Origin: Crenobacter oryzisoli
GTDB lineage: Bacteria; Pseudomonadota; Gammaproteobacteria; Burkholderiales; Chromobacteriaceae
NCBI RefSeq assembly: GCF_030385785.1
Contig: NZ_JAUEDK010000007.1
Location: 1-64,000 of the forward strand
Direction: 5' to 3'
DNA length: 64,000 nucleotides
The translations under genes were made by a program, and so were the position numbers. Numbering within the stretch: position 1 is the first letter of the stretch; every line of letters starts with the position of its first letter. A model generated the notes under the pieces. It saw only the letters and a list, made by a program, of their open reading frames with translations. It was not told the origin of the DNA and made no database searches. Shown in pieces: positions 1 to 64,000 of the stretch.

Positions 1-1
1 C

Positions 2-253
2 GGTATTCGCGTCTACTTTGCCGACCCACACAGCCCGTGGCAGCGGGGTAGCAACGAGAACGCCAACGGCCTGATCCGGGAATATTTGCCCAAAGGGACA
101 GACCTGTCCGTGCACAGCCAGGAAGAACTGGATGCTATCGCGCACCGGCTGAACACACGCCCACGTGCAGTGTTGAAATTCAAGATGCCGATCGAGGTGT
201 TTGCCGAACATCTGGATGCCGTGATTGAATCGCGACAAGCCGAGAAACATTAA
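2..253 (+). mobile_element. IS30-family transposase, C-terminal part (cut by window edge)
   Basis: The reading frame is open from base 2 to a TAA at 251-253 and gives 83 residues. It contains the IS30 signature around [16 protein letters not shown], followed by [14 protein letters not shown], the region that carries the last acidic residue of the DDE catalytic triad. The end ([18 protein letters not shown]) is the usual IS30 C-terminus. The 5' part lies outside the window, so intactness cannot be judged. Family assignment is confident; the exact element is not known. Confidence 0.9.
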
Positions 254-257
254 CCCT

Positions 258-283
258 GTTGCACTTGGTTATTGAGGCCGCCC
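258..283. repeat. Probable right terminal inverted repeat of the IS30 element
   Basis: Just after the transposase stop lies a segment beginning GTTGCACTTGG and ending in GGCCGCCC. This resembles the GTTGCACTT-type ends of several IS30-family elements. The partner end is outside the window, so this rests on position and resemblance only. Confidence 0.35.
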
Positions 284-405
284 GTCCTAAAAGACGTAAA
301 AAAATGCGTCGGAAGCGACGCGAAGACCAATCCATCCACCTGGACAGCTTGCCACATCAGCGCCTATGACAAAAGGGTAATCGTAAACCTACAGGCAAAC
401 ACGTC

Positions 406-603
406 GTGGCTTCCCCCAAGCTGCTCGATCAGGTCATCGACCGCATCCGTCTCAAGCATTACAGCCTACGCACCGAGCAGCCCTACACCAGCTGGATCCG
501 CCAGTTCATCCTGTTTCACGGCAAGCAACCCCCTTCGCAAAATGAGCAAGATCGAGGCTTTCTGCATTATCTGGCTCGGGCGTACCGTACCCAGTTTCAT
601 TGA
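406..603 (+). pseudogene. Remnant of an integron-type tyrosine recombinase (N-terminal SAM-like domain only)
   Basis: The 65-residue frame (GTG at 406) reads PKLLDQVIDRIRLKHYSLRT, then EQPYTSWIRQFILFHGKQ and DRGFLHYLAR. This is the N-terminal core-binding domain typical of IntI-like integrases, where about 320 residues are expected. After roughly LAR the similarity stops and a TGA follows. The catalytic domain with the R-H-R-Y residues is absent, so the product cannot recombine DNA. It sits directly beside an IS30 end, which suggests a decayed mobile region. Family identity is fairly sure; whether it came from a chromosomal integron is inference. Confidence 0.65.
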
Positions 604-649
604 GCCGACCACTCTCAAAGTGGGCCGAAGCGCCGCTCACTCGGCCCGC

Positions 650-726
650 TGTGGATAAGCCCTCCCGCGTGCATCTCGTAACAAAACCGCACGACTCATC
701 CATTACAATGGCGGCAGTTATCCACA
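650..726. promoter_or_regulatory. Two perfect DnaA boxes and putative promoter upstream of uppP
   Basis: Perfect 9-mers TTATCCACA occur at 718-726 (+) and, inverted, at 650-658. Between them is a -10-like TACAAT at 704-709. The 718-726 box overlaps the start of the uppP leader, 11 bp before the ATG, so DnaA binding could affect uppP expression. Box identity is directly visible; function is inference. Confidence 0.4.
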
Positions 727-736
727 GGACCCTGCC

Positions 737-1552
737 ATGACCCTGCTGCAAACCCTCATCCTTGCCATCGTGCAAGGGATCAGCGAGCTGTTTCCGATTT
801 CCAGCGTGGCGCACGCCGTGCTGACGCCGTGGGCGTTTCACTGGGATCTGACGCCCGAATTCCTGAAGGTGCACTTCCTGCCGGTGGTGGTGCTGCTGCA
901 CCTGGGCACCGCGGTGGCGCTGCTGTTGTTCTTCCGCAAAGACTGGATCGCCTACGCGAAGAGCCTGTTCGGCAGACACGACGCGGTGGCGCGGCGCGAG
1001 TTTCAGCTGGTGGTGATCGGCACGGTGCCGGCGGCGCTGCTCGGGCTGATCTTCGAGAAGGCGCTGAAGGGGATGTTCGCCAATGTGATGTTCGCGGCGA
1101 TCTTTCTGATCGTGAACGGGGTGATCCTGTTCGTCGGCGAGAAGGCGCGCAGCCGTGGCCGCAAGGAGCTGACCGAGCTGACGGTGCCGCAGGCACTCGG
1201 CGTGGGTCTGGCGCAGTCGCTGGCGCTGATTCCGGGCTTCTCGCGCTCGGGCGCGAGCATGGTGGCGGGCTTCTGGGCCGGCCTGAGCCACGGCGCGGCG
1301 GCGCGTTTCTCGATGCTGCTGGCCACGCCGATCATCGTCGGCGCCAGCGTGCTGGAAATCCCGAAGCTGGCGCGTCAGGCCGACGCGGCGACGTTCCAGA
1401 CCGCGCTGATCGGCGGCGTGGTGGCCGGCGTGGTGGCCTACCTGAGCGTGTGGGCGCTGATGGCCTGGTTCAAGCGCCAGGAAGTGAACGCGATGCGGCC
1501 GTTCGCACTGTATTGCTGGATCGTCGGCGCGCTGGTGCTGTTCACCCACTGA
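737..1552 (+). CDS. uppP: Undecaprenyl-diphosphatase (BacA/UppP family)
   Basis: Integral membrane phosphatase that recycles undecaprenyl pyrophosphate to the monophosphate lipid carrier for peptidoglycan and LPS O-chain synthesis. The 271-residue length and many hydrophobic segments fit the family. The (E/Q)xxxE motif is present as Q13-GIS-E17 within QGISELFPISS, followed by H26. The second conserved loop is PGFSRSG at residues 166-172, with R170 as the phosphate-binding arginine. The usual EGLTEFLPVSSTGH wording is changed to QGISELFPISSVAH, a variant subgroup. AGGA precedes the ATG. The gene is monocistronic and ends in a strong terminator. Confidence 0.92.
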   Translation: MTLLQTLILAIVQGISELFPISSVAHAVLTPWAFHWDLTPEFLKVHFLPVVVLLHLGTAVALLLFFRKDWIAYAKSLFGRHDAVARREFQLVVIGTVPAALLGLIFEKALKGMFANVMFAAIFLIVNGVILFVGEKARSRGRKELTELTVPQALGVGLAQSLALIPGFSRSGASMVAGFWAGLSHGAAARFSMLLATPIIVGASVLEIPKLARQADAATFQTALIGGVVAGVVAYLSVWALMAWFKRQEVNAMRPFALYCWIVGALVLFTH

Positions 1553-1580
1553 CACGCCCCCTCCGCTACACTCGCAACAA

Positions 1581-1605
1581 CGGCAGCCCACGGGCTGCCG
1601 TTTTT
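1581..1605 (+). terminator. Rho-independent terminator of uppP
   Basis: Stem of CGGCAGCCC against GGGCTGCCG with a two-base loop, followed by five T residues. The same CGGCAGCCC/GGGCTGCCG stem is reused for the terminators at 2145 and 6970. Confidence 0.9.
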
Positions 1606-1644
1606 ACTGCCCACGCGTTAGGCCAAAGCTGGCCGAAACGGGGA

Positions 1645-2055
1645 TCACGCCGAGGCGATGGCAGCCGGGTCCATATACGCCAGTTCCCAGACATGGCCGT
1701 CCAGGTCCAGGAAGCCGTGGCCGTACATGAAGCCGTAGTCGACCGGCTCCTTATAGGTAGAGCCACCGTTGGCGAGCGCCTTGGCGACCAGCTCGTCGAC
1801 CTCGGCACGGCTAGCACAGGACAGGCACACCAGCACTTCGGTTGCGCGGGTGGCATCGCTGATCGGGTGGGGAGCGAAGCTCCTGAACTTGTCCTCGGCC
1901 AGCAGCATCACGTAGTTGTGGCCGTCGGCGACCACCATGCAGGCCCCCTCCTCGTTGGTGAACTGGGCATTGAAGTCGAAGCCCAGCGCGCGGAAGAAGG
2001 CGATCGAACGGTCAAGCTGCTTCACCGGCAGGTTGACGAAGATTTGTCGGCTCAT
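1645..2055 (-). CDS. VOC (glyoxalase/bleomycin-resistance) superfamily protein
   Basis: 136-residue single-module VOC protein. The N-terminus MSRQIFVNLPVKQLDRSIAF, followed by FRALGF, and the C-terminal HGFLDLDGHVWELAYMDP are typical of the small lactoylglutathione-lyase-related family often annotated as a glyoxalase/extradiol dioxygenase-like protein. Candidate metal ligands are the His in the second half (GHGFLD) and the Glu in the final strand (WELAY). Substrate unknown. It is a single gene on the minus strand, convergent with uppP. Confidence 0.8.
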   Translation of the reverse strand: MSRQIFVNLPVKQLDRSIAFFRALGFDFNAQFTNEEGACMVVADGHNYVMLLAEDKFRSFAPHPISDATRATEVLVCLSCASRAEVDELVAKALANGGSTYKEPVDYGFMYGHGFLDLDGHVWELAYMDPAAIASA

Positions 2056-2144
2056 GCGGTTTCCTTGTCGATTGAGGCGTAGGGACGATCATTAGCACCA
2101 TGCCAATACCAAAAGCATAGACATTGCATTGTCTCTCCGAACGG

Positions 2145-2168
2145 AAAACGACAGCCCATGGGCTGCCG
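2145..2168 (-). terminator. Terminator of the purine permease gene
   Basis: Hairpin CGACAGCCC/GGGCTGCCG at 2149-2168; the AAAA at 2145-2148 becomes the T-run on the minus strand. It lies about 40 bp past the permease stop. Confidence 0.75.
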
Positions 2169-2210
2169 TTTCACTTGCGCCTTTCCTTGTCCGGTCAGGC
2201 GGGAACGCAG

Positions 2211-3500
2211 TCAGCCGAACGCGACGTATTTGATCAGGAACAGCGCGGCAATCACCCAGCTGGCGGCGTGTACTTCCTTGATGCGGCCGGTAAACAGCTT
2301 GAGCACCGCGTAGGTGATGAAGCCGAACGACAGGCCATTGGCGATCGAGTAGGTGAACGGCATCGCCAGCACCGCCAGTGCGGCCGGGGTCGCCTCGGTG
2401 ATGTCGTCCCATTCCACGTCGAGCAGTTCGTGCAGCATCAGGCCGGCCACGTAGAGCAGCGCCGGGGCGGTGGCGTACGCCGGCACCGAGCCGGCCAGCG
2501 GCGCCAGGAACAGCGCGGCGAGGAACAACACGCCGATGGTCAGCGCGGTCAGGCCAGTACGGCCGCCGGCCTGCACGCCGGAGGCACTCTCGATATAGGC
2601 GGTGGTGCTGCTGGTGCCCATCAGCGAGCCGAGGAAGATGGCGATACTGTCGGCGAACAGCGCGCGACCCAAGCCCTTGTAGCGCTCTCCCTCCATCAGG
2701 CCGGCGCGGCGCGCCACGCCCATCAGCGTGCCGGTGGCGTCGAACACCTCGACCAGCACGAACACCAGGATCACGTGGATGAAGCCGCCGTGCAGCACGC
2801 CGGCAATGTCCAGCTTCAGGAAGGTGGGCGCCAGGCTTGGCGGGGCGGAGAACACGCCGTTGAACTGGTTGAGGCCGAGCAGCATGCTCAGCACAGTGAC
2901 CGCGATGATGCCGATCAGGATGGCCCCGCGCACCCGCAGCGCATCCAGCACCGCGATCACGAAGAAGCCGAAGATCGCCAGCAGCGCCTGCGGGGCATGC
3001 AGGTTGCCGAGGCCGACCTTGGTAGCCGGGTTGGCGACCACGATGCCGGCATTACCCAGCGCGATGATGGCGAGGAACAGGCCGATACCCGCACCGATCG
3101 CGCAGCGCAGCGACTTGGGCACGCCGGAGATCAGCCAGGAACGGATGCCGGTGGCGGTGAGGATGATGAACACCGTGCCGGACACAAACACCGCGCCGAG
3201 CGCCTGCTGCCAGGTGTAGCCCATCGCGGCGACCACGGTGAAGGCGAAGAAAGCGTTCAGCCCCATGCCCGGCGCCATGCCGATCGGCCAGTTCGCCATG
3301 AAGGCCATGATCAGCGAGCCGGTGGCGGCGGCAAGACAGGTGGCAACGAACACCGCATTCTTGTCCATGCCGGTGGTCGACAGGATGGTCGGGTTGACGA
3401 AGATGATGTAGGCCATCGTCAGGAAGGTGGTGATACCGGCGATGATCTCGGTGCGGACGCTGGTATTGTGTTCTGTCAGCTTGAAGACGCTGTCTAGCAT
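2211..3500 (-). CDS. NCS2-family (AzgA-type) adenine/guanine/hypoxanthine permease
   Basis: Inner-membrane proton symporter for purine bases. The 429-residue product is highly hydrophobic. It carries the AzgA/GhxP-type signature ANWPIGMAPGMGLNAFFAF in its N-terminal third, TTFLTMAYIIFVNP before it, and a GTSSTTAYIESASG motif in the middle (substrate-binding region of COG2252 permeases). The open frame extends upstream to 3623, but the ATG at 3500 is preceded by GGGGAG and matches the family N-terminus, so I chose it. Which purine is carried cannot be told from the sequence. Confidence 0.88.
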   Translation of the reverse strand: MLDSVFKLTEHNTSVRTEIIAGITTFLTMAYIIFVNPTILSTTGMDKNAVFVATCLAAATGSLIMAFMANWPIGMAPGMGLNAFFAFTVVAAMGYTWQQALGAVFVSGTVFIILTATGIRSWLISGVPKSLRCAIGAGIGLFLAIIALGNAGIVVANPATKVGLGNLHAPQALLAIFGFFVIAVLDALRVRGAILIGIIAVTVLSMLLGLNQFNGVFSAPPSLAPTFLKLDIAGVLHGGFIHVILVFVLVEVFDATGTLMGVARRAGLMEGERYKGLGRALFADSIAIFLGSLMGTSSTTAYIESASGVQAGGRTGLTALTIGVLFLAALFLAPLAGSVPAYATAPALLYVAGLMLHELLDVEWDDITEATPAALAVLAMPFTYSIANGLSFGFITYAVLKLFTGRIKEVHAASWVIAALFLIKYVAFG

Positions 3501-3659
3501 GGTGGTGCTCCCCGTTGGCATGCCGTTCCATGTGTTGTTCGCTCGACCGCGCCTGCAGAATGCGGCCATTCTTTCTTCATGAAATGAATTATAAGAAGAC
3601 AATTTCAGTCTGCCAGACGGCATGGTTTGCCGGCGGGAAAGGCGATGCGGATGGGCTAC

Positions 3660-3770
3660 GAGCCGCTAACCAAACCCAGCGAAGCGGTCTTGGCTAGGCG
3701 TGCGGCCGCAGACAGTACAAGTAGTACGGCAGGCCGCATAACAACGCCAAGGGGATTTTGTTAGTGGCTC
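3660..3770. repeat. Large nested palindromic intergenic element (111 bp)
   Basis: Four nested inverted arms share one centre: 3660-3670 with 3760-3770 (GAGCCGCTAAC/GTTAGTGGCTC), 3690-3694 with 3746-3750 (TTGGC/GCCAA), 3701-3707 with 3732-3738 (TGCGGCC/GGCCGCA), and 3715-3718 with 3724-3727 (GTAC/GTAC). It occupies most of the 325-bp gap between the permease start and the DUF3175 gene and would fold as one long imperfect hairpin. The rest of the gap shows only the permease leader. Confidence 0.7.
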
Positions 3771-3825
3771 TAATGCGCCTGGGGGTCAGGCGGCGGGGAG
3801 GATCTCGATGACGTGGACAGAGCGA

Positions 3826-4116
3826 TCACGGACGCCGCCGCGGCCTTCCATAGAGCGATCGGAGCTCGTCCTTCGCCTGCTCCAGGCGTTCGCGCTGCGT
3901 TATGGACAACTGGTGGCCGGCGCGGTTGATGTAGAAGGTGAGCATCGACATCGCCGAACGAAACGGGTCCGTTTTTCTCCGCTCGCTGCGCTCCGCCGAG
4001 CGTTGCAGCGACAGGGCGATGTCGTGTGGATCGTCAAGGGTGAACACGCCCGCTTCCAGATCCAGGGCATTGCTGCCTTCTGTCACCTGCTGCGACCAGC
4101 GTGCCCGCTCAGCCAT
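3826..4116 (-). CDS. DUF3175 domain-containing protein
   Basis: 96-residue basic soluble protein of the DUF3175 family, whose function is unknown. The family pattern is clear: RWSQQVTEGSNALDLEAGVF, then TLDDPHDIALSLQRSAE, RRKTDPFRSAMSMLTFYINR and a C-terminal LEQAKDELRSLYGR. It is last in a three-gene unit (GyrI-like, DUF3224, DUF3175) with short spacers of 38 and 29 bp. The Shine-Dalgarno sequence before 4116 is weak; the start is chosen from family alignment. Confidence 0.85.
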   Translation of the reverse strand: MAERARWSQQVTEGSNALDLEAGVFTLDDPHDIALSLQRSAERSERRKTDPFRSAMSMLTFYINRAGHQLSITQRERLEQAKDELRSLYGRPRRRP

Positions 4117-4154
4117 GCGACGATCCGATTCGATGGGCCTGGGCCGGCGCGCCT

Positions 4155-4559
4155 TCAGGCGGTTCCGGGAAGGCTGTAGGCGAACGCGTAATGGTGTTTG
4201 CCGTCGGCGATATTGATCGCCATCGTGCCGGACAGCCCCGTCAGCTCGCCGGTGCCGGAATCCGGCACGACGGTGACGACCAGCTGCGGCGCGCCGCGTG
4301 TCATCGTGCCGCTGTGCTGCAGCACGAAAGTGCCGGTGCGGCCCTGCAGCGTGCCGGTCACCTTCTCGATGGCGACGTAGCCCGCCGACCCCTGCACGGC
4401 CGTCCCGGCCGACAACATCTCGCCACGGCTCGTCGCCTCGAGTTCACCGACAAACTGCTTGTCGATCGCGCGCCGGCCGAGCAGTGCGTCGGCCCCGACG
4501 TCGTACAGCGGAAGGATAGGAAGTTGCACCTCGAAGGTACCGGTGGCATGGCGATCCAT
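4155..4559 (-). CDS. DUF3224 domain-containing protein
   Basis: 134 residues, predicted small beta-barrel of the DUF3224 family (function unknown). Diagnostic stretches are ATGTFEV near the N-terminus, EMLSAGTAVQGSAGYVAIEK, GTFVLQHSGTMTRG in the middle and GTGELTGLSGTM near the end. CAGGAG precedes the ATG at the right distance. It is the middle gene of a probable three-gene operon; the context gives no direct function. Confidence 0.88.
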   Translation of the reverse strand: MDRHATGTFEVQLPILPLYDVGADALLGRRAIDKQFVGELEATSRGEMLSAGTAVQGSAGYVAIEKVTGTLQGRTGTFVLQHSGTMTRGAPQLVVTVVPDSGTGELTGLSGTMAINIADGKHHYAFAYSLPGTA

Positions 4560-4588
4560 GCGGACTCCTGATGAGCGTCAATAATCAA

Positions 4589-5053
4589 TCAGCATAACAG
4601 CGGACGATTCAACTCGGTACACCAGCTCGCCGGATCGGGGCCCGATTCGGGACCGGTGACGTAGCGCTCCCACAAGTCCGGGGCGGCCTCGTGCCCTGCC
4701 GCGGCGATCCAGGCCATGAACTCGCCCCACGCCACACCCAGTCCCTCGTAGGGGCCGTGGTAGACGGTGCGCGCCACCGTCGCGGCGGGCAGCTCGCCCG
4801 GCGTGACCCGGCCAGTCCGGGTCACTGGCGAAGCGACCGGTACGCCGACCTCAACATCGAAGGTGTCCGGGTCCATGTTCAGGTGGTGCGAGAACACCGG
4901 ACCCGTTGGCGCGATGCCCTGGGCCGCTATCGTGGCCAGCACCTCCGCGATGGCCGGCCCCATGACGCGCTGGATCTCTGCCCGCGCAACGGTGAGATGA
5001 ATGACGGCGGTCAGCCGGGCATCTGTCTGAGCAATCCGGGGGGTGTCGATCAT
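4589..5053 (-). CDS. GyrI-like (AraC effector-binding type) small-molecule-binding protein
   Basis: 154 residues. The sequence fits the stand-alone GyrI-like/SOUL-related ligand-binding domain: early TAVIHLTVARAEI, central FSHHLNMDPDTFDVEVGVPV, then PAATVARTVYHGPYEGLGVAWGEF and a late WERYVTGPES. Such domains bind hydrophobic or drug-like molecules. The frame continues upstream to 5146, but ATG 5053 has AGGAG at the correct distance. First gene of the three-gene unit ending at 3826. Confidence 0.82.
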   Translation of the reverse strand: MIDTPRIAQTDARLTAVIHLTVARAEIQRVMGPAIAEVLATIAAQGIAPTGPVFSHHLNMDPDTFDVEVGVPVASPVTRTGRVTPGELPAATVARTVYHGPYEGLGVAWGEFMAWIAAAGHEAAPDLWERYVTGPESGPDPASWCTELNRPLLC

Positions 5054-5153
5054 GGGACTGTTCTCCTGTCTGCGGCGGCGTACTTGCCTCGGCCGTCGAA
5101 TAGCGTGGGATCGGTAAGGCCTCTCGGCCAGGGTTGGCCAGCTCATGCCGTGG

Positions 5154-5261
5154 CTATTGCTTCTCCGGCATCGCCGACGAGTGGTGGCTGGTGATCAGCC
5201 ATTTCGTCCAGTCCCGTTGGTAAATATAGATATAGCAGGCATGCATAACCGCGCCGGTCTT
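5154..5261 (-). pseudogene. Truncated duplicate of the SgcJ/EcaC-type lipoprotein gene (C-terminal 35 codons)
   Basis: Read on the minus strand, this segment gives KTGAVMHACYIYIYQ followed by TKWLITSHHSSAMPEKQ and TAG. It is nearly identical to the C-terminus of the intact gene at 6169-6648 (KTGAVVHARYTYTY, TKWLITSHHSSAMPENK). Upstream the match ends abruptly five bases before a palindromic element at 5267. It has no start codon of its own and cannot make a folded domain. Confidence 0.85.
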
Positions 5262-5266
5262 TTGGA

Positions 5267-5301
5267 TAGGGCGCAATGCGCTACACTTATTGCGCCCTAC
5301 G
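5267..5301. repeat. Intergenic palindromic repeat, copy 1
   Basis: Perfect 11-bp arms TAGGGCGCAAT (5267-5277) and ATTGCGCCCTA (5289-5299) around an 11-nt loop, followed by CGG. A degenerate second copy lies at 6003. It abuts the broken end of the truncated gene at 5261. Confidence 0.75.
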
Positions 5302-5309
5302 GGACTGAA

Positions 5310-5768
5310 TCAACTCTTCTTAAAGCACTTTCCAGTCGGGTCGAATTCAATGTGGATTAGTTCACCGCCAGAGATGCCCCAGACGTTCCCGCCAGTGAAA
5401 GTCAAACAGCCATCATCTTTATATAAAGCTTCGAGGCGCCGGGCATCACTGCCAAAGTAGAACGGAATCCATCGTTTTCCGGTCTCGTAGCTATTTGTTT
5501 TATCCGGTGCATGCCCCATGACTTCCTGCACTTCATCCATTTTCATACCGATTTTTAATTTTGCCAATTTGCTATCAGGACGCGACGTACCAGAAATCCC
5601 TTCGGAATTGGGTTCTTCTGTTGGCTTTTGAGTAGAAGCGATAGTCTTGTCCGTCTCCGAATTAGTCACTTGTACGGTGTCGGCCATTGCCCAATCAGCA
5701 GCTATTGTAGTAGCAGCGACAATAAATAAAGCGAAGGCAGCTGTTCTCATGCTGGTTTGTTTTTTCAT
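5310..5768 (-). CDS. Secreted SmpA/OmlA (BamE)-like domain protein, low GC
   Basis: 152 residues. A signal peptide starts MKKQTSMRTAAFALF and cleaves near AMA|DT. A low-complexity Ser/Thr/Glu linker of about 40 residues follows. Then comes a compact domain with KIGMKMDEVQEVMGHAPDK and a later ALYKDDGCLTFTGG, which fits the BamE/SmpA-OmlA fold (LxxGMTxxEVxxxLGxP). Two Cys late in the domain could pair. There is no lipobox, so it is periplasmic rather than a lipoprotein. Codon use is clearly more AT-rich than in neighbours, suggesting acquisition. The start at 5768 has GGAAAAG upstream; the frame extends further but without a signal peptide. Confidence 0.65.
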   Translation of the reverse strand: MKKQTSMRTAAFALFIVAATTIAADWAMADTVQVTNSETDKTIASTQKPTEEPNSEGISGTSRPDSKLAKLKIGMKMDEVQEVMGHAPDKTNSYETGKRWIPFYFGSDARRLEALYKDDGCLTFTGGNVWGISGGELIHIEFDPTGKCFKKS

Positions 5769-6002
5769 CTTAATAGCTTTTCCATAGGAATGAAGGTGTA
5801 GGCCACCTCGATAGTGACGCATAAATTGCGTGCCTCACCTTATCATATTTTTCGATATTTTATATATTTGTCATTTCACGAATAACACGAAATCGGCTTC
5901 ATGCAGATTATTCCGCCGCTCAGCCAGCCCACATGGCTTCTATCATCCAACGATCGAGTTAAGAGATAGAAAAAAATGCAGCGTTTTCCCATCTCAACAG
6001 AT

Positions 6003-6037
6003 ACGGCACAATGTGCTGCGCTTATTGCACCCTACGG
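6003..6037. repeat. Intergenic palindromic repeat, copy 2 (degenerate)
   Basis: Aligns along its length with the 5267-5301 element: both have the CAATG(C/T)GCT left core, CTTATTGC and a CCCTACGG end. Here the left arm has changed (GGCACAAT), so the hairpin is imperfect. Confidence 0.6.
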
Positions 6038-6089
6038 GGCTAAACCGCGACGAACGTCGGGTGGTGGATCCGCTCGACAAGCTCGGCGC

Positions 6090-6131
6090 GCAATAGAAAA
6101 CGGCGGTCGGAAGACCATCGCTTTCTATTGC
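6090..6131. repeat. Perfect 10-bp inverted repeat
   Basis: GCAATAGAAA at 6090-6099 and TTTCTATTGC at 6122-6131, separated by 22 nt. It lies about 40 bp beyond the stop of the SgcJ-like gene and could act as its transcription end hairpin, although the T-run is short. Confidence 0.5.
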
Positions 6132-6168
6132 ACACGCCGGATGCGTCTTGGCACAGACGCGATAACCC

Positions 6169-6648
6169 CTACTTGTTCTCCGGCATGGCCGACGAGTGGT
6201 GGCTGGTAATCAGCCACTTCGTCCCATCCCAGCGGTAGGTATAGGTATAGCGGGCATGCACGACAGCCCCCGTCTTGGTGAAGGTGAAGGTGTAGAGCCC
6301 AGCATCCACGGCAGAATTGCAGCCGAGCTCGATGAAGCGCATGTCGATCTTGCCGGACGGTCCGTTCGCCAGAAAGTGCTGGAAATAGTCCAGCTTCTCG
6401 GCCGGGGTGAGGCGCGGCTGATTGGACACCGTCGGCAGCAGGATGGAGTGCTCCGCGTAGTTGGCGACCACCCGATGCGGGTCTCGGGTCTGCAGCGACT
6501 GGTTCCAGCGATCGAACAGCGCTGCGATCTCTTGCTCCGAGGTGGGCTTGCAGCTTGCCGTGCTGCTGGCCTGCGCAGTGGGGGAAGCGGAGTGGGTGGC
6601 ACATCCGGTCAGCACGAGCGCCAACAGGGCAACGCTGGCGAGTTTCAT
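6169..6648 (-). CDS. SgcJ/EcaC-family (DUF4440, SnoaL-like) lipoprotein
   Basis: 159 residues. The N-terminus MKLASVALLALVLTGC has a lipobox (LTG|C16), so the product should be a lipoprotein. The body is a single NTF2/SnoaL-like cone: EIAALFDRWNQSLQTRDP, VVANYAEHSILLPT, then KLDYFQHFL and FTFTKTGAVVHARYTYTY. This matches the SgcJ/EcaC oxidoreductase-like family; the catalytic role is unproven. GGAG lies before ATG 6648. A truncated copy of its 3' end lies at 5154-5261. Monocistronic. Confidence 0.85.
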   Translation of the reverse strand: MKLASVALLALVLTGCATHSASPTAQASSTASCKPTSEQEIAALFDRWNQSLQTRDPHRVVANYAEHSILLPTVSNQPRLTPAEKLDYFQHFLANGPSGKIDMRFIELGCNSAVDAGLYTFTFTKTGAVVHARYTYTYRWDGTKWLITSHHSSAMPENK

Positions 6649-6969
6649 GGCAGAGCTCCTTTGGTGATGGAAGTCATGACACCTCTTGTCCGCCCTTTCA
6701 CGAACTGAGACCTGCTCATGATCTGCTGCGCTCGGGTGATCCTGCGTTGAAATGAGGCCCAACATGCTTGTCTGTTCGATGAGTAGATTCTGCTTTTTCG
6801 CCTCATTTCACCTTGGCTGACCCTTCGCTCACTAGATCATGCACAGGCTCCAAGAAAAGGCGTCCGGACTGCCACCGGGTGTCTCGCCGCCCTTATCCGC
6901 TACCGCCTCTTTGGCAACATAGTCCGCCCAAGCGTCCAAGCAAAGCCGTTCGAATCGCATCGAGCAACA
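6649..6969. other. Non-coding gap between SgcJ-like gene and thiC terminator
   Basis: 320 bp without a supportable gene. The only structure seen is an 11-bp inverted repeat TGAAATGAGGC (6748-6758) / GCCTCATTTCA (6800-6810), of unknown meaning. Confidence 0.5.
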
Positions 6970-6993
6970 AAAACGGCAGCCCGCAGGCTGCCG
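6970..6993 (-). terminator. Terminator of thiC
   Basis: Stem CGGCAGCC/GGCTGCCG at 6974-6993 followed, on the minus strand, by TTTTTG (from the A-run 6969-6973). It lies 35 bp beyond the thiC stop. Confidence 0.85.
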
Positions 6994-7027
6994 TTTCATC
7001 TTCCAACGTTGACCGAACGGCCGACAG

Positions 7028-8980
<1,953 letters not shown>

Positions 8981-9016
8981 TTACCGCACAGACGGGCCCC
9001 GGACGGGGCTTGGCGG

Positions 9017-9099
9017 TCTCTTCGCTTCCCTACGCCGGTGTTATCCGGATCAGGTTCCAAGGGTATTTCTCACCCACGCGTCATGCGCGCAGGACCCCT
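9017..9099 (-). promoter_or_regulatory. TPP riboswitch (THI element) controlling thiC
   Basis: On the minus strand the order is AGGGGTCC, GTGAGAAATACCC, GAACCTGATCCGGATAACAC, CGGCGTAGGGAA. These are the conserved THI-box blocks for pyrimidine and pyrophosphate sensing. It ends about 85 nt before the thiC ATG, which leaves room for an expression platform. Confidence 0.95.
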
Positions 9100-9127
9100 A
9101 GCGATGCCAGGCATGCATGCAGACCCC

Positions 9128-9144
9128 CTGGAAACGGTTTCCAG
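9128..9144. promoter_or_regulatory. Operator-like 17-bp palindrome between thiC and pcm
   Basis: CTGGAAAC-G-GTTTCCAG has perfect 8-bp arms. It lies just upstream of a -10-like GATAAT (9181-9186) for pcm and upstream of the thiC riboswitch. The TGGAAAC half-site resembles LacI-type operators. No regulator gene is nearby. Confidence 0.35.
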
Positions 9145-9224
9145 GATGCCCGCAGTGCTGTAAAGGTAAGGCAAATATGGGATAATCGCAAGCTATCTCA
9201 TGCCCTTGCAGCCGGAGTCGGTCA

Positions 9225-9884
9225 ATGAATTTTGAACAAGCCCGTTTCAATATGGTTGAGCAGCAGATTCGTCCGTGGGACGTGCTCGATCTCAAAGTGC
9301 TGGACCTGCTGATGGAGGTCAAGCGCGAGGAGTTCGTCGCCGATGCGCAGAAGACCCTGGCGTTCATCGACACCGAGCTGCCGCTGTCCAACGGCAGCCG
9401 CATGCTGCAGCCGAAGGTGGAAGCCCGCCTGCTGCAGGACCTGGATGTCGAAGCCGACGACAAGATCCTCGAGATCGGCACCGGCTCGGGCTACGTGACC
9501 GCCCTGCTCGCCACCCTTGGCAAACATGTCTACAGCGTCGAAATCGACCCGGCGCAGAAAGACCGCGCCGCCGCCAACCTGAAGAAGGCCGGCGTCGAGA
9601 ACGTCACCCTGGTCGAGGGCAACGGCCTGCACGGCCACGCCGCCCAGGCACCGTACGACGCGATCTATGTCGGCGGCTCGCTGCCGGTGGTGCCGGAGCA
9701 GCTCAAGGCCCAACTGGCCGTCGGCGGCCGCATGGTCGTGGTGGTCGGTGACCTGCCGATGATGCGCGCACTGCGCATCAAGCACGAAAGCCAGGGCGTG
9801 TTCAGCGAAACCGTGCTATTCGACGTGGTGATCGACCGCCTGAACGCGATCGACGCCGCCGAACCGAACCGCTTCAGCTTCTGA
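9225..9884 (+). CDS. pcm: Protein-L-isoaspartate O-methyltransferase family protein
   Basis: 219-residue SAM-dependent methyltransferase that would methylate abnormal L-isoaspartyl residues in damaged proteins. The SAM-binding glycine motif is E83-IGTGSGY and is followed by the acidic loop VYSVEIDP. The N-terminal MVEQQIRPWDV and PLSNGSRML match the PCMT family; the active-site region is somewhat divergent from E. coli Pcm. It overlaps the next gene (TGATG), so the two are translationally coupled. Confidence 0.85.
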   Translation: MNFEQARFNMVEQQIRPWDVLDLKVLDLLMEVKREEFVADAQKTLAFIDTELPLSNGSRMLQPKVEARLLQDLDVEADDKILEIGTGSGYVTALLATLGKHVYSVEIDPAQKDRAAANLKKAGVENVTLVEGNGLHGHAAQAPYDAIYVGGSLPVVPEQLKAQLAVGGRMVVVVGDLPMMRALRIKHESQGVFSETVLFDVVIDRLNAIDAAEPNRFSF

Positions 9885-10216
9885 TGAGCGGCGTACAGGA
9901 AATCGGCGCGGCGGACCTCGCTGCCTGGCTCGCTGACGAGTCGCGCGCACAGCCCTTGCTGCTCGACGTGCGTGAGGGCTGGGAGGTGGCGATCGCCGCC
10001 ATCCCCGGATCGCGCCACATGCCGATGAATCTGATCCCGTTGCAGATGGGCGAACTGCCGGACGACGTGACCATCGTCACCGTCTGCCACCACGGCGTGC
10101 GCAGCTACCACGCCGGGCTGTTCCTCGCCAACGCCGGCTTCGAGCCTGTGTTGAGCCTGAAGGGCGGCGTCGATGCCTGGGCCAACGAGGTCGACCCGAC
10201 GATGGCTCACTACTGA
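9884..10216 (+). CDS. Single-domain rhodanese-like protein
   Basis: 110 residues forming one rhodanese module. It opens with LLLDVREGWEVAIAAIPGS and has the catalytic loop VC68-HHGVRS, where C68 would carry the persulfide. The end GGVDAWANEVDP matches the usual GG(I/V)xAW. Probable sulfur-transfer enzyme, acceptor unknown. The start overlaps the pcm stop and the gene is followed by a terminator, so pcm and this gene form a bicistron. Confidence 0.9.
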   Translation: MSGVQEIGAADLAAWLADESRAQPLLLDVREGWEVAIAAIPGSRHMPMNLIPLQMGELPDDVTIVTVCHHGVRSYHAGLFLANAGFEPVLSLKGGVDAWANEVDPTMAHY

Positions 10217-10236
10217 GCCACCGGGGAACCGACGCA

Positions 10237-10258
10237 GGCGGCCACGGCCGCCTTTTTT
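10237..10258 (+). terminator. Terminator of the pcm-rhodanese unit
   Basis: GGCGGCC/GGCCGCC stem followed by six T residues (10253-10258). Confidence 0.85.
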
Positions 10259-10312
10259 ATTGTGCGCCTTGCGCGCGGGCCGAGTGCTCGGCCAACCTGA
10301 ACAGAGTCCGCC

Positions 10313-11032
10313 ATGACCCTAGACTACCTTTCGCCGGCCCTGGCCCGTGTCCATCCCGACTGGGAGACGGTGCTGCGCCGCCACGAGTGCACACGCGTGC
10401 TCGTCGACATCGACAAGGCCCTGAGCGCCGCCGCGCAGGACGGCAAGGCGCTGTACCCGCCGCGCGAACAGATCTTCCACGCGCTGACCTTCGGCAGCCC
10501 GCGCGACGTGCGGGTCGTGATCCTCGGCCAGGACCCGTATCACGGCGAGGGCGAGGCGATGGGGCTGTCGTTCTCGGTGCCGGACGGGGTGCGGGTACCA
10601 CCGAGCCTGCGCAATATCTACAAGGAACTGGCCGCCGACCTGGGCATTGGGCCGGCCAACAGCGGCGACCTGACGCCATGGGCACGCCAGGGCGTACTGC
10701 TGCTCAACAGCGTGTTCAGCGTCGAGGCCGACCGCGCCGGCAGCCATGGCAAGCTCGGCTGGCAGACCGTCAGCGATGCGCTGATCGATGCGGTGAACGA
10801 AGAGAACCCGGGCTGCGTGTTCCTGCTGTGGGGCAACTGGGCACAGGGCAAGGCCGAGCGCATCGACACCAGCCGGCACACCATCTTCAGCTCGGCGCAT
10901 CCTTCGCCGCTGGCGGCGCACCGCGGCTTCTTCGGCAACCACCACTTCTCGCAGGCCAACGCCTGGCTGGCCGCACGCGGTCGCGGCACCGTCGACTGGT
11001 CGCTGACGGCGACGGCCAGCCTGTTCGGCTGA
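10313..11032 (+). CDS. ung: Uracil-DNA glycosylase (family 1)
   Basis: 239 residues; removes uracil from DNA in base-excision repair. The water-activating loop GQD74PYHG (Asp74) and the leucine/histidine loop H196PSPLAAHRGFFG are both intact, as is the uracil-binding GVLLLNSVF strand. Length is normal for family 1. It is alone between two terminators. No Ung inhibitor or phage genes are nearby. Confidence 0.97.
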   Translation: MTLDYLSPALARVHPDWETVLRRHECTRVLVDIDKALSAAAQDGKALYPPREQIFHALTFGSPRDVRVVILGQDPYHGEGEAMGLSFSVPDGVRVPPSLRNIYKELAADLGIGPANSGDLTPWARQGVLLLNSVFSVEADRAGSHGKLGWQTVSDALIDAVNEENPGCVFLLWGNWAQGKAERIDTSRHTIFSSAHPSPLAAHRGFFGNHHFSQANAWLAARGRGTVDWSLTATASLFG

Positions 11033-11047
11033 ACCTACCGTTCAAAG

Positions 11048-11073
11048 AAAAAGCCGCCTGTTGGCGGCTTTTT
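11048..11073. terminator. Bidirectional terminator between ung and the GNAT-DinB gene
   Basis: AAAAAGCCGCC / GGCGGCTTTTT with a 4-nt loop serves two convergent genes. Confidence 0.9.
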
Positions 11074-11085
11074 CATGCCTGTTCG

Positions 11086-12135
11086 TCACACGTCGTCGAT
11101 CAGCACCACCAGGTCGGTGACCCCGGGATCCAGCCCCAGCTGCGACATCAGCGTGCTGAGCTGGCCGCGGTGATGGGTCTGATGGTTGAACAGATGCATC
11201 AGCACCGGGAACAGCGGCTTGGTCGCCGCGACGCCGCGCATATTGCGGTAGCTGAGCGGCTGGTCGAGCTCAGCCTCGGTCAGCGCCGCACACCAGTCGA
11301 GCAGCAGCCGGTCGAGTTGACGCCGCTCGGCCAGGCACCCAGCCAAGCTGTGGCTCAGCCAGCTGTTCAGCGCCACCGGCGCCGCCCGCTCGCGCAGCAC
11401 CGCCAGCATGCCCGGCTCGGGCAGCTCGGCGAAGCGCTTCATCCACAACAGGTCGGCGACCAGCAGGTGGTTGAGCGTACCGAGCAGCGAGCCGAAAAAC
11501 GCGCCCATATTGCCGCTGAGCGTCGCCTCGGGGAGCTCTTCGAGCGTGTGGTAGAGCTTTTCGTTCATCCAGTGGTTGTACTCGGCCATGCGCCGCACGT
11601 GTGCGAGGCGGCTGCCCGCCTCGTCGAGGCGCCGTCCGCACACCGCAGTGCGGCGATTGCCGGCGTGACGGCGCTGCGGGTCGTCGTACGCGGAGAGCAC
11701 CTTGTAGCCGGCCTTGCGCATCATGCCGGCCGAGCCGAGATTCTCCTCGTGGCGTTCGGCGGCGAGCCAGCGGATACCGCGACTGGCCAGCCGGCCGTTC
11801 AGCTCGCGCAGCAGCCGCCCGCCCAGCCCGCGGCCGGCGTAGTCGCGGTGCACCACCGCCTCGGCGAGGTAGGCCGCCTGTTCGGGCGGGATGTCGGCCG
11901 GCCGCAGCGCCGGATACGGATCGTCGCGACGCCAGATCATCGCACCGACGATGTCGCCGCCGTCCCAGGCTAGCAGGGCACCGCCGCGCCCGGCGGCCAG
12001 CTCGGCCAGTGTCGCGACCACATTGTCCTCGGGCAGCCAGTTCCAGGCATTCGGGCCGTGTTCGCGCAGCAGCATGCCGATCACCGCGGCCTGCTCCGGC
12101 ACCGCCTCGCCGAATTCGATGCTTGCCATGTCCAT
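11086..12135 (-). CDS. GNAT acetyltransferase fused to a DinB-family domain
   Basis: 349 residues from ATG 12135 (another ATG at 12129). The first half is a GNAT domain: acetyl-CoA loop RDYAGRGLGGRLLRELN near residues 95-110 and GSAGMMRKAGYKVLSAYDD at its end. From about residue 182 (MAEYNHWMNEKLYHTLEELP) it is a DinB four-helix metal-binding domain. The likely ligand histidines are in LNHLLVADLLW and HLFNHQTHHRGQ. Both domains look complete, so this is a natural fusion, not a read-through. DinB proteins are often thiol-dependent transferases; joint function unknown. The frame is open to 12177, but the upstream residues do not fit. Confidence 0.8.
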   Translation of the reverse strand: MDMASIEFGEAVPEQAAVIGMLLREHGPNAWNWLPEDNVVATLAELAAGRGGALLAWDGGDIVGAMIWRRDDPYPALRPADIPPEQAAYLAEAVVHRDYAGRGLGGRLLRELNGRLASRGIRWLAAERHEENLGSAGMMRKAGYKVLSAYDDPQRRHAGNRRTAVCGRRLDEAGSRLAHVRRMAEYNHWMNEKLYHTLEELPEATLSGNMGAFFGSLLGTLNHLLVADLLWMKRFAELPEPGMLAVLRERAAPVALNSWLSHSLAGCLAERRQLDRLLLDWCAALTEAELDQPLSYRNMRGVAATKPLFPVLMHLFNHQTHHRGQLSTLMSQLGLDPGVTDLVVLIDDV

Positions 12136-12234
12136 ACCCGTCCGCCTTTCTGCGCGACGACATGCCTCAGACAGCATGCCAACAGACTCAATCTAGCCCA
12201 GTTTTTCGCCACCCGTCCGACAATTTTGCAGCGC

Positions 12235-12259
12235 AAAAAAAGCCGGCATCAGCCGGCTT
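12235..12259 (-). terminator. Terminator of the LPS glycosyltransferase unit
   Basis: AAGCCGG (12240-12246) / CCGGCTT (12253-12259); the A-run at 12235-12241 gives the minus-strand T-run. Confidence 0.85.
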
Positions 12260-12279
12260 CTTCTCAAATATTGCAGTGA

Positions 12280-13056
12280 TCAACGCGCTTTGTTCTTATT
12301 CATCAGCATCAGCTTGACATATTTGTAGTACGACACCTCGGCATTCGACACTGCCAGCACAAAGCCCTCGGCGCCGTCGAGGAAGCCGCGCTTGATGATG
12401 TAGGTGCGGAAGAACGCCCAGAAGCCGTGGCCGATCGCCGAGGCCAGCGAGGCGGTCTTGCCGCGCTCCTGCATCGTCAGCGCCCCAGCGCTGGAGTAGT
12501 CGTTCACCTTGGCGAGCGACTCGTGCAGGTCGGCGACCGCATAGTGGATGATCGGGCCGTTGAAGCGGCCGGTGCTGCCGTCGATCTTGAGGTGGGTGTG
12601 GGTGCGCACGTCGGTGAAGCGGCCCTTCTCGCGGCGGAACAGCCGCACGATGCGGTCCGGCCACCAGCCCGAATGCGCCATGAACTTGCCGCAGAAACGT
12701 GAGCGGCGCGGCGTGGAGAAGGCTGCATGTTCGCTGCCGTTTTCCAACAATTGCAGGATTTCTCCGCGCAATTGCTCGCCGACATGCTCATCGGCGTCGA
12801 GGCACAGCACCCACTCGCTGGTGGCCTGGTCGAGTGCGCGGTTCTTCTGCGGGCCGTCGCCCGGCCAATCGGTCTCGAACACCTTGGCGCCCAGCTCGCG
12901 GCACAGTGCCTGGGTGCCGTCGGTGCTGCCCGAGTCGAACACGATCATCTCGTCGGCCCAGTCGCGCACCGAGCGCAGGCAGTCGCCGATATCGTGAGCT
13001 TCGTTCATCGCCACCACGATCACACTGATCGAGGCGCGCTTGGCTGGAGCGGTCAT
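12280..13056 (-). CDS. Glycosyltransferase family 2, WaaE/KdtX-like (LPS core)
   Basis: 258 residues. It has the GT-A nucleotide-sugar fold: SVIVVAMNEAHDI at the N-terminus, FDSGSTDGTQ, and the DxD-type metal motif in CLDADEH. The middle GWWPDRIVRLFRRE and the C-terminal FFRTYIIKRGFLDGAEGFVLA are characteristic of WaaE, which adds a beta-glucose to heptose I of the LPS core. Its neighbours (a GT4 enzyme, waaC, waaA) support an LPS-core role. The acceptor is inferred. Confidence 0.85.
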   Translation of the reverse strand: MTAPAKRASISVIVVAMNEAHDIGDCLRSVRDWADEMIVFDSGSTDGTQALCRELGAKVFETDWPGDGPQKNRALDQATSEWVLCLDADEHVGEQLRGEILQLLENGSEHAAFSTPRRSRFCGKFMAHSGWWPDRIVRLFRREKGRFTDVRTHTHLKIDGSTGRFNGPIIHYAVADLHESLAKVNDYSSAGALTMQERGKTASLASAIGHGFWAFFRTYIIKRGFLDGAEGFVLAVSNAEVSYYKYVKLMLMNKNKAR

Positions 13057-13085
13057 AAGGGGGAAAGCAGATCAAAACGCCGATT

Positions 13086-14141
13086 CTACCGCAGCCCGGC
13101 ACAGGCCAGCAGCTGTTCGACATGGCGGGTGACATCGGCATCGTAGCGGATTTCGCGGCGCGGTTCGGCCAGCCGGGCCGCTCCCGCCCCGACGCGTCGC
13201 ACCGCCTCGGCCAGCGCAGCCTCCAGCGTTGCCGGCTGCTCGCGGTCGAAGCGCAGGCAAGCGGCGTCGCTGAGCACCTCGGTGCAGGCGATATTGTCGG
13301 CCAACACCAGCGGCGTGCCGCACAGCGCCGACTCGATGCCGACCAGACCGAACGGCTCGTAGCTCGAGGCGAGGATGGTGTAGTCGACCGCCTGATAGAG
13401 CTGCTCGATATGCTTCTGATAACCGAGGTCGATCAGGTTGCGCCCGGGCTTGTCGAGCGGCCGGCCAACTACTGCCAGCAAGACCGGCAGCCCGCTCCGT
13501 TCGAACGCCGCGCGCAGCACCGGCAGGCCCTTGCGCTGGTGGCTGGACGAGGGAAACACGAACACCACCTTGTCGTCCGGTAGGCCGAAGCGGCGGCGCA
13601 AGGCTCGCCGCTGCTCGTCGTCCACCGTGACGAAGCGTTCGCCGCTGACCGGCGGGTACAGCGTGGCCAGTTTCGTTGCCGGTACCTGATAAAGCGTCGC
13701 CAGCTCCTTGGCCATCAGCGCCGAGTGGGCAATCACCCGCCGGGCATTGGCGTAGAAGCACTCTTCCAGCGCGATCTGCCGGCTATCCCAGAAACCCGCC
13801 GCTTTGCCGCTGGCGGCGAGGTAACCGCGGTGGGTGCCGCCGCATACGGCGACGTCGGAAGCGGTGTTGCGGTTGCAGCCGATCAAGAGCTCGATGCCGT
13901 GGCGAGCCTTTTCCTTTTCCAATGCCCGGGAAAACGCGCCGTCGCGCAGTTTGCCGGGCAGCCAGCCGACCTTGATTTCAACCGGCTCGATCATCCGGTA
14001 CTCGGCGAGCGCGGTATCGAAGCGACGGGCAAAAAAAGTCGGGGTGATGCCCATTCGCTGCAAACCATTCACCAGGTCGAGGGCGTAGCGTTCGAAACCG
14101 CCGCTGTAACCGAAGGCGTTGCAGGCAATGCCGATCTTCAT
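13086..14141 (-). CDS. Glycosyltransferase family 4 (probable LPS core)
   Basis: 351 residues from ATG 14141 (AGGA upstream; the frame opens at 14207 without support). GT-B fold: N-terminal IACNAFGYSGGFERYALDLV, middle VVFVFPSSSHQRKGLPVLRAA, and the GT4 donor site YEPFGLVGIESALCGTPLVL, whose E-x7-E pattern is intact. It resembles WaaG-type glucosyltransferases. It is upstream of the WaaE-like gene in the same direction with a ~30-bp gap, so probably co-transcribed. Sugar specificity not determined. Confidence 0.82.
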   Translation of the reverse strand: MKIGIACNAFGYSGGFERYALDLVNGLQRMGITPTFFARRFDTALAEYRMIEPVEIKVGWLPGKLRDGAFSRALEKEKARHGIELLIGCNRNTASDVAVCGGTHRGYLAASGKAAGFWDSRQIALEECFYANARRVIAHSALMAKELATLYQVPATKLATLYPPVSGERFVTVDDEQRRALRRRFGLPDDKVVFVFPSSSHQRKGLPVLRAAFERSGLPVLLAVVGRPLDKPGRNLIDLGYQKHIEQLYQAVDYTILASSYEPFGLVGIESALCGTPLVLADNIACTEVLSDAACLRFDREQPATLEAALAEAVRRVGAGAARLAEPRREIRYDADVTRHVEQLLACAGLR

Positions 14142-14221
14142 GCTTGTTCTGTCCTTCCTGTCGTGGCGGCACTGTACCACGTCCCTGCCTGCCGATCCGG
14201 CCGGCAAAGCCCCCGAGTTGC

Positions 14222-15017
14222 TTATTCACATTGCTCCGAGCGATGTCCCGGCCATTTATGAGCGCGAATCATTCCATGAGCATGACAATGGTGAAGCCAA
14301 TGACATAAAACCCCGTTTTTCTGGGGGTAAATCGTAGCCGATAGCGTCTTGCTATCACTGACCATGCCTGGGTTTCGCTCCGTTTAGCCTTATTGGCATC
14401 GTCCTGTCTGTTGGCAGTTCACCTTGCTGGTTTTTGTAGACAGAAGGGCGGTCCGGTTTTCACGGACAGTTCTTTTCTTAGTTATTGTTTTTTTAATTGG
14501 ATGAAACTGATACTAGGGCCAACTTCTCTGTGGATAAGTCATAATTTCTTACGAATTCAATGGGTTACCATGGGTGATGCCTTGTTAGTGGTCGCCATGC
14601 TTACGTTCGTATCGCTTGTGGATAAGTTGTGCCGGTCTGCAAAAGCCCTGCTTATCCACATGCTGGTCGCCGTCTGATCAGTGCCACTTGTGCAGATCGT
14701 TTTTTTGCCCGCGCTCGTTTTTTTCTCTTTGCCCTTTTATAAAATGAAACTACTGATGTACGCTGTACAAATGTGTGGACAAACAGAAAAAACAACTTGT
14801 TTTCAGGGTGTTCTGTTGTTGATAATCATGGTGGCGAGTCGGGTCGCGAGAGCACGATAAGTTGTGGATAAAACCGCCACCTCTTATCCACAGCTGCTTA
14901 TCCACACCCGACTCTCCCCTCTCCCGCTTGGTTAACCACAGCTGCGCTCGGTTACAATGCCGGCCATGATGAACGTGCTGATCGTGCGCACCTCCTCGAT
15001 GGGCGACCTTATCCACA
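14222..15017. other. DnaA-box cluster with T-rich repeats: candidate replication origin
   Basis: Perfect TTATCCACA 9-mers occur at 14652, 14884, 14898 and 15009 (+) and inverted at 14529, 14617 and 14863. TTATTCACA at 14222 and TGTGGACAA at 14774 are near-matches. In the middle, TCGTTTTTTT is repeated exactly 18 bp apart (14697-14706, 14715-14724). The first copy begins with GATC, like the E. coli oriC 13-mers, and AT-rich TTTTATAAAATG follows. The gap 14142-14956 is gene-free, clearly lower in GC than its flanks, and transcription diverges from it. This fits oriC architecture; a DnaA-titrating locus is the alternative. dnaA is not nearby. Confidence 0.6.
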
Positions 15018-15931
15018 CCTGGCCGGCGCTCACCGAACTCAAGACGCACTACCCCAATCTGTCGCTGACCTGGCTCGTCGAGGATGCCTTCGCCGACATT
15101 GCCGCCTTGCACCCGGCCGTGGTGCGGGTGATTCCGTTTTCGTGGCGGCGCTGGCGTCGTGCGCCGTTTTCGCCCTCGACCTGGCGCGAGGTCCGCGCCT
15201 GCAAGGCGGCACTGTCCAGTGGCGGCTGGGACCAAGTGGTCGACCTGCAAGGCCTGGTGAAGAGCGCGATCCCGGCACGCTGGGGCCGCGCGCCGCTGGC
15301 CGGCTACGACCGCAAGAGCATCCGCGAGCCGCTCGCCTGCCTGTTCTATGACAAGACCTATGCCGCCAGCTGGCAGCTGCCGGCGGTCGAACGCTGCCGC
15401 CGATTGCTGTCGCAGGTATTCGGTTATCGGGCCGACGGCGCGCCGCGCTTTGGTGTGCCGGCGCCGGAGAAACCCACCGCCGCGCCGGCCGATCCCTATG
15501 TGGTGCTGCTGCATGCGACCAGCCGCGACAGCAAGCTGTGGCCCGAGCCGCACTGGATCGCGCTGGGCAAGCGCTTGGCCGAGGCGCACGGCTGGCGCGC
15601 GGTGTTGCCGTGGGGCAATGCGAAGGAGAGAGCGCGCGCCGAGCGGCTCGCCGTAGCGCTGCCGGGCGCCTTGGTGCCGGAGCGGATGAGTTTGCGCGAT
15701 GCGGCCGGCCTGCTTGGCCATGCCGAGGCAGTGGTCGGTGTCGATACGGGCCTGTTGCACCTTGCGAACGCGCTCGACGTGCCGCTGGTCGGCATCTATA
15801 CGGACACCGACCCGGCCTCGACCGGCGTGATCGAGACGGTGCGTTCGGCCAACCTGGGCGGCGAGCGTCAGTGCCCGGACGTCGACACCGTGTACCGGAC
15901 GCTGATGACGATGCACGGAGCGCCGCGGTGA
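14957..15931 (+). CDS. waaC: LPS heptosyltransferase I
   Basis: Adds the first L-glycero-D-manno-heptose to Kdo2-lipid A. 324 residues with the GT9 hallmarks: N-terminal VLIVRTSSMGDLIHTWPAL, central LLHATSRDSKLWPEPHW, and VVGVDTGLLHLANALDVPLVGIYTDTDP at the donor site. The start is uncertain: ATGs at 14957, 14966 and 14969 lack a good ribosome site, and a TACAAT -10-like hexamer overlaps the first one, so 14966/14969 on a very short leader is possible. It overlaps waaA by GTGA. A DnaA box lies inside its 5' end (15009-15017). Confidence 0.93.
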   Translation: MPAMMNVLIVRTSSMGDLIHTWPALTELKTHYPNLSLTWLVEDAFADIAALHPAVVRVIPFSWRRWRRAPFSPSTWREVRACKAALSSGGWDQVVDLQGLVKSAIPARWGRAPLAGYDRKSIREPLACLFYDKTYAASWQLPAVERCRRLLSQVFGYRADGAPRFGVPAPEKPTAAPADPYVVLLHATSRDSKLWPEPHWIALGKRLAEAHGWRAVLPWGNAKERARAERLAVALPGALVPERMSLRDAAGLLGHAEAVVGVDTGLLHLANALDVPLVGIYTDTDPASTGVIETVRSANLGGERQCPDVDTVYRTLMTMHGAPR

Positions 15932-17196
15932 GCGTGGCACGGCGGCTGTATACTCTGGCCGGCTGGCTGATCCGGCCGCTGCTGAGGCGCTATCTGAAAA
16001 AGCGCGCGAAGAAGGCGCCGGCGTATCTGGAGCACTGGGATGAGCGCTTCGGCGACGGCTATGCACCGCGTGCGACCGGCGCGATCTGGATCCACGCGGT
16101 GTCGGTGGGGGAGACCCGCGCCGCGCTGCCGCTGGTGCACGCGCTGCGCGCCCGTTATCCGGATGCGCCGCTGTTGATCACCCAGATGACGCCGACCGGG
16201 CGCGCGACCGCGCTCCAGCTGTACCCGGACGCCGAAGTGCGCTACTTGCCGTACGATTTCCCGCGCGCGGTGGCCGGCTTCTTCGCCGCCTACCGGCCGC
16301 GCTTCGGTGTGCTGATGGAAACCGAGCTGTGGCCGAACCTGATCCACGCGGCGCATAAGGCCGGCGTGCCGCTGCTGCTCGGCAACGCGCGGCTGTCGGA
16401 CAAGTCGTACCGCGGCTACCGTCGCGTCGCGCCGCTGATCCGACCGGCGCTGGCGAGCCTCGCCGGCGTGGCGGCGCAGACCGAGGCCGACGCGGCGCGG
16501 CTGGTGTTGCTCGGCACCCGCAATATCAAGGTCTGCGGCAACACCAAATACGATTTCGCGCCGCCAGCGGCGCAGCTGGCGCTGGGCCGGACTTTCCGCA
16601 CCTGGCTCGGGGAACGGCCGGTGCTGGTGGCCGCCAGCACCCGCGACGGCGAGGAGGCCTTGATCCTGGCTGCCTGGCGCAAGGTGCGCCCCAAGGCGCG
16701 GCTGGTGATCGTGCCGCGACATCCGGAGCGCTTCGACAGCGTGGCGGCGTTGGCCGAACAGCAGGGCTTCACCGTGGCGCGGCGCAGCGCGACGAGCGGG
16801 CCGCTGGCGGACGAGGTCGATGTGTGGATTGGCGACAGCATGGGCGAGCTGTTCGGCTACTATGCGGCGGCCGATCTCGCCTTCGTCGGCGGCAGCCTGC
16901 TGCCGCTGGGCGGCCAGAACCTGATCGAGCCGGCTAGCGTCGGCGTGCCGGTGCTGTTCGGCCCGTCGATGTTCAATTTCCCGCAGGCGAGCGAGCTCGC
17001 GCTGGCGGCCGGTGCGGCGCTGCAGGTGGCCGACGCCGACACGCTGGTCGCCGAGATGGTGGCGCTGCTCTCCGATGCCGAGCGACGCGCCGCGATGGGC
17101 GCGGCGGCACAGCGCTTCACCGCCGCGCACCGCGGTGCGAGCGAACGCATCGTCGACTACTTCGCCGAGCGCTTGGCGGACGGGGTGGTGCGCTGA
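15928..17196 (+). CDS. waaA: 3-deoxy-D-manno-octulosonic acid (Kdo) transferase
   Basis: 422 residues from GTG 15928, which overlaps the waaC stop. Transfers Kdo from CMP-Kdo to the lipid IVA precursor at the inner membrane. The N-terminal hydrophobic stretch LYTLAGWLIRPLLRRYL is the membrane anchor. The catalytic acidic loop is IHAVSVGET (Glu of the GET motif). FGVLMETELWPNL and FVGGSLLPLGGQNLIEPA are family signatures. The open frame runs upstream inside waaC to 15538, but the overlap start gives the normal WaaA length. waaC-waaA form one operon. Confidence 0.95.
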   Translation: MSVARRLYTLAGWLIRPLLRRYLKKRAKKAPAYLEHWDERFGDGYAPRATGAIWIHAVSVGETRAALPLVHALRARYPDAPLLITQMTPTGRATALQLYPDAEVRYLPYDFPRAVAGFFAAYRPRFGVLMETELWPNLIHAAHKAGVPLLLGNARLSDKSYRGYRRVAPLIRPALASLAGVAAQTEADAARLVLLGTRNIKVCGNTKYDFAPPAAQLALGRTFRTWLGERPVLVAASTRDGEEALILAAWRKVRPKARLVIVPRHPERFDSVAALAEQQGFTVARRSATSGPLADEVDVWIGDSMGELFGYYAAADLAFVGGSLLPLGGQNLIEPASVGVPVLFGPSMFNFPQASELALAAGAALQVADADTLVAEMVALLSDAERRAAMGAAAQRFTAAHRGASERIVDYFAERLADGVVR

Positions 17197-17213
17197 GTCG
17201 CCCTCCGGTTCCC

Positions 17214-17249
17214 AAAAAAATTTTGGCCAACCCTCACGGGTTGGCCAAA
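17214..17249 (-). terminator. Terminator of the urease-nickel permease operon
   Basis: Perfect 12-bp stem TTTGGCCAACCC / GGGTTGGCCAAA with a TCAC loop. The A7 run at 17214-17220 becomes the minus-strand T-run. It may also stop waaA transcription. Confidence 0.9.
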
Positions 17250-17277
17250 TCGTTTGGTAGTGGGCAGACGGGTACGC

Positions 17278-18348
17278 TCAGCTACGCAGCTCCAGCTCGT
17301 CGTAGCCGCGCCACTTGTACACCGCCGCCGACAGCAGCCAGCTCGCCGCGAACAGGCCGATGATGAGGTAGCCGATGGTGCCGAAGTGGTCGTTCAGCGC
17401 GCCGATCGCGTCCCAGAACACCCCCTTCAGTTGCAGCTTGTCGGCCGCGAGGCCGAGCGCCTCGATGCCGCCGATCACTAGCGCCACCAGCACCGACACC
17501 AGCGTGATCGTCATGTTGTAGTAGAGCTTGCGGATCGGCTTGATGAAGGCCCAGCCGTAGGCACCGAGCATCAGGATGCTGTCGGTGGTGTCGAGCAGTG
17601 CCATGCCGGCGGTGAACAGCGCCGGAAACACCAGGATGGTCCACACCGGCATGCCCTTGGCGGCCGATGCCGCCGAGATGCCCAACAGACCGATCTCGGT
17701 GGCGGTGTCGAAGCCGAGGCCGAACAGCACGCCCAGCGGGTACATGTGCCAGCCCTTCGTCACCAGCCGGAACACCGGTCGGAACAGTCGTGCCAGCAGG
17801 CCGCGGTCGGCCAAGAGCAGGTCCAAGTCCTCCTCGACGTAGCGTTCGCCGTTCTTCACCCGTTTAAACACCCCGTACACCGAGCGCAGGATCATCAGGT
17901 TCATCAGCGCCAGCGCCAAGAGGAACAGCGACGACACCGTGGTGCCGATCACGCCGCCGACGTCCTTGAACTCGGCGAAGCGGGTCTGCAACGCCATCGC
18001 GGTAGCGGCCACTGCGACCGACAGCACCACCACGATGGTGGAATGGCCCAGCGAGAACATCAGCCCGACGGTGACCGGTCGCTTGCCCTCCTGCATCAGC
18101 TTGCGGGTGACGTTGTCGATCGCGGCGATGTGGTCGGCGTCGACCGCGTGGCGCAGGCCAAAGCTGTATGCCAACAGCGCGGTGCCGAGCAGCACCGGGT
18201 GGTCGCGGAAGGCGATCAGTGCCCAGGCCCAGGCTGCCAGGTTGAAGCCGAGCAACAGGCCGTAGAGGCGGAACACCCTGCCGCGCAGGGGGCCGTCGGC
18301 GTCATCGAACACCGAGCGCAGCACGCTCACGAGACTGCGGTTTGCCAT
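17278..18348 (-). CDS. NiCoT-family nickel/cobalt permease (HoxN/NixA type)
   Basis: High-affinity inner-membrane Ni2+ importer that would feed the urease metallocentre. 356 residues with about eight hydrophobic segments. The diagnostic TM2 motif RHAVDADHIAAIDN (HxxxxDH), LGHST and LGFDTATEIGLL are all intact. ATG 18348 has AGGA upstream and lies 17 bp after ureG, so it is the last gene of the urease operon. A preference for Ni over Co is inferred from this context. Confidence 0.95.
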   Translation of the reverse strand: MANRSLVSVLRSVFDDADGPLRGRVFRLYGLLLGFNLAAWAWALIAFRDHPVLLGTALLAYSFGLRHAVDADHIAAIDNVTRKLMQEGKRPVTVGLMFSLGHSTIVVVLSVAVAATAMALQTRFAEFKDVGGVIGTTVSSLFLLALALMNLMILRSVYGVFKRVKNGERYVEEDLDLLLADRGLLARLFRPVFRLVTKGWHMYPLGVLFGLGFDTATEIGLLGISAASAAKGMPVWTILVFPALFTAGMALLDTTDSILMLGAYGWAFIKPIRKLYYNMTITLVSVLVALVIGGIEALGLAADKLQLKGVFWDAIGALNDHFGTIGYLIIGLFAASWLLSAAVYKWRGYDELELRS

Positions 18349-18365
18349 CGAGACGGTTCCTCGTC

Positions 18366-18998
<633 letters not shown>

Positions 18999-19171
18999 GG
19001 AATTCTCCTCGGGATTAAAAATGGTTGTCCGCAAAGCGGATTTCAGCATCGGCGAGCAGGCCCGAGACAAGGCGCCCGGCGCGCAGAAACCGGAATGGAC
19101 GTGGTGTCCATGAGGATTTCGAGCACCGCGCAACGCGGTATCGGGTCTGCGTAGCCATGTTGAAACCGCTT

Positions 19172-19843
19172 TCAGGATCGGAACAGCCGCGAATACTGGG
19201 TCTCATGCCGCATCGACAGCCAGGCGAGGCCCGGCGCGAAGCCGGACTCGGGGCTTGCCGGCAAGCTGGTCAGCACCGCCGCCAGCCGCGGCAGCAGCGC
19301 CGAGAACAGCTTCTGGCCGGCCAGCTGGCCCATCGGCAGCGCCTTCATCAGCACCATCACCTGGTTTTCCAGCCAGGCCCACACATAGCCGCTCAGCGCC
19401 GCGTCGGCGTCTAGGCCGAGTGCCCGGCTTGCCACCGCCCACGCCACCGGCAGGCCGAGCGGTTCCAGCTCGGTCAGCGTGCGACGCTGCGCGACGTCGA
19501 GCTCGGGCAGCTCCAGCAGCAGCGTCTTCAGCGAGTAGCCGGTCTGCACCGTCTCGGCGTACAGCTCGGCCGCCTCGCGGCTGGCCAGCCACAGCGCGTT
19601 GGCCGAAGCGAGCCCGGCCGCGTCGTCGTCGGCTGCGGCGGCCAGCGCTTGGCCGAGCAGCGGCAGCTCGAAGCGCGTGAGCGGGCCGTCCAGCTGCTCG
19701 ACCAGCCACACCTCGGCGCTGACGGTGTCGTGCACCCAGCCGTGCTCGATCGCCGATTCCAGACCCTGCGAGTAGCTGTACGCACCGATCGGCAGCGCCG
19801 GGCTGGTGAGGCGGAACAGTTGCAGTAGCGCGAGCGTGTTCAT
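19172..19843 (-). CDS. ureF: Urease accessory protein UreF
   Basis: 223-residue all-helical chaperone that joins UreD and UreG on apo-urease and gates nickel delivery. Family markers: N-terminal [20 protein letters not shown], then [12 protein letters not shown], mid-region [15 protein letters not shown] and C-terminal [18 protein letters not shown]. The start overlaps the end of ureE by four bases. Confidence 0.96.
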
Positions 19844-20343
19844 GGGTGGGCCTTGGCGAACTGGTGCAGTTTCGGGGCGTAGTGGAACTCGGCCTCCTGG
19901 CCGTGCGAGTGGTGGTGGCCGCCGCCGTAGGCGCCGCTCTCGGGGTTGAACGGTGCCTCGACGGTGCTGAGCGTCACGTCGAAGTGGCGCGCCAGCATGT
20001 CGATCAGCACGTGGTCGCAGGCCAAGCGCAGCCAGCCGTCGCCGACCTCGACCGGCACGTGGCGGTTGCCGAGGTGGTAGGCGGCGCGCGCCAGCTCGGT
20101 GGGGCTGGCGGCCACCACGTGGCTCAGCGTCTCGGCGGCAGCGCGCACCACCACCACCCGGCCGTCCTCGGCGGCGAGCAGCGTACCGTCACGCAGCGGC
20201 TGGCCGCGTTCGAGGAACAGGCCCACCTCCTCGCCGGACACGGCGCGGGTGCGCAGCCGGCTCTTCTGGCGCAGTTCGAAGGTCAGGAGCAGCGTGTCGT
20301 CGATGCGCTCGGCGCTTTCGACAAAGCGGGTCAGTACCAGCAT
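19840..20343 (-). CDS. ureE: Urease accessory nickel-binding chaperone UreE
   Basis: 167 residues. N-terminal peptide-binding domain (LVLTRFVESAE, LRDGTLLAAEDGRVVVVRAA) and C-terminal metal-binding domain with LGNRHVPVEV, whose His is the interface nickel ligand. The tail is His-rich (GGGHHHSHGQEAEFHYAPKLH), which can store extra Ni2+. It starts at ATG 20343; the listed upstream frame belongs to the ureC end. The gap to ureC is only 10 bp. Confidence 0.96.
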   Translation of the reverse strand: MLVLTRFVESAERIDDTLLLTFELRQKSRLRTRAVSGEEVGLFLERGQPLRDGTLLAAEDGRVVVVRAAAETLSHVVAASPTELARAAYHLGNRHVPVEVGDGWLRLACDHVLIDMLARHFDVTLSTVEAPFNPESGAYGGGHHHSHGQEAEFHYAPKLHQFAKAHP

Positions 20344-20353
20344 GATGGTCCCC

Positions 20354-22053
<1,700 letters not shown>

Positions 22054-22054
<1 letters not shown>

Positions 22055-22359
22055 CACAGGTCCCCCATCACGTCGCCGCGAAAGCCGACCACGCGGCGGC
22101 GGCCGGCCAGCGCCACCAGCTCGACGGTGCGGGTCTGGCCCGGCTCGAAGCGCACCGCGGTGCCGGCGGCGATGTTGAGGCGGAAGCCGCGCGCCGCGGC
22201 GCGGTCGAACGCCAGCGCCGGGTTGGTTTCGGCGAAGTGGTAGTGCGAGCCGACCTGGATCGGCCTATCGCCAGTATTGGCGACGGTCAGCGTTACGGTG
22301 GCGCGGCCGGCGTTGAGTTCGATTTCGCCCGGCTGGGCGATCAGTTCACCGGGAATCAT
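22054..22359 (-). CDS. ureB: Urease beta subunit
   Basis: 101 residues; structural subunit. It begins [16 protein letters not shown] and contains [21 protein letters not shown] and [22 protein letters not shown], all highly conserved. The ATG overlaps the stop of the preceding acetyltransferase gene (ATGA). Confidence 0.98.
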
Positions 22360-22889
22360 CGGGTGGGTCTCCGGAACAGGGTCTTGAAATAGATCGCGGT
22401 GGCGCGCAGCACGCCGTCGGCGCCGTAGGCGTAGTCGGGCAGCTCGCCCAGGCGCTGGTAGCCGAGTGCATGGTAGAAGTCCTCGGCCGGCGAGCCTGCC
22501 TCGGTGTCGAGGTAGAGCAGTCCGCGTTCGAGCGTCAGTGCCTCGGCCTCCAGCGCGGCCATCAGCCGGCGCGCGGTGCCCTGGCGGCGCTGGCCGCTCG
22601 CCACCATCAGCTTCTGTACCTCGGCGCGGTTCACGCCGTTCTGGCGTTGCGCGAGTTCGAGCTGCACGCTGCCGAGCAGGCGACCGTCGTCGCCCTGCGC
22701 CAGCCACAGCCGGCGCGAGCCGTCCGCCAGCGAGGCGGTGAGGCCGTCCACCCAGTCGTAGGCGGTGGCGAGCGTGATCGGCAACACGTAGCCGATCGAG
22801 GCGCCATGCTCGACGGTGTCGATGAGCAGCCGGGCCAGCGCGTCGCGGTATTCGGCCAACTTTTCGGCCGGAAGCGGCAGGAGGGTCAT
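22356..22889 (-). CDS. GNAT N-acetyltransferase inserted in the urease operon
   Basis: 177 residues forming one GNAT domain. Substrate-side helices come first, then [15 protein letters not shown], the acetyl-CoA loop [19 protein letters not shown] (QxxGxA form), [22 protein letters not shown] and C-terminal ATAIYFKTL. It lies between ureA (7-bp gap) and ureB (4-bp overlap), so it is translated with the urease subunits. Related acetyltransferases sit at the same place in some pseudomonad urease operons, where phosphinothricin-type compounds are the suspected substrates. It is not a known urease assembly factor. Confidence 0.85.
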
Positions 22890-22896
22890 GGCGGCC

Positions 22897-23199
22897 TCAG
22901 GCGATCGGCTGGTGGACGGTGACCAGCTTGGTGCCGTCCGGGAAGGTGGCCTCGACCTGGATGTCGGGGATCATCTCCGGCACGCCTTCCATCACCTCGT
23001 CGCGGCCGAGGATGGTGGTGCCGTAGTGCATCAGCTCGGCGACGGTCTGGCCGTCGCGCGCGCCCTCCATGATGGCGGCCGAGATCAGCGCCACCGTCTC
23101 GGGGTAGTTCAGCTTCAGGCCGCGCGCACGGCGCCGTTCGGCGACCAGCGCGGCGGTAAAGATCAACAGCTTGTCCTTCTCGCGGGGAGTCAGGTCCAT
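22897..23199 (-). CDS. ureA: Urease gamma subunit
   Basis: 100 residues: [20 protein letters not shown] at the N-terminus, [23 protein letters not shown] in the middle, and [24 protein letters not shown] at the end. This is the canonical UreA sequence. It directly follows ureD with one base between the genes. Confidence 0.98.
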
Positions 23200-23200
23200 G

Positions 23201-24073
<873 letters not shown>

Positions 24074-24316
24074 TGGCGGACCCCGGAACGGCTAGCTGGC
24101 CGGTTCGGCACGCCAGCTTGCATACGGTATTGACCGCCATGGGGTTGGTCAGCGAAACAGTTTTATGCCGAAAGGCTACGCCGCAGGTTATGGAAGCGCA
24201 TTTCAAAATGCGTAACCATTTGTAAGGCGGCAGATTGGTTCTATCCAGTATGGCAAAGCGAAGAGGCCAAGCTGGGCAAGACATTCAGGCTGATCGGGAA
24301 AAGCAACAAGCGTGCC
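24074..24316. other. Leader region of the urease operon
   Basis: No gene seen. It contains a perfect 7-bp hairpin CGCATTT/AAATGCG (24197-24203, 24206-24212) about 125 bp upstream of ureD. No NtrC, NAC or sigma-54 site that I would defend. Confidence 0.45.
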
Positions 24317-24356
24317 AAAACGACGACGCCGTCGGCTCTGCAGCGCGACGGCGTCG
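24317..24356 (-). terminator. Terminator of thiD
   Basis: Perfect 11-bp stem CGACGCCGTCG (24324-24334) / CGACGGCGTCG (24346-24356); AAAA at 24317-24320 gives the T-run on the minus strand. Confidence 0.8.
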
Positions 24357-24382
24357 ATGGAAGAAGTTTTCAGTGATGCGGA

Positions 24383-25225
24383 TCAGGCGGGCTGCTCGTC
24401 CTCGTCGACGCCGCCGCGCGCCCAGAACAGCCGGTCGGGGATGTGCTGGCCCATGCCGGGGCGGAACGCGTGCTTCAGCGTCTGCCAAGTGTATTCCTGC
24501 GCCTCGCGCACCGCTTCGGGCACCTGCGCGCCGCTGGCGAGCATGCCGGCGATCGCGGCGGCCAGCGTGCCGCCGGCACCGTGGTAGCCGGTCGGCAGCC
24601 GCTCCCAGTGGTCGGCGCGTACCACGCTGTTGCCGTGGTACAGGGTGTTGGTGACCTGGCGGGTGTTTTCGTGCGCGCCGGTGACCAGCACGTACTCGCA
24701 GCCGAGCGCGGTGAGCCGGCGCGCCGCGTCGGCGAGCTCCAGGCTGTCCTCCTCGTCCGGATCGTTGCTGGCGAGGCGGCGCACCTCCAGGCTGCTCGGC
24801 GTCAGCACGGTGACCTGCGGCAGCAAGAGGTCGCGCAGCGCCTCCAGCAGCTCCTCGTCGGCGAAATCGTGGCCGCCGGTGTTGGCGAGCTCCGGGTCGA
24901 GGATCAGCGGCACGTCCGGGTAGTCGGACACCAGCTCGGTGATCGCCGCGACGTTCTCGATGCTGCCGATCAGGCCGACCTTGAACGCAGCGACGCGCAT
25001 GTCCTCGAGCAGCAGCCGTGCCTGGTCGAGCACCCATTCGGCGTCCATCACCAGCATGTCGGCGACGCCGCTGCTGTCCTGCGCGGTGATCGCGGTGATC
25101 ACCGACAGCGGGTGGCAGCCGAGGCTGGCCAGCGTCAGGATGTCGGCCTGGATGCCGGCACCGCCGGACGGGTCGGAGCCATTCAGGCTCATCACCACGG
25201 GGGGCAATAGGATGGACGTGCTCAA
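24383..25225 (-). CDS. thiD: Hydroxymethylpyrimidine/phosphomethylpyrimidine kinase
   Basis: 280 residues; phosphorylates HMP and HMP-P for thiamine synthesis, working downstream of ThiC (7028-8932). Ribokinase-like fold: N-terminal LNGSDPSGGAGIQADILTLA, ITAQDSSGV, LILDPELANTGG and the anion-hole/catalytic end GYHGAGGTLAAAIAGMLA. The usual catalytic TGCS or DTF wording is GAGG here, a divergent form. I chose TTG 25225 because GAGGG lies just before it and it gives the normal length; the frame is open much further upstream without homology. No THI element is visible here. Confidence 0.85.
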   Translation of the reverse strand: MSTSILLPPVVMSLNGSDPSGGAGIQADILTLASLGCHPLSVITAITAQDSSGVADMLVMDAEWVLDQARLLLEDMRVAAFKVGLIGSIENVAAITELVSDYPDVPLILDPELANTGGHDFADEELLEALRDLLLPQVTVLTPSSLEVRRLASNDPDEEDSLELADAARRLTALGCEYVLVTGAHENTRQVTNTLYHGNSVVRADHWERLPTGYHGAGGTLAAAIAGMLASGAQVPEAVREAQEYTWQTLKHAFRPGMGQHIPDRLFWARGGVDEDEQPA

Positions 25226-25366
25226 GGCGTACCCTCTGTAATCGGTGTGTATCCTGACGGCATTCAAGCGTGAAACCGGCCAGTCGGCAAGCCCGGCGCC
25301 ACGGCGAGCAACGTCGGCGCGATTTGCCATTACAATGTTCATTTTACCTGAGCGTAAGGACAAAGC

Positions 25367-25531
25367 ATGCGTACCTGGATGTGTCTGATTTGCGGTTTCA
25401 TCTACGACGAGGAGGCCGGCCGTCCCGAAGATGGCATTGCGCCGGGCACCCGTTGGGAAGACGTGCCGCCGAACTGGACCTGCCCGGACTGCGACGCCCG
25501 CAAGGAAGACTTCGAAATGATCGAGATCTGA
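25367..25531 (+). CDS. Rubredoxin
   Basis: 54-residue electron-transfer protein with a single Fe(Cys)4 centre. The two knuckles CxxCG (MRTWMCLICGFIYDEEAG) and CPxC (WTCPDCDARKEDF) are intact and spaced as usual. AAGGA precedes ATG 25367, and a TACAAT -10-like hexamer lies at 25331. Redox partner not evident. It is 22 bp upstream of the M48 protease gene and could share its transcript. Confidence 0.96.
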   Translation: MRTWMCLICGFIYDEEAGRPEDGIAPGTRWEDVPPNWTCPDCDARKEDFEMIEI

Positions 25532-25553
25532 TCCTGACAAGGAGACAACACCG

Positions 25554-26381
25554 ATGCGTACGGGCTGGGTTTCGCTGAGTCTGGCCGCGCTGCTCGGCGC
25601 GGGGCTCATCTCCGGCTGCCAGAGCACCACGTACGGCGGCGCGACCCACTCGTCGCGCAGCCAGTTCCTGATGGTGCCGTCGGCCGAGGTCAACCAGAGT
25701 GCGGCGTTGGCGTACAACAAGGAACTGACCAAGGCGCGCGAGGCCGGGACGCTCAATACCAACAAGGCGTATGTCGCCCGGGTCAATGCGATCTCGCGCC
25801 GGCTGATCGCCCAGGTCGGGGTGTTCCGCCCGGACGCGCTGAGCTGGCCGTGGCAGGTGAACGTGTTCCAGAGCGACGAGGTGAACGCCTTCTGCATGCC
25901 AGGCGGCAAGATCGGTGTGTACAGCGGCCTGATCGACAAGCTGAAGCTGACCGACGACGAGCTGGCGGCGGTGCTCGGCCACGAGATCTCGCACGCGCTG
26001 CGCGAGCACAGCCGCGAGCAGATGTCGCAGGAAGTGGCGAAGCAGGAGGGGTTGTCCATCGTCGGGGCCTTGGCCGGCCTGTCCGGCGGCGCCATCGATC
26101 TGGCGAACGTGGCGAGCAAGTTCGTGTTCACGCTGCCGTTCTCGCGCACGATGGAGTCCGAGGCCGACATCATGGGCCTGGAGCTGATGGCGCGTGCCGG
26201 TTACAACCCGGAGGCGGCGGTCGACGTTTGGCGCAAGATGGAGCAACTGGGCAAGAGTGGCGCGGAACTGCTGTCGACCCACCCGTCCAGCGCGACGCGC
26301 ATCCAGGACCTGCAGTCGCACCTGCCGCAGGTGATGCCGCTGTATGAGGCGGCCAAGAACAAGTACCGGAGCACCCCGTGA
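25554..26381 (+). CDS. M48-family metalloprotease lipoprotein (LoiP/BepA-like)
   Basis: 275 residues. Signal peptide with lipobox LISGC near residue 22, so an envelope lipoprotein. Zinc motif HEISHALREHSRE (HExxH) and the third ligand in MESEAD of the downstream helix are intact. VNAFCMPGGKIGVYSGLI is the usual M48 strand. Length fits the short LoiP/YcaL-type, which lack TPR repeats. Probable role in outer-membrane protein quality control. It overlaps the next gene by ATGA... at 26378, so the two are coupled. Confidence 0.92.
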   Translation: MRTGWVSLSLAALLGAGLISGCQSTTYGGATHSSRSQFLMVPSAEVNQSAALAYNKELTKAREAGTLNTNKAYVARVNAISRRLIAQVGVFRPDALSWPWQVNVFQSDEVNAFCMPGGKIGVYSGLIDKLKLTDDELAAVLGHEISHALREHSREQMSQEVAKQEGLSIVGALAGLSGGAIDLANVASKFVFTLPFSRTMESEADIMGLELMARAGYNPEAAVDVWRKMEQLGKSGAELLSTHPSSATRIQDLQSHLPQVMPLYEAAKNKYRSTP

Positions 26382-26722
26382 AACCCGACACCGCCGTGCT
26401 GCTCGATCATGCGCTGACGCTGCCCGGCGCCAGCCACGACATCAAGTGGGGGCTCGACGTGGTGTCGGTGGCCGGCAAGATGTTCTGCATCGTCGGCGAG
26501 GGGCGGGTTAACTACAAGGTCGGCGACGACGAGTTCCTGGCGCTGACCGACCTGCCCGGCGTGCGCCCGGCGCCCTATCTTGCACGGGCGCGCTGGGTGC
26601 AGGTCGACGACTGCGCCGCACTCGACATGACGGCACTGCTCGACGGCATCGGCCACTCCTGGCGACTGGTCGTCGCCAAGCTGTCCAAGCGCACCCAGCG
26701 CGAACTCGGAGTCATCGCATGA
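26378..26722 (+). CDS. MmcQ/YjbR-family protein
   Basis: 114 residues with the YjbR (double-wing, CyaY-like fold) pattern: HALTLPGASHDIKWGLDV, MFCIVGEGRVNYKV, PYLARARWVQVDD and C-terminal HSWRLVVAKLSKRTQREL. Function uncertain; some members bind DNA. Overlaps both neighbours by four bases, in a run from the protease gene to hemJ. Confidence 0.88.
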   Translation: MKPDTAVLLDHALTLPGASHDIKWGLDVVSVAGKMFCIVGEGRVNYKVGDDEFLALTDLPGVRPAPYLARARWVQVDDCAALDMTALLDGIGHSWRLVVAKLSKRTQRELGVIA

Positions 26723-27135
26723 GCTACCCGGTGCTGAAGGCACTGCACATCTGTTTCGTGATCGCCTGGTTCGCCGGGCTCTTTTACCTGCCGCGGCTCT
26801 ACGTCAACCTGGCGATGGCCGAAACGTTGGCCGAACAAGAGCGGCTGCTGTTGATGTCGCACAAGCTCTACCGCTTCATGACGCCGCTCGGGGCGCTGGC
26901 GGTGGGCTTCGGGCTGTGGCTGATGGTCGCGTTCGGCTTCACCGGCGGCTGGCTGCACGCCAAGCTCACGCTGGTGGCGCTGTTGATCGGCTACCACGGC
27001 TGGTGCGGCCGGCTGCTGAAACAGTTCGCCGCCGGGCAGAACCGGCGCAGCCACCGCTGGTACCGGGTGTTCAACGAGGCGCCGGTGCTGGTGATGTTCG
27101 CGGTGGTATTTTTGGTGGTATTGAAACCGTTTTAA
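26719..27135 (+). CDS. hemJ: Protoporphyrinogen oxidase HemJ
   Basis: 138-residue, four-helix membrane protein that oxidises protoporphyrinogen IX in haem synthesis. N-terminal LKALHICFVIAWFAGLFYLPR carries the conserved His and the LFYLPRLYV motif; a second invariant region is HAKLTLVALLIGYHGWC, followed by RWYRVFNEAPVL. Start overlaps the YjbR gene. hemL, another haem-pathway gene, lies 600 bp downstream. Confidence 0.93.
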   Translation: MSYPVLKALHICFVIAWFAGLFYLPRLYVNLAMAETLAEQERLLLMSHKLYRFMTPLGALAVGFGLWLMVAFGFTGGWLHAKLTLVALLIGYHGWCGRLLKQFAAGQNRRSHRWYRVFNEAPVLVMFAVVFLVVLKPF

Positions 27136-27172
27136 TGCCGTGTCCGCTGTGGACGCGGCCCGAGGATTTGGC

Positions 27173-27643
27173 ATGGCATTGGAAATTGAACGTCGCTTCC
27201 TGGTGCAGGGCGACGCCTGGCGCGTCGGCGCGGTCGGCGAGCGTTATCGGCAAGGCTATCTGTCGGTGGATCCGGCGCGCACCGTGCGGGTACGGGTGGT
27301 CGGCGATCAGGCCTGGCTGACGCTGAAGAGCCAGATCAGCGCCGCCAGCCGCCACGAGTTCGAATACGTGATCCCGCGCGCCGACGCCGACGCCATGATG
27401 GATGCGATGTGTCCCATGGTGGTCGACAAGATCCGCTACAAGATCGTCTACCAGGGCTTCACCTGGGAGGTCGACGAGTTCTTCGGCGACAACGCCGGGC
27501 TGGTGTTGGCCGAGATCGAGCTGCCGGACGAGGCGACCGTGTTCGAGACGCCGGCGTGGATCGGCACCGAGGTGACGCAGGACGGCCGCTTCACCAACGC
27601 CTATCTGAGCACGCACCCCTATACCCGTTGGCCGAAAGAATAA
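27173..27643 (+). CDS. CYTH-domain protein (triphosphate tunnel metalloenzyme)
   Basis: 156 residues from ATG 27173, preceded by GAGGA. Starts with the CYTH signature EIERRFLV (ExExR). It continues with RYRQGYLSVDPARTVRVRV, LTLKS, YKIVYQGFTWEVDEFFGDNAGL and LAEIELPDE, which supply the basic and acidic tunnel residues. Likely an inorganic triphosphatase; an adenylate cyclase of class IV is less likely. Located between hemJ and hemL, in the same direction. Confidence 0.9.
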   Translation: MALEIERRFLVQGDAWRVGAVGERYRQGYLSVDPARTVRVRVVGDQAWLTLKSQISAASRHEFEYVIPRADADAMMDAMCPMVVDKIRYKIVYQGFTWEVDEFFGDNAGLVLAEIELPDEATVFETPAWIGTEVTQDGRFTNAYLSTHPYTRWPKE

Positions 27644-27747
27644 TCGCGGCCGACCAAATGCTGCCTGTGTGGTTGTGCCCACGACGGCCTGCCTGGCAGG
27701 AAACGCGACGCTGAAGCTTGGCGGTCGCTCTTCATGAAGGAAAGATG

Positions 27748-29031
27748 ATGTCCCGCAACCTCGAGCTGTTCGAACGCGCCAAGGCGCATATCCCGGGCGG
27801 TGTGAACTCGCCGGTGCGCGCCTTCGGCAGCGTCGGTGGCACCCCGCGTTTCGTTTCCCGCGCCAACGGCGCCCACTTCTGGGATGCCGATGGCAAGCAG
27901 TACATCGATTACATCGGCTCCTGGGGCCCGGCCATCGTCGGCCACGCCCATCCGGAAGTGATCGAGGCGGTGCAGCAGGCGGCCGTTGGCGGGCTGTCGT
28001 TCGGTGCGCCGACCGAGGCCGAGATCGACATGGCCGAGGCGATCTGCCGCTTGGTGCCGAGCGTCGAGCAGGTGCGGCTGGTGTCGTCCGGCACCGAGGC
28101 GACGATGAGCGCGATCCGCTTGGCGCGCGGCTTCACCGGCCGCGACAAGATTATCAAGTTCGAAGGCTGCTACCACGGTCACTCCGACAGCCTGCTGGTG
28201 AAGGCCGGCTCGGGTCTGTTGACCTTCGGCAACCCGAGCTCGGCCGGCGTGCCGGCCGACTTCACCCACCACACCCTGGTGCTGGAGTACAACAACGTCG
28301 AGCAGCTGGCCAGGACCTTCGCCGAGCTCGGTGACGCCATCGCCTGCGTGATCCTCGAGCCGATCGCCGGCAATATGAACCTGATCAAGCCGTCGGCCGA
28401 GTTCGTCAAGGAACTGCGCCGCCTGACCGATCAGTACGGCACCGTGCTGATCTACGACGAGGTGATGACCGGCTTCCGCGTCGCGCTCGGCGGCGCGCAG
28501 AGCCTGCACGGCATCACCCCGGACCTGACCACGTTGGGCAAGGTAGTCGGCGGCGGCATGCCGTTGGCGGCGTTCGGCGGCCGCGCCGACATCATGGGCA
28601 AGATCTCCCCGCTCGGCGGCGTCTACCAGGCCGGCACCCTGTCCGGCAACCCGGTGGCGGTGGCGGCGGGCCTGAAAACGCTGGAAATCATCCAGCGCCC
28701 GGGCTTCTACGAGCACCTGTCGGCGCAGACCGCCAAGCTCGCGCAGGGCCTGGCCGATGCGGCGAAGGCGGCCGGCGTGACGATGTGCGCCGACTCGGTC
28801 GGCGGCATGTTCGGCATCTACTTCAGCGAGACCATCCCGACCGGCTACGCCGACGTGACGAAGAGCGACCTGGAACGCTTCAAGCGCTTCTTCCACGCGA
28901 TGCTCGACGAGGGCGTCTACCTCGCGCCGTCCGGCTACGAGGCCGGCTTCGTGTCGGCTGCGCATGACGACGCGATCATCGAACAGACCCTCGCTGCCGC
29001 GCGACGCGCGTTGGGCAAGGTTGCTGGCTGA
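27748..29031 (+). CDS. hemL: Glutamate-1-semialdehyde 2,1-aminomutase
   Basis: 427 residues; PLP enzyme making 5-aminolevulinate in the C5 haem pathway. From ATG 27748 the catalytic lysine is K265 ([17 protein letters not shown]), the same number as in the E. coli enzyme, and AAGGA is well spaced; this decides against the ATG at 27745. Other hallmarks: [43 protein letters not shown]. Followed by a strong terminator. Confidence 0.98.
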
Positions 29032-29051
29032 CGCTGGTCACCCGGCAACGC

Positions 29052-29083
29052 AAAAACGGCACGCTAGTAAGCGTGCCGTTTTT
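29052..29083. terminator. Terminator between hemL and the HisC-like gene
   Basis: AAAAACGGCACGC / GCGTGCCGTTTTT with a 6-nt loop; usable from both sides by these convergent genes. Confidence 0.92.
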
Positions 29084-29156
29084 CATTGGGCGGGCCGAAT
29101 CGCCCTGCTGCCGTGCGCAAACGCGGATGCGTTCGAGAGGGAGCCCCGGGGATGGC

Positions 29157-30248
29157 TCAGCCGGCCAGCGCGGCGAGCACGGCCGGATCGAGCGCCTGCG
29201 GGTGGGCCGTGACGCGCAGCAGGTGCTTTAGTGCCGGGTGCGGCGGGCGATGCACCGCCACGCCGTCGGCGAGCAGGCTGCGCTGGATCCGCTCGGCCGC
29301 CGCCGCGTCCGGATAGGCGAGCGCGACGAAGTTGGTGTGGCTGGGCAGCGGGGCCCGGCCGTGCGCGCGCAGCGCGGCGGCGAGCTTTTCGCGCAGCGCC
29401 AGCGTCTCGTCGACCAGGTCGCGCGCGTAGTCCGGCGTGTCGAACAGCGCCTGCGCGGCCGCTTGAGCCAGCGCCGACAGCGCATACTGCGGTCGGATCT
29501 GGTCGGCCTTGGCGACGATGTCGGCCGACGCGATCGCGTAGCCGACCCTCAGGCCGGCCAGCGCGTATGCCTTGGACAGGGTGCGCAGCCGCACCGTATT
29601 CGGCAACACGCCGTGCGGCGGGGCGTCGGCCGGGTCGGTGCAGAAGTCGACGTAGGCCTCGTCGAGCAGCAGCACGGTGTCGACCGGCAGGGCGGCGCGC
29701 AAGGTGGCGATCTCGGCAGCACGGTAATAGTGGCCGCCCGGGTTGTCCGGGTTGGCGAGGTAGACCAGCGGCGCGCGCAGCTCGTGCGCGCGGGCGGCCA
29801 GCGCACCGAGGTCCGGTTCGAGCAGGCCTTCCCCGGTGCGATACGGCACCTCGTCGACATGCAGGCCGCAGCCCTCGGCGAAGTAGCGGAAGGTCGGGTA
29901 GGTGCCGGCGCTGGCAACGACGGTATCGCCGACGTTGCCGAACAGGCGCAGCGTCAGCAGGATCAGGCTGTCGGCGCCGGTATCGAACAGCACCTCGGCC
30001 GGCTTCACGTGGTTGAGTGCGGCGGCCCGCTCACGCAGTGCGTGCGCGTACGGGTCGGGATAGAGGCGTGCGAGCTCGGTGGCAGCGGCGCCGAACAGCT
30101 GCAAGAGCGCCGGCGCCGGCATCGGGATGCTCTCGTTCGAGCCGATCCGCGCGGTGATCGGGCGGCCGAGGGCGGTCTCCAGGTTCACGATGCCGGGGAA
30201 CGGGTTGACGATCGGGTGGTGGTCGAGGTGTCGGGCGAAGCGGGTCAT
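29157..30248 (-). CDS. HisC-like class I/II PLP aminotransferase
   Basis: 363 residues with the histidinol-phosphate aminotransferase layout: LYPDPYAHALRERAAALNHV, VASAGTYPTFRYFAEG, NPDNPGGHYYR, LLLDEAYVDF and the PLP lysine in RTLSKAYALAGLRVGYAI. Compared with true HisC, the substrate-phosphate region is changed (RIGSNESIPMPAP in place of LASNENPLGP), so it may act on another amino acid or an amino-acid phosphate. No his genes are near. Monocistronic. Confidence 0.8.
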   Translation of the reverse strand: MTRFARHLDHHPIVNPFPGIVNLETALGRPITARIGSNESIPMPAPALLQLFGAAATELARLYPDPYAHALRERAAALNHVKPAEVLFDTGADSLILLTLRLFGNVGDTVVASAGTYPTFRYFAEGCGLHVDEVPYRTGEGLLEPDLGALAARAHELRAPLVYLANPDNPGGHYYRAAEIATLRAALPVDTVLLLDEAYVDFCTDPADAPPHGVLPNTVRLRTLSKAYALAGLRVGYAIASADIVAKADQIRPQYALSALAQAAAQALFDTPDYARDLVDETLALREKLAAALRAHGRAPLPSHTNFVALAYPDAAAAERIQRSLLADGVAVHRPPHPALKHLLRVTAHPQALDPAVLAALAG

Positions 30249-30416
30249 GGTCGGCTCCTAGTCGTTCGCCCCATTCTAGAGCGGGTTGCGGTTCGTATTA
30301 CAGCGGTATTGTCGGATGGGCCGATGGGGCAGTCTGCAAGCTGAGGCGCTCGGCTGTTAGCGCCCCTTATTCACCATAGGCTCCCTGCCGCCCGTTCTGC
30401 AGTGCCTTGTCGCCGC

Positions 30417-31307
30417 TCACTGCGGCAGGCGCCGGCGCGCTTCGGCCAGCAGCGTGGCCGAGAAGCGCTCCAGCCGCGGCGTCTGCAGCGCCCAGCACTG
30501 CCAGTACAGCGTCACTTCGGGCGGCTCGTCGGGCAGCAGGTCGACGAGCGAGCCCTGCGCCAACCGCTCGGTCACCTGCAGCTCCGGGCAGATGCCGTAG
30601 CCCAGGCCGCGCTCGACCGCGTCGAGCAGGCTCTGCACCGACGGCACGATCAGGAGCGGGAATTCGGCGATGCCGATGCCGAAGCGCGTCTCGAGGGTGC
30701 CCAGGTGCAGCGTGTCGCGGCGGTTGAAGATGATGCCCGGCGAGCGCCGCAGCGTGTCGGGGCCGACGCCGGCGGCGAAGTGGCGCGCGGCGAACTCGGC
30801 GGTCGCGATGCAGCGATAGCGCATGATGCCGAGCCGGTGGCTGACGCAGCCGGTCGCGGCCTGGGCGGTGCTGGTGACACAGCCGATCACGTCGCCGTTC
30901 TTCAACAGCGCCAGCGTATGCCCCTCGTCCTCGACGGTCAGCTGCAAGAGCAGCCGCTCGCGCGCGACGCAGTCGCCGACCGCGTCGAGAAACCAGGTGC
31001 TCAGCGAGTCGTTGTTGAGCCCGACCGGCAGCGCGACGTAGTCGTCGTCAGCATCGCCCTGCAGCTCGCCGAGCAGTTCCTGCTCGAGCAGGCCGACCTG
31101 GCGGACATGGCGCAGCAGCCGGTGGCCGGCGGCGGTGGCGCGCGCCGGCGTGCCGCGCACCACCAGCATCTGGCCGAGCCGCTCCTCGAGCAGGCGGATG
31201 CGCTGCGACACCGCCGACTGCGTCAGGCACAGCAAGCGCGCGGCCTTGTCGAAACTGCCTTCCTGGACCACCGCTTCGAGCGCGGCGAGCAGCTTGTAGT
31301 CGAACAT
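30417..31307 (-). CDS. argP: LysR-type regulator ArgP (IciA)
   Basis: 296 residues. N-terminal winged helix-turn-helix (YKLLAALEAVVQEGSFDKAA, then LTQSAVSQRIRLLEERLG) and a C-terminal ligand domain with PVGLNNDSLSTWFLDAV, the ArgP-specific strand. It activates argO, which is divergent across a 94-bp gap, in response to arginine or lysine. E. coli ArgP was also described as an inhibitor of oriC opening (IciA), of interest given the DnaA-box cluster in this window. Confidence 0.93.
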   Translation of the reverse strand: MFDYKLLAALEAVVQEGSFDKAARLLCLTQSAVSQRIRLLEERLGQMLVVRGTPARATAAGHRLLRHVRQVGLLEQELLGELQGDADDDYVALPVGLNNDSLSTWFLDAVGDCVARERLLLQLTVEDEGHTLALLKNGDVIGCVTSTAQAATGCVSHRLGIMRYRCIATAEFAARHFAAGVGPDTLRRSPGIIFNRRDTLHLGTLETRFGIGIAEFPLLIVPSVQSLLDAVERGLGYGICPELQVTERLAQGSLVDLLPDEPPEVTLYWQCWALQTPRLERFSATLLAEARRRLPQ

Positions 31308-31401
31308 GATTTTTTCTAATGGTTCAGAAAATTAATTAGCTTTTCTTCATTGTAGCGGTGGTTCACTATCGGGCGCATCACTGGATCTTGGGGAGAACGC
31401 A
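31308..31401. promoter_or_regulatory. argP-argO divergent promoter region
   Basis: AT-rich (TTTTCTAATGG, AAAATTAATTAGC) compared with the flanks and placed where ArgP is known to bind in enterobacteria. GGGGAG precedes the argO ATG. Exact -10/-35 not assigned. Confidence 0.5.
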
Positions 31402-32010
31402 ATGACTTATCTGCCGCTGCTGGAAGGGTTCGGCATGGGCGCGAGCCTGATCATGGCGATCGGCGCACAGAACGCCTTCGTGTTGAAGAACGGCCTGCAA
31501 GGCCGGCACCGGCTGCCGATCGCGCTGTGCTGCGCGCTGTCCGACATGCTGCTGATCGCGCTCGGCGTCGCCGGCGTTGGCGCGCTGATCGCCGCTAGTC
31601 CGCTGCTGCTGCAGGTGGTGCGCTGGGCCGGGGTGGCGTTTCTGGTCTGCTACGCGGTCGCCGCCTTGCGCCGGGCGTGGCGCGGCGAATCGATGTCGCT
31701 GGACGGCCGCGATGAGCGGAGCCTGGCGGTAGTGCTGTTGACCACGCTGGCGGTCACCTGGCTGAACCCGCATGTGTATCTGGACACGGTGGTGCTGCTC
31801 GGCAGCCTGGCGGCGCGCTACCCGGGCGAGGGACGCTACCTGTTCGGCGTCGGCGCGGTCTGCGCATCGTTCCTGTGGTTCTTCGCGCTCGCGTACGGCG
31901 CGCGGCTGTTGGCTCCTTTATTTACCAAGCCGGCGGCGTGGCGGGTGCTCGACGTTGGTGTCGCGGCAATCCTGCTGGCGCTGGCGTGGGGGCTGGTGTC
32001 GGGCGCCTGA
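31402..32010 (+). CDS. argO: LysE/ArgO-family basic amino-acid exporter
   Basis: 202 residues, six predicted membrane segments. N-terminal GFGMGASLIMAIGAQNAFVL carries the GAQNxF family motif, and TLAVTWLNPHVYLDTVVLLG the second conserved loop. Exports arginine and/or lysine from the cytosol; control by the divergent ArgP is the normal arrangement. Followed immediately by a terminator that runs into a parS-like site. Confidence 0.95.
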   Translation: MTYLPLLEGFGMGASLIMAIGAQNAFVLKNGLQGRHRLPIALCCALSDMLLIALGVAGVGALIAASPLLLQVVRWAGVAFLVCYAVAALRRAWRGESMSLDGRDERSLAVVLLTTLAVTWLNPHVYLDTVVLLGSLAARYPGEGRYLFGVGAVCASFLWFFALAYGARLLAPLFTKPAAWRVLDVGVAAILLALAWGLVSGA

Positions 32011-32030
32011 ACGGCACTCCGGAAAAGACA

Positions 32031-32055
32031 ACGCCCCGGCATGCCGGGGCGTTTC
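32031..32055 (+). terminator. Terminator of argO, joined to a parS-like site
   Basis: Perfect 10-bp stem ACGCCCCGGC / GCCGGGGCGT with an AT loop, then TTT. Its last bases are also the first bases of the parS-like site at 32050. The preceding bases AAGACA also occur before the 53837 terminator. Confidence 0.85.
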
Positions 32056-32065
32056 ACGTGGAACA
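32050..32065. promoter_or_regulatory. parS-like ParB binding site 1
   Basis: CGTTTCACGTGGAACA differs from the general consensus TGTT(T/C)CACGTG(A/G)AACA only in its first base. Identical to the site at 53855-53870. Confidence 0.7.
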
Positions 32066-32069
32066 TCAC

Positions 32070-33023
32070 TCAGAGATCGAGCGCCAGCCGGCCACCCCTG
32101 GCGCGCGACACGCACAGCATCATCGTCCGTTGCGCGGCCTTTTCCGCATCGGACAGGTAGCTGTCGCGATGGTCGGCCTCACCGTCGATGATCACCGTCT
32201 CGCACGAGCCGCAGATGCCCTCGCGGCACATGCAGTCGACCTTCACACCGGCCTTCTCGATCGCGCGCAGCAGCGATTCGTCGGCGGCGACCTGCAGCGT
32301 CAGTCCGCTCTTGGCGAGCGTCACTTCGAACGCGCCGCCGCTGACGTCGACCTCGTTGCGGAACTGCTCGTAATGGATGCGCTCGTCGCTCCAGCCGGCC
32401 TCGCGGGCGGCGGCGATCACCGCGTCGTTGAGCATGGCCGGGCCGCAGACGTAGACGTGGGTGTGCGGCGGCTGTTCGGCCAGCAGCGCGGCGAGGTCGA
32501 GGCGGCCGCCGTAATCGCTCTCGTACAGGCTCAGCTGCGTGTCGCTGAGGGACAGCGGCAGGCTGTCGAGGTAGGCGGCGCTCTTGCGGCTGCGGAAGCA
32601 GTAGTGCAGCTCGAAGTCGGCCTGCCAGCGCTTGAGCGCCTGGATATGCGTCATGAACGGCGTGATGCCGATGCCGCCGGCGATCAACAGGTGCTTGCCG
32701 GCCGCTTTGGTGAGGCCGAACAGATTGCCCGGCGGCGAGATCTCGAGCTCGTCGCCCTCGGCGACGCGCTCGTGCAGGAAGCTCGATCCGCCGCGCGACG
32801 CTTCTTCGAGGCGCACGCTGATCTGGTAGCGGCGGGTATCGTCGAGCTGGCTCGTCAGCGAGTAGGCGTTGCTGATCCTGCCGCCATCCATGTGCACGAC
32901 GATATGGCTGCCGCTGTCGAATGCGGGCAGTACCGCGCCATCGCTGGCTTCCAGAGTGAAACGCTTGATGCCGGCGGCCAGCTGTTCGATGCAGGCGACC
33001 CGGACGCGGAGTGTCTGGCTCAT
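32070..33023 (-). CDS. CntB/YeaX-like oxygenase reductase (FMN, NADH, [2Fe-2S])
   Basis: 317 residues from ATG 33023. Domains in order: FAD/FMN-binding barrel (SNAYSLTSQLDDTRRYQI), NAD-binding domain (LLIAGGIGITPFMTHIQ), C-terminal plant-type ferredoxin with CREGICGSCE and MMLCVSRA. The unusual order (ferredoxin last) marks the phthalate-dioxygenase-reductase class, and EGICGSCETVIIDGEADHRD closely recalls carnitine monooxygenase reductase. Likely electron donor to the Rieske oxygenase at 36820, although it lies on the other side of the regulator. 54 bp from the permease gene. Confidence 0.9.
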   Translation of the reverse strand: MSQTLRVRVACIEQLAAGIKRFTLEASDGAVLPAFDSGSHIVVHMDGGRISNAYSLTSQLDDTRRYQISVRLEEASRGGSSFLHERVAEGDELEISPPGNLFGLTKAAGKHLLIAGGIGITPFMTHIQALKRWQADFELHYCFRSRKSAAYLDSLPLSLSDTQLSLYESDYGGRLDLAALLAEQPPHTHVYVCGPAMLNDAVIAAAREAGWSDERIHYEQFRNEVDVSGGAFEVTLAKSGLTLQVAADESLLRAIEKAGVKVDCMCREGICGSCETVIIDGEADHRDSYLSDAEKAAQRTMMLCVSRARGGRLALDL

Positions 33024-33077
33024 CTTGGGATCCTTCGGGTAGGAGCCGGGCAGGCGCTGTGCCCGCCCGGCCACGGC

Positions 33078-34712
33078 TCAGTTGATGATCGTCAGCTTGG
33101 CGGCGATCCACACCACCGCGACGCCGGCGGCCAGTGCGAGATACGGCAGCCAGCCTGCGCGTGCGTGCGGCAGTTCCATGTCGTGGCGCATCGACGCTGG
33201 GAAGCGGCCCTTGTCCTGCACGTAGTGGCGGTAGATGAACACCGGCACGATCAGGAAGGTGGCGATCAGGCCGTTGCGCAGCGTGTTCTCGCCCTGGAAG
33301 TTGGCGCCGGCGCCGACGAAGGCCAGGTCGAAGTAACCGCACAGCGCGCCGAGCGCCAGCAGCCAGTTCTTGCACTTGTACGGGCGCGGCCAGTCGGCGC
33401 GGTCGAGGCGGTGGATCCAACCCGACTGCAGGTTCAGGAACACGAAGATCATGTAGCAGACGTTCGAGATCGACAGCACCGCCATGTAGTTCGACATCAA
33501 CAGCAGGAACAGGTTGAACACCAGGTCGGTCCACATCGCGCGGGTCGGCGCGCCGTGCTCGTTCACGTGCGACAGATACTTCGGCAGCCAGCCGTCGACC
33601 GATGCCTGGTACAGCGTGCGCGACGAGCCCATCATCGACGTCATCACGATCAGCAGGATCGACAGCACCATCATCACGACGATCACGTTGAACACCACCG
33701 CGCCGCCGCCGACGAACTTGGCCATCGCCGCGCCGACGCCGGAGCCGTCGACGATGGCGGGCGCGAGCATGCCTTTGAGGCCCAGTTCGCCCTGGAACGC
33801 GATCGGCACCGCGATGAACATGAACAGGCACAGCACGCCGGACCAGAAGATCGCCTTGAACGTGTCCTTCTGCGGGTCCTTGAACTCGCGGGTGTAGCAC
33901 ACCGCGGTCTCGAAGCCGAACGTCGACCAACAGGCGAGGAACATCGCGCCCATCGCGGTGCTGATGCCGGCGGTGTTCCAGCTGCCCATCACCGACGCGC
34001 CCGATGCGTCGTGCGTCAGCGGCAACAGCGGCAGGAAGTTCGTCGACGGCATGTCACCGGTGAACATCGGCACCAGCGCGACAACGACCAGCGGCGCGAG
34101 CGACGCAATGCCGAGGATGCGCTGCGTCTTCGCGGCGGCCGACGCGCCGCTGTGCTGCAGCTTGAACGTGATCAACAGGAAGATCGCGGCGAGCACGAAG
34201 GTCGAGTTGACGCGCAGGCTCAGCCCCTTGCTGATGAAGTCGAGGTCGACGAGCGTCAGCTGCCAGGTGTTGATCGCCGAGTTGGCCGGGAACAGGCAGC
34301 TGAGCATATAGCCGGCGGCGAGGCTGGTGCCGAGTGCCAGCATCGGCGACCAGGCGATCCAGTTGCACCACACCGACACCGGAGCGACGAACTTGCTGTA
34401 GCGCACCCAGCCGAGCGCGCCGTACACCGATGCCCCGCCCGACTTGTGCGGATAGAGGCCGGAAATCTCGGCGTAGGTGAAACACTGCGCGAAACCGACC
34501 AGGATCGCGACGATCCAGACGATCCAAGCCGGCTGGCCGATGGTGGCGGACACGCCGCCGATGGTGAACAGCACGCCGGCCGGCACGCCGCTGGTCACCC
34601 AGAACGCGTCCTTCCAGCTGAGGGTGCGCTGCAGGTCGTGGCTTTGGGTCGATGCCTGCGCGTGCGGGGCTAGCGTGCCGATGGACAGCACGTCTTCTTG
34701 TTGCGAACTCAC
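33078..34712 (-). CDS. APC-superfamily permease
   Basis: 544 residues with about twelve membrane segments, starting at GTG 34712 after AAAGGAG. Features: SGVPAGVLFTIGGVSATIG in TM1, FTYAEISGLYPHKSGGASVYGA (APC sodium/substrate region) and STFGFETAVCYTREFKDPQ. It probably imports the amine used by the neighbouring reductase, oxygenase and dehydrogenases; choline, carnitine or a related compound is inferred from context only. Known carnitine systems use BCCT transporters, so an APC carrier here is atypical. Confidence 0.82.
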   Translation of the reverse strand: MSSQQEDVLSIGTLAPHAQASTQSHDLQRTLSWKDAFWVTSGVPAGVLFTIGGVSATIGQPAWIVWIVAILVGFAQCFTYAEISGLYPHKSGGASVYGALGWVRYSKFVAPVSVWCNWIAWSPMLALGTSLAAGYMLSCLFPANSAINTWQLTLVDLDFISKGLSLRVNSTFVLAAIFLLITFKLQHSGASAAAKTQRILGIASLAPLVVVALVPMFTGDMPSTNFLPLLPLTHDASGASVMGSWNTAGISTAMGAMFLACWSTFGFETAVCYTREFKDPQKDTFKAIFWSGVLCLFMFIAVPIAFQGELGLKGMLAPAIVDGSGVGAAMAKFVGGGAVVFNVIVVMMVLSILLIVMTSMMGSSRTLYQASVDGWLPKYLSHVNEHGAPTRAMWTDLVFNLFLLLMSNYMAVLSISNVCYMIFVFLNLQSGWIHRLDRADWPRPYKCKNWLLALGALCGYFDLAFVGAGANFQGENTLRNGLIATFLIVPVFIYRHYVQDKGRFPASMRHDMELPHARAGWLPYLALAAGVAVVWIAAKLTIIN

Positions 34713-35131
34713 GATAGTTCTCCTTTGTTTCCCTAATCGCCGTTTGTCGGGAGCGTGGCTCCGTCACGGTCTGCCGTTCGGGTTGTCGTTGTGTTCGGGT
34801 CTAGTGATTGCCCGATTGTCGGACGGCCTGGGAGTGAGTCGCTTCGATTCTGGTGGCTCGCTTCATCGTTGTCTCCTCTGTTGTGGGGTATGGCTGCCGC
34901 TCTTGGGGCTGGCTGTTGTATTGCTGGCCGGTTGATGCGGCAGCAATGCGGTGAAACCCGCATTTATGTATCCAGAATGGTAAAATTTACTATTAGTAAA
35001 TTAATTCACCAAAGGTTACGATGGCGAGTATAGGAACGACGTTCGGGAAAAAACAATAAAAGATTTATATCGAGCGACGGGCGGCGTTAGCCCGGTGGGC
35101 GGGGTGCGGAAGATGGGCAGAAGTCGGGCAA
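34713..35131. other. Promoter/leader region of the permease gene
   Basis: About 420 bp without a gene. It holds an AT-rich operator-like block at 34980-35010 (separate entry); the rest shows no structure I can name. Confidence 0.5.
34986..35010 (-). promoter_or_regulatory. Operator-like site upstream of the permease gene
   Basis: TTTACTATTAGTAAATTAAT followed by TCACC. It contains the perfect palindrome TTTACT-ATT-AGTAAA and a third half-site just left (GTAAAATTTAC). The block closely resembles the one upstream of the Rieske gene (36765-36790, read inverted). Candidate site for the XRE-PAS regulator encoded between them. Confidence 0.5.
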
Positions 35132-35159
35132 CAAAAAAAAGCCGCCCTGGCGGGCGGCT
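35132..35159 (-). terminator. Terminator of the XRE-PAS regulator gene
   Basis: AGCCGCCC/GGGCGGCT stem; the A8 run at 35133-35140 is the minus-strand T-run. Confidence 0.88.
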
Positions 35160-35180
35160 GTTTCGGCATCGGGAAGATGG

Positions 35181-36587
35181 CTAACCCGCGCGGGCGCCGG
35201 TCTCCTCGACGATAGTGATCAGGTGCGCCGGCTTGCCGGTCGCCGGGTGGCGGCTCAGCGACGTCGTCACCTTGGTCCACACGATGTCGCCGTTCTTCCT
35301 GACGAAGCGCTTTTCGAGCGTGTACGTGTCGATCCGGCCGGCGAGCAGGCTGTCGAGCAACGCCAGGTTCTGGTCCAGATCATCGGCGACGGTGAGCTCC
35401 TGGAAGGTGTGTTCGGCCAAAGCGTCGTTGTCGTAGCCGAGGATGTCGCACAGCTTTCGGTTGGCGCGCAGCCAGCGGCCGTCGAGGCCGATGTGCGCGA
35501 TGCCGACCGCCGCCTGTTCGAAGATCGCGCGGAAGCGCTCCTCGCTCTCGCGGTACGCCAGCTCGGCCAGCTTCTGGCCGGTGATGTCCTGCGACGCGCC
35601 GATCATCGTCAGCGCGCGGCCGTTCTCGTCGAAGCTCACCTCGCCCTCCTCGCGGATCTCGCGCCGGCTGCCATCGGGCAGTGCGATTGCGTACTCGACC
35701 CGGTACGGCTGCCTGTCGACGATCGCCGTGCGGATCGCCTCCTGGATGCGCTCGCGGTCTTCCTCGACGATCGACGCGAGGTAGCGCTCCATCGTCACCT
35801 TGAACGCCTGCGGCGCCCAGCCGAAGATCCGGTACGCCTCGTCGGTCCACGAGCAGTCGTCGGTCTGGATGTTCCAGTACCAGCCGCCCAGGTGCGCGAT
35901 CTGTTGCGCTTTCGCGAGTAGCGCCTCGTTCTGGCGCAGCGCCGCTTCGGCGCGGCGCCGCTCGGTGATGTCGAGACTTACGCCGATCATTTTCACCGGG
36001 CGCTGCTCGATATCGCGCACTAGCGTCGCGCGCGACGAGATCCAGCGCGTGTCGTCATCGACGACGACACGGAATTCCCACTCGTGCATCTCCTGCGCCG
36101 ACAGGCTGCGCTGCAGCACTTCCCTCAGCCGCGCCATGTCGTCCGGGTGCACGCACGCCCAGAAGTCGTCCATGTTGCGGATGTGCCGGCCGAACAGGTG
36201 CTCGTCGTTCGACGAGTAATTGAGCGCGTCGGTCAGCACGTTCCATTCCCAGGTGACGATGCCGGACACCTCCTGCGCGAATTTCATCCTCGCCTCGTTT
36301 TCCATGATCTCGGCGAGGTGCTTCTGGCGTAGTTCCTTGATGTGCGGGTCGGTCGCGCTGCTCGCTTCGAGGTCGGCGATCGCCTGCTCGCCGTAGCGCA
36401 GCCACAGCCAGTTCACGCCGATGAAGCGCGCCAGCGCCAGCAGCCGCTCGTACTCGATCTCACCGCCGCGTGTCCACTTGTGCACTGCCGACGGCGACAC
36501 CGAAAGCGCCTCGGCTACCTGCTTGAGCATGATGCGCTTGGCGTCGAGCACCCCTTTCAGGCGCGTCGAAAAAGTGTCCTCGGTCAT
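35181..36587 (-). CDS. XRE-type DNA-binding protein with three PAS domains
   Basis: 468 residues. An N-terminal Cro/XRE helix-turn-helix spans about residues 8-62 (MLKQVAEALSVSPSAVHKWT). PAS1 with its PAC lies at about 95-210, PAS2 at 218-335 and PAS3 at 343-465, each ending in a PAC motif (DITERRRAEA, DITGQKLAEL). There is no kinase, GGDEF or other output domain after the PAS repeats, so the DNA-binding head must be the output. Start ATG 36587 has AAGGG. It is divergent from the Rieske oxygenase gene and is the obvious candidate regulator of this island. Ligand or cofactor unknown. Confidence 0.85.
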   Translation of the reverse strand: MTEDTFSTRLKGVLDAKRIMLKQVAEALSVSPSAVHKWTRGGEIEYERLLALARFIGVNWLWLRYGEQAIADLEASSATDPHIKELRQKHLAEIMENEARMKFAQEVSGIVTWEWNVLTDALNYSSNDEHLFGRHIRNMDDFWACVHPDDMARLREVLQRSLSAQEMHEWEFRVVVDDDTRWISSRATLVRDIEQRPVKMIGVSLDITERRRAEAALRQNEALLAKAQQIAHLGGWYWNIQTDDCSWTDEAYRIFGWAPQAFKVTMERYLASIVEEDRERIQEAIRTAIVDRQPYRVEYAIALPDGSRREIREEGEVSFDENGRALTMIGASQDITGQKLAELAYRESEERFRAIFEQAAVGIAHIGLDGRWLRANRKLCDILGYDNDALAEHTFQELTVADDLDQNLALLDSLLAGRIDTYTLEKRFVRKNGDIVWTKVTTSLSRHPATGKPAHLITIVEETGARAG

Positions 36588-36745
36588 CGGTTTGCCCTTT
36601 AACTGATGGTGAATTGTTGCTGCGCACCTTACACCAAGCGGCGCCTTCCGCGCGACCCTGCCGCCATCTAAATAGCCAAGGTAAATCGATTTTCATTTTC
36701 CGATATTTTTTTTGAAATTGATTTGGTGTGGCTGGCCTTACTAGA

Positions 36746-36790
36746 CTTCAGTCAAATCACTGAAGGTAATTTATTTAACCAATAGTGAAT
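36746..36790. promoter_or_regulatory. Operator-like sites upstream of the Rieske oxygenase gene
   Basis: CTTCAGT (36746-36752) and ACTGAAG (36759-36765) form a perfect 7-bp inverted repeat. Directly after it, 36765-36790 is AT-rich (GGTAATTTATTTAACC, AATAGTGAAT). Inverted, this second block aligns with 34986-35010: both have ACTATT, (A/G)GT, AAAT and ACC in the same order. Confidence 0.5.
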
Positions 36791-36819
36791 CATCCCGCAG
36801 AGGACAAAGAGGAGTCACC

Positions 36820-37941
36820 ATGCAACAAGCCCACACCGCCCCGGTTTGCGATCTTCAGGGTTCGCTCGCGTACACGCTGCCCGCCCACTACTACACCTCG
36901 CAGGAGATCTTCGAGCAGGAGAAGAAGAGCATCTTCAGCAAGAGCTGGGTGTGCGTGATGCACAAGAGCCAGGTCGCCGAGCCGAATTCGTACGCGACCG
37001 CCAAGGTCGCCGGCGAGAACGTGTTCGTTGTGCGCGGCCGCGACGGCGTGCTGCGCGCGTTCTACAACGTCTGCCCGCACCGCGCGCACGAGCTGTTCGC
37101 CGAAGGGGCGGGCCGGGCTAAGAACGTGATCACCTGTCCGTACCACGCGTGGGCATTCGGCCTGGACGGCAAGCTGGTGCATGCTCGCAACAGCGAGAAC
37201 GTGCCGGGCTTCTGCAAGGACAACGCGGGCCTGTCGCCGGTGCGCGTCGAGGAGTTCTGTGGCCTGGTGTTCGTGAACCTCGACATGGACGCCGTGCCGC
37301 TGGCCGAACAGGCCAAGGAGCTGAACGACGAAATCCGTGCGCGCTGCCCGGACGTCGACTCGCTCGTGCCGGCGCACAAGCTCACTTACGAGATGAAGGC
37401 GAACTGGAAGGTCGTGGTCGACAACTACCTGGAGTGCCTGCACTGCCAGACCGCGCACCCGGCGCTGGTCGAGTCGATCAAGATGGAGACCTACCTGCAC
37501 AAGGTGCGCGGCATCTTCACGAGCCAGATCGGCCAGACCCGCTCGGGCAGCGACGCGTTCACCTACGATGACGAAGCGCCGAACACCGACTTCGCCGCGT
37601 ACTGGCTGTGGCCGAACGTGACGCTGAACGTGTTGCCGGGCAACGGCAACTACGGCGTCTTCTATATGTTCCCGGTCGACGCCGACACCACGATCCAGCA
37701 CTTCGAATTCTACTTCCGCGATACGACTCCGACCGAAGAGCAGCAGCAGCTGATCGAGTACTACAAGAACGTACTCAAGCCCGAGGACCTGTCGATCGTC
37801 GAGTCAGTACAGCGCGGCCTCAAGTCGCGCGGCTACCGCAACGGCCAGGGCCCGCTGTTGATCACCGACGACAAGACCTCGGCGATCGGCGAGCACGGCG
37901 TCCAGCACTTCCAGCAGATGGTGCTCGACGCGCTCGCCTGA
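36820..37941 (+). CDS. CntA/YeaW-like Rieske oxygenase, large subunit
   Basis: 373 residues. N-terminal Rieske domain with CPHRAHEL and CPYHAWAF (C-x-H ... C-x2-H). The catalytic domain has DNYLECLHCQTAHP, whose two His and a later Asp bind the mononuclear iron. The wording WKVVVDNYLEC, FYFRDTTPTEEQQ and SIVESVQRGLKSRGYR closely follows carnitine monooxygenase, which cuts carnitine to trimethylamine and malic semialdehyde. Gamma-butyrobetaine or another betaine is also possible. AAGAGGAG precedes the ATG. It is followed after 27 bp by an aldehyde dehydrogenase, in one probable operon. Confidence 0.88.
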   Translation: MQQAHTAPVCDLQGSLAYTLPAHYYTSQEIFEQEKKSIFSKSWVCVMHKSQVAEPNSYATAKVAGENVFVVRGRDGVLRAFYNVCPHRAHELFAEGAGRAKNVITCPYHAWAFGLDGKLVHARNSENVPGFCKDNAGLSPVRVEEFCGLVFVNLDMDAVPLAEQAKELNDEIRARCPDVDSLVPAHKLTYEMKANWKVVVDNYLECLHCQTAHPALVESIKMETYLHKVRGIFTSQIGQTRSGSDAFTYDDEAPNTDFAAYWLWPNVTLNVLPGNGNYGVFYMFPVDADTTIQHFEFYFRDTTPTEEQQQLIEYYKNVLKPEDLSIVESVQRGLKSRGYRNGQGPLLITDDKTSAIGEHGVQHFQQMVLDALA

Positions 37942-37968
37942 TCCCCAACCGATACCAGGAATAAAGAC

Positions 37969-39435
37969 ATGATCCAGACCCAGCTCTACATCGACGGCCA
38001 GTGGCAGGACCCGGTCGCCAACGGCAAGCGCGCCATCCTTAGCCCGGCCGACGAAACGGTGATCGCCGAGGCCGCCGAGGGCTCGCGCGACGACGCCCGC
38101 CTGGCGATCGCCGCCGCACGCAAGGCTTTCGACGGCCCGTGGCGTAACAGCACGATCCGCGAGCGCGCCAAGCTCCTGAACAAGATCGCCGAGTTGATCG
38201 ACCGCGACGCCGAGAACCTCGCACACCTCGAGTCGCTGAACACCGGCAAGACGATCACCGAGAGCCGCACCGACATGGGCGACATCGCGGCGACGTTCCG
38301 CTACTTCGCCGGCCTGGTCGCGTCCGAGTCGGGCGCGGTCAACGAGGCACCGCACCACGTGATCAGCCGCACGCTGCGGGAACCGGTCGGCGTGTGCGGC
38401 CTGATCACGCCGTGGAACTATCCGCTCTTGCAGGCGGCGTGGAAGATCGCGCCGGCGCTGGGCGCCGGCAACACCGTTGTGATCAAGCCGAGCAACCTGA
38501 CGCCGCTGACCACGCACCGCTTCACCGAGTTGATCGCCGAGCTCGACCTGCCGGCCGGCGTGTTCAACCTGGTGACCGGCGGTGCCGAGGTTGGCGCCGA
38601 GCTCGCCGAGAGCGTCGACGTCGATCTGGTGTCGTTCACCGGCGGCGCCTACGCCGGCGAGAGCATCATGAAGGCCGCCACCGGTAACTTCAAACGCATC
38701 GGTCTGGAGCTGGGCGGCAAGAACCCGAACATCGTGTTCGCCGACGCCGACCTCGACACCGCCGTCGACTACGCGCTGAACGCGGCCTTCTTCCACGCAG
38801 GCCAAGTGTGCTCGGCCGGTTCGCGGCTGATGGTCGAGGACGCGATCTACGATGAATTTATCGCAAGGTTGGCCGAGCGCCTGCCGCGCATCGTGATCGG
38901 CAACGGCTTCCACGCCGAGACGCAGATGGGCCCGGTGCAGTCGGCCGCGCAGCACGAGAAGATCCTGAAACTGGTGCAGATGGGCGTCGCCGAAGGCGCG
39001 CGCCTGGTGCACGGCGGCAAGCGTCCGGCAGGCGACGTCTACCGCAAGGGCTTCTGGCTCGAGCCGACACTGCTCGCCGACGTCACCGCCGAGATGAAGA
39101 TCGCCAAGGAGGAGATCTTCGGCCCGGTGATCACCGCCGAGCGCTTCAGCTCCGAAGAAGAAGTGCTATGCCTGGCGAACGACACGCCGTACGGCCTGGC
39201 CGCCGCGGTGTGGACGAAGGATTTGGACAAGGCGAACCGGATGTCGCGCGCGCTGCGCTTTGGCACCGTATGGGTGAACGACTACCACCCGTATTTCCCG
39301 GAGGCACCGTGGGGCGGCTACAAGGCGAGCGGAATCGGCCGCGAGCTCGCGCGCATCGGTCTCGATGAATACACCGAGCTCAAGCACAGCTACATCAACC
39401 TGGCACCGAAGCCGATGGGCTGGTTCGGCGCGTAG
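37969..39435 (+). CDS. betB: NAD(P)+ aldehyde dehydrogenase, betaine-aldehyde type
   Basis: 488 residues, normal for the ALDH superfamily. Catalytic Glu is in LELGGKNPNIVF and the nucleophile Cys in FFHAGQVCSAGSR; GLITPWNYPLLQAAWKIAPAL and SFTGGAYAGESI form the cofactor site. It is closest in wording to betaine-aldehyde dehydrogenases. Next to choline-oxidase-type BetA this implies oxidation of betaine aldehyde to glycine betaine, but malic semialdehyde from the Rieske reaction is an equally sensible substrate. The symbol is therefore tentative. Confidence 0.82.
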   Translation: MIQTQLYIDGQWQDPVANGKRAILSPADETVIAEAAEGSRDDARLAIAAARKAFDGPWRNSTIRERAKLLNKIAELIDRDAENLAHLESLNTGKTITESRTDMGDIAATFRYFAGLVASESGAVNEAPHHVISRTLREPVGVCGLITPWNYPLLQAAWKIAPALGAGNTVVIKPSNLTPLTTHRFTELIAELDLPAGVFNLVTGGAEVGAELAESVDVDLVSFTGGAYAGESIMKAATGNFKRIGLELGGKNPNIVFADADLDTAVDYALNAAFFHAGQVCSAGSRLMVEDAIYDEFIARLAERLPRIVIGNGFHAETQMGPVQSAAQHEKILKLVQMGVAEGARLVHGGKRPAGDVYRKGFWLEPTLLADVTAEMKIAKEEIFGPVITAERFSSEEEVLCLANDTPYGLAAAVWTKDLDKANRMSRALRFGTVWVNDYHPYFPEAPWGGYKASGIGRELARIGLDEYTELKHSYINLAPKPMGWFGA

Positions 39436-39560
39436 CCGCCGCTCGGCGACCTTTCGTCGCCGTGTCGCGCCAGCGCTGCTACGGTAGGCGCTGACGCGCT
39501 GCGGCAGAAGCCGGGCCCGGTCGACGGGTTCGGCCTTCCCTCATCGAAGAGGAGATTGCG

Positions 39561-41267
39561 ATGAGCGCAATCAAGGAATACGACTACATCATCGTCGGTG
39601 CCGGTTCGGCCGGCTGCGTGCTCGCCGCGCGGCTGACCGAGGACGCCGACGTGTCGGTGCTGCTTCTGGAAGCGGGCGGCCCCGACTGGCGGCTCGACTG
39701 GCGCACGCAGATGCCGGCGGCGCTCGCCTACCCGCTGCAGGGCACGACCTACAACTGGGCCTACGTCACCGAGCCGGAGCCACACATGGGCGGCCGCCGG
39801 ATGACGCAGGGGCGCGGCAAGGGTCTCGGCGGCTCGTCGCTGATCAACGGCATGGTCTACATCCGCGGCAACGCGATGGACTACGACGGCTGGGCCGAGA
39901 ACAAGGGCCTGGAACACTGGAGCTACGCCGACTGCTTGCCGTACTTCAGGAAAGCCGAAACCTACGACAAGGGCGCGAACGACTACCACGGCGGCGACGG
40001 CCCCCTGCACGTGACGACGCCGAAGCCCGGCATCAGCCCGTTGTTCGACGCCTTCATCAAGGCGGGCGCTCAGGCCGGCTACCCGGCGACCCCCGACCTG
40101 AACGGTTACCGCCAGGAAGGCTTCGGCCCGATGGACCGCACCACGACCGCGAACGGCCGGCGCTGCAGCACCTCGTTCGCGTATCTGGACCAGGCCAAGG
40201 ACAGGGACAACCTGACCGTGCACACCCGTGCGCTCGCCGACCGCATCTTGTTCAACGGCAAGCGCGCCATCGGTGTCGCCTATCTGCAGGGCGATACGCC
40301 GCAAGAAGCGCGCGCGCGCCGCGAGGTGATCGTGTCCAACGGCGCGATCGCGTCGCCGCAGCTGTTGCTGCGCTCCGGCGTCGGCAACGCCGACGAGCTC
40401 TCCGCGATGGGCATCGACCCGGTGATCGACTTGAAGGGGGTCGGCGAGAACCTGCAGGACCACCTCGAGATGTACCTGCAGTACGAGTGTACCAAGCCGG
40501 TGTCGCTGTACCCGGCGCTCAAGTGGTGGAACAAGCCGGCGATCGGCATCGAGTGGTACGTCAACGGCACCGGCACTGGCGCCTCCAACCACTTCGAGGC
40601 CGGCGGCTTCATCCGCAGCAGCGACGAGTTCGCGTGGCCGAACCTGCAGTACCACTTCATCCCGCTGGCGATGAACTACGACGGCAGCAACCCGGTGCAG
40701 AGCCACGGCTTCCAGTGCCACGTCGGCTCGATGCGCTCGCCGAGCACCGGCTTCGTCAAGCTCGCTAGCCGCGACCCGCGCGTGAAGCCGCGCCTGTTGT
40801 TCAACTACATGGCGCACGACGTCGACTGGCGCGAATTCCGCGCCGGCATCAGGATCACGCGCGAGATCATCGCGCAGCAGGCGATGGACCAGTTCCGCGG
40901 CCGTGAAATCAAGCCGGGGATGATGATCCAGTCCGACGCCGAGATCGACGAATTCGTCAGAACGCACGCCGAGACCGCGCTGCACCCCTCGTGCACCTGC
41001 AAGATGGGCGATGCGAGCGACCCGGAAGCGGTGGTCGACAACCAGGGCCGCGTGCACGGGCTGTCGGGCCTGCGCGTCGTCGACGCGTCGATCATGCCGC
41101 GCATCGTCACCGGCAACCTCAACGCGCCGACGATCATGATGGCCGAGAAGCTCGCCGACGTGATCCGCGGCCGCGTGCCGCTGGCGCGCTCGAGCGCCCC
41201 GTACTACAAGGCCGGCGGTGTCAGCTCCAGCGGCCGGCGCCAGGCGGAGGCGGCGATCGCCCAGTAG
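39561..41267 (+). CDS. betA: GMC oxidoreductase, choline dehydrogenase type
   Basis: 568 residues; FAD enzyme oxidising choline to betaine aldehyde at the membrane. Rossmann motif [20 protein letters not shown] at the N-terminus; GMC signature 1 [20 protein letters not shown]; signature 2 [18 protein letters not shown]; catalytic His in [18 protein letters not shown] lies before the ATG. 125 bp after betB, in the same direction, so probably the third gene of the operon. Choline is the family's substrate; confirmed only by similarity. Confidence 0.88.
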
Positions 41268-41335
41268 GCCTGGCCGGCCTGTCGCCGGGGTGCGAGTAGC
41301 GCCCCGGCTATTGCATCCTCCTTGCGGTTTTCATC

Positions 41336-41611
41336 ATGTATGACCTGATCGGTTTGATCGGCGTGGTTGCCTACCTCGCCGCGTATTTCGGCGTCCAGCT
41401 GATGGGCTGGAGCCCGGAGAGCCAGCGCTACTTCGCGCTCAACGTGCTCGGGCCGGCGTGCATCCTGGTGTCGCTGGTACACAGCTTCAACCTGGCGTCG
41501 TTCGTCACCCAGTGCACCTGGCTCTTGGTGACCTTCTTCGGCTGGTGGCGCGCATGGCGGCGCAGGCCGGCGCGTGCGCTGGCTGCGCTGCAGTCCGCGG
41601 GCCGGCGCTGA
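41336..41611 (+). CDS. Small membrane protein, CBU_0592-like
   Basis: 91 residues with three hydrophobic segments: LIGLIGVVAYLAAYFGVQ, YFALNVLGPACILVSLV and FVTQCTWLLVTFFGWWRA, and a basic tail. This pattern fits the CBU_0592 family, a widespread inner-membrane protein of unknown function. It follows betA by 68 bp and may be co-transcribed. No role in amine metabolism can be claimed. Confidence 0.7.
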   Translation: MYDLIGLIGVVAYLAAYFGVQLMGWSPESQRYFALNVLGPACILVSLVHSFNLASFVTQCTWLLVTFFGWWRAWRRRPARALAALQSAGRR

Positions 41612-41645
41612 ACAAAGCTGCCAGGATGTTTTCTTGCGTCACCGA

Positions 41646-41661
41646 TGTTTCACGTGAAACG
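41646..41661. promoter_or_regulatory. parS-like ParB binding site 2
   Basis: TGTTTCACGTGAAACG matches the classical parS TGTTTCACGTGAAACA at 15 of 16 positions and is palindromic over 14 bp. It stands alone in the gap between the amine island and the pigment cluster. Confidence 0.8.
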
Positions 41662-41835
41662 GGTATCGTTCGGGACGCGTTCCTTGTCCTGGTTCGGCCA
41701 CGCTTTAGCGCTGTCTCCTTGACAACGTACTAAGTCGACCAGACAATACGGCCGCCCGACGCGCGAGGTGCAAATGGGCCGGAAAGTTCCCGGTTGCTCC
41801 TCCTGATTTTGTGCGTGTCCGCAGTACATGACGTT

Positions 41836-41876
41836 AATCCGCTGATTCAATGGCACATTGATCGGCGGATTTTCTT
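41836..41876 (+). promoter_or_regulatory. Hairpin with T-rich tail in the leader of the chorismatase gene
   Basis: AATCCGC (41836-41842) pairs with GCGGATT (41865-41871); inner GATTCAAT pairs with ATTGATC; TTTTCTTTT follows. It ends about 20 bp before the ATG at 41897, so it could be an attenuator, or the end of an upstream transcript. Confidence 0.5.
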
Positions 41877-41896
41877 TTGCAGATCGTTTGCCCACT

Positions 41897-42904
41897 ATGC
41901 CGACCGAACCTACCTCGCTCGAACTCGTCTGGACTGCCCGTCCTGCATCCATGCCGGCCGCCGTCTGCGGCGGGCTGTGCTATGGCTCGGCCGGCGGTGC
42001 CGATCTTGCCGAAGTGGCGATGGCCAGGCTCGGTGTCGCCGATTCCGACGCGCCATTGTTCAGTGTGTTTACGAGTCAGCAGTCGGTCGACAGCACCCAG
42101 TCCGGCACACTGCGCGTATGGCGCCGCCCTGACTGCTTATTCGCCGCGTTGAGCGTCGACGAAAACGATTACCGCACATGGGCTTCGCCGTTGCGCGAAG
42201 CCAGCCGCGTCGCCTACCGGACGCTGTTCGAACTATTGGCGCGCGAAGGCTACGATGCACCGTGGCGCTTCTGGAACTACATGGCCGACATCCACGGCGA
42301 CGAGGATGGGCTCGAACGTTACCGCCAGTTCAATGTTGGGCGCCAGCAGGCTTTCGACGACGCCGGCCTCAAGGTCGGCGCGTCGGCGCCGGCCGCGTGC
42401 GCGCTCGGCAGCCAGCGCGGGCCGCTGGTGGTCGCGGTGCTCGCCGGGCGCGAACCGGCGCTTGCGATTGAGAACCCGCGCCAGGTCAGCGCTTACAACT
42501 ACCCGAGCGCCTACGGTCCACGCGCGCCGGCGTTCGCGCGCGCCAGCATCTCGACGCTGGCGGGCCGGCCGCAGCTGTGGCTGTCCGGCACCGCGAGCAT
42601 CGTCGGCCACCGGACCCTGCACCTGGGCGATGTCGCCGAGCAGACACGCGAGACGCTGCGCAATATCCGCGCATTGCTCGACGAGGCGCGCGATCGCGTT
42701 CCCGGCGCCGACTTTTCGCTCGCCGACCTGCACTACACCGTCTACGTGCGCCATCCCGAGCACCAGCCGCAGGTCGCGGCGCTGCTCGCCGCCGAGGTCG
42801 GTGCCGCGGTGAATGCCGTCTACCTGCAGGCCGACGTATGCCGCGCCGACCTGTTGGTCGAGATCGAGGCGTCGGCCGGTCATCCGCTATGCCGCGCTCA
42901 TTGA
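41897..42904 (+). CDS. xanB2: XanB2-type chorismatase (3-/4-hydroxybenzoate synthase)
   Basis: 335 residues from ATG 41897. FkbO/Hyg5/XanB2 family: two RidA-like halves. Signatures are FSVFTSQQSVDSTQSGTLRV, WRFWNYMADIHGDEDGLERY, FNVGRQQAFDD and LSGTASIVGHRTLHLGDVAE, followed by the RidA-like QTRETLRNIRALL. The enzyme removes pyruvate from chorismate to give 3-hydroxybenzoate (and 4-hydroxybenzoate), the aryl starter of xanthomonadin-type polyenes. That agrees with the polyene genes that follow. The Shine-Dalgarno sequence is poor and a hairpin precedes the start, hinting at translational or attenuation control. Product ratio not predictable. Confidence 0.9.
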   Translation: MPTEPTSLELVWTARPASMPAAVCGGLCYGSAGGADLAEVAMARLGVADSDAPLFSVFTSQQSVDSTQSGTLRVWRRPDCLFAALSVDENDYRTWASPLREASRVAYRTLFELLAREGYDAPWRFWNYMADIHGDEDGLERYRQFNVGRQQAFDDAGLKVGASAPAACALGSQRGPLVVAVLAGREPALAIENPRQVSAYNYPSAYGPRAPAFARASISTLAGRPQLWLSGTASIVGHRTLHLGDVAEQTRETLRNIRALLDEARDRVPGADFSLADLHYTVYVRHPEHQPQVAALLAAEVGAAVNAVYLQADVCRADLLVEIEASAGHPLCRAH

Positions 42905-42971
42905 TCCGTCGGCCGCCGCTGAAAACGTTGCTGGCATGCTTCTCGCACCCGGCCCACCATTCGAGTTTCGC

Positions 42972-43739
42972 ATGACGCCCTCCCCCAGCCATCTGGTGCT
43001 GATCCCGAGCTACAACCCCGGCCCCAAGGTCTACGACACGGTGCGTGCCGCGCGCGCGCAGTGGAACCCGGTGTGGGTGATCGTCGATGGCAGTTGCGAC
43101 GGCAGCGCCGAGGGACTCGTGGCGATGGCCGCTGAGGATGCGGGGTTGCACGTGGAGGTATTGCCCGAAAACCGCGGCAAGGGCGCGGCGGTGCTTTACG
43201 GCCTGACCTTGGCCGAAGCGGCGGGATTCACGCATGTGCTGACGATGGATTCGGACGGCCAGCACCCGGCCGCGTCCATCCCCGAATTTATGGCGCGCTC
43301 GGCCGTGGAGCCCGATGCGATGGTGCTCGGCGTGCCGCAGTTCGATGCGAGCGCACCGAAGCTGCGGGTGCGCGGGCGCAAGGTGTCGAACGGCTGGGCG
43401 AATCTGGAAACGCTGTGGATGGGCATAGGCGATTCGCTGTTCGGCTTTCGAGTCTACCCGGCAAAGCCGCTGATCGCCGTGATGCAGCAGCAGCGCTGGA
43501 TGCGCCGCTTCGATTTCGATCCGGAGGCGGCGGTGCGGTTGTGCTGGTATGGCGTGCGTCCGGTCAACCTGCCCTGCCCAGTGCGCTATTTCGATGCCGG
43601 CGAGGGCGGCGTATCGCACTTCAACTATCTGCGCGACAACCTGCTGCTCACCGGCATGCACACCCGCCTGTTCTGCGGTTTCCTGCTGCGCCTGCCTCGG
43701 CTGCTGCTGCGGCGGCTCGTCAGTAGAACGCGCCGTTGA
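42972..43739 (+). CDS. Glycosyltransferase family 2 of the aryl-polyene cluster
   Basis: 255 residues from ATG 42972. GT-A fold: HLVLIPSYNPG, VIVDGSCDGSAEGL, NRGKGAAVLYGL and metal motif MDSDGQHP. The C-terminal RFDFDPEAAVRLCWYGVRPV and VSHFNYLRDNLLLTGMHTRL occur in GT2 proteins of aryl-polyene loci. It likely decorates the lipid-linked pigment. Same direction as xanB2 with a 67-bp gap. Its last 20 bp overlap the convergent ketoreductase gene end. Confidence 0.85.
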   Translation: MTPSPSHLVLIPSYNPGPKVYDTVRAARAQWNPVWVIVDGSCDGSAEGLVAMAAEDAGLHVEVLPENRGKGAAVLYGLTLAEAAGFTHVLTMDSDGQHPAASIPEFMARSAVEPDAMVLGVPQFDASAPKLRVRGRKVSNGWANLETLWMGIGDSLFGFRVYPAKPLIAVMQQQRWMRRFDFDPEAAVRLCWYGVRPVNLPCPVRYFDAGEGGVSHFNYLRDNLLLTGMHTRLFCGFLLRLPRLLLRRLVSRTRR

Positions 43740-44439
43740 TCGACAGCACCTGGCCGGAGATATAGCCGGCGTCGTCCGAGCACAGGAAGGCCACCAGCGC
43801 AGCGACCTCGTCGGGGCGACCGGCGCGCTGCATCGGGATCAGCCGGCGTATGGTCTCGGCATCGAACGCTTCCTCGCTCATCTCGGTCGCGATCACGCCC
43901 GGCGCGACCGCATTCACCGTGATGCCGCGGCTCGCGACTTCGAGCGCCAGCGCCTTGGTCGCGCCGTGCAGGCCGGCCTTGGCAGCCGAGTAGTTCACCT
44001 GGCCGCGGCTGCCGGCGAGCGCTGCGACCGAGCTGATGTTGATGATGCGCCCCCAGCGGGTGCGGATCATCGGCAGCAGGAGCGGCTGCGTGACATGGAA
44101 GAAACCGTTCAGCGAGACGTCGAGCACGCGGTGCCACTGCTCGGCGCGCATCCCCGGCAGCACCGCATCGTCGTGCACGCCGGCGTTGTTCACGAGAATC
44201 TGGATCGGGCCGTCTTCGAGCAGCTTCTCGAGCACTGCGGTGCTCCCTTCGGGCGATGTGACGTCGAACGCGAGCGCATGGGCGCTCAGGCCAGCCGCGC
44301 GAAGCTCGGCCGCCAGCGCTTCCGCCTTGGCAAGATTGGCGTTGGCGTGGATCAGTACCTCGTGCCCCTGCTCGGCCAACCTCCGCGAGATTGCCGCCCC
44401 GATGCCACCGCTGCCGCCGGTGACCAATGCGCGTTTCAT
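43720..44439 (-). CDS. 3-oxoacyl-ACP reductase (FabG-like) of the polyene cluster
   Basis: 239-residue short-chain dehydrogenase. NADP motif TGGSGGIGAAI; NNAG at about 89; catalytic Ser-Tyr-Lys in ISSVAALAGSRGQVNYSAAK. It reduces the keto intermediates made by the ketosynthase during polyene extension. Last gene of the long minus-strand operon; four-base overlap with the dehydratase gene. Assigned to the pigment pathway by context, not to housekeeping fatty-acid synthesis. Confidence 0.9.
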   Translation of the reverse strand: MKRALVTGGSGGIGAAISRRLAEQGHEVLIHANANLAKAEALAAELRAAGLSAHALAFDVTSPEGSTAVLEKLLEDGPIQILVNNAGVHDDAVLPGMRAEQWHRVLDVSLNGFFHVTQPLLLPMIRTRWGRIINISSVAALAGSRGQVNYSAAKAGLHGATKALALEVASRGITVNAVAPGVIATEMSEEAFDAETIRRLIPMQRAGRPDEVAALVAFLCSDDAGYISGQVLSINGAFY

Positions 44440-44900
44440 TCCTTGTTTCCCTTCTCGTTCAAATGGCGCGCGGCGTCGAGCCGCACCGCGGCGCGGCCGC
44501 TGGCCAGCAGCCGCTGCGCCGCGTTTACCGTAAAACGGTACATTACATTGTTCTCATCGCCCATCAGGCGCTCGACCTCGATGAGCAGTTCGGTGTCCAC
44601 GTCGTCGAGCGTCGCGACCGCCAGCGTCACGTCGCGCACGCTGGTCAGGAAGCCCGCGCGCGGCGCCGTATCGAAGCCGGCGGTGAGCGCGCCGTGCAGC
44701 GCCATCGCCTGCGCCGCGTACTCGATCGCGCACGCGGCGCCGAGCCGGCCCTGCTGACGCAGCGGATTGTCGGCGAGCCGGTGGCTGTCGGCGTGGCAGA
44801 CAATGCTATCCGCGTCCCAATGGCTCGCGCGCTCGATCAGGCACATCGTTCCCTGGTGCGGGATGAGCCGCGCGATTTCGGCCTTGTCGATCACGCGCAT
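44436..44900 (-). CDS. Hotdog-fold 3-hydroxyacyl-ACP dehydratase (ApeP-like)
   Basis: 154 residues. PHQGTMCLIERASHWD carries the conserved His at the start of the hotdog, and CAIEYAAQAMALHGAL the acidic helix residue (Glu). The family occurs in aryl-polyene clusters, where this subunit pairs with a second small dehydratase (here 50088-50411) to form the active heterodimer. Overlaps both neighbours. Confidence 0.88.
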   Translation of the reverse strand: MRVIDKAEIARLIPHQGTMCLIERASHWDADSIVCHADSHRLADNPLRQQGRLGAACAIEYAAQAMALHGALTAGFDTAPRAGFLTSVRDVTLAVATLDDVDTELLIEVERLMGDENNVMYRFTVNAAQRLLASGRAAVRLDAARHLNEKGNKE

Positions 44901-45685
44901 GGCTGCAACTCCACCGCCAGCTCGAAGCCGTTCAGCGTCCGCAGCGCGCAGCGCGCAGGCTGCCCTTTCGCGAGCGCGGCCAACAGCGGCAGCGCGGTGA
45001 GCGCCGGCGCCGAGTTAGCGAGCGCGTCGAGTTCGGCCTGGCCGGTACTGCCGGCCGGCGCTGCCGCCGTGTCCAGTTCGATGCGAGCGAGCGAACGCTC
45101 GCTGCGCTCGGGGCTCAGCAATAGCGCGACGCCGCACGCATCGGGCAGCGGGCGCAGGCGCGCGAGCGGTCCCGGATACGGCGTGTCATAGGCGATCAGC
45201 AGCACCGCGCGTTGCTCGCCGTGCACCTGGCCGAGCGTTTCGAGCAGGCCCATCGTGAAGCCCGCGTCGAAGGCGCTCAATACATTGCACGGCGCCTGGG
45301 CGCGCGCAGCGATCCCCCAGTAGCCGGCCGGGCCGTTGTGGACCGAGTTGGTAAAGCGGGTCGGCGACACCAGTCGCTCGGGCTCGGCCAGGGTCGTGCA
45401 CAGCGCGTGCATATTGTCGCCGTCGCCCCCCGACGCGGTGAACACCGTCGCGAGCGTCGTGGTATCGACGCCGGTGGCCGCCTCGAAGCCGAGCGCGAGC
45501 GCGAGCCGCACCGGCTTGCCGACACGGCGCCGCTCGGCCGGCGGCAGCGCCTGCGGTGCCGGCAGCTGCGTCGGGGCGGCTTGCCACGGCGCCTCGCCGG
45601 AGAGCTGGGCGGCAAGCTGGGGCCAATTGTCGAAACCGGGGCCGAGCGCGCCGACCCCGTCGAGATACGCAGACAGCTTGCTCAT
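44891..45685 (-). CDS. Beta-ketoacyl synthase chain-length factor-like protein
   Basis: 264 residues, only the N-terminal half of a thiolase-fold ketosynthase (ketoacyl-synt_2 type). TVFTASGGDGDNMHALCTTL and TRFTNSVHNGPAGYWGIA are typical. The position of the catalytic Cys reads NVLSAFDAGFTMGL, without an active cysteine. It should therefore be the non-catalytic partner that sets chain length with the ketosynthase encoded just upstream. Start ATG 45685 overlaps the ketosynthase stop. Confidence 0.88.
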   Translation of the reverse strand: MSKLSAYLDGVGALGPGFDNWPQLAAQLSGEAPWQAAPTQLPAPQALPPAERRRVGKPVRLALALGFEAATGVDTTTLATVFTASGGDGDNMHALCTTLAEPERLVSPTRFTNSVHNGPAGYWGIAARAQAPCNVLSAFDAGFTMGLLETLGQVHGEQRAVLLIAYDTPYPGPLARLRPLPDACGVALLLSPERSERSLARIELDTAAAPAGSTGQAELDALANSAPALTALPLLAALAKGQPARCALRTLNGFELAVELQPCA

Positions 45686-46902
45686 GCATGCCCCTTTGCA
45701 TCGGCCCGGCGCAGCACCACGCTGGCGTTGCTGCCGCCGAAGCCGAAGGAATTGCTCATCACCACCCCGAGCGCCTGTCGGCGCGGGGCGAACGCATAGT
45801 CGAGCTCGAGTGCCGGATCGAGCTGGTGGCTGCCCGGGCTGCCCGGGATCAGGCCGTTCTGCAGCGCCAGCGCAGCGATCACGATTTCCAGGGCGCCGGC
45901 CGCGCCGAGCGTGTGGCCGGTCGCGCCCTTGGTCGAGCTCATCGGCACGTCGCGGCCGAACAGTCGCATCGCCGCCTGACCTTCGGCGGCGTCGTTGCTC
46001 GGCGTCGCGGTGCCGTGCAGGTTCAGGTAGTCGACGTCGCGCGCGGCGAGGCCGGCGCTCGACAGCGCGGCCTGCATCGCGGCCTCGGCGCCGCGCCCTT
46101 CCGGGTGCGGCGACGACATGTGGTAGGCGTCGCTCGATTCGCCGACGCCGGCCAGCAGCACCGCATCGCCCGGCAGTGTGTCGGCCGGGCGCTCGAGCAG
46201 CGCGAACGCCGCCGCCTCGCCGATCGAAATGCCGCGGCGCGCCGCGTCGTACGGGCGGCAGGGTTCGGGCGACACCAGTTCGAGCGAATTGAAGCCATAC
46301 AGCGTCGTCAGGCACAGGCTGTCGACGCCGCCGACCACCGCCGCGTCGATGACGCCGGCGTCGATCAGCCTGGCTGCGCTCGCGAACACCTTCGCGCCCG
46401 ACGAGCAGGCGGTCGACACGGCGAAGGCCGGGCCCGCCAGGCCCAGAGTGCGGGAGACCACGTCGGTCAGCGCATAGGGCGTGTGCCTGGTCTGGTAATT
46501 CGGCGGATCGACGAAGGCGCCGCTCGAATCGAGCTTGCGGTACGCCTGCTCGGTTTCCAGGATGCCAGCGGTGCTGGTGCCGAGAAACACGCCGACGCGC
46601 GCGGCACCGTAACGTTGCGCAGCGCGGCGCACCGCTTCGGCGAAGCCGTCCTGCTCGAGCGCCATCAGTGCGAGCCTGTTGTTGCGGCAGTTGTAATCGG
46701 CCAGTTCGGCCGGCAGCCGGTAGTCGTCGACCCCCGCCACCTCGCCGATATGCGTGGACAGTTCGACGGTCTCGAACGTGCAGCGCGCAAGGCCGCTGCG
46801 ATTGGTGCTGAGCGTGTCGAGCGTCGCGCCAAGGCCCGCGCCGAGACAGCTCGTCGCGGTAAAACAGGAGAGATGCAAGGCTTGCACGGCTCTTCCTTCC
46901 AT
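45682..46902 (-). CDS. Beta-ketoacyl-ACP synthase of the polyene cluster
   Basis: 406 residues. Complete catalytic triad: Cys in VSTACSSGAKV, His in LHGTATPSNDAAE and His in KGATGHTLGAAG. GEAAAFALLE and SNSFGFGGSNASVVL are typical FabF-like ends. Extends the aryl starter with malonyl-ACP. The start is ATG 46902, coupled to the deacetylase stop (TGATG); a downstream GTG would remove a few residues. It is the only full ketosynthase in the cluster, whereas many aryl-polyene loci have two or three. Confidence 0.92.
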   Translation of the reverse strand: MEGRAVQALHLSCFTATSCLGAGLGATLDTLSTNRSGLARCTFETVELSTHIGEVAGVDDYRLPAELADYNCRNNRLALMALEQDGFAEAVRRAAQRYGAARVGVFLGTSTAGILETEQAYRKLDSSGAFVDPPNYQTRHTPYALTDVVSRTLGLAGPAFAVSTACSSGAKVFASAARLIDAGVIDAAVVGGVDSLCLTTLYGFNSLELVSPEPCRPYDAARRGISIGEAAAFALLERPADTLPGDAVLLAGVGESSDAYHMSSPHPEGRGAEAAMQAALSSAGLAARDVDYLNLHGTATPSNDAAEGQAAMRLFGRDVPMSSTKGATGHTLGAAGALEIVIAALALQNGLIPGSPGSHQLDPALELDYAFAPRRQALGVVMSNSFGFGGSNASVVLRRADAKGHA

Positions 46903-47732
46903 CAAGATTGAAAATCGGCTGGCTGCGGCATCAGTGCTTCGGCCAGCGTCACGGTGTTGAGACCCCGCTGGCGGATCGCCGCGAGCAGATCCGGCAGCAC
47001 TTCGAGGATGACCGGTGCACCCGAACTCGTGCGCGCGGCATGCGCGTCGTGCAGCAGCAGGATGTCGCCGCCGGCAAGATTCCGGCTCAGTACCTCGAGC
47101 ACCCGCGACGGATCATTCTGACGCGTGTCGAACGCGCGCCGGGTCCAGCTCGCCAGCGTCAGGTTCCTGCGGTGCAGCACCGGCTCGAGAAACGGGTTTC
47201 GAAGCCCGGCCGGCGCGCGGAAAAAGCGCGGTGTCATGCCGGTGATTTCGGCTAGCGTGCGCTGCGCGGCATCCACTTCGCGCGCGAGCGCGACCGGGCC
47301 GCGCAGCGAGAAGCTGTGATGATGATGCTGGCTGTGGTTTTCCACGGCATGACCGCGCGCGACGATCTCGCGGCACAGCGCCGGATGACGGCGCGCTTCG
47401 CTGCCGATGCAGAAGAAGGTCGCGCGCGCGCCGGCCGCGTCGAGCTGGTCGAGCACACGCGGTGTGACCTCGGGGTCGGGGCCGTCGTCGATCGTGATCG
47501 CCACGCTGCCGCACGCGGCCGCTGCGTCGGGCAGCCGCGTCCAGTTCGGCCCGAGCAGCCGACTCCTCGGCCACAGGCCGGCGGCGGCCAGCACCGCGTG
47601 GTCGGCGACGAGGCCGGCCAGCCACCACGGCCACGCAGAGGGGTGCCATAGCACGGCGCCCGCCGCGCTAGCGTGCAGCGCCATCGAGGCGGTGATCAGC
47701 GGCGTCGGTCGCCAAGGTTGTCGTGCGTTCAT
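46902..47732 (-). CDS. Polysaccharide deacetylase-family protein (NodB domain)
   Basis: 276 residues. Two or three N-terminal hydrophobic stretches, then a NodB catalytic domain: AITIDDGPDPEVTP (Asp base plus metal Asp), ENHSQHHHHSF (metal His pair), RFFRAPAGLRNP, and LLLHDAH near the end. Members occur in aryl-polyene loci, where they may trim a carbohydrate on the pigment. Membrane-anchored or exported orientation is inferred from the N-terminus. Confidence 0.88.
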   Translation of the reverse strand: MNARQPWRPTPLITASMALHASAAGAVLWHPSAWPWWLAGLVADHAVLAAAGLWPRSRLLGPNWTRLPDAAAACGSVAITIDDGPDPEVTPRVLDQLDAAGARATFFCIGSEARRHPALCREIVARGHAVENHSQHHHHSFSLRGPVALAREVDAAQRTLAEITGMTPRFFRAPAGLRNPFLEPVLHRRNLTLASWTRRAFDTRQNDPSRVLEVLSRNLAGGDILLLHDAHAARTSSGAPVILEVLPDLLAAIRQRGLNTVTLAEALMPQPADFQS

Positions 47733-48436
47733 CGATGCGTCTCACTCACGCTAAAGTTCACCCTATCCAGCCACAATGTCCAGAGCGCTCGCCACGCACT
47801 CCAGTCGTGTCCGCCGGGCACGCCGAAGCGGTGCTCGGCCGGCCAGCAGTCCCCTGCCAGGTTCTGGCTCGAACGGAAGCGGTCGTCGTGGGCCAGCCCC
47901 AGGCTGACCGGCAGCTGGTGCGCCCCGCCGTTGGCGAGCCAGTACCAGACGCGCGCCTCGAGTTCGCGTGCATCCCAGTCGGGAGTCTGCGTCGCCGCCC
48001 ATGTGGCTGGGGAACCTGACCCGCGTATTGCCTGCTCCAGCGCCCGGGTACCCAGATAGGGAGCGATCGCCAGCGCACCTTCTACGCCCTCGGCAGATTC
48101 GGCCAGATGCGCGAGCGTCAGCAAGGCACCGAGCGAAATGCCGGCGAGCCAGATCCGCTCGTAATGGTCCCGCCACGGTGCGAGCGCATCGGCCAGGCGC
48201 GACAGCGCCACGCCCTGCGTGACTGCGAGCGGGTCGATAGGCAACAGCAACAGCGCGGCGTGCGGATGGCGTTCGCCCAGCTCGGCGACGAAACCGCGCT
48301 CAACGAAATCCTGTGGGCGGCAGTATGCGCCTGGCAGCAGCACGACGAGCGAGTTGTTCGGCCCGGGCTTAGGCGCGGCGAAGAACTGCGCGTCATCCGT
48401 GCACGGCGGCATCGGCCAGTCAGTCTGCGGATTCAT
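47729..48436 (-). CDS. Alpha/beta hydrolase in the polyene operon
   Basis: 235 residues from ATG 48436. Nucleophile elbow GIS-LG in IWLAGISLGALLTLAHLA, Asp candidate in LGLAHDDRF, and catalytic His in PGGHDWSAWRALW. No signal peptide, so cytosolic. It is clearly related to the lipoprotein hydrolase at 53050-53829 (shared PG, DF, GF-AEL, IWL-GISLG, HDW). Probably a thioesterase or esterase acting on the polyene; substrate unknown. Its start overlaps the exporter relic. Confidence 0.82.
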   Translation of the reverse strand: MNPQTDWPMPPCTDDAQFFAAPKPGPNNSLVVLLPGAYCRPQDFVERGFVAELGERHPHAALLLLPIDPLAVTQGVALSRLADALAPWRDHYERIWLAGISLGALLTLAHLAESAEGVEGALAIAPYLGTRALEQAIRGSGSPATWAATQTPDWDARELEARVWYWLANGGAHQLPVSLGLAHDDRFRSSQNLAGDCWPAEHRFGVPGGHDWSAWRALWTLWLDRVNFSVSETHR

Positions 48437-48630
48437 AGCGGTCCAGCATTGCGGAGAATAGCAGGGCCAGCAACGCCTCGAGCACCGGTGGTGCTGCCGA
48501 GTGCGGTGATGCTGTCGCCGATCGCGGCTTTGAGACCATCGGCGGAAAAACGTGCGCGTGTCACCAGCAGCGCGCCGATGGCCTGCGCCAGCAGCCACAG
48601 GTCTACGTTCAGGGCGCGGCGTTGTTTCAC
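48420..48630 (-). pseudogene. Relic of an MMPL-family exporter gene (large internal deletion)
   Basis: GTG at 48630 overlaps the LolA-like gene stop (GTGA), as in an intact operon. The first 31 codons (LWLLAQAIGALLVTRARFSA) match the start of MMPL exporters of aryl-polyene loci, which run to roughly 750-800 residues. Directly afterwards, in another frame, comes what looks like an MMPL C-terminus (PPVLEALLALLFSAMLDRYE) with TGA at 48420-48422, overlapping the hydrolase start. More than 90% of the gene is gone and the frame is broken. Identification by resemblance and position; the N-terminal match is the firmer half. Confidence 0.6.
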
Positions 48631-49196
48631 TGCCCGGCCTTGTCGATCGTCATCACCGAGCGGTCGCCGTCGGCCTGGATGATCTCGATCTGGCGCAGCT
48701 CGGTGCGCACCCCGCTGATGCGCACGCGGCTGACCTTGGCGAGCATCTTGCTCGACAGCGGCGTCAGCCGCAGCGTCCAGCGCTCAAAGCGCCCGTCCAG
48801 CTCGTTGCGGTACGCCGCTTCGAGTGCACCCCTGTCGCCGGCGAGCGTCGCGCGGATACTGTCGATAAACGCCGCGATCTCGGGGTAGTCCTGCAGTTTC
48901 AGCACGTGACGGCGGTTGCCGCGCTCGATAGTGAGCGTGCCGGCATCGAGCAGCAGCGCCTCGGCCTTCGGCTGTAAGGTGCGCTTCTCGAGATGGCCGG
49001 GCGCCGTGTAGGCGAGTTCGCCCGACGATTCGAGCGGCTTGTCGATCAGGCCGATGTACTGCTTCTCGGTGAACGTGGCGTGCGCCGATTTCGTCTGCGC
49101 CAGCTGGGCCAGCAGTTGGTTCAGGTCGAACTCGGCTGCGTGGCTGGCTAGCGGCAGCATCAGCAACACGGCCAGAAAACGCAGTTTAGTCAGCAT
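48627..49196 (-). CDS. LolA-like outer-membrane lipoprotein carrier of the polyene cluster
   Basis: 189 residues. Signal peptide MLTKLRFLAVLLMLPLASHA, then a LolA-fold body: FDLNQLLAQLAQTKSAHATF, FTEKQYIGLIDKPLESSGEL and a C-terminal VRISGVRTELRQIEI. Aryl-polyene loci encode such a protein, thought to move the acylated pigment across the periplasm. It normally acts with the MMPL exporter, whose gene next door is broken. Confidence 0.87.
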   Translation of the reverse strand: MLTKLRFLAVLLMLPLASHAAEFDLNQLLAQLAQTKSAHATFTEKQYIGLIDKPLESSGELAYTAPGHLEKRTLQPKAEALLLDAGTLTIERGNRRHVLKLQDYPEIAAFIDSIRATLAGDRGALEAAYRNELDGRFERWTLRLTPLSSKMLAKVSRVRISGVRTELRQIEIIQADGDRSVMTIDKAGQ

Positions 49197-50091
49197 GGTC
49201 AGCCCAGAAATCGTAGAAGTTGAACCAGTTGTACGGCGCCGTGCGGCATTGCTGCTCGAGCCGTGCCGCGTAGTTGGTGAGCGCGCCCTGCACCGCCGCT
49301 TCGCGTCCTCCGCGCTCGACGGCCGAAAAGTCGGCGAGTTCGGAAAAGTGCAGCCGGTAGCGGTTGCCACCCAGGTACAGGCCGGTCATGAACAGCACCG
49401 GGCGGCGCAATACCGCGGCGAGCCGCAAGGGGCCGAGCGGGAAGGCCGCGTCGGCGCCGAGGAACGGTCTCTTTGCCATCGCTTCCTGCTGCGGGCTGCG
49501 GTCGCCGAGCATGCCGACCAGGTCGCCCGCTTCGAGCCGTGTCTTCATGGCCAGCATTGAGTCGAGGTGGCCGAGCGGGATGATTGCTTCCTGCAACGAC
49601 GGGTTGATCGCGGCGAGCGTCGCCTGGATCTGGCGCGCGTTGTCAGGGTACATCACCAGTGTGACGCGCAGCTCCGAGTTCCAGCGGCCGGCGGCGCGCA
49701 GCGCCTCGAAGCTGCCAAGATGCGAGCCGAGCAGGAACACGCCGTCGCCGCGCGCCATCGCCTCCTCGACCAGCTCGCGACCCTCGATCTCGATCTCGAA
49801 CAGGTCATCGCGTTCGTTCAGCAGATACAGTCGGTCGAGCACCGTCGACGCGAAACAGAAGAAGTGTCGCCAGCGTTCCGCGAGGCTGGCGGGGCGACCG
49901 AACAGCCGGGCCAGATAGTCGCGCGATGCCGCGCCGGCGGGGCCGGGGAACAGCAGGAAATACAGCGTGATCGGGTAGAGCAGCGCCCTTGCCGGTCTGC
50001 GTCCCAGGCGCAGTGCCAGATGGCGCATCACGCCGAGCCAGAAGGTGGAGCCGCGTTCGGCGCGATTGGCCCAGACGGCATTCGCCTTCAC
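49186..50091 (-). CDS. LpxL/HtrB-type lysophospholipid acyltransferase
   Basis: 301 residues from GTG 50091 (overlapping the dehydratase stop). N-terminal FWLGVMRHLALRLGRRPARA anchors it in the membrane. The acyltransferase motif is LLGSHLGSFEALRA (HxxxxE) and a second is LVGMLGDRSPQQ. In aryl-polyene loci this family joins the polyene carboxylate to a lipid core. Overlaps the LolA-like gene by 11 bp. Confidence 0.88.
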   Translation of the reverse strand: MKANAVWANRAERGSTFWLGVMRHLALRLGRRPARALLYPITLYFLLFPGPAGAASRDYLARLFGRPASLAERWRHFFCFASTVLDRLYLLNERDDLFEIEIEGRELVEEAMARGDGVFLLGSHLGSFEALRAAGRWNSELRVTLVMYPDNARQIQATLAAINPSLQEAIIPLGHLDSMLAMKTRLEAGDLVGMLGDRSPQQEAMAKRPFLGADAAFPLGPLRLAAVLRRPVLFMTGLYLGGNRYRLHFSELADFSAVERGGREAAVQGALTNYAARLEQQCRTAPYNWFNFYDFWADHAD

Positions 50092-50411
50092 CGCGCCCCC
50101 TTGGGATCGCCAAAGCGCAGTTCGCACTGGGCGACGGTGCTCCCGGCCGCGTCGCGGATCGTGCAGCGCCAGCCACCTGCGCGTGCCGGCGCCGCGTCGA
50201 GTGCCAGCACGCTGCCCGGCCCGACCGGGGCGAGAAATTTGGCCGACACCAGGTTGAGCGCGCCGGGCGTCAGCGCCAGCGCGCCTTCGAGCGCCAGCAC
50301 CGCGTAATCGAGCAGCGCGGCGCCGGGCAGAATGGGCTGGGCCGGGAAGTGACCGGGAAACGCCGGGTGGTCGGCCGGAACCGTCAGGGTTAACGACAGG
50401 TGCTCAGTCAT
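50088..50411 (-). CDS. Small 3-hydroxyacyl-ACP dehydratase (FabZ-like, ApeI-like)
   Basis: 107 residues. HPAFPGHFPAQPILPGAALL is the FabZ hotdog motif with the catalytic His; the partner acidic residue is in the helix LLDYAVLAL, where Asp replaces the usual Glu. Likely pairs with the dehydratase at 44436-44900 to dehydrate hydroxyacyl intermediates to the conjugated chain. Overlaps both neighbours. Confidence 0.87.
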   Translation of the reverse strand: MTEHLSLTLTVPADHPAFPGHFPAQPILPGAALLDYAVLALEGALALTPGALNLVSAKFLAPVGPGSVLALDAAPARAGGWRCTIRDAAGSTVAQCELRFGDPKGAR

Positions 50412-51747
50412 CGGTGGCAGCATCCTGCAAGGCGGCACGCAGTTCGGCCAACGGCAGTTTGCCGGTGGCGTTGCGCGGCAGTGCCGCGACGAATTTCAGC
50501 GGTCGCGGTAGGAAGGCCGCATCGATGCGTTGGCGCAGCGCCGAGAGCAGCACCGTGCGCTCGAGCTCGGGCGCGACCACCAGCGCGGCGAGCCGCGCGA
50601 CGCTGCCGATACCCTCCTCCTCGGGCAGGAAGAATATCCCGTCCGTGACACCGGGGATCGTCAGCAGCTGCTGGGTCAGATAGGCGAGCGAGCTGCGCTT
50701 GCCGGCGACGTTGACGAGGTCGGCGGTACGCCCGAGCAGCCGGAAGTGCCGCGTGCCTAGCAATTCGACCCGGTCGTTGAGCGGCTGTTCCTTCCAGACG
50801 TGGCCGCCGTGCACGATCGCGCGCTCGGCGCCGTCGGGACGCAGCTGGACGCCCGGCATGCATTCCCAGCACTCGGTCGATGCGCTGCGTCGGGTGGCGA
50901 GCTGGCCGGCCTCGGTGCAGCCGTAGATTTCCAGCAGCGGCGCCTCGAAGCGGGCTTCCAGCTCGCCGGCCAGTTCGCCCGACAGCGGCGCGGTGGCGCT
51001 GGTGATCAAGGCCAGCTGCGGGACGGGTAGCCCGCTCTCGAGCAGGGTACGCAGGTGAAAAGGGGTGGAGACCAGCACGCGCGGCGCTGGCAAGGCGGCC
51101 AGTACCGCCTCTACGTCGGCCGGGTAGAACGGACGCTCCGCGCACAGCAGCCCGCCGCCCAGCAGCGGCAGCAGCACGGTCGACTCGAGGCCGTACATAT
51201 GCTGCGCCGGCACGGTGCCGAGCAGTGAGAAGCCGGGCTCGAGCCCCAGGCTTTCCACGCCGGCGCGAGTGGTCTCGACCAGCGCGCCCCAGTACTTGTC
51301 ATGCCCTTGCGGGCGCCCGGTCGAACCCGAGGTGAACACGCGGGCGATCCGCTGGCCGGCCGGCAGGCTGGGCGGTGGCCAGTGACTGGCATCCGATGCG
51401 GCCAAGAGGGTCGCGTCGATCAGCAGTGTGGGCAGCGCGATGTCGCTGTCCGGCCGATCGCTCAGGCAGCCGAGCGCCGGGTAGTCCTCGCAGAGCTGCG
51501 CGATGGTTTGCTCGCTGTGCGACGCCGGCAGCAGGCACAGGATGCCACGCAGCGCACAAGCGTACAGTGCCACCGCGAACAGGTAGCGGTTCTGGCAGGC
51601 GTTGAGCAGCGCCTCGCGCTCGGGCAGTTGTTCGGCCAGCGTCGTGACGTCGGCGATAAAGCGGCCGGCGCTATGCTCATGGTCGGCGAAGCGCGCGAGC
51701 GGCCGCGCCGCGTCGTCGTGAGCGATCAGGGGGTAATGGAGCGACAT
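50404..51747 (-). CDS. AMP-forming aryl/acyl-ACP ligase (ApeH-like)
   Basis: 447 residues, shorter than typical acyl-CoA synthetases but normal for this cluster type. ATP loop TSGSTGRPQGHDK, acyl pocket VPAQHMYGLE, GCTEAG, hinge GRTADLVNVAGKR and the catalytic lysine in LPRNATGKL. Activates 3- or 4-hydroxybenzoate from XanB2 and loads it on the ACP. Overlaps the membrane-protein gene by one base. Confidence 0.88.
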   Translation of the reverse strand: MSLHYPLIAHDDAARPLARFADHEHSAGRFIADVTTLAEQLPEREALLNACQNRYLFAVALYACALRGILCLLPASHSEQTIAQLCEDYPALGCLSDRPDSDIALPTLLIDATLLAASDASHWPPPSLPAGQRIARVFTSGSTGRPQGHDKYWGALVETTRAGVESLGLEPGFSLLGTVPAQHMYGLESTVLLPLLGGGLLCAERPFYPADVEAVLAALPAPRVLVSTPFHLRTLLESGLPVPQLALITSATAPLSGELAGELEARFEAPLLEIYGCTEAGQLATRRSASTECWECMPGVQLRPDGAERAIVHGGHVWKEQPLNDRVELLGTRHFRLLGRTADLVNVAGKRSSLAYLTQQLLTIPGVTDGIFFLPEEEGIGSVARLAALVVAPELERTVLLSALRQRIDAAFLPRPLKFVAALPRNATGKLPLAELRAALQDAATDD

Positions 51748-52397
51748 TAGGAGTCTCGTCTGCCCGAGCCGTCACGGCCAAGGGCGCGGTAAGCGCGGAA
51801 GGTATCGGTAAAGCGCAGCTGGTCGCGCCAGTGCGGCAGCGCGCGCAAGCGCAGCGCGAATTCGACGACGAACATCAGCCCGACGAGCGGAAACACCAAC
51901 AGGTTGCTGAAGAAGGACCAGACGGACAGCGGCGCGACGAAAAACAACAGTGTCGAGATCGTGGCCATCGCCAGGAAGAACAGCGTCCAGGCCTGTGTTG
52001 CGCGGCGCGTATAGCGGGTGACAGCGTCGTCGAGCTCGCCGTGGATCAGCGCCGCGATCTGGTGGCACAACGGCGTCTGGCCGGGCAACAGCGTGCGGCC
52101 GAACATCAGCGCCAGCGCAAACTGCGTGCCGGCGTCCTGCAGGAAATACAGCCAGTGAAAGTGCCCGGTGAACCAGTCCAGCCGGCTGGCGACCAGTGCG
52201 GCGCCCAGCACCGGCACGGCAAGTGCCAAGCGCCGCCGCCCGGCGGCGAGACAGAGCAGGACCAGCGCGGCGATGGGCGGGGCCAGCGCCAGCAGCACGC
52301 CGAGCAAGGCGTGCTGTGCGGGGGCTTCGAGCACCCAGTGCGACAGCAGCAAATAGCCGGCGAAGCTTCCCGCCAGCATGGGCACGCGCCAATTCAT
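51747..52397 (-). CDS. COG4648-type membrane protein of the polyene cluster
   Basis: 216 residues with about six hydrophobic segments (VPMLAGSFAGYLLLSH, LLALAPPIAALVLLCL, AWTLFFLAMATISTLLFFVA, FFSNLLVFPLVGLMFVVEFA) and a conserved-looking CHQIAALIHGELDDAVTRYT loop. Such a protein is regularly found beside the ACP and ligase in aryl-polyene loci; its role is unknown. ATG overlaps the ACP stop (TGATG). Confidence 0.8.
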   Translation of the reverse strand: MNWRVPMLAGSFAGYLLLSHWVLEAPAQHALLGVLLALAPPIAALVLLCLAAGRRRLALAVPVLGAALVASRLDWFTGHFHWLYFLQDAGTQFALALMFGRTLLPGQTPLCHQIAALIHGELDDAVTRYTRRATQAWTLFFLAMATISTLLFFVAPLSVWSFFSNLLVFPLVGLMFVVEFALRLRALPHWRDQLRFTDTFRAYRALGRDGSGRRDS

Positions 52398-52654
52398 CAA
52401 CAGGTGCGGTGAGCGGCGATATGCGCAGACAGGTTGGCAAGCGAGGCGAAGATGCGCACATTGTCTTCGCTGTCCGAGCGTAGCTGGAAGCCATAGCGCT
52501 TGGACACCACCAGCGCGATTTCAAGAATATCGATCGAGTCCAGTCCCAGTCCGTCGCCGTACAGCGGCGCGGCCGGGTCGATTTCCTGCGGGGCCGTTTC
52601 CAGATTCAATGCCTCGACGATCAGGCCGGCCACTTCCAATTCAAGTTCAGACAT
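52397..52654 (-). CDS. Acyl carrier protein of the polyene cluster
   Basis: 85 residues from ATG 52654 with GGAG upstream. The phosphopantetheine serine is in GDGLGLDSIDILEIAL (DS motif). Strongly acidic and helical as expected. It is the first gene of the long minus-strand operon running to 43720; only one ACP gene is visible, whereas many aryl-polyene loci have two. Confidence 0.92.
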   Translation of the reverse strand: MSELELEVAGLIVEALNLETAPQEIDPAAPLYGDGLGLDSIDILEIALVVSKRYGFQLRSDSEDNVRIFASLANLSAHIAAHRTC

Positions 52655-52847
52655 CACTTTAACTCCAGAAACGAGCGCTGCCGGTACTGTTCGGCGGCGA
52701 AAATCGTTAATTTTAAGAGACTTAACGCTATTCAGGCAATGCAAACGGCCTAAAGGCCGTGCCGGCAACGGCAGATCGCTCGGTGCGACTGTGCGAGCGC
52801 TCACTGGCCAAGCGGCAGGAGGCTTTGCTATATCGGGAAGACGCTAA
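52655..52847. other. Promoter region of the polyene operon
   Basis: About 190 bp between the ACP start and the foldback element. It is less GC-rich near 52690-52740 and is the only place for the operon promoter. No recognisable regulator site. Confidence 0.4.
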
Positions 52848-53035
52848 GAGCCTGTTCAAAGTCTTTTTACGGACTGCGCTGGCCGTTTGCCGGGCCAGCC
52901 CTACGGGGCCGTCCCCTGCCGGCGCATCGCTTTGTCGTTCGCCCCAGGCAGTGAACGACACTGCGGCGGGACTCTCTCCTAGCGCTGCATCCGGCAGGGG
53001 ACGGCCGCAGCCGCAAAAAGACTTTGAACAGGCTC
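52848..53035. repeat. 188-bp foldback/MITE-like element with nested inverted repeats
   Basis: Terminal arms of 25 bp match with one mismatch: 52848-52872 (starts GAGCCTGTTCAAAGTC) and 53011-53035 (ends GACTTTGAACAGGCTC). Inside, GGCCGTCCCCTGCCGG pairs with CCGGCAGGGGACGGCC and TGTCGTTC with GAACGACA, so almost the whole element folds on itself. No open frame, no clear target duplication. It ends 14 bp before the hydrolase ATG. Confidence 0.8.
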
Positions 53036-53049
53036 CAAGGGGGCGCGCC

Positions 53050-53829
53050 ATGCAATTGTCCCGTCTGTTTCCTGTATTGTTCCTGCTCGTCATTCTGGGC
53101 GGATGCTACGGCCGGTTGCAAAGACCGATCCCGAGTAGCTACTACGGCGGGCAGCCTGCGCAGCGCAGCGACACACTGCTGGTGATGTTGCCCGGCATCA
53201 ATGACCAGCGGGAGGACTTTGCCCGCGAGGGCTTCATTGCTGAACTCAGGCGGCGCGCCATCAGGGCCGACGTCGTCAGCGTTGCCAGTCACGCCGGCTA
53301 TTATTTCAGCGGCGAACTGGTCGAACGGCTCCATCAAGACATCATCCTGCCCGCCCGCCGCGAAGGATATCGGAGCATCTGGCTGATCGGGATTTCGCTG
53401 GGCGGCATGGGCTGCATGCTCTACGCCGACGAGCATCCGGAACAGCTGAGCGGCGTCGTTCTGATCGCGCCGTTCCTCGGGCGCGATACCGAGCTGCAGG
53501 ACTTGCGCAAGCAGGGGCTCCAGCGCTGGCTGGCGAGTCCGACGCCGTGGCTCGCGATCGATCGGCGCAGCCGCGAGGCGTGGCAATGGGTGGCGCACCG
53601 TAGCGACAATGCCGAGCCAGCGTTCTACCTCGCCTACGGCAGGCAAGATCGCTATGCGGCGGGTCAGCAATTGCTCGCCCAGCTCGGCACGCCCACCTAC
53701 CTGATCGATCTCGATGGCGCACATGACTGGCCTACCTGGCAATTGCTGTGGAGCGACCTGCTGCAGGGGCCGCTCGGCGCGGCGCTGGCTGGCCGGAAAG
53801 TCCCGCCCGCGGTGGCGAGCGTGCACTGA
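53050..53829 (+). CDS. Alpha/beta hydrolase lipoprotein, paralogue of the polyene-operon hydrolase
   Basis: 259 residues from ATG 53050 (AAGGGGG upstream). Lipobox VILGGC near residue 18 predicts an envelope lipoprotein. Nucleophile elbow in SIWLIGISLGGMGCMLYA; acid candidate in LAYGRQDRYAAG; His in LDGAHDWPTWQLLW. It shares the order and wording of motifs with the cytosolic hydrolase at 47729-48436. The foldback element lies directly upstream and may have displaced its original promoter. Substrate unknown; an envelope step in polyene or lipid handling is a guess. Confidence 0.8.
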   Translation: MQLSRLFPVLFLLVILGGCYGRLQRPIPSSYYGGQPAQRSDTLLVMLPGINDQREDFAREGFIAELRRRAIRADVVSVASHAGYYFSGELVERLHQDIILPARREGYRSIWLIGISLGGMGCMLYADEHPEQLSGVVLIAPFLGRDTELQDLRKQGLQRWLASPTPWLAIDRRSREAWQWVAHRSDNAEPAFYLAYGRQDRYAAGQQLLAQLGTPTYLIDLDGAHDWPTWQLLWSDLLQGPLGAALAGRKVPPAVASVH

Positions 53830-53836
53830 CAAGACA

Positions 53837-53859
53837 ACGCCCCGCATTGCGGGGCGTTT
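53837..53859. terminator. Terminator joined to a parS-like site (second copy)
   Basis: Perfect 9-bp stem ACGCCCCGC / GCGGGGCGT, loop ATT, then TTT. Same preceding AAGACA and same following bases as at 32031-32055. Lies between convergent genes. Confidence 0.85.
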
Positions 53860-53870
53860 CACGTGGAACA
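53855..53870. promoter_or_regulatory. parS-like ParB binding site 3
   Basis: CGTTTCACGTGGAACA, identical to the site at 32050-32065; one base away from the degenerate parS consensus. Confidence 0.7.
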
Positions 53871-53886
53871 GCGGTGCGAGCGGTGC

Positions 53887-54363
53887 TTACAGCTTCTTTT
53901 CCATCATCAGGTAGGCCTGTCCGCCCAGCGCCGACAGCCGGTAGCCGAGCGACTCGTACAGGCCGCGACCGACCTGGTTGTCCGGGCGCACTTCCAGCGT
54001 CACCTTGCAGGCGCCGCGCTCGCGCGCCGCCGCGGCGACCGCGTCCATCAGCTGTCGGCCGACGCCCTGCCCGCGCGCGGCCGGCAGCACCGCGACGTCG
54101 TGCAGGTTGACGGTCGGCGCGGCGGCGAAGCTCGAGAAGCCGAGCACGCACAGGGCGATGCCGAGCGGCTCGCCGTCCTGCTCGGCGATCAGCGCGAAGG
54201 TGCTCGGGTGCGCGGCGAACGCCGCGCCGAGCCGGGCGTGCGCGTCGGCCGACAGGCCCTCGCCGCCGCCCATCGGGTCGCGCGCGTAGGCGTCGACCAG
54301 TTGGACCAGCAGCACCTGGTCGGCCGGGTTTGCCTTGTCCAGTTCGCGGATCGCGACGCTCAC
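53887..54363 (-). CDS. GNAT-family N-acetyltransferase
   Basis: 158 residues from GTG 54363, which overlaps the lysA stop (GTGA). Complete GNAT domain: SADAHARLGAAFAAHP, LHDVAVLPAARGQGVGRQLM (acetyl-CoA loop QGVGR) and LEVRPDNQVGRGLYESLGY. Small-molecule acetyltransferase, substrate unknown. Last gene of lptM-lysA-GNAT. Confidence 0.87.
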   Translation of the reverse strand: MSVAIRELDKANPADQVLLVQLVDAYARDPMGGGEGLSADAHARLGAAFAAHPSTFALIAEQDGEPLGIALCVLGFSSFAAAPTVNLHDVAVLPAARGQGVGRQLMDAVAAAARERGACKVTLEVRPDNQVGRGLYESLGYRLSALGGQAYLMMEKKL

Positions 54364-55610
54364 GACAACAGCGCCTTCTCGTTGGCGAGGATCTCGTCGA
54401 GCGTCTCGCGGCGGCGCACCAGCTTCACCGCGCTGCCGTCGACCAGCACCTCGGCGGCGCGCGGGCGCACGTTGTAGTTGCTCGCCATCGTCGATGCGTA
54501 CGCGCCGCACGACATCACCGCCAACAGGTCGCCCTCGCCGATCGCCAGCTCGCGGTCCTTGCCGAGGAAGTCGCCCGACTCGCAGATCGGACCGACCACG
54601 TCGCAGCGCTGCGGCGCGGCGGCCGGCTGCTCGGCGACGGTGACGATGTCGTGGTAGGCCGAGTACAGCGACGGGCGCATCAGGTCGTTCATCGCGGCGT
54701 CGACTACGGCGAAGTTCTTCTCCTCGCCGAGCTTCAGGTACTCGACGCGGGTCAACAGCACGCCGGCGTTGCCGACCAGCGAGCGGCCCGGTTCCAGCAT
54801 CAGGTGCAGGTTGCGGCCGGCGAGGCGTTTGGCGACCTCGGCAGCGTAGGCGGCCAGGTCCGGCGGAGTCTCGTCGGTGTAGCGGATGCCGATGCCGCCG
54901 CCCAGGTCGATGTGCTTGAGCACGATGCCGGCGGCGGCGAGCTGGTCGATCAGCACCAGGAGGCGGTCGAGCGCGTCGACCAGCGGCGTGACGTCGGTCA
55001 GCTGCGAGCCGATGTGGCAGTCGATGCCGACCACGTCGAGGTGCGGCAGGCTGGCGGCCAGCTGATAGGCGTCGAAGGCGGCGTCGAAGGCGATGCCGAA
55101 CTTGTTGTCCTTCAGGCCCGTGGAGATGTACGGGTGGGTCTTGGCGTCGACGTCCGGGTTGACGCGCAGGGATACCGGCGCCTTGCGGCCGAGTTCGCCG
55201 GCGACGTCGTTCAGGCGCTTGAGCTCGTTGATCGACTCGACGTTGAAGCAGCGGATGCCCGCTTCGAGCGCGTAGCGCATCTCGTCGGCGCTCTTGCCGA
55301 CGCCGGAGAAGATCACCTTGCCGGCATCGCCGCCGGCGGCGAGCACGCGCGCCAGCTCCCCGCCCGACACGATGTCGAAGCCGGAGCCGAGGCGGGCGAA
55401 GCGCTGCAGCACCGCCAGGTTGCCGTTGGCCTTCACCGCGTAGCAGATCAGCGGGGCTAGGCCGGTGAACGCGTCGCGGTAGGCCTGATAGGCGGCGTCG
55501 AGCGCGGTCGCCGAGTAGACGTAGAGCGGCGTGCCGTATTGCTCGGCCAGGGTGTTCAGGGCGACGTCGTCGACGGCGAGCGCGCCGTCGCGATAGGTAA
55601 AGGCGTTCAT
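54360..55610 (-). CDS. lysA: Diaminopimelate decarboxylase
   Basis: 416 residues; PLP enzyme for the last step of lysine synthesis. PLP lysine in LICYAVKANGNLAVLQ; HIGSQLTDVTPLVDALDRLL; GGGIGIRYTDETPPD (phosphate site); active-site Cys in GPICESGDFLGKDR. Start overlaps the lptM stop. The lptM-lysA pairing is common in proteobacteria. Confidence 0.97.
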   Translation of the reverse strand: MNAFTYRDGALAVDDVALNTLAEQYGTPLYVYSATALDAAYQAYRDAFTGLAPLICYAVKANGNLAVLQRFARLGSGFDIVSGGELARVLAAGGDAGKVIFSGVGKSADEMRYALEAGIRCFNVESINELKRLNDVAGELGRKAPVSLRVNPDVDAKTHPYISTGLKDNKFGIAFDAAFDAYQLAASLPHLDVVGIDCHIGSQLTDVTPLVDALDRLLVLIDQLAAAGIVLKHIDLGGGIGIRYTDETPPDLAAYAAEVAKRLAGRNLHLMLEPGRSLVGNAGVLLTRVEYLKLGEEKNFAVVDAAMNDLMRPSLYSAYHDIVTVAEQPAAAPQRCDVVGPICESGDFLGKDRELAIGEGDLLAVMSCGAYASTMASNYNVRPRAAEVLVDGSAVKLVRRRETLDEILANEKALLS

Positions 55611-55822
55611 GGGCTGGTTCTGTCCTGGTTGGTATTCTGGGCCGGCTCGGCGACCGGCGCCGACGCTGCGACCGGGGCCGAGGCGGCCAGCGGCGCGGAG
55701 GCGACCGGCCGGGCGCCCGCAGTGCGATGCTTGGCGTTGGGCTTGGGCAGGTAGAGTGGTCCCTTGTAGCCGCAGGCGGTCACCAGGGCGGCAACGGCGG
55801 CAAGGGCGATCACGGTTCGCAT
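55607..55822 (-). CDS. lptM: LPS-assembly lipoprotein LptM (YifL-like)
   Basis: 71 residues. Lipobox VTAC17 followed by the diagnostic GYKGPLYLPKP just after the acylated cysteine. The rest is an Ala/Ser/Pro-rich tail with three near-repeats of (A)ASAP(V/L)A. LptM promotes disulfide maturation of the LptDE translocon in the outer membrane. Encoded directly upstream of lysA, as in many proteobacteria. Confidence 0.9.
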   Translation of the reverse strand: MRTVIALAAVAALVTACGYKGPLYLPKPNAKHRTAGARPVASAPLAASAPVAASAPVAEPAQNTNQDRTSP

Positions 55823-55908
55823 GGCAATCGGTCGCTTATGGCAAAATTGCCATACTAACAAAGCCGGCCGACGCTGGCAGCCCACCCTTCCCGATGGAAC
55901 CCGCCCCC

Positions 55909-56223
55909 ATGACCGAAAGCGAATTTCTCGACCTGTCCGATGCGATCTTCGCGCGCATCGAAACCGCCATCGACGACGCCGGCCTCGACGCCGACACTGT
56001 GTGCAACGGCAACGTGCTGGAGCTCGACTTCGACGGCGTCAAGGTGATCGTCAACCGCCACACCCCGAACCAGGAGCTGTGGATCGCCGCCAAGACCGGC
56101 GGCTACCACTTCGCGGAGAAGGACGGCGTCTGGCTGTCCGCCCGCGACGGCGCCGAATTCTTCGCCACGCTGTCCCAGGTGGTCAGCGATGCGGCCGGCG
56201 AGCCGTTCACGCTGACGGCCTGA
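55909..56223 (+). CDS. cyaY: Frataxin-like iron-binding protein CyaY
   Basis: 104 residues from ATG 55909 (an in-frame ATG at 55894 is possible). Acidic first helix (SEFLDLSDAIFARIETAIDD) and the beta-sheet signatures LELDFDGVKVIVNRHTPNQE, LWIAAKTGGYHF and the final FFATLSQVVSDAAG. Modulates Fe-S cluster assembly with IscS. Divergent from lptM. Confidence 0.95.
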   Translation: MTESEFLDLSDAIFARIETAIDDAGLDADTVCNGNVLELDFDGVKVIVNRHTPNQELWIAAKTGGYHFAEKDGVWLSARDGAEFFATLSQVVSDAAGEPFTLTA

Positions 56224-56630
56224 TGGCCGCCGAGCTGTGGGGGCTCTCCGGGCTCGCCGCCTCGGCCTTCCTGTCGGCGACGCTGCTGCCTGGCAACTCC
56301 GAGGTGGCACTGTCCGCCTTCCTCTATAAGTGGCCCGGCTGGCTGTGGCCGGCGCTTTGCGTCGCCACCGTCGCCAACAGCGCCGGCAGCGCCACCAGCG
56401 TGTGGCTCGGGCGGCGCGTGCCGGCAAAGGAGCTGTCGCCGCGCGTGGCGCGCTGGTTTGGCCGCTTCGGCCCGGCCACGCTGCTGTTGTCGTGGGCGCC
56501 TTTCATCGGCGACGCGCTACCGCTCGCAGCAGGCTGGCTGCGTCTCAAATGGGCGCCCTGCCTGGTGTGGATTACCCTCGGCAAATTCCTGCGCTATGCC
56601 GCAATCGGCCTGGCGATGCACTACATCTAG
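56223..56630 (+). CDS. YqaA-family membrane protein (DedA/SNARE-associated superfamily)
   Basis: 135 residues with about four hydrophobic segments. SAFLSATLLPGNSEVALSAF at the N-terminus and SWAPFIGDALPLAAGWLRL in the middle are the YqaA form of the DedA re-entrant loop motif. Probably involved in membrane lipid or ion balance. ATG overlaps the cyaY stop. Confidence 0.9.
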   Translation: MAAELWGLSGLAASAFLSATLLPGNSEVALSAFLYKWPGWLWPALCVATVANSAGSATSVWLGRRVPAKELSPRVARWFGRFGPATLLLSWAPFIGDALPLAAGWLRLKWAPCLVWITLGKFLRYAAIGLAMHYI

Positions 56631-56686
56631 CCGGGCCGGCGCCGGCCATTTCATACACTTAAGCTAAAGATTGTCAGAGGACCTGA

Positions 56687-57469
56687 ATGTCCAGTAGCCA
56701 TATCCCCCGCAAGCGTTTCGGTCAGAACTTCCTGCAGGACGCGCGCGTGATCGAAGACATCGTGCGCGCGGTCGGCCCCGAGCGCGACGACACGGTGATC
56801 GAGATCGGTCCCGGCCTCGGCGCGATCACCGAGCCGCTGCTCGACCGGCTGAACCACCTGCACGTCGCCGAGATCGACCGCGACATCATCGCCCGGCTGA
56901 AGGGCCGTTTCAGCCCCGAGCGGCTGACCATCCACGAAGGCGACGCGCTCGCGTTCGACTTCGGCAGCCTGCCCGGCCGCATCAAGATCGTCGGCAACCT
57001 GCCGTACAACATCTCCACCCCCCTGCTCTTTCACCTGGCGAGCTTCGCCGACAAGGTGATCGACATGCACTTCATGCTGCAGAAGGAAGTGGTCGAGCGC
57101 ATGGTGGCCGAACCATCCACCGCCGACTACGGCCGCCTGACGGTGATGCTGCAGTACCGCTTCGAGATGGAGAACCTGTTCATCGTGCCGCCGGGCGCGT
57201 TCTATCCGCCGCCGAAGGTCGATTCGGCGGTGGTGCGGATGATCCCGAACCCGGGGCGCTGCGGCGTGGCCAGCGACGAGCATCAGTTTGCCGAACTGGT
57301 CGCGCAGGCGTTCGGCCAGCGCCGCAAGACGCTGCGCAACAACCTGAAGGGCATCGCCGACGACGCCGACTTCGCCGTGCTCGGCATCGACCCGGGGCTG
57401 CGCCCGGAAAATCTGGCCGTGGCCGACTATGTGCGCCTCGCCAACCATTTGAAGGCGAAGGCCGATTGA
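56687..57469 (+). CDS. rsmA: 16S rRNA dimethyladenosine transferase
   Basis: 260 residues; dimethylates A1518 and A1519 of 16S rRNA. N-terminal [14 protein letters not shown] motif [15 protein letters not shown], catalytic NLPYNIS motif at about residue 103, [11 protein letters not shown] and [11 protein letters not shown]-like [12 protein letters not shown]. Complete. Alone in the + direction; pdxA/surA neighbours seen in enterobacteria are not here. Confidence 0.97.
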
Positions 57470-57694
57470 ATACGGGCGCTTGTCCGACAGCGGATCCGCG
57501 GGCAGAATCGGGCAACTTGTCTGTCATTGTGTAGAGGCAGGTTAAAGTACAGCTGGCTCGCGACCGGCATGGCCGGCCGCCAGATGCCCGACGCTTGCAA
57601 TAACAATGCTACAAAGGTTTCAGCCGACCCTTCCCCCTACAACAGAAGGGCGGCTCCTCACGCAGCAGCAACGTTATCAACAGGAGAGACTGTC

Positions 57695-58597
57695 ATGAAA
57701 GTACGTACACAGCTGATCGGCGCGGCGGTAATCGGTGCCCTGGTGACGGCGCCGGCGATGGCTGCCGAGCTCACCGGGACTCTGAAGAAGATCAAGGAGT
57801 CCGGGGTGATCGTGCTGGGTAACCGCGATGCCTCGATCCCGTTCTCGTACCTCGCCAACGATCCGCAGAAGCCGATCGGCTACTCGGTGGACCTGGCCAA
57901 CAAGGTCGCCGAGGCGGTGAAGAAAGAGCTGAAGATGCCGAACCTGCAGGTGCGCTACAACCTGGTCACCTCGCAGACCCGCATTCCGCTGGTGCAGAAC
58001 GGCACTGTCGACCTCGAATGCGGCTCGACCACCAACAACCTGGAGCGCCAGAAGCAGGTCGACTTCTCGGTCGGCATCTTCGAGATCGGCACCCGCCTGT
58101 TGACCGCCAAGAACTCCGGCGTCAAGGACTTCCCGGACCTGAAGGGCAAGAACGTGGTGACCACCGCCGGCACCACCTCGGAGCGCTTGCTCAAGGCGAT
58201 GAACGTCGAGAAGAGCCTGGGCATGAACATCATCTCGGCCAAGGACCACGGCGAGTCGTTCCTGATGCTCGAGTCGGGCCGCGCCGCCGCGTTCATGATG
58301 GACGACGCGCTGCTGTACGGCGAAATGGCCAAGGCCAAGAACCCGGCGGGCTGGGTGGTGACCGGCAAGCCGCAATCGTTCGAGATCTATGGCTGCATGC
58401 TGCGCAAGGGCGATCCGCAATTCAAGAAGGTGGTCGACGACGCGCTGAAGGCCACGTACAAGTCCGGCGAAATCAACAAGATCTACGCCAAGTGGTTCGA
58501 GTCCCCGGTGCCGCCGAAGGGCCTGAACCTGAAGTTCCCGATGTCCGACGTCTACAAGAAGCTGGTGACGAATCCGACCGACAAACCGGCCGAATAA
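57695..58597 (+). CDS. gltI: Glutamate/aspartate ABC transporter, periplasmic binding protein
   Basis: 300 residues. Signal peptide MKVRTQLIGAAVIGAL with cleavage at AMA|AE. SBP family 3 body: GVIVLGNRDASIPFSYLAND, GYSVDLANKVAEAV, LECGSTTNNLERQKQVDFSV and SFEIYGCMLRKGD. CAGGAGAG precedes the ATG. Close in wording to the GltI subgroup. First of gltIJKL; a hairpin separates it from gltJ. Confidence 0.93.
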   Translation: MKVRTQLIGAAVIGALVTAPAMAAELTGTLKKIKESGVIVLGNRDASIPFSYLANDPQKPIGYSVDLANKVAEAVKKELKMPNLQVRYNLVTSQTRIPLVQNGTVDLECGSTTNNLERQKQVDFSVGIFEIGTRLLTAKNSGVKDFPDLKGKNVVTTAGTTSERLLKAMNVEKSLGMNIISAKDHGESFLMLESGRAAAFMMDDALLYGEMAKAKNPAGWVVTGKPQSFEIYGCMLRKGDPQFKKVVDDALKATYKSGEINKIYAKWFESPVPPKGLNLKFPMSDVYKKLVTNPTDKPAE

Positions 58598-58636
58598 TGC
58601 ACGCGTGTCGTTGACGCGGTAACGGGGGGCGGCCTT

Positions 58637-58665
58637 GGCACGACGAGCTTGGACTCGGTCGTGCC
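58637..58665 (+). promoter_or_regulatory. Intercistronic hairpin between gltI and gltJ
   Basis: GGCACGAC / GTCGTGCC, extended by GAG/CTC with one bulged base, and no T-run. Such hairpins after a binding-protein gene usually protect its mRNA 3' end, giving excess SBP over permease. A partial terminator is the alternative. Confidence 0.55.
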
Positions 58666-58760
58666 GGGGTATCGCCCTTTCTTGGCTTTTGGGGGGCGGC
58701 AATGCGCCGGCGAGCCCGCGTGCTCGTCGCGCGAGGGTCGACCCTCCGTTGGAGGTGACG

Positions 58761-59507
58761 ATGAATTACCACTGGGACTGGGGCGTATTCTTCAAGTCCA
58801 CCGGCATCGGCCACGAGATCTACCTGGACTGGTTCATCACCGGCCTGGGCTGGACCGTGGCGGTGGCGATGGTGGCCTGGGTGATTGCGCTGATCCTTGG
58901 TAGTGTGCTCGGCGTGATGCGCACGCTGCCGAACAAGACGTTGTCGGGCGTGGCCGGCGGCTACGTGGCGCTGTTCCGCAACGTACCGCTGTTGGTACAG
59001 CTGTTTCTCTGGTACTTCCTGGTGCCGGACTTCCTGCCCGAGTCGCTGCAGGTCTGGTTCAAGCAGGACCTGAAGCCGGCGACATCGGCGTATATCTCGG
59101 TCGTGGTGTGCCTGGGCCTGTTCACCGCCGCGCGGGTGTGCGAGCAGGTGCGCACCGGCATCGAGGCGCTGCCGAAGGGCCAGAGCAACGCCGCCTACGC
59201 GATGGGCTTCACGCTGCCGCAGGTGTACCGCCACGTGCTGCTTCCGCAGGCGTTCCGCATCATCATCCCGCCGATGACCAGCGAGTTTCTGAACGTGTTC
59301 AAGAACTCCTCGGTGGCGTCGCTGATCGGGCTGATGGAACTGTTGGCGCAGACCAAGCAGACCGCCGAGTTTTCGGCCAACCTGTTCGAGGCGTTCACGC
59401 TCGCCACCGTCATCTACTTCGTGCTCAACATGAGCCTGATGAAGCTGATGGGCTGGGTGGAAAACCGGGTGCGCGTGCCCGGGCTGATCGGGAGCACAGG
59501 CAAATGA
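58761..59507 (+). CDS. gltJ: Glutamate/aspartate ABC transporter permease GltJ
   Basis: 248 residues, about five membrane segments. HisM-type permease with [20 protein letters not shown] and the EAA loop [20 protein letters not shown], which contacts the ATPase. GGAGGTG before the ATG. Overlaps gltK by four bases. Confidence 0.95.
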
Positions 59508-60172
59508 TGGACTTCAGTCAGATCATTCCGGCGCTGCCGGCGCTGACCGACGGCATGCTGCTGACGTTGCGGCTGCTCGGGCTGTCGGTGGTGGGCGGCG
59601 TGGTGCTCGGTACCCTGCTGGCGCTGGCACGGCTGTCCGACCGCCGGGTGCTGTCGGGCCTCGCCAAGTTCTACGTGAACTATTTCCGCTCGATCCCGCT
59701 GTTGTTGGTGATCTCGTGGTTCTACCTGGTGGTGCCGCTGATCTACAACTGGCTCACCGGCAGCTTCGAGCCGGTCGGCGCGTTCACCTCGTGCCTGGTC
59801 GCCTTCGTGATGTTCGAGGCGGCGTATTATGCCGAGATCGTCCGCGCCGGCATCCAGGCTATCCCGAAGGGCCAGGTCAACGCCGCGTACGCGCTGGGCA
59901 TGGGCTACGGCCAGGCGATGCGGCTGATCGTGCTGCCGCAGGCGTTCCGCAAGATGACGCCGCTGTTCCTGCAGCAGAGCATCATCCTGTTCCAGGACAC
60001 CTCGCTGGTGTACGCGGTCGGTTTGCTCGACTTTTTGAATACCGCCCGCTCGAAGGGGGACATCGTCGGCCTGCCGCACGAGTTCCTGATCTTCGCCGGC
60101 GCGGTGTACTTTGTGATCAGTTTTGGCGCGACGCTGTTGGTGAAGCGCCTGCAGAAGAGGTTTGCGGTATGA
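59504..60172 (+). CDS. gltK: Glutamate/aspartate ABC transporter permease GltK
   Basis: 222 residues, second permease of the heterodimer. [20 protein letters not shown] and the EAA loop [20 protein letters not shown] are conserved; [16 protein letters not shown] near the end. ATG 59504 overlaps the gltJ stop; a second ATG follows directly. Confidence 0.95.
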
Positions 60173-60906
60173 CAGCCATGATTCAGCTCTCCAACGTCAG
60201 CAAGTGGTACGGCGACTTCCAGGTGCTGACCGACTGCACCACCCAGGTCGCCAAGGGCGAGGTGGTGGTGGTGTGCGGCCCGTCCGGCTCCGGCAAGTCG
60301 ACGCTGATCAAGTGCGTGAACGCGCTCGAACCGTTCCAGAAGGGCACCATCCTGGTCGACGGCGTGTCGGTCGGCGACCCGAAGACCGACCTGCCGAAGC
60401 TGCGTAGCCGCGTCGGCATGGTGTTCCAGCACTTCGAGCTGTTCCCGCACCTGTCGATCACCGACAACCTGACGATCGCGCAGATGAAGGTGCTCGGCCG
60501 CTCGCGCGAGGAGGCCAACGACAAGGGCCTGAAATACCTCGACCGGGTGGGGCTGAAGGCGCACGCGGCCAAGTTCCCCGGCCAGTTGTCCGGTGGCCAG
60601 CAGCAGCGCGTGGCGATCGCCCGCGCGCTAGCGATGGACCCGATCGCGATGCTGTTCGACGAGCCGACCAGCGCGCTCGACCCGGAGATGATCAACGAGG
60701 TGCTGGACGTGATGACCGGTCTCGCCCATGAAGGCATGACGATGATGTGCGTGACGCACGAGATGGGCTTCGCGCGCCGCGTCGCCGACCGGGTGATCTT
60801 CATGGACCGCGGCCACATCGTCGAGGACTGCGCCAAGGAGGAATTCTTCGGCGCGCCGCGCGGCGAACGGGCCCAGCAGTTCCTGTCGAAGATCCTGCAG
60901 CACTGA
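60169..60906 (+). CDS. gltL: Glutamate/aspartate ABC transporter ATPase
   Basis: 245 residues. Walker [11 protein letters not shown]-loop [11 protein letters not shown], signature [16 protein letters not shown], Walker [14 protein letters not shown], and switch His in CVTHEMGFA. Complete ABC ATPase of the polar amino-acid class. ATG overlaps the gltK stop; terminator follows. Confidence 0.97.
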
Positions 60907-60931
60907 AGCGCTCGCCGTTCGCACTGAATCA

Positions 60932-60957
60932 CGCCGCCCTGCTGGGCGGCGTTTTTT
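60932..60957 (+). terminator. Terminator of gltIJKL
   Basis: CGCCGCCC / GGGCGGCG with a TGCT loop, then six T residues. Confidence 0.92.
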
Positions 60958-61029
60958 ATTGATGCTATAGAATGAATTTAATCCCCGTTAACAATGGGGT
61001 TTCCTGACCCTTGCCGGTGCACCTGTGCC

Positions 61030-61644
61030 ATGCCCGACTCCGAGGTGTTTCTAGGCCGACAGCCTATCGTCGACCGCCAGTTGGAACTGGTGGCGTACGA
61101 GTTGTTGTTCCGCTCCAGCCTGGAAAACCGCGCGCGGGTAGTCGACGAGCAGGTGGCGACCGCCACGGTGCTCAGACATATGTTCGTCGACCTGGGGCTG
61201 GTCACCGCGCTGGCCGGCCACCCCGGCTTCGTCAACGTCGGCGAGCGGCTGTTGATGGGGCCGCTGCTCGACGCGGTGCCGCCGGCGCAGCTGGTGCTGG
61301 AGCTGTTGGAGACGATCGCGATCACCCCGGCGGTGGTCCGGCGCTGCCGGGCGCTGAAGCGGCGTGGCTTCAAGTTGGCGCTCGACGACCTGACCGAGCT
61401 GTCCGCCGCGCATCGCAAGCTGCTGCCGCTGATCGACTATGTGAAGCTGGAGCTGCCGGCGCTCGATGCGAACCGGCTCGCGCAGCTGGTGCACGAGCTC
61501 AAGCCCTACCATCTGCAGTTGCTGGCCGAAAAGGTCGACTCGCGCGAGGTGTTCGAGCGCTGCCGCGCGCTCGGCATCGACCTGTTCCAGGGGTATTACG
61601 TGGAGCGCCCCACCGTACTGTCGCGGCAGCGCTCGAGGTCATGA
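61030..61644 (+). CDS. Degenerate stand-alone EAL domain protein (YuxH-like, no HDOD)
   Basis: 204 residues from ATG 61030. FLGRQPIVDRQLELVAYELL is the start of YuxH-type EAL-HDOD proteins. The EAL residues are reduced (ELLFR in place of EALLR, DDLTEL in place of DDFGTG), so c-di-GMP hydrolysis is unlikely. The C-terminal HDOD domain of the family is absent: the protein stops soon after DLFQGYYVERP. Possibly a c-di-GMP sensor or protein-interaction module. Its 3' end overlaps the pilT stop by 6 bp (convergent); a link to twitching is tempting but unproven. Confidence 0.8.
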   Translation: MPDSEVFLGRQPIVDRQLELVAYELLFRSSLENRARVVDEQVATATVLRHMFVDLGLVTALAGHPGFVNVGERLLMGPLLDAVPPAQLVLELLETIAITPAVVRRCRALKRRGFKLALDDLTELSAAHRKLLPLIDYVKLELPALDANRLAQLVHELKPYHLQLLAEKVDSREVFERCRALGIDLFQGYYVERPTVLSRQRSRS

Positions 61645-62688
61645 CCAGGGGGCGAACGCCGCCGGGTTACCAGCCAGGCGGCGTGCCTCGTCGGCGCCGA
61701 TCTCGTGGCGCCGCAGCAGTTCCTTGAGGCTGTGATCGAGCGTCTGCATGCCTTGCTGCTGACCGCTTTGCTGTACCGATACCAGTTGTGCGGCCTTGTT
61801 CTCGCGGATCAGGTTGCGCACCGCGGCGGTGCTGAGCAGGACCTCGTGCGCCGCCACCCGGCCGTTACCGTCGTGCCGTTTCAGCAAGGTCTGCGCAATG
61901 ACCGCGCGCAGGCTGTCGGCCAACAGCGATCGCACCCATTCCTTCTCGCCGCTCGGGAACACGTCGACGATCCGGTCGACGGCCTTGGCCGCGCTGCCGG
62001 TGTGCAGCGTGCCGAGCACCAGGTGGCCGGTTTCGGCGGCGCTCAGCGCCAGCCGGATCGTCGCCGTATCGCGCAGTTCGCCGACCATGATCACGTCCGG
62101 GTCCTCGCGCAGAGCGCTTCGCAGCGCATTGTCGAAGCTGAGCGTCTGCGTGCCCAGTTCCCGCTGGCTGACGAGGCAGCGCCGGCTCTCGTGGACGAAC
62201 TCGATCGGATCCTCGATGGTCACGATGTGGCCGTTGCGGCTGTCGTTGATGTGGTCGAGCATGGCGGCGAGCGTGCTCGACTTGCCCGAGCCGGTCGGCC
62301 CCGTCACCAGCACCAGGCCGTGCGGGTAGTCGGCGATTTCCCACAGGATGGGCGGTGCACCCAGCTCGGCCAGCGTCGGCACCCGGGGCGGGATGTGGCG
62401 GAACACCGCCGCCATGCCGCGCTGCTGCATGAAGGCGTTGATGCGAAAGCGCGCAAGGCCGGGCTGTTCGAAGGCGAAGTCGACTTCCAGCATCTCGTCC
62501 AGGCGTTGGCGCTGTGCGTCGTCCAGGATGCCATGCAGCATGTTGCGCAACCCTTCCGGTGCCAGCGCTGTCAGCTGGGTGCGGCGCAGCTCACCGTGCA
62601 CGCGCAGCATCGGCGGCAGGCCGGCCGACAGGTGCAGGTCGGATGCCCGGTGCTTAACGGCGAGCGCCAGCAGTTCGGCGATGTTCAT
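61639..62688 (-). CDS. pilT: Type IV pilus retraction ATPase PilT
   Basis: 349 residues from ATG 62688 (AAGGA upstream). N-terminal ASDLHLSAGLPPMLRVHGEL, Walker A GPTGSGKSS, Asp box TIEDPIEFVHE, Walker B DPDVIMVGELRD with the catalytic Glu, His box GHLVLGTLHTGSA, and AIRNLIRE-type AVRNLIREN. The C-terminus and VASQREL-like region are a little divergent, so a PilT-type paralogue cannot be excluded. It drives pilus retraction for twitching and DNA uptake. Divergent yggS nearby is the usual betaproteobacterial arrangement. Confidence 0.92.
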   Translation of the reverse strand: MNIAELLALAVKHRASDLHLSAGLPPMLRVHGELRRTQLTALAPEGLRNMLHGILDDAQRQRLDEMLEVDFAFEQPGLARFRINAFMQQRGMAAVFRHIPPRVPTLAELGAPPILWEIADYPHGLVLVTGPTGSGKSSTLAAMLDHINDSRNGHIVTIEDPIEFVHESRRCLVSQRELGTQTLSFDNALRSALREDPDVIMVGELRDTATIRLALSAAETGHLVLGTLHTGSAAKAVDRIVDVFPSGEKEWVRSLLADSLRAVIAQTLLKRHDGNGRVAAHEVLLSTAAVRNLIRENKAAQLVSVQQSGQQQGMQTLDHSLKELLRRHEIGADEARRLAGNPAAFAPWS

Positions 62689-62745
62689 TGGCGGTCCTTC
62701 GTGGTGATTCGCAAAGTATGATGTTGACATTTATCCTAGCCAAGC

Positions 62746-62778
62746 AAAAGCCGGCGGGCCAAGAGGGCACCGCCGGCT
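62746..62778 (-). terminator. Terminator of the small Gln/His-rich gene
   Basis: AGCCGGCGG / CCGCCGGCT with a 12-nt loop; AAAA at 62746-62749 gives the minus-strand T-run. It lies between this gene and the pilT start. Confidence 0.8.
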
Positions 62779-62798
62779 GCTAGCAAGCAGAGGCCAGC

Positions 62799-63008
62799 TT
62801 AGGCGACGGTGTTCACCTGGGTGCCAACGGTGCCGCTGGTGACCAGCGTCGGCGAGGTCTGGGCGGTGCTGGAGGCCTGGCTGTCGGCAGCCTTGTGACC
62901 GCCGTGATGGCGATGGCGGTGAACTTCCTGGCCCTGTTGAGTCTGCTGGGTTTGTTGGGTCTGTTGAGCGACTTGAGTCGCACTGCTGGAGATGCTGGAA
63001 ATCGACAT
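62799..63008 (-). CDS. Small Gln/Thr- and His-rich protein of unknown function
   Basis: 69 residues from ATG 63008 with AAAGGA upstream and its own terminator, so probably real. Composition is striking: MSISSISSSATQVAQ, then (TQQ)n with HRHRHHGGHK, then a Ser/Thr tail without charged residues. No signal peptide or membrane segment. The His cluster could bind metal; the Gln repeats suggest disorder. Family not recognised. Similar short Ser-start, His-rich proteins are common as conserved hypotheticals, so I make no functional claim. Confidence 0.6.
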   Translation of the reverse strand: MSISSISSSATQVAQQTQQTQQTQQGQEVHRHRHHGGHKAADSQASSTAQTSPTLVTSGTVGTQVNTVA

Positions 63009-63320
63009 CGTCGATCCTTTCGTTCTGATCGTTCTGACAATAGGGTTCATTGTTATTGCGCGCCCGTCGTGCAGGCGCACCGCCATTGTGGATAGTTGAG
63101 CGGCATAGCCAAGTGGTCTTAACAAAGATTTACAAATAGTAGAAGGACTTTACAATTACCTGACAGAGCCGTTGCCGCAGCACAACGGTCGGCGGGTCGG
63201 GCTGCCGATGCGGTCGGCGTGTATCGACGTGATGGCGCTTCCACTTATAATTCTGTCATTCCATTACCGTCGTTCCGGGTCGTTGCCCGGCGACGACGAC
63301 CCGGAGACACAAGGAAGGCC
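63009..63320. other. Divergent promoter region between the small gene and yggS
   Basis: 312 bp, AT-rich around 63115-63160 (ACAAAGATTTACAAATAG, TTTACAATTACC). Promoters for both genes must lie here; no riboswitch or clear operator seen. Confidence 0.4.
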
Positions 63321-64000
63321 ATGGATCACCCGATTTCCCGCGCATTGACCGACGTCGGTGCGCGGCTGGCCGCCGCTGAGCAGGTGGCGGGCCGGCCCGC
63401 CGGCAGCGTGACGCTGCTGGCGGTCAGCAAGACCTTTCCCGAGCCGGCGCTGCGCGCGGCGTATGCCGCCGGAGCCCGGCAGTTCGGCGAAAACTATGTG
63501 CAGGAGCTCACCGTCAAGGCGGCCGCGCTGGCCGACCTGCCCGATCTCGTCTGGCACTTCATCGGCCCCCTGCAGTCGAACAAAACCCGGCCGGTCGCGG
63601 AGCTGGCCCACTGGGTGCATTCGGTCGACAGGCTGAAGATCGCCGAGCGGCTGGCGGCGCAGCGCCCCGAGCACTTGCCGGCGTTGAACGTCTGCCTGCA
63701 GGTGAACGTCTCGGGCGAAGCGAGCAAGAGCGGCTGTACGCCGGAAGAGCTACCGAGGCTGGCTCGCGCGGTGGCGGCATTGCCGCGTCTGACCCTGCGG
63801 GGCCTGATGTGCATCCCCGAGCCGACGCCGGACACGGCGCGGCAGGCGGCGCAGTTCGCCTTGCTGCGCGAGTTACGCGATCAGCTGGTCGCGGACGGTC
63901 TGGCGCTCGATACGCTGTCGATGGGCATGTCGGCCGATCTGGAGGTAGCGGTGGCCGAGGGCTCGACGATAGTGCGGGTCGGCACCGCGATCTTTGGTGC
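63321..64000 (+). CDS. yggS: YggS-family pyridoxal 5'-phosphate homeostasis protein (3' end outside window)
   Basis: 226 residues visible; the family is about 230-240 long, so almost complete. PLP lysine in TLLAVSKTFPEPALRAAY, then FGENYVQELTVKA, WHFIGPLQSNKTRPVAEL, VNVSGEASKSG, LRGLMCIPEP and LSMGMSADLEVAVAEGSTIVRVG. AAGGAAGG precedes the ATG. It buffers PLP and supports amino-acid homeostasis. Often followed by proC, which would lie beyond the window. Confidence 0.96.
   Translation, partial: MDHPISRALTDVGARLAAAEQVAGRPAGSVTLLAVSKTFPEPALRAAYAAGARQFGENYVQELTVKAAALADLPDLVWHFIGPLQSNKTRPVAELAHWVHSVDRLKIAERLAAQRPEHLPALNVCLQVNVSGEASKSGCTPEELPRLARAVAALPRLTLRGLMCIPEPTPDTARQAAQFALLRELRDQLVADGLALDTLSMGMSADLEVAVAEGSTIVRVGTAIFG

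Follow-up and report, generated by a model that had tools for sequence, protein, structure and literature searches.

Escherichia coli provides a known example of a replication origin away from dnaA, and its oriC is built, in order, of an AT-rich unwinding element, a strong DnaA box and an IHF site. In the bipartite oriC of Helicobacter and Bacillus, two box groups flank dnaA and one unwinding element opens. The locus described here lies upstream of waaC in a 64,000-nucleotide stretch of Crenobacter oryzisoli DNA (the window), and it shares with E. coli oriC both the location away from dnaA and the order of the elements. It differs in that E. coli oriC is GATC-rich and combines a single unwinding element with two half arrays that face each other, whereas the window locus consists of two direct-repeat modules and holds three GATC sites between 14480 and 15020 (541 bp), a number that does not suggest E. 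coli-type sequestration. The presence of two box groups is a feature shared with Helicobacter and Bacillus, but in the window both groups lie in one intergenic region, each with its own AT-rich stretch.

For a related genus, an oriC with eight DnaA boxes was predicted by Ori-Finder in Laribacter hongkongensis; the accessible part of that report gives no gene location, tandem structure or test (PMC3135505), and the accessible part of PMC6323995 names neither Chromobacterium nor Neisseria. Among the matches listed for titles and abstracts of open-licence PMC articles, there was no Chromobacteriaceae oriC at waaC and no tandem-module oriC; DoriC may list predictions. An origin away from dnaA is of a known kind; tandem modules and a box within a coding sequence are undescribed in the literature searched. 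We conclude that positions 14470-15017 are very probably the chromosomal oriC of this genome, situated away from dnaA and composed of two tandem modules. The conserved box layout, the GC skew, the opposition to dif, the proximity to parS and the single box at dnaA all speak for this reading, and they support the first choice of the preliminary description, which was an oriC located among LPS-core genes and not next to dnaA.

Seven perfect TTATCCACA boxes fall within 489 bp (14529-15017), at 14529-, 14617-, 14652+, 14863-, 14884+, 14898+ and 15009+, the sign giving the strand. The whole window contains nine, the two outside the cluster being at 650- and 718+. That seven such boxes lie far above chance, as had been claimed, was borne out by dinucleotide shuffles, which gave a mean of 0.05 boxes per window and a largest value of 2, none of the 100 reaching nine. 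Four boxes with one mismatch (14222+, 14774-, 14817- and 14932+; locus L003) were counted in the cluster instead of the two near-matches mentioned earlier. In the 117 contigs (4.93 Mb) of the source genome, 37 perfect boxes were counted, of which the cluster is the densest group; elsewhere, at most three are found close together. The gap had been presented as low in GC, divergently flanked and gene-free. The first two points hold: the intergenic region (14142-14965) has 49.0% GC against 66.0% for the window, and it separates a gene for a family 4 glycosyltransferase (13086-14141, minus strand; PF13439, E 7.1e-21) from a heptosyltransferase gene (14966-15931, plus strand; PF01075 Glyco_transf_9, E 1.6e-50), which we name waaC without telling heptosyltransferase I from II. 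The third holds only in part, as the box at 15009 lies inside the waaC frame. Separately, the two perfect boxes at 650-726 of the window are opposed, 68 bp apart and followed by an ATG at 737; they are possibly a DnaA-regulated promoter.

The cluster itself was thus correctly picked out, but its tandem modules and its constrained coding box had gone unnoticed. Each module consists of an AT-rich stretch, a conserved GA-rich element, a spacer, a box on the minus strand, about 89 bp, a second minus-strand box, 35 bp and a box on the plus strand. The left module opens with an AT-rich stretch, a ATGAAACT..TACTAG element and a spacer (together 14470-14528, 30.5% GC), which form a candidate unwinding element; the lowest 40-bp duplex stability here, near 14472, belongs to the bottom 0.05% of the window. 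Box L1 (14529-14537, minus strand, perfect) is followed, 18 bp beyond, by an IHF-like site (14555-14567, plus strand; ATTCAATGGGTTA, one mismatch), scored against the IHF consensus, and then by the perfect boxes L2 (14617-14625, minus strand) and L3 (14652-14660, plus strand). The right module begins with a second candidate unwinding element (14697-14773), which contains a ATGAAACTACTGATGTA element and both TCGTTTTTTT repeats. Between 14700 and 14773 the GC content is 36.5%, with a stability minimum near 14717 in the bottom 0.2% of the window, so that both box groups have AT-rich, low-stability DNA beside them, as an oriC should. Its boxes are R1 (14774-14782, minus strand), which reads TTGTCCACA in the window and has one mismatch, and the perfect boxes R2 (14863-14871, minus strand) and R3 (14898-14906, plus strand); an extra box (14884-14892, plus strand) has no counterpart on the left.

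Conservation of this layout was assessed in an alignment of 40 rows comprising the window, 38 named loci (L147-L184) and L197. The rows are related and hence not independent. The named waaC relatives place Aquitalea, Chromobacterium, Vogesella, Crenobacter, Gulbenkiania, Pseudogulbenkiania and Paludibacterium in the family (f1) of water and soil bacteria, which we take to be the Chromobacteriaceae; the nearest one is Neisseriaceae bacterium JH1-16, 91% in waaC. Eighteen of 57 waaC loci, from other groups, were kept out of the alignment as they have no box cluster upstream, only isolated one-mismatch boxes in three of them; waaC was accordingly rejected as a general neighbour of origins. The cluster adjoins waaC in all 30 loci of the first set of relatives, the window's included, and the preliminary description's question whether relatives keep the box layout can be answered: all 40 rows do, with no more than two mismatches in any of the six module boxes. 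The L1-L2 distance is 88-89 bp and the R1-R2 distance 89-90 bp in 40 of 40 rows, and L2-L3 and R2-R3 are both exactly 35 bp in every row; the linker from L3 to R1 is loose (120 to 216 bp). L1 is perfect in 31 rows and has one mismatch in 9, R1 is perfect in 19 and has one mismatch in 21, and R2 and R3 are perfect in 34 and 33, respectively. The extra box is perfect in 8 rows, with one mismatch in 29 and more in 3. As for the candidate unwinding DNA, the 10-bp bin located 40-31 bp left of L1 is 94% A+T across the 40 rows.

The two modules also resemble each other. The consensus left of L1 and that left of R1 are alike: a run rich in T is followed by CCCATTTTTAA, GA.GAAACTG and GAAGG, and roughly twelve bases then lead up to the box. 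When a profile of the right segments was used, 32 of 40 left segments outscored every non-origin match in 1.9 Mb of family DNA, and the left profile did the same for 21 of 40 right segments; the remaining segments, including the right one of the window, did not individually exceed background. Because the profiles match each other, we read the two modules, about 245 bp apart in the window, as the likely product of an ancient tandem duplication of one complete module. Convergent constraint could also have made two modules alike, though this would be the less simple explanation. Of 61 family genomes, 59 have two copies of the opposed 35-bp pair when as many as two mismatches are allowed (its places being known for part of them), the exceptions being G009, with one, and G018, which is 84% complete, with none. 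The reversed control pattern was absent from every genome searched in the family, the order and family f51.

Finer elements are kept less evenly. An IHF-like site with at most one mismatch was found in the left module in 26 of 40 rows against 9% of shuffles, and the best sites share one common offset in 34 rows, the window's own being 1 bp off. No such site was found in the window's right module; across the rows, a weaker one beyond R1 was present in 14 of 40 against 5% of shuffles. The earlier stress on the T-rich TCGTTTTTTT repeats has to be shifted. Two of them do occur 18 bp apart, starting at 14697 and 14715, the first in a GATC context as reported, but what is conserved is the AT-rich stretch left of the first box of each module; the repeats are poorly kept among relatives and were rejected as a conserved unwinding motif. 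DnaA-trios were likewise rejected as an unwinding signature: under a strict rule (three or more NAN triplets no further than 16 bp from a box, as given for the basal unwinding system, BUS, in the accessible part of PMC8287927), 16 of 40 left segments qualified against 24% of shuffles, weakly above, and 7 of 40 right segments against 27%, with the signature absent.

Beyond R3, the elements continue towards and into waaC. The box variant at 14932-14940 (plus strand) reads TTAACCACA in 31 of 40 rows; its distance from R3 is 34 bp in 38 of the 40, and it overlaps a putative waaC promoter suggested by conservation (TTGGTT at 14928, TACAAT at 14953). The interval 14928-14958, with TTGGTTAACCACAG and then TACAAT, stands just before waaC and is among the best-conserved intergenic DNA. 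The last box (15009-15017, plus strand) is read within waaC as the codons CTT ATC CAC and is perfect in 35 of 40 rows. Its leucine codon is CTT in 35 of 40 rows, compared with 3.3% at the 1550 other leucine positions in these waaC genes. The peptide at this place is conserved too; the enrichment of CTT indicates that the box is kept and not the peptide alone, so that the 15009 box constrains codon choice in waaC. The boxes might be merely operators by which DnaA controls the divergent LPS genes, as a conserved TTAACCACA over the promoter would allow, but this would leave the two AT-rich modules and the skew, dif and parS data given below unexplained, and we regard it as extremely unlikely.

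We then compared the chromosomal position of the cluster with that of dnaA. The source genome has dnaA on a separate contig (C55) with a single box upstream, and 14 of 16 dnaA loci likewise have one upstream box, the two without any being cut off at the record start. The cluster is 102-236 kb from dnaA in seven complete relatives, and the window locus does not lie beside dnaA. The skew of the window's own contig was rejected as proof: its cumulative minimum is at 1 kb, and the contig starts only 14 kb from the cluster. In relatives, over stretches of 370-400 kb, in which dnaA lies 111-236 kb off across the slope, the cumulative GC-skew minimum of G056 is at 4,705,000, within 1 kb of the cluster (about 4,704,700-4,705,200), that of G026 at 239,000, 2-3 kb from it (about 236,300-236,800), and that of G001:C14 at 269,000, 14 kb from it (about 254,900-255,700). 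G020, G030, G054 and G032 were each examined in ten 20-kb stretches; the skew summed over 100 kb is opposite in sign on either side of the cluster. On the side facing dnaA, the stretches that make up the 100 kb agree in sign in five of five cases in the first three and in four of five in G032. The skew check proposed in the preliminary description therefore went in favour of the cluster in seven of eight relatives (stretches of 200-400 kb, not whole genomes), where the sign changes at or near the cluster and not at dnaA. In the eighth, G012, the skew runs almost flat between 1.12 and 1.24 Mb, and its minimum within the 300 kb examined, at 1,237,000, is 13 kb from dnaA and 89 kb from the cluster. 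This flat skew between the two places, lowest near dnaA, is what two origins in use, the second one at dnaA, could produce; the lone box at dnaA and the sign change at the cluster in the other seven genomes make such an arrangement exceedingly improbable.

The terminus and partition sites agree with an origin at the cluster. Eleven of 12 single-contig family genomes have a dif-like site (G008 has none), and in all 11 the cluster is closer than dnaA to the point opposite that site. For family f51, dif searches in G260, G075 and G203 gave no match. For the nine genomes of exact length, the distance from the dif-like site is 47.8-49.9% of the circle for the cluster and 44.7-48.1% for dnaA; for G033 and G050, the lengths of which are rounded, the cluster remains closer at both length extremes. 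An exact parS-like motif was found at nine sites in 7 of 15 genomes and was absent from the other eight. The sites lie 8, 19 and 19 kb from the cluster in G032, about 10 kb in G008 and about 18 kb in G260, and farther off in G000 (53 kb), G030 (108 kb), G038 (110 kb) and G050 (122 kb). All nine are closer to the cluster than to dnaA, which is at least 67 kb away, or on another contig in G000. The locus is thus roughly opposite dif and near parS, as expected of an oriC. The alternative offered by the preliminary description was a datA/DARS-like locus, a site where DnaA is titrated or undergoes ADP/ATP exchange; dnaA would then be the place of the real origin. Such loci also hold fixed box layouts, and the strong boxes away from dnaA, together with the IHF-like site of the left module, would suit one. 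Skew switch, dif opposition and parS proximity nevertheless point here and not to dnaA, dnaA has its single box, and dnaA-side loci of other families share the 35-bp pair, all of which renders this alternative highly unlikely.

Those loci came from a search of the order, in which the 35-bp pair (at most one mismatch) occurs in 44 of 399 genomes: 13 of f1, 5 of f51 and 26 of the 380 others. Since no more than 26 of the 380 genomes from other families show it, the pair is not a universal origin mark. In these 26 (f16, f25, f34, f42 and f47), it lies 21-178 bp from a match to the DnaA family, and in 24 it is placed 3' of that match, presumably in the dnaA-dnaN spacer, and we take these loci to be origins of the dnaA-dnaN type. 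They have the opposed pair at exactly 35 bp, as at the Chromobacteriaceae locus, and four f42 loci (L268-L271) have an additional box 88 bp further (at most one mismatch), like the module. They differ in standing beside dnaA, whereas the Chromobacteriaceae locus is beside waaC and has the module twice. The module profile, applied to 12 dnaA-side loci, exceeded the best non-origin match, a dispersed box pair in G056, only in L267 and L264. It recovered all five f51 loci, and the 35-bp pair adjoins waaC in all five. With two mismatches allowed, two copies spaced 245-275 bp apart are found in four of six f51 genomes; of the other two, one carries a single copy and one lacks the pair. One f51 locus, L244 (G152:C77, 1456-1578), comes from a relative with 44% GC. 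It packs 22 boxes, exact or with one mismatch, into 3 kb next to waaC, including two facing runs at 11-12 bp steps, and looks like an expanded version of the cluster. The simplest history, drawn from sequence comparison and not from a tree, would be that a single dnaA-side module was relocated to waaC and, in the course of this move or later, doubled before f1 and f51 split.

Box pairs of another kind are dispersed in these genomes. Perfect DnaA boxes paired in direct orientation, with a spacing of 29 or 30 bp, occur at seven places in the source genome, one at G000:C85:109013-109051 (L129:5013-5051) and the others on C2 (two), C22, C35, C71 and C90. Eight relatives (2.59 Mb) contain 21, with five of the eight having any (L069-L084, L093-L100, L111, L121, L124, L219, L227 and L228). 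Other same-strand spacings up to 120 bp were those of the origin itself (14, 88, 89 and 111) or single occurrences. The flanks of the dispersed pairs are partly repeated within the source genome, and Rfam at gathering scores detected no RNA in a 20-kb stretch with such a pair. The pairs may be DnaA titration sites or a box-carrying repeat.

The anatomy of the locus suggests how the origin would work. DnaA would fill the boxes starting from the strong opposed 35-bp pairs, and IHF would bend the L1-L2 stretch; the right-module site of some relatives would bend the DNA beyond R1. Opening would begin in the AT-rich DNA to the left of L1, perhaps also in its counterpart to the left of R1, and DnaB would be loaded at the opened stretch for two forks. 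The modules are followed by the TTAACCACA box on the putative waaC promoter and then by the box inside waaC. We also consider, as a tentative and rather unlikely extension, that the origin is a twin one, each module opening at its own AT-rich stretch with helicases loaded about 245 bp apart, and that the last box links waaC to origin function.

If the origin were a twin one, the helicase sites would be set by the geometry of the modules while the linker varies freely, and the last box would be written into waaC by synonymous codons, tying an LPS gene to the origin. A two-element origin would make it possible to test how a single opened site receives two helicases that face opposite ways. The constrained waaC codon points to an origin that reaches into a gene. 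For the family, these data also bear on genome records: 3 of 12 single-contig records (G008, G026 and G032) begin at dnaA, which the data suggest is not the origin. The locus offers a visible case of an origin away from dnaA, apparently enlarged to two modules, with dnaA-side relatives to which it can be compared.
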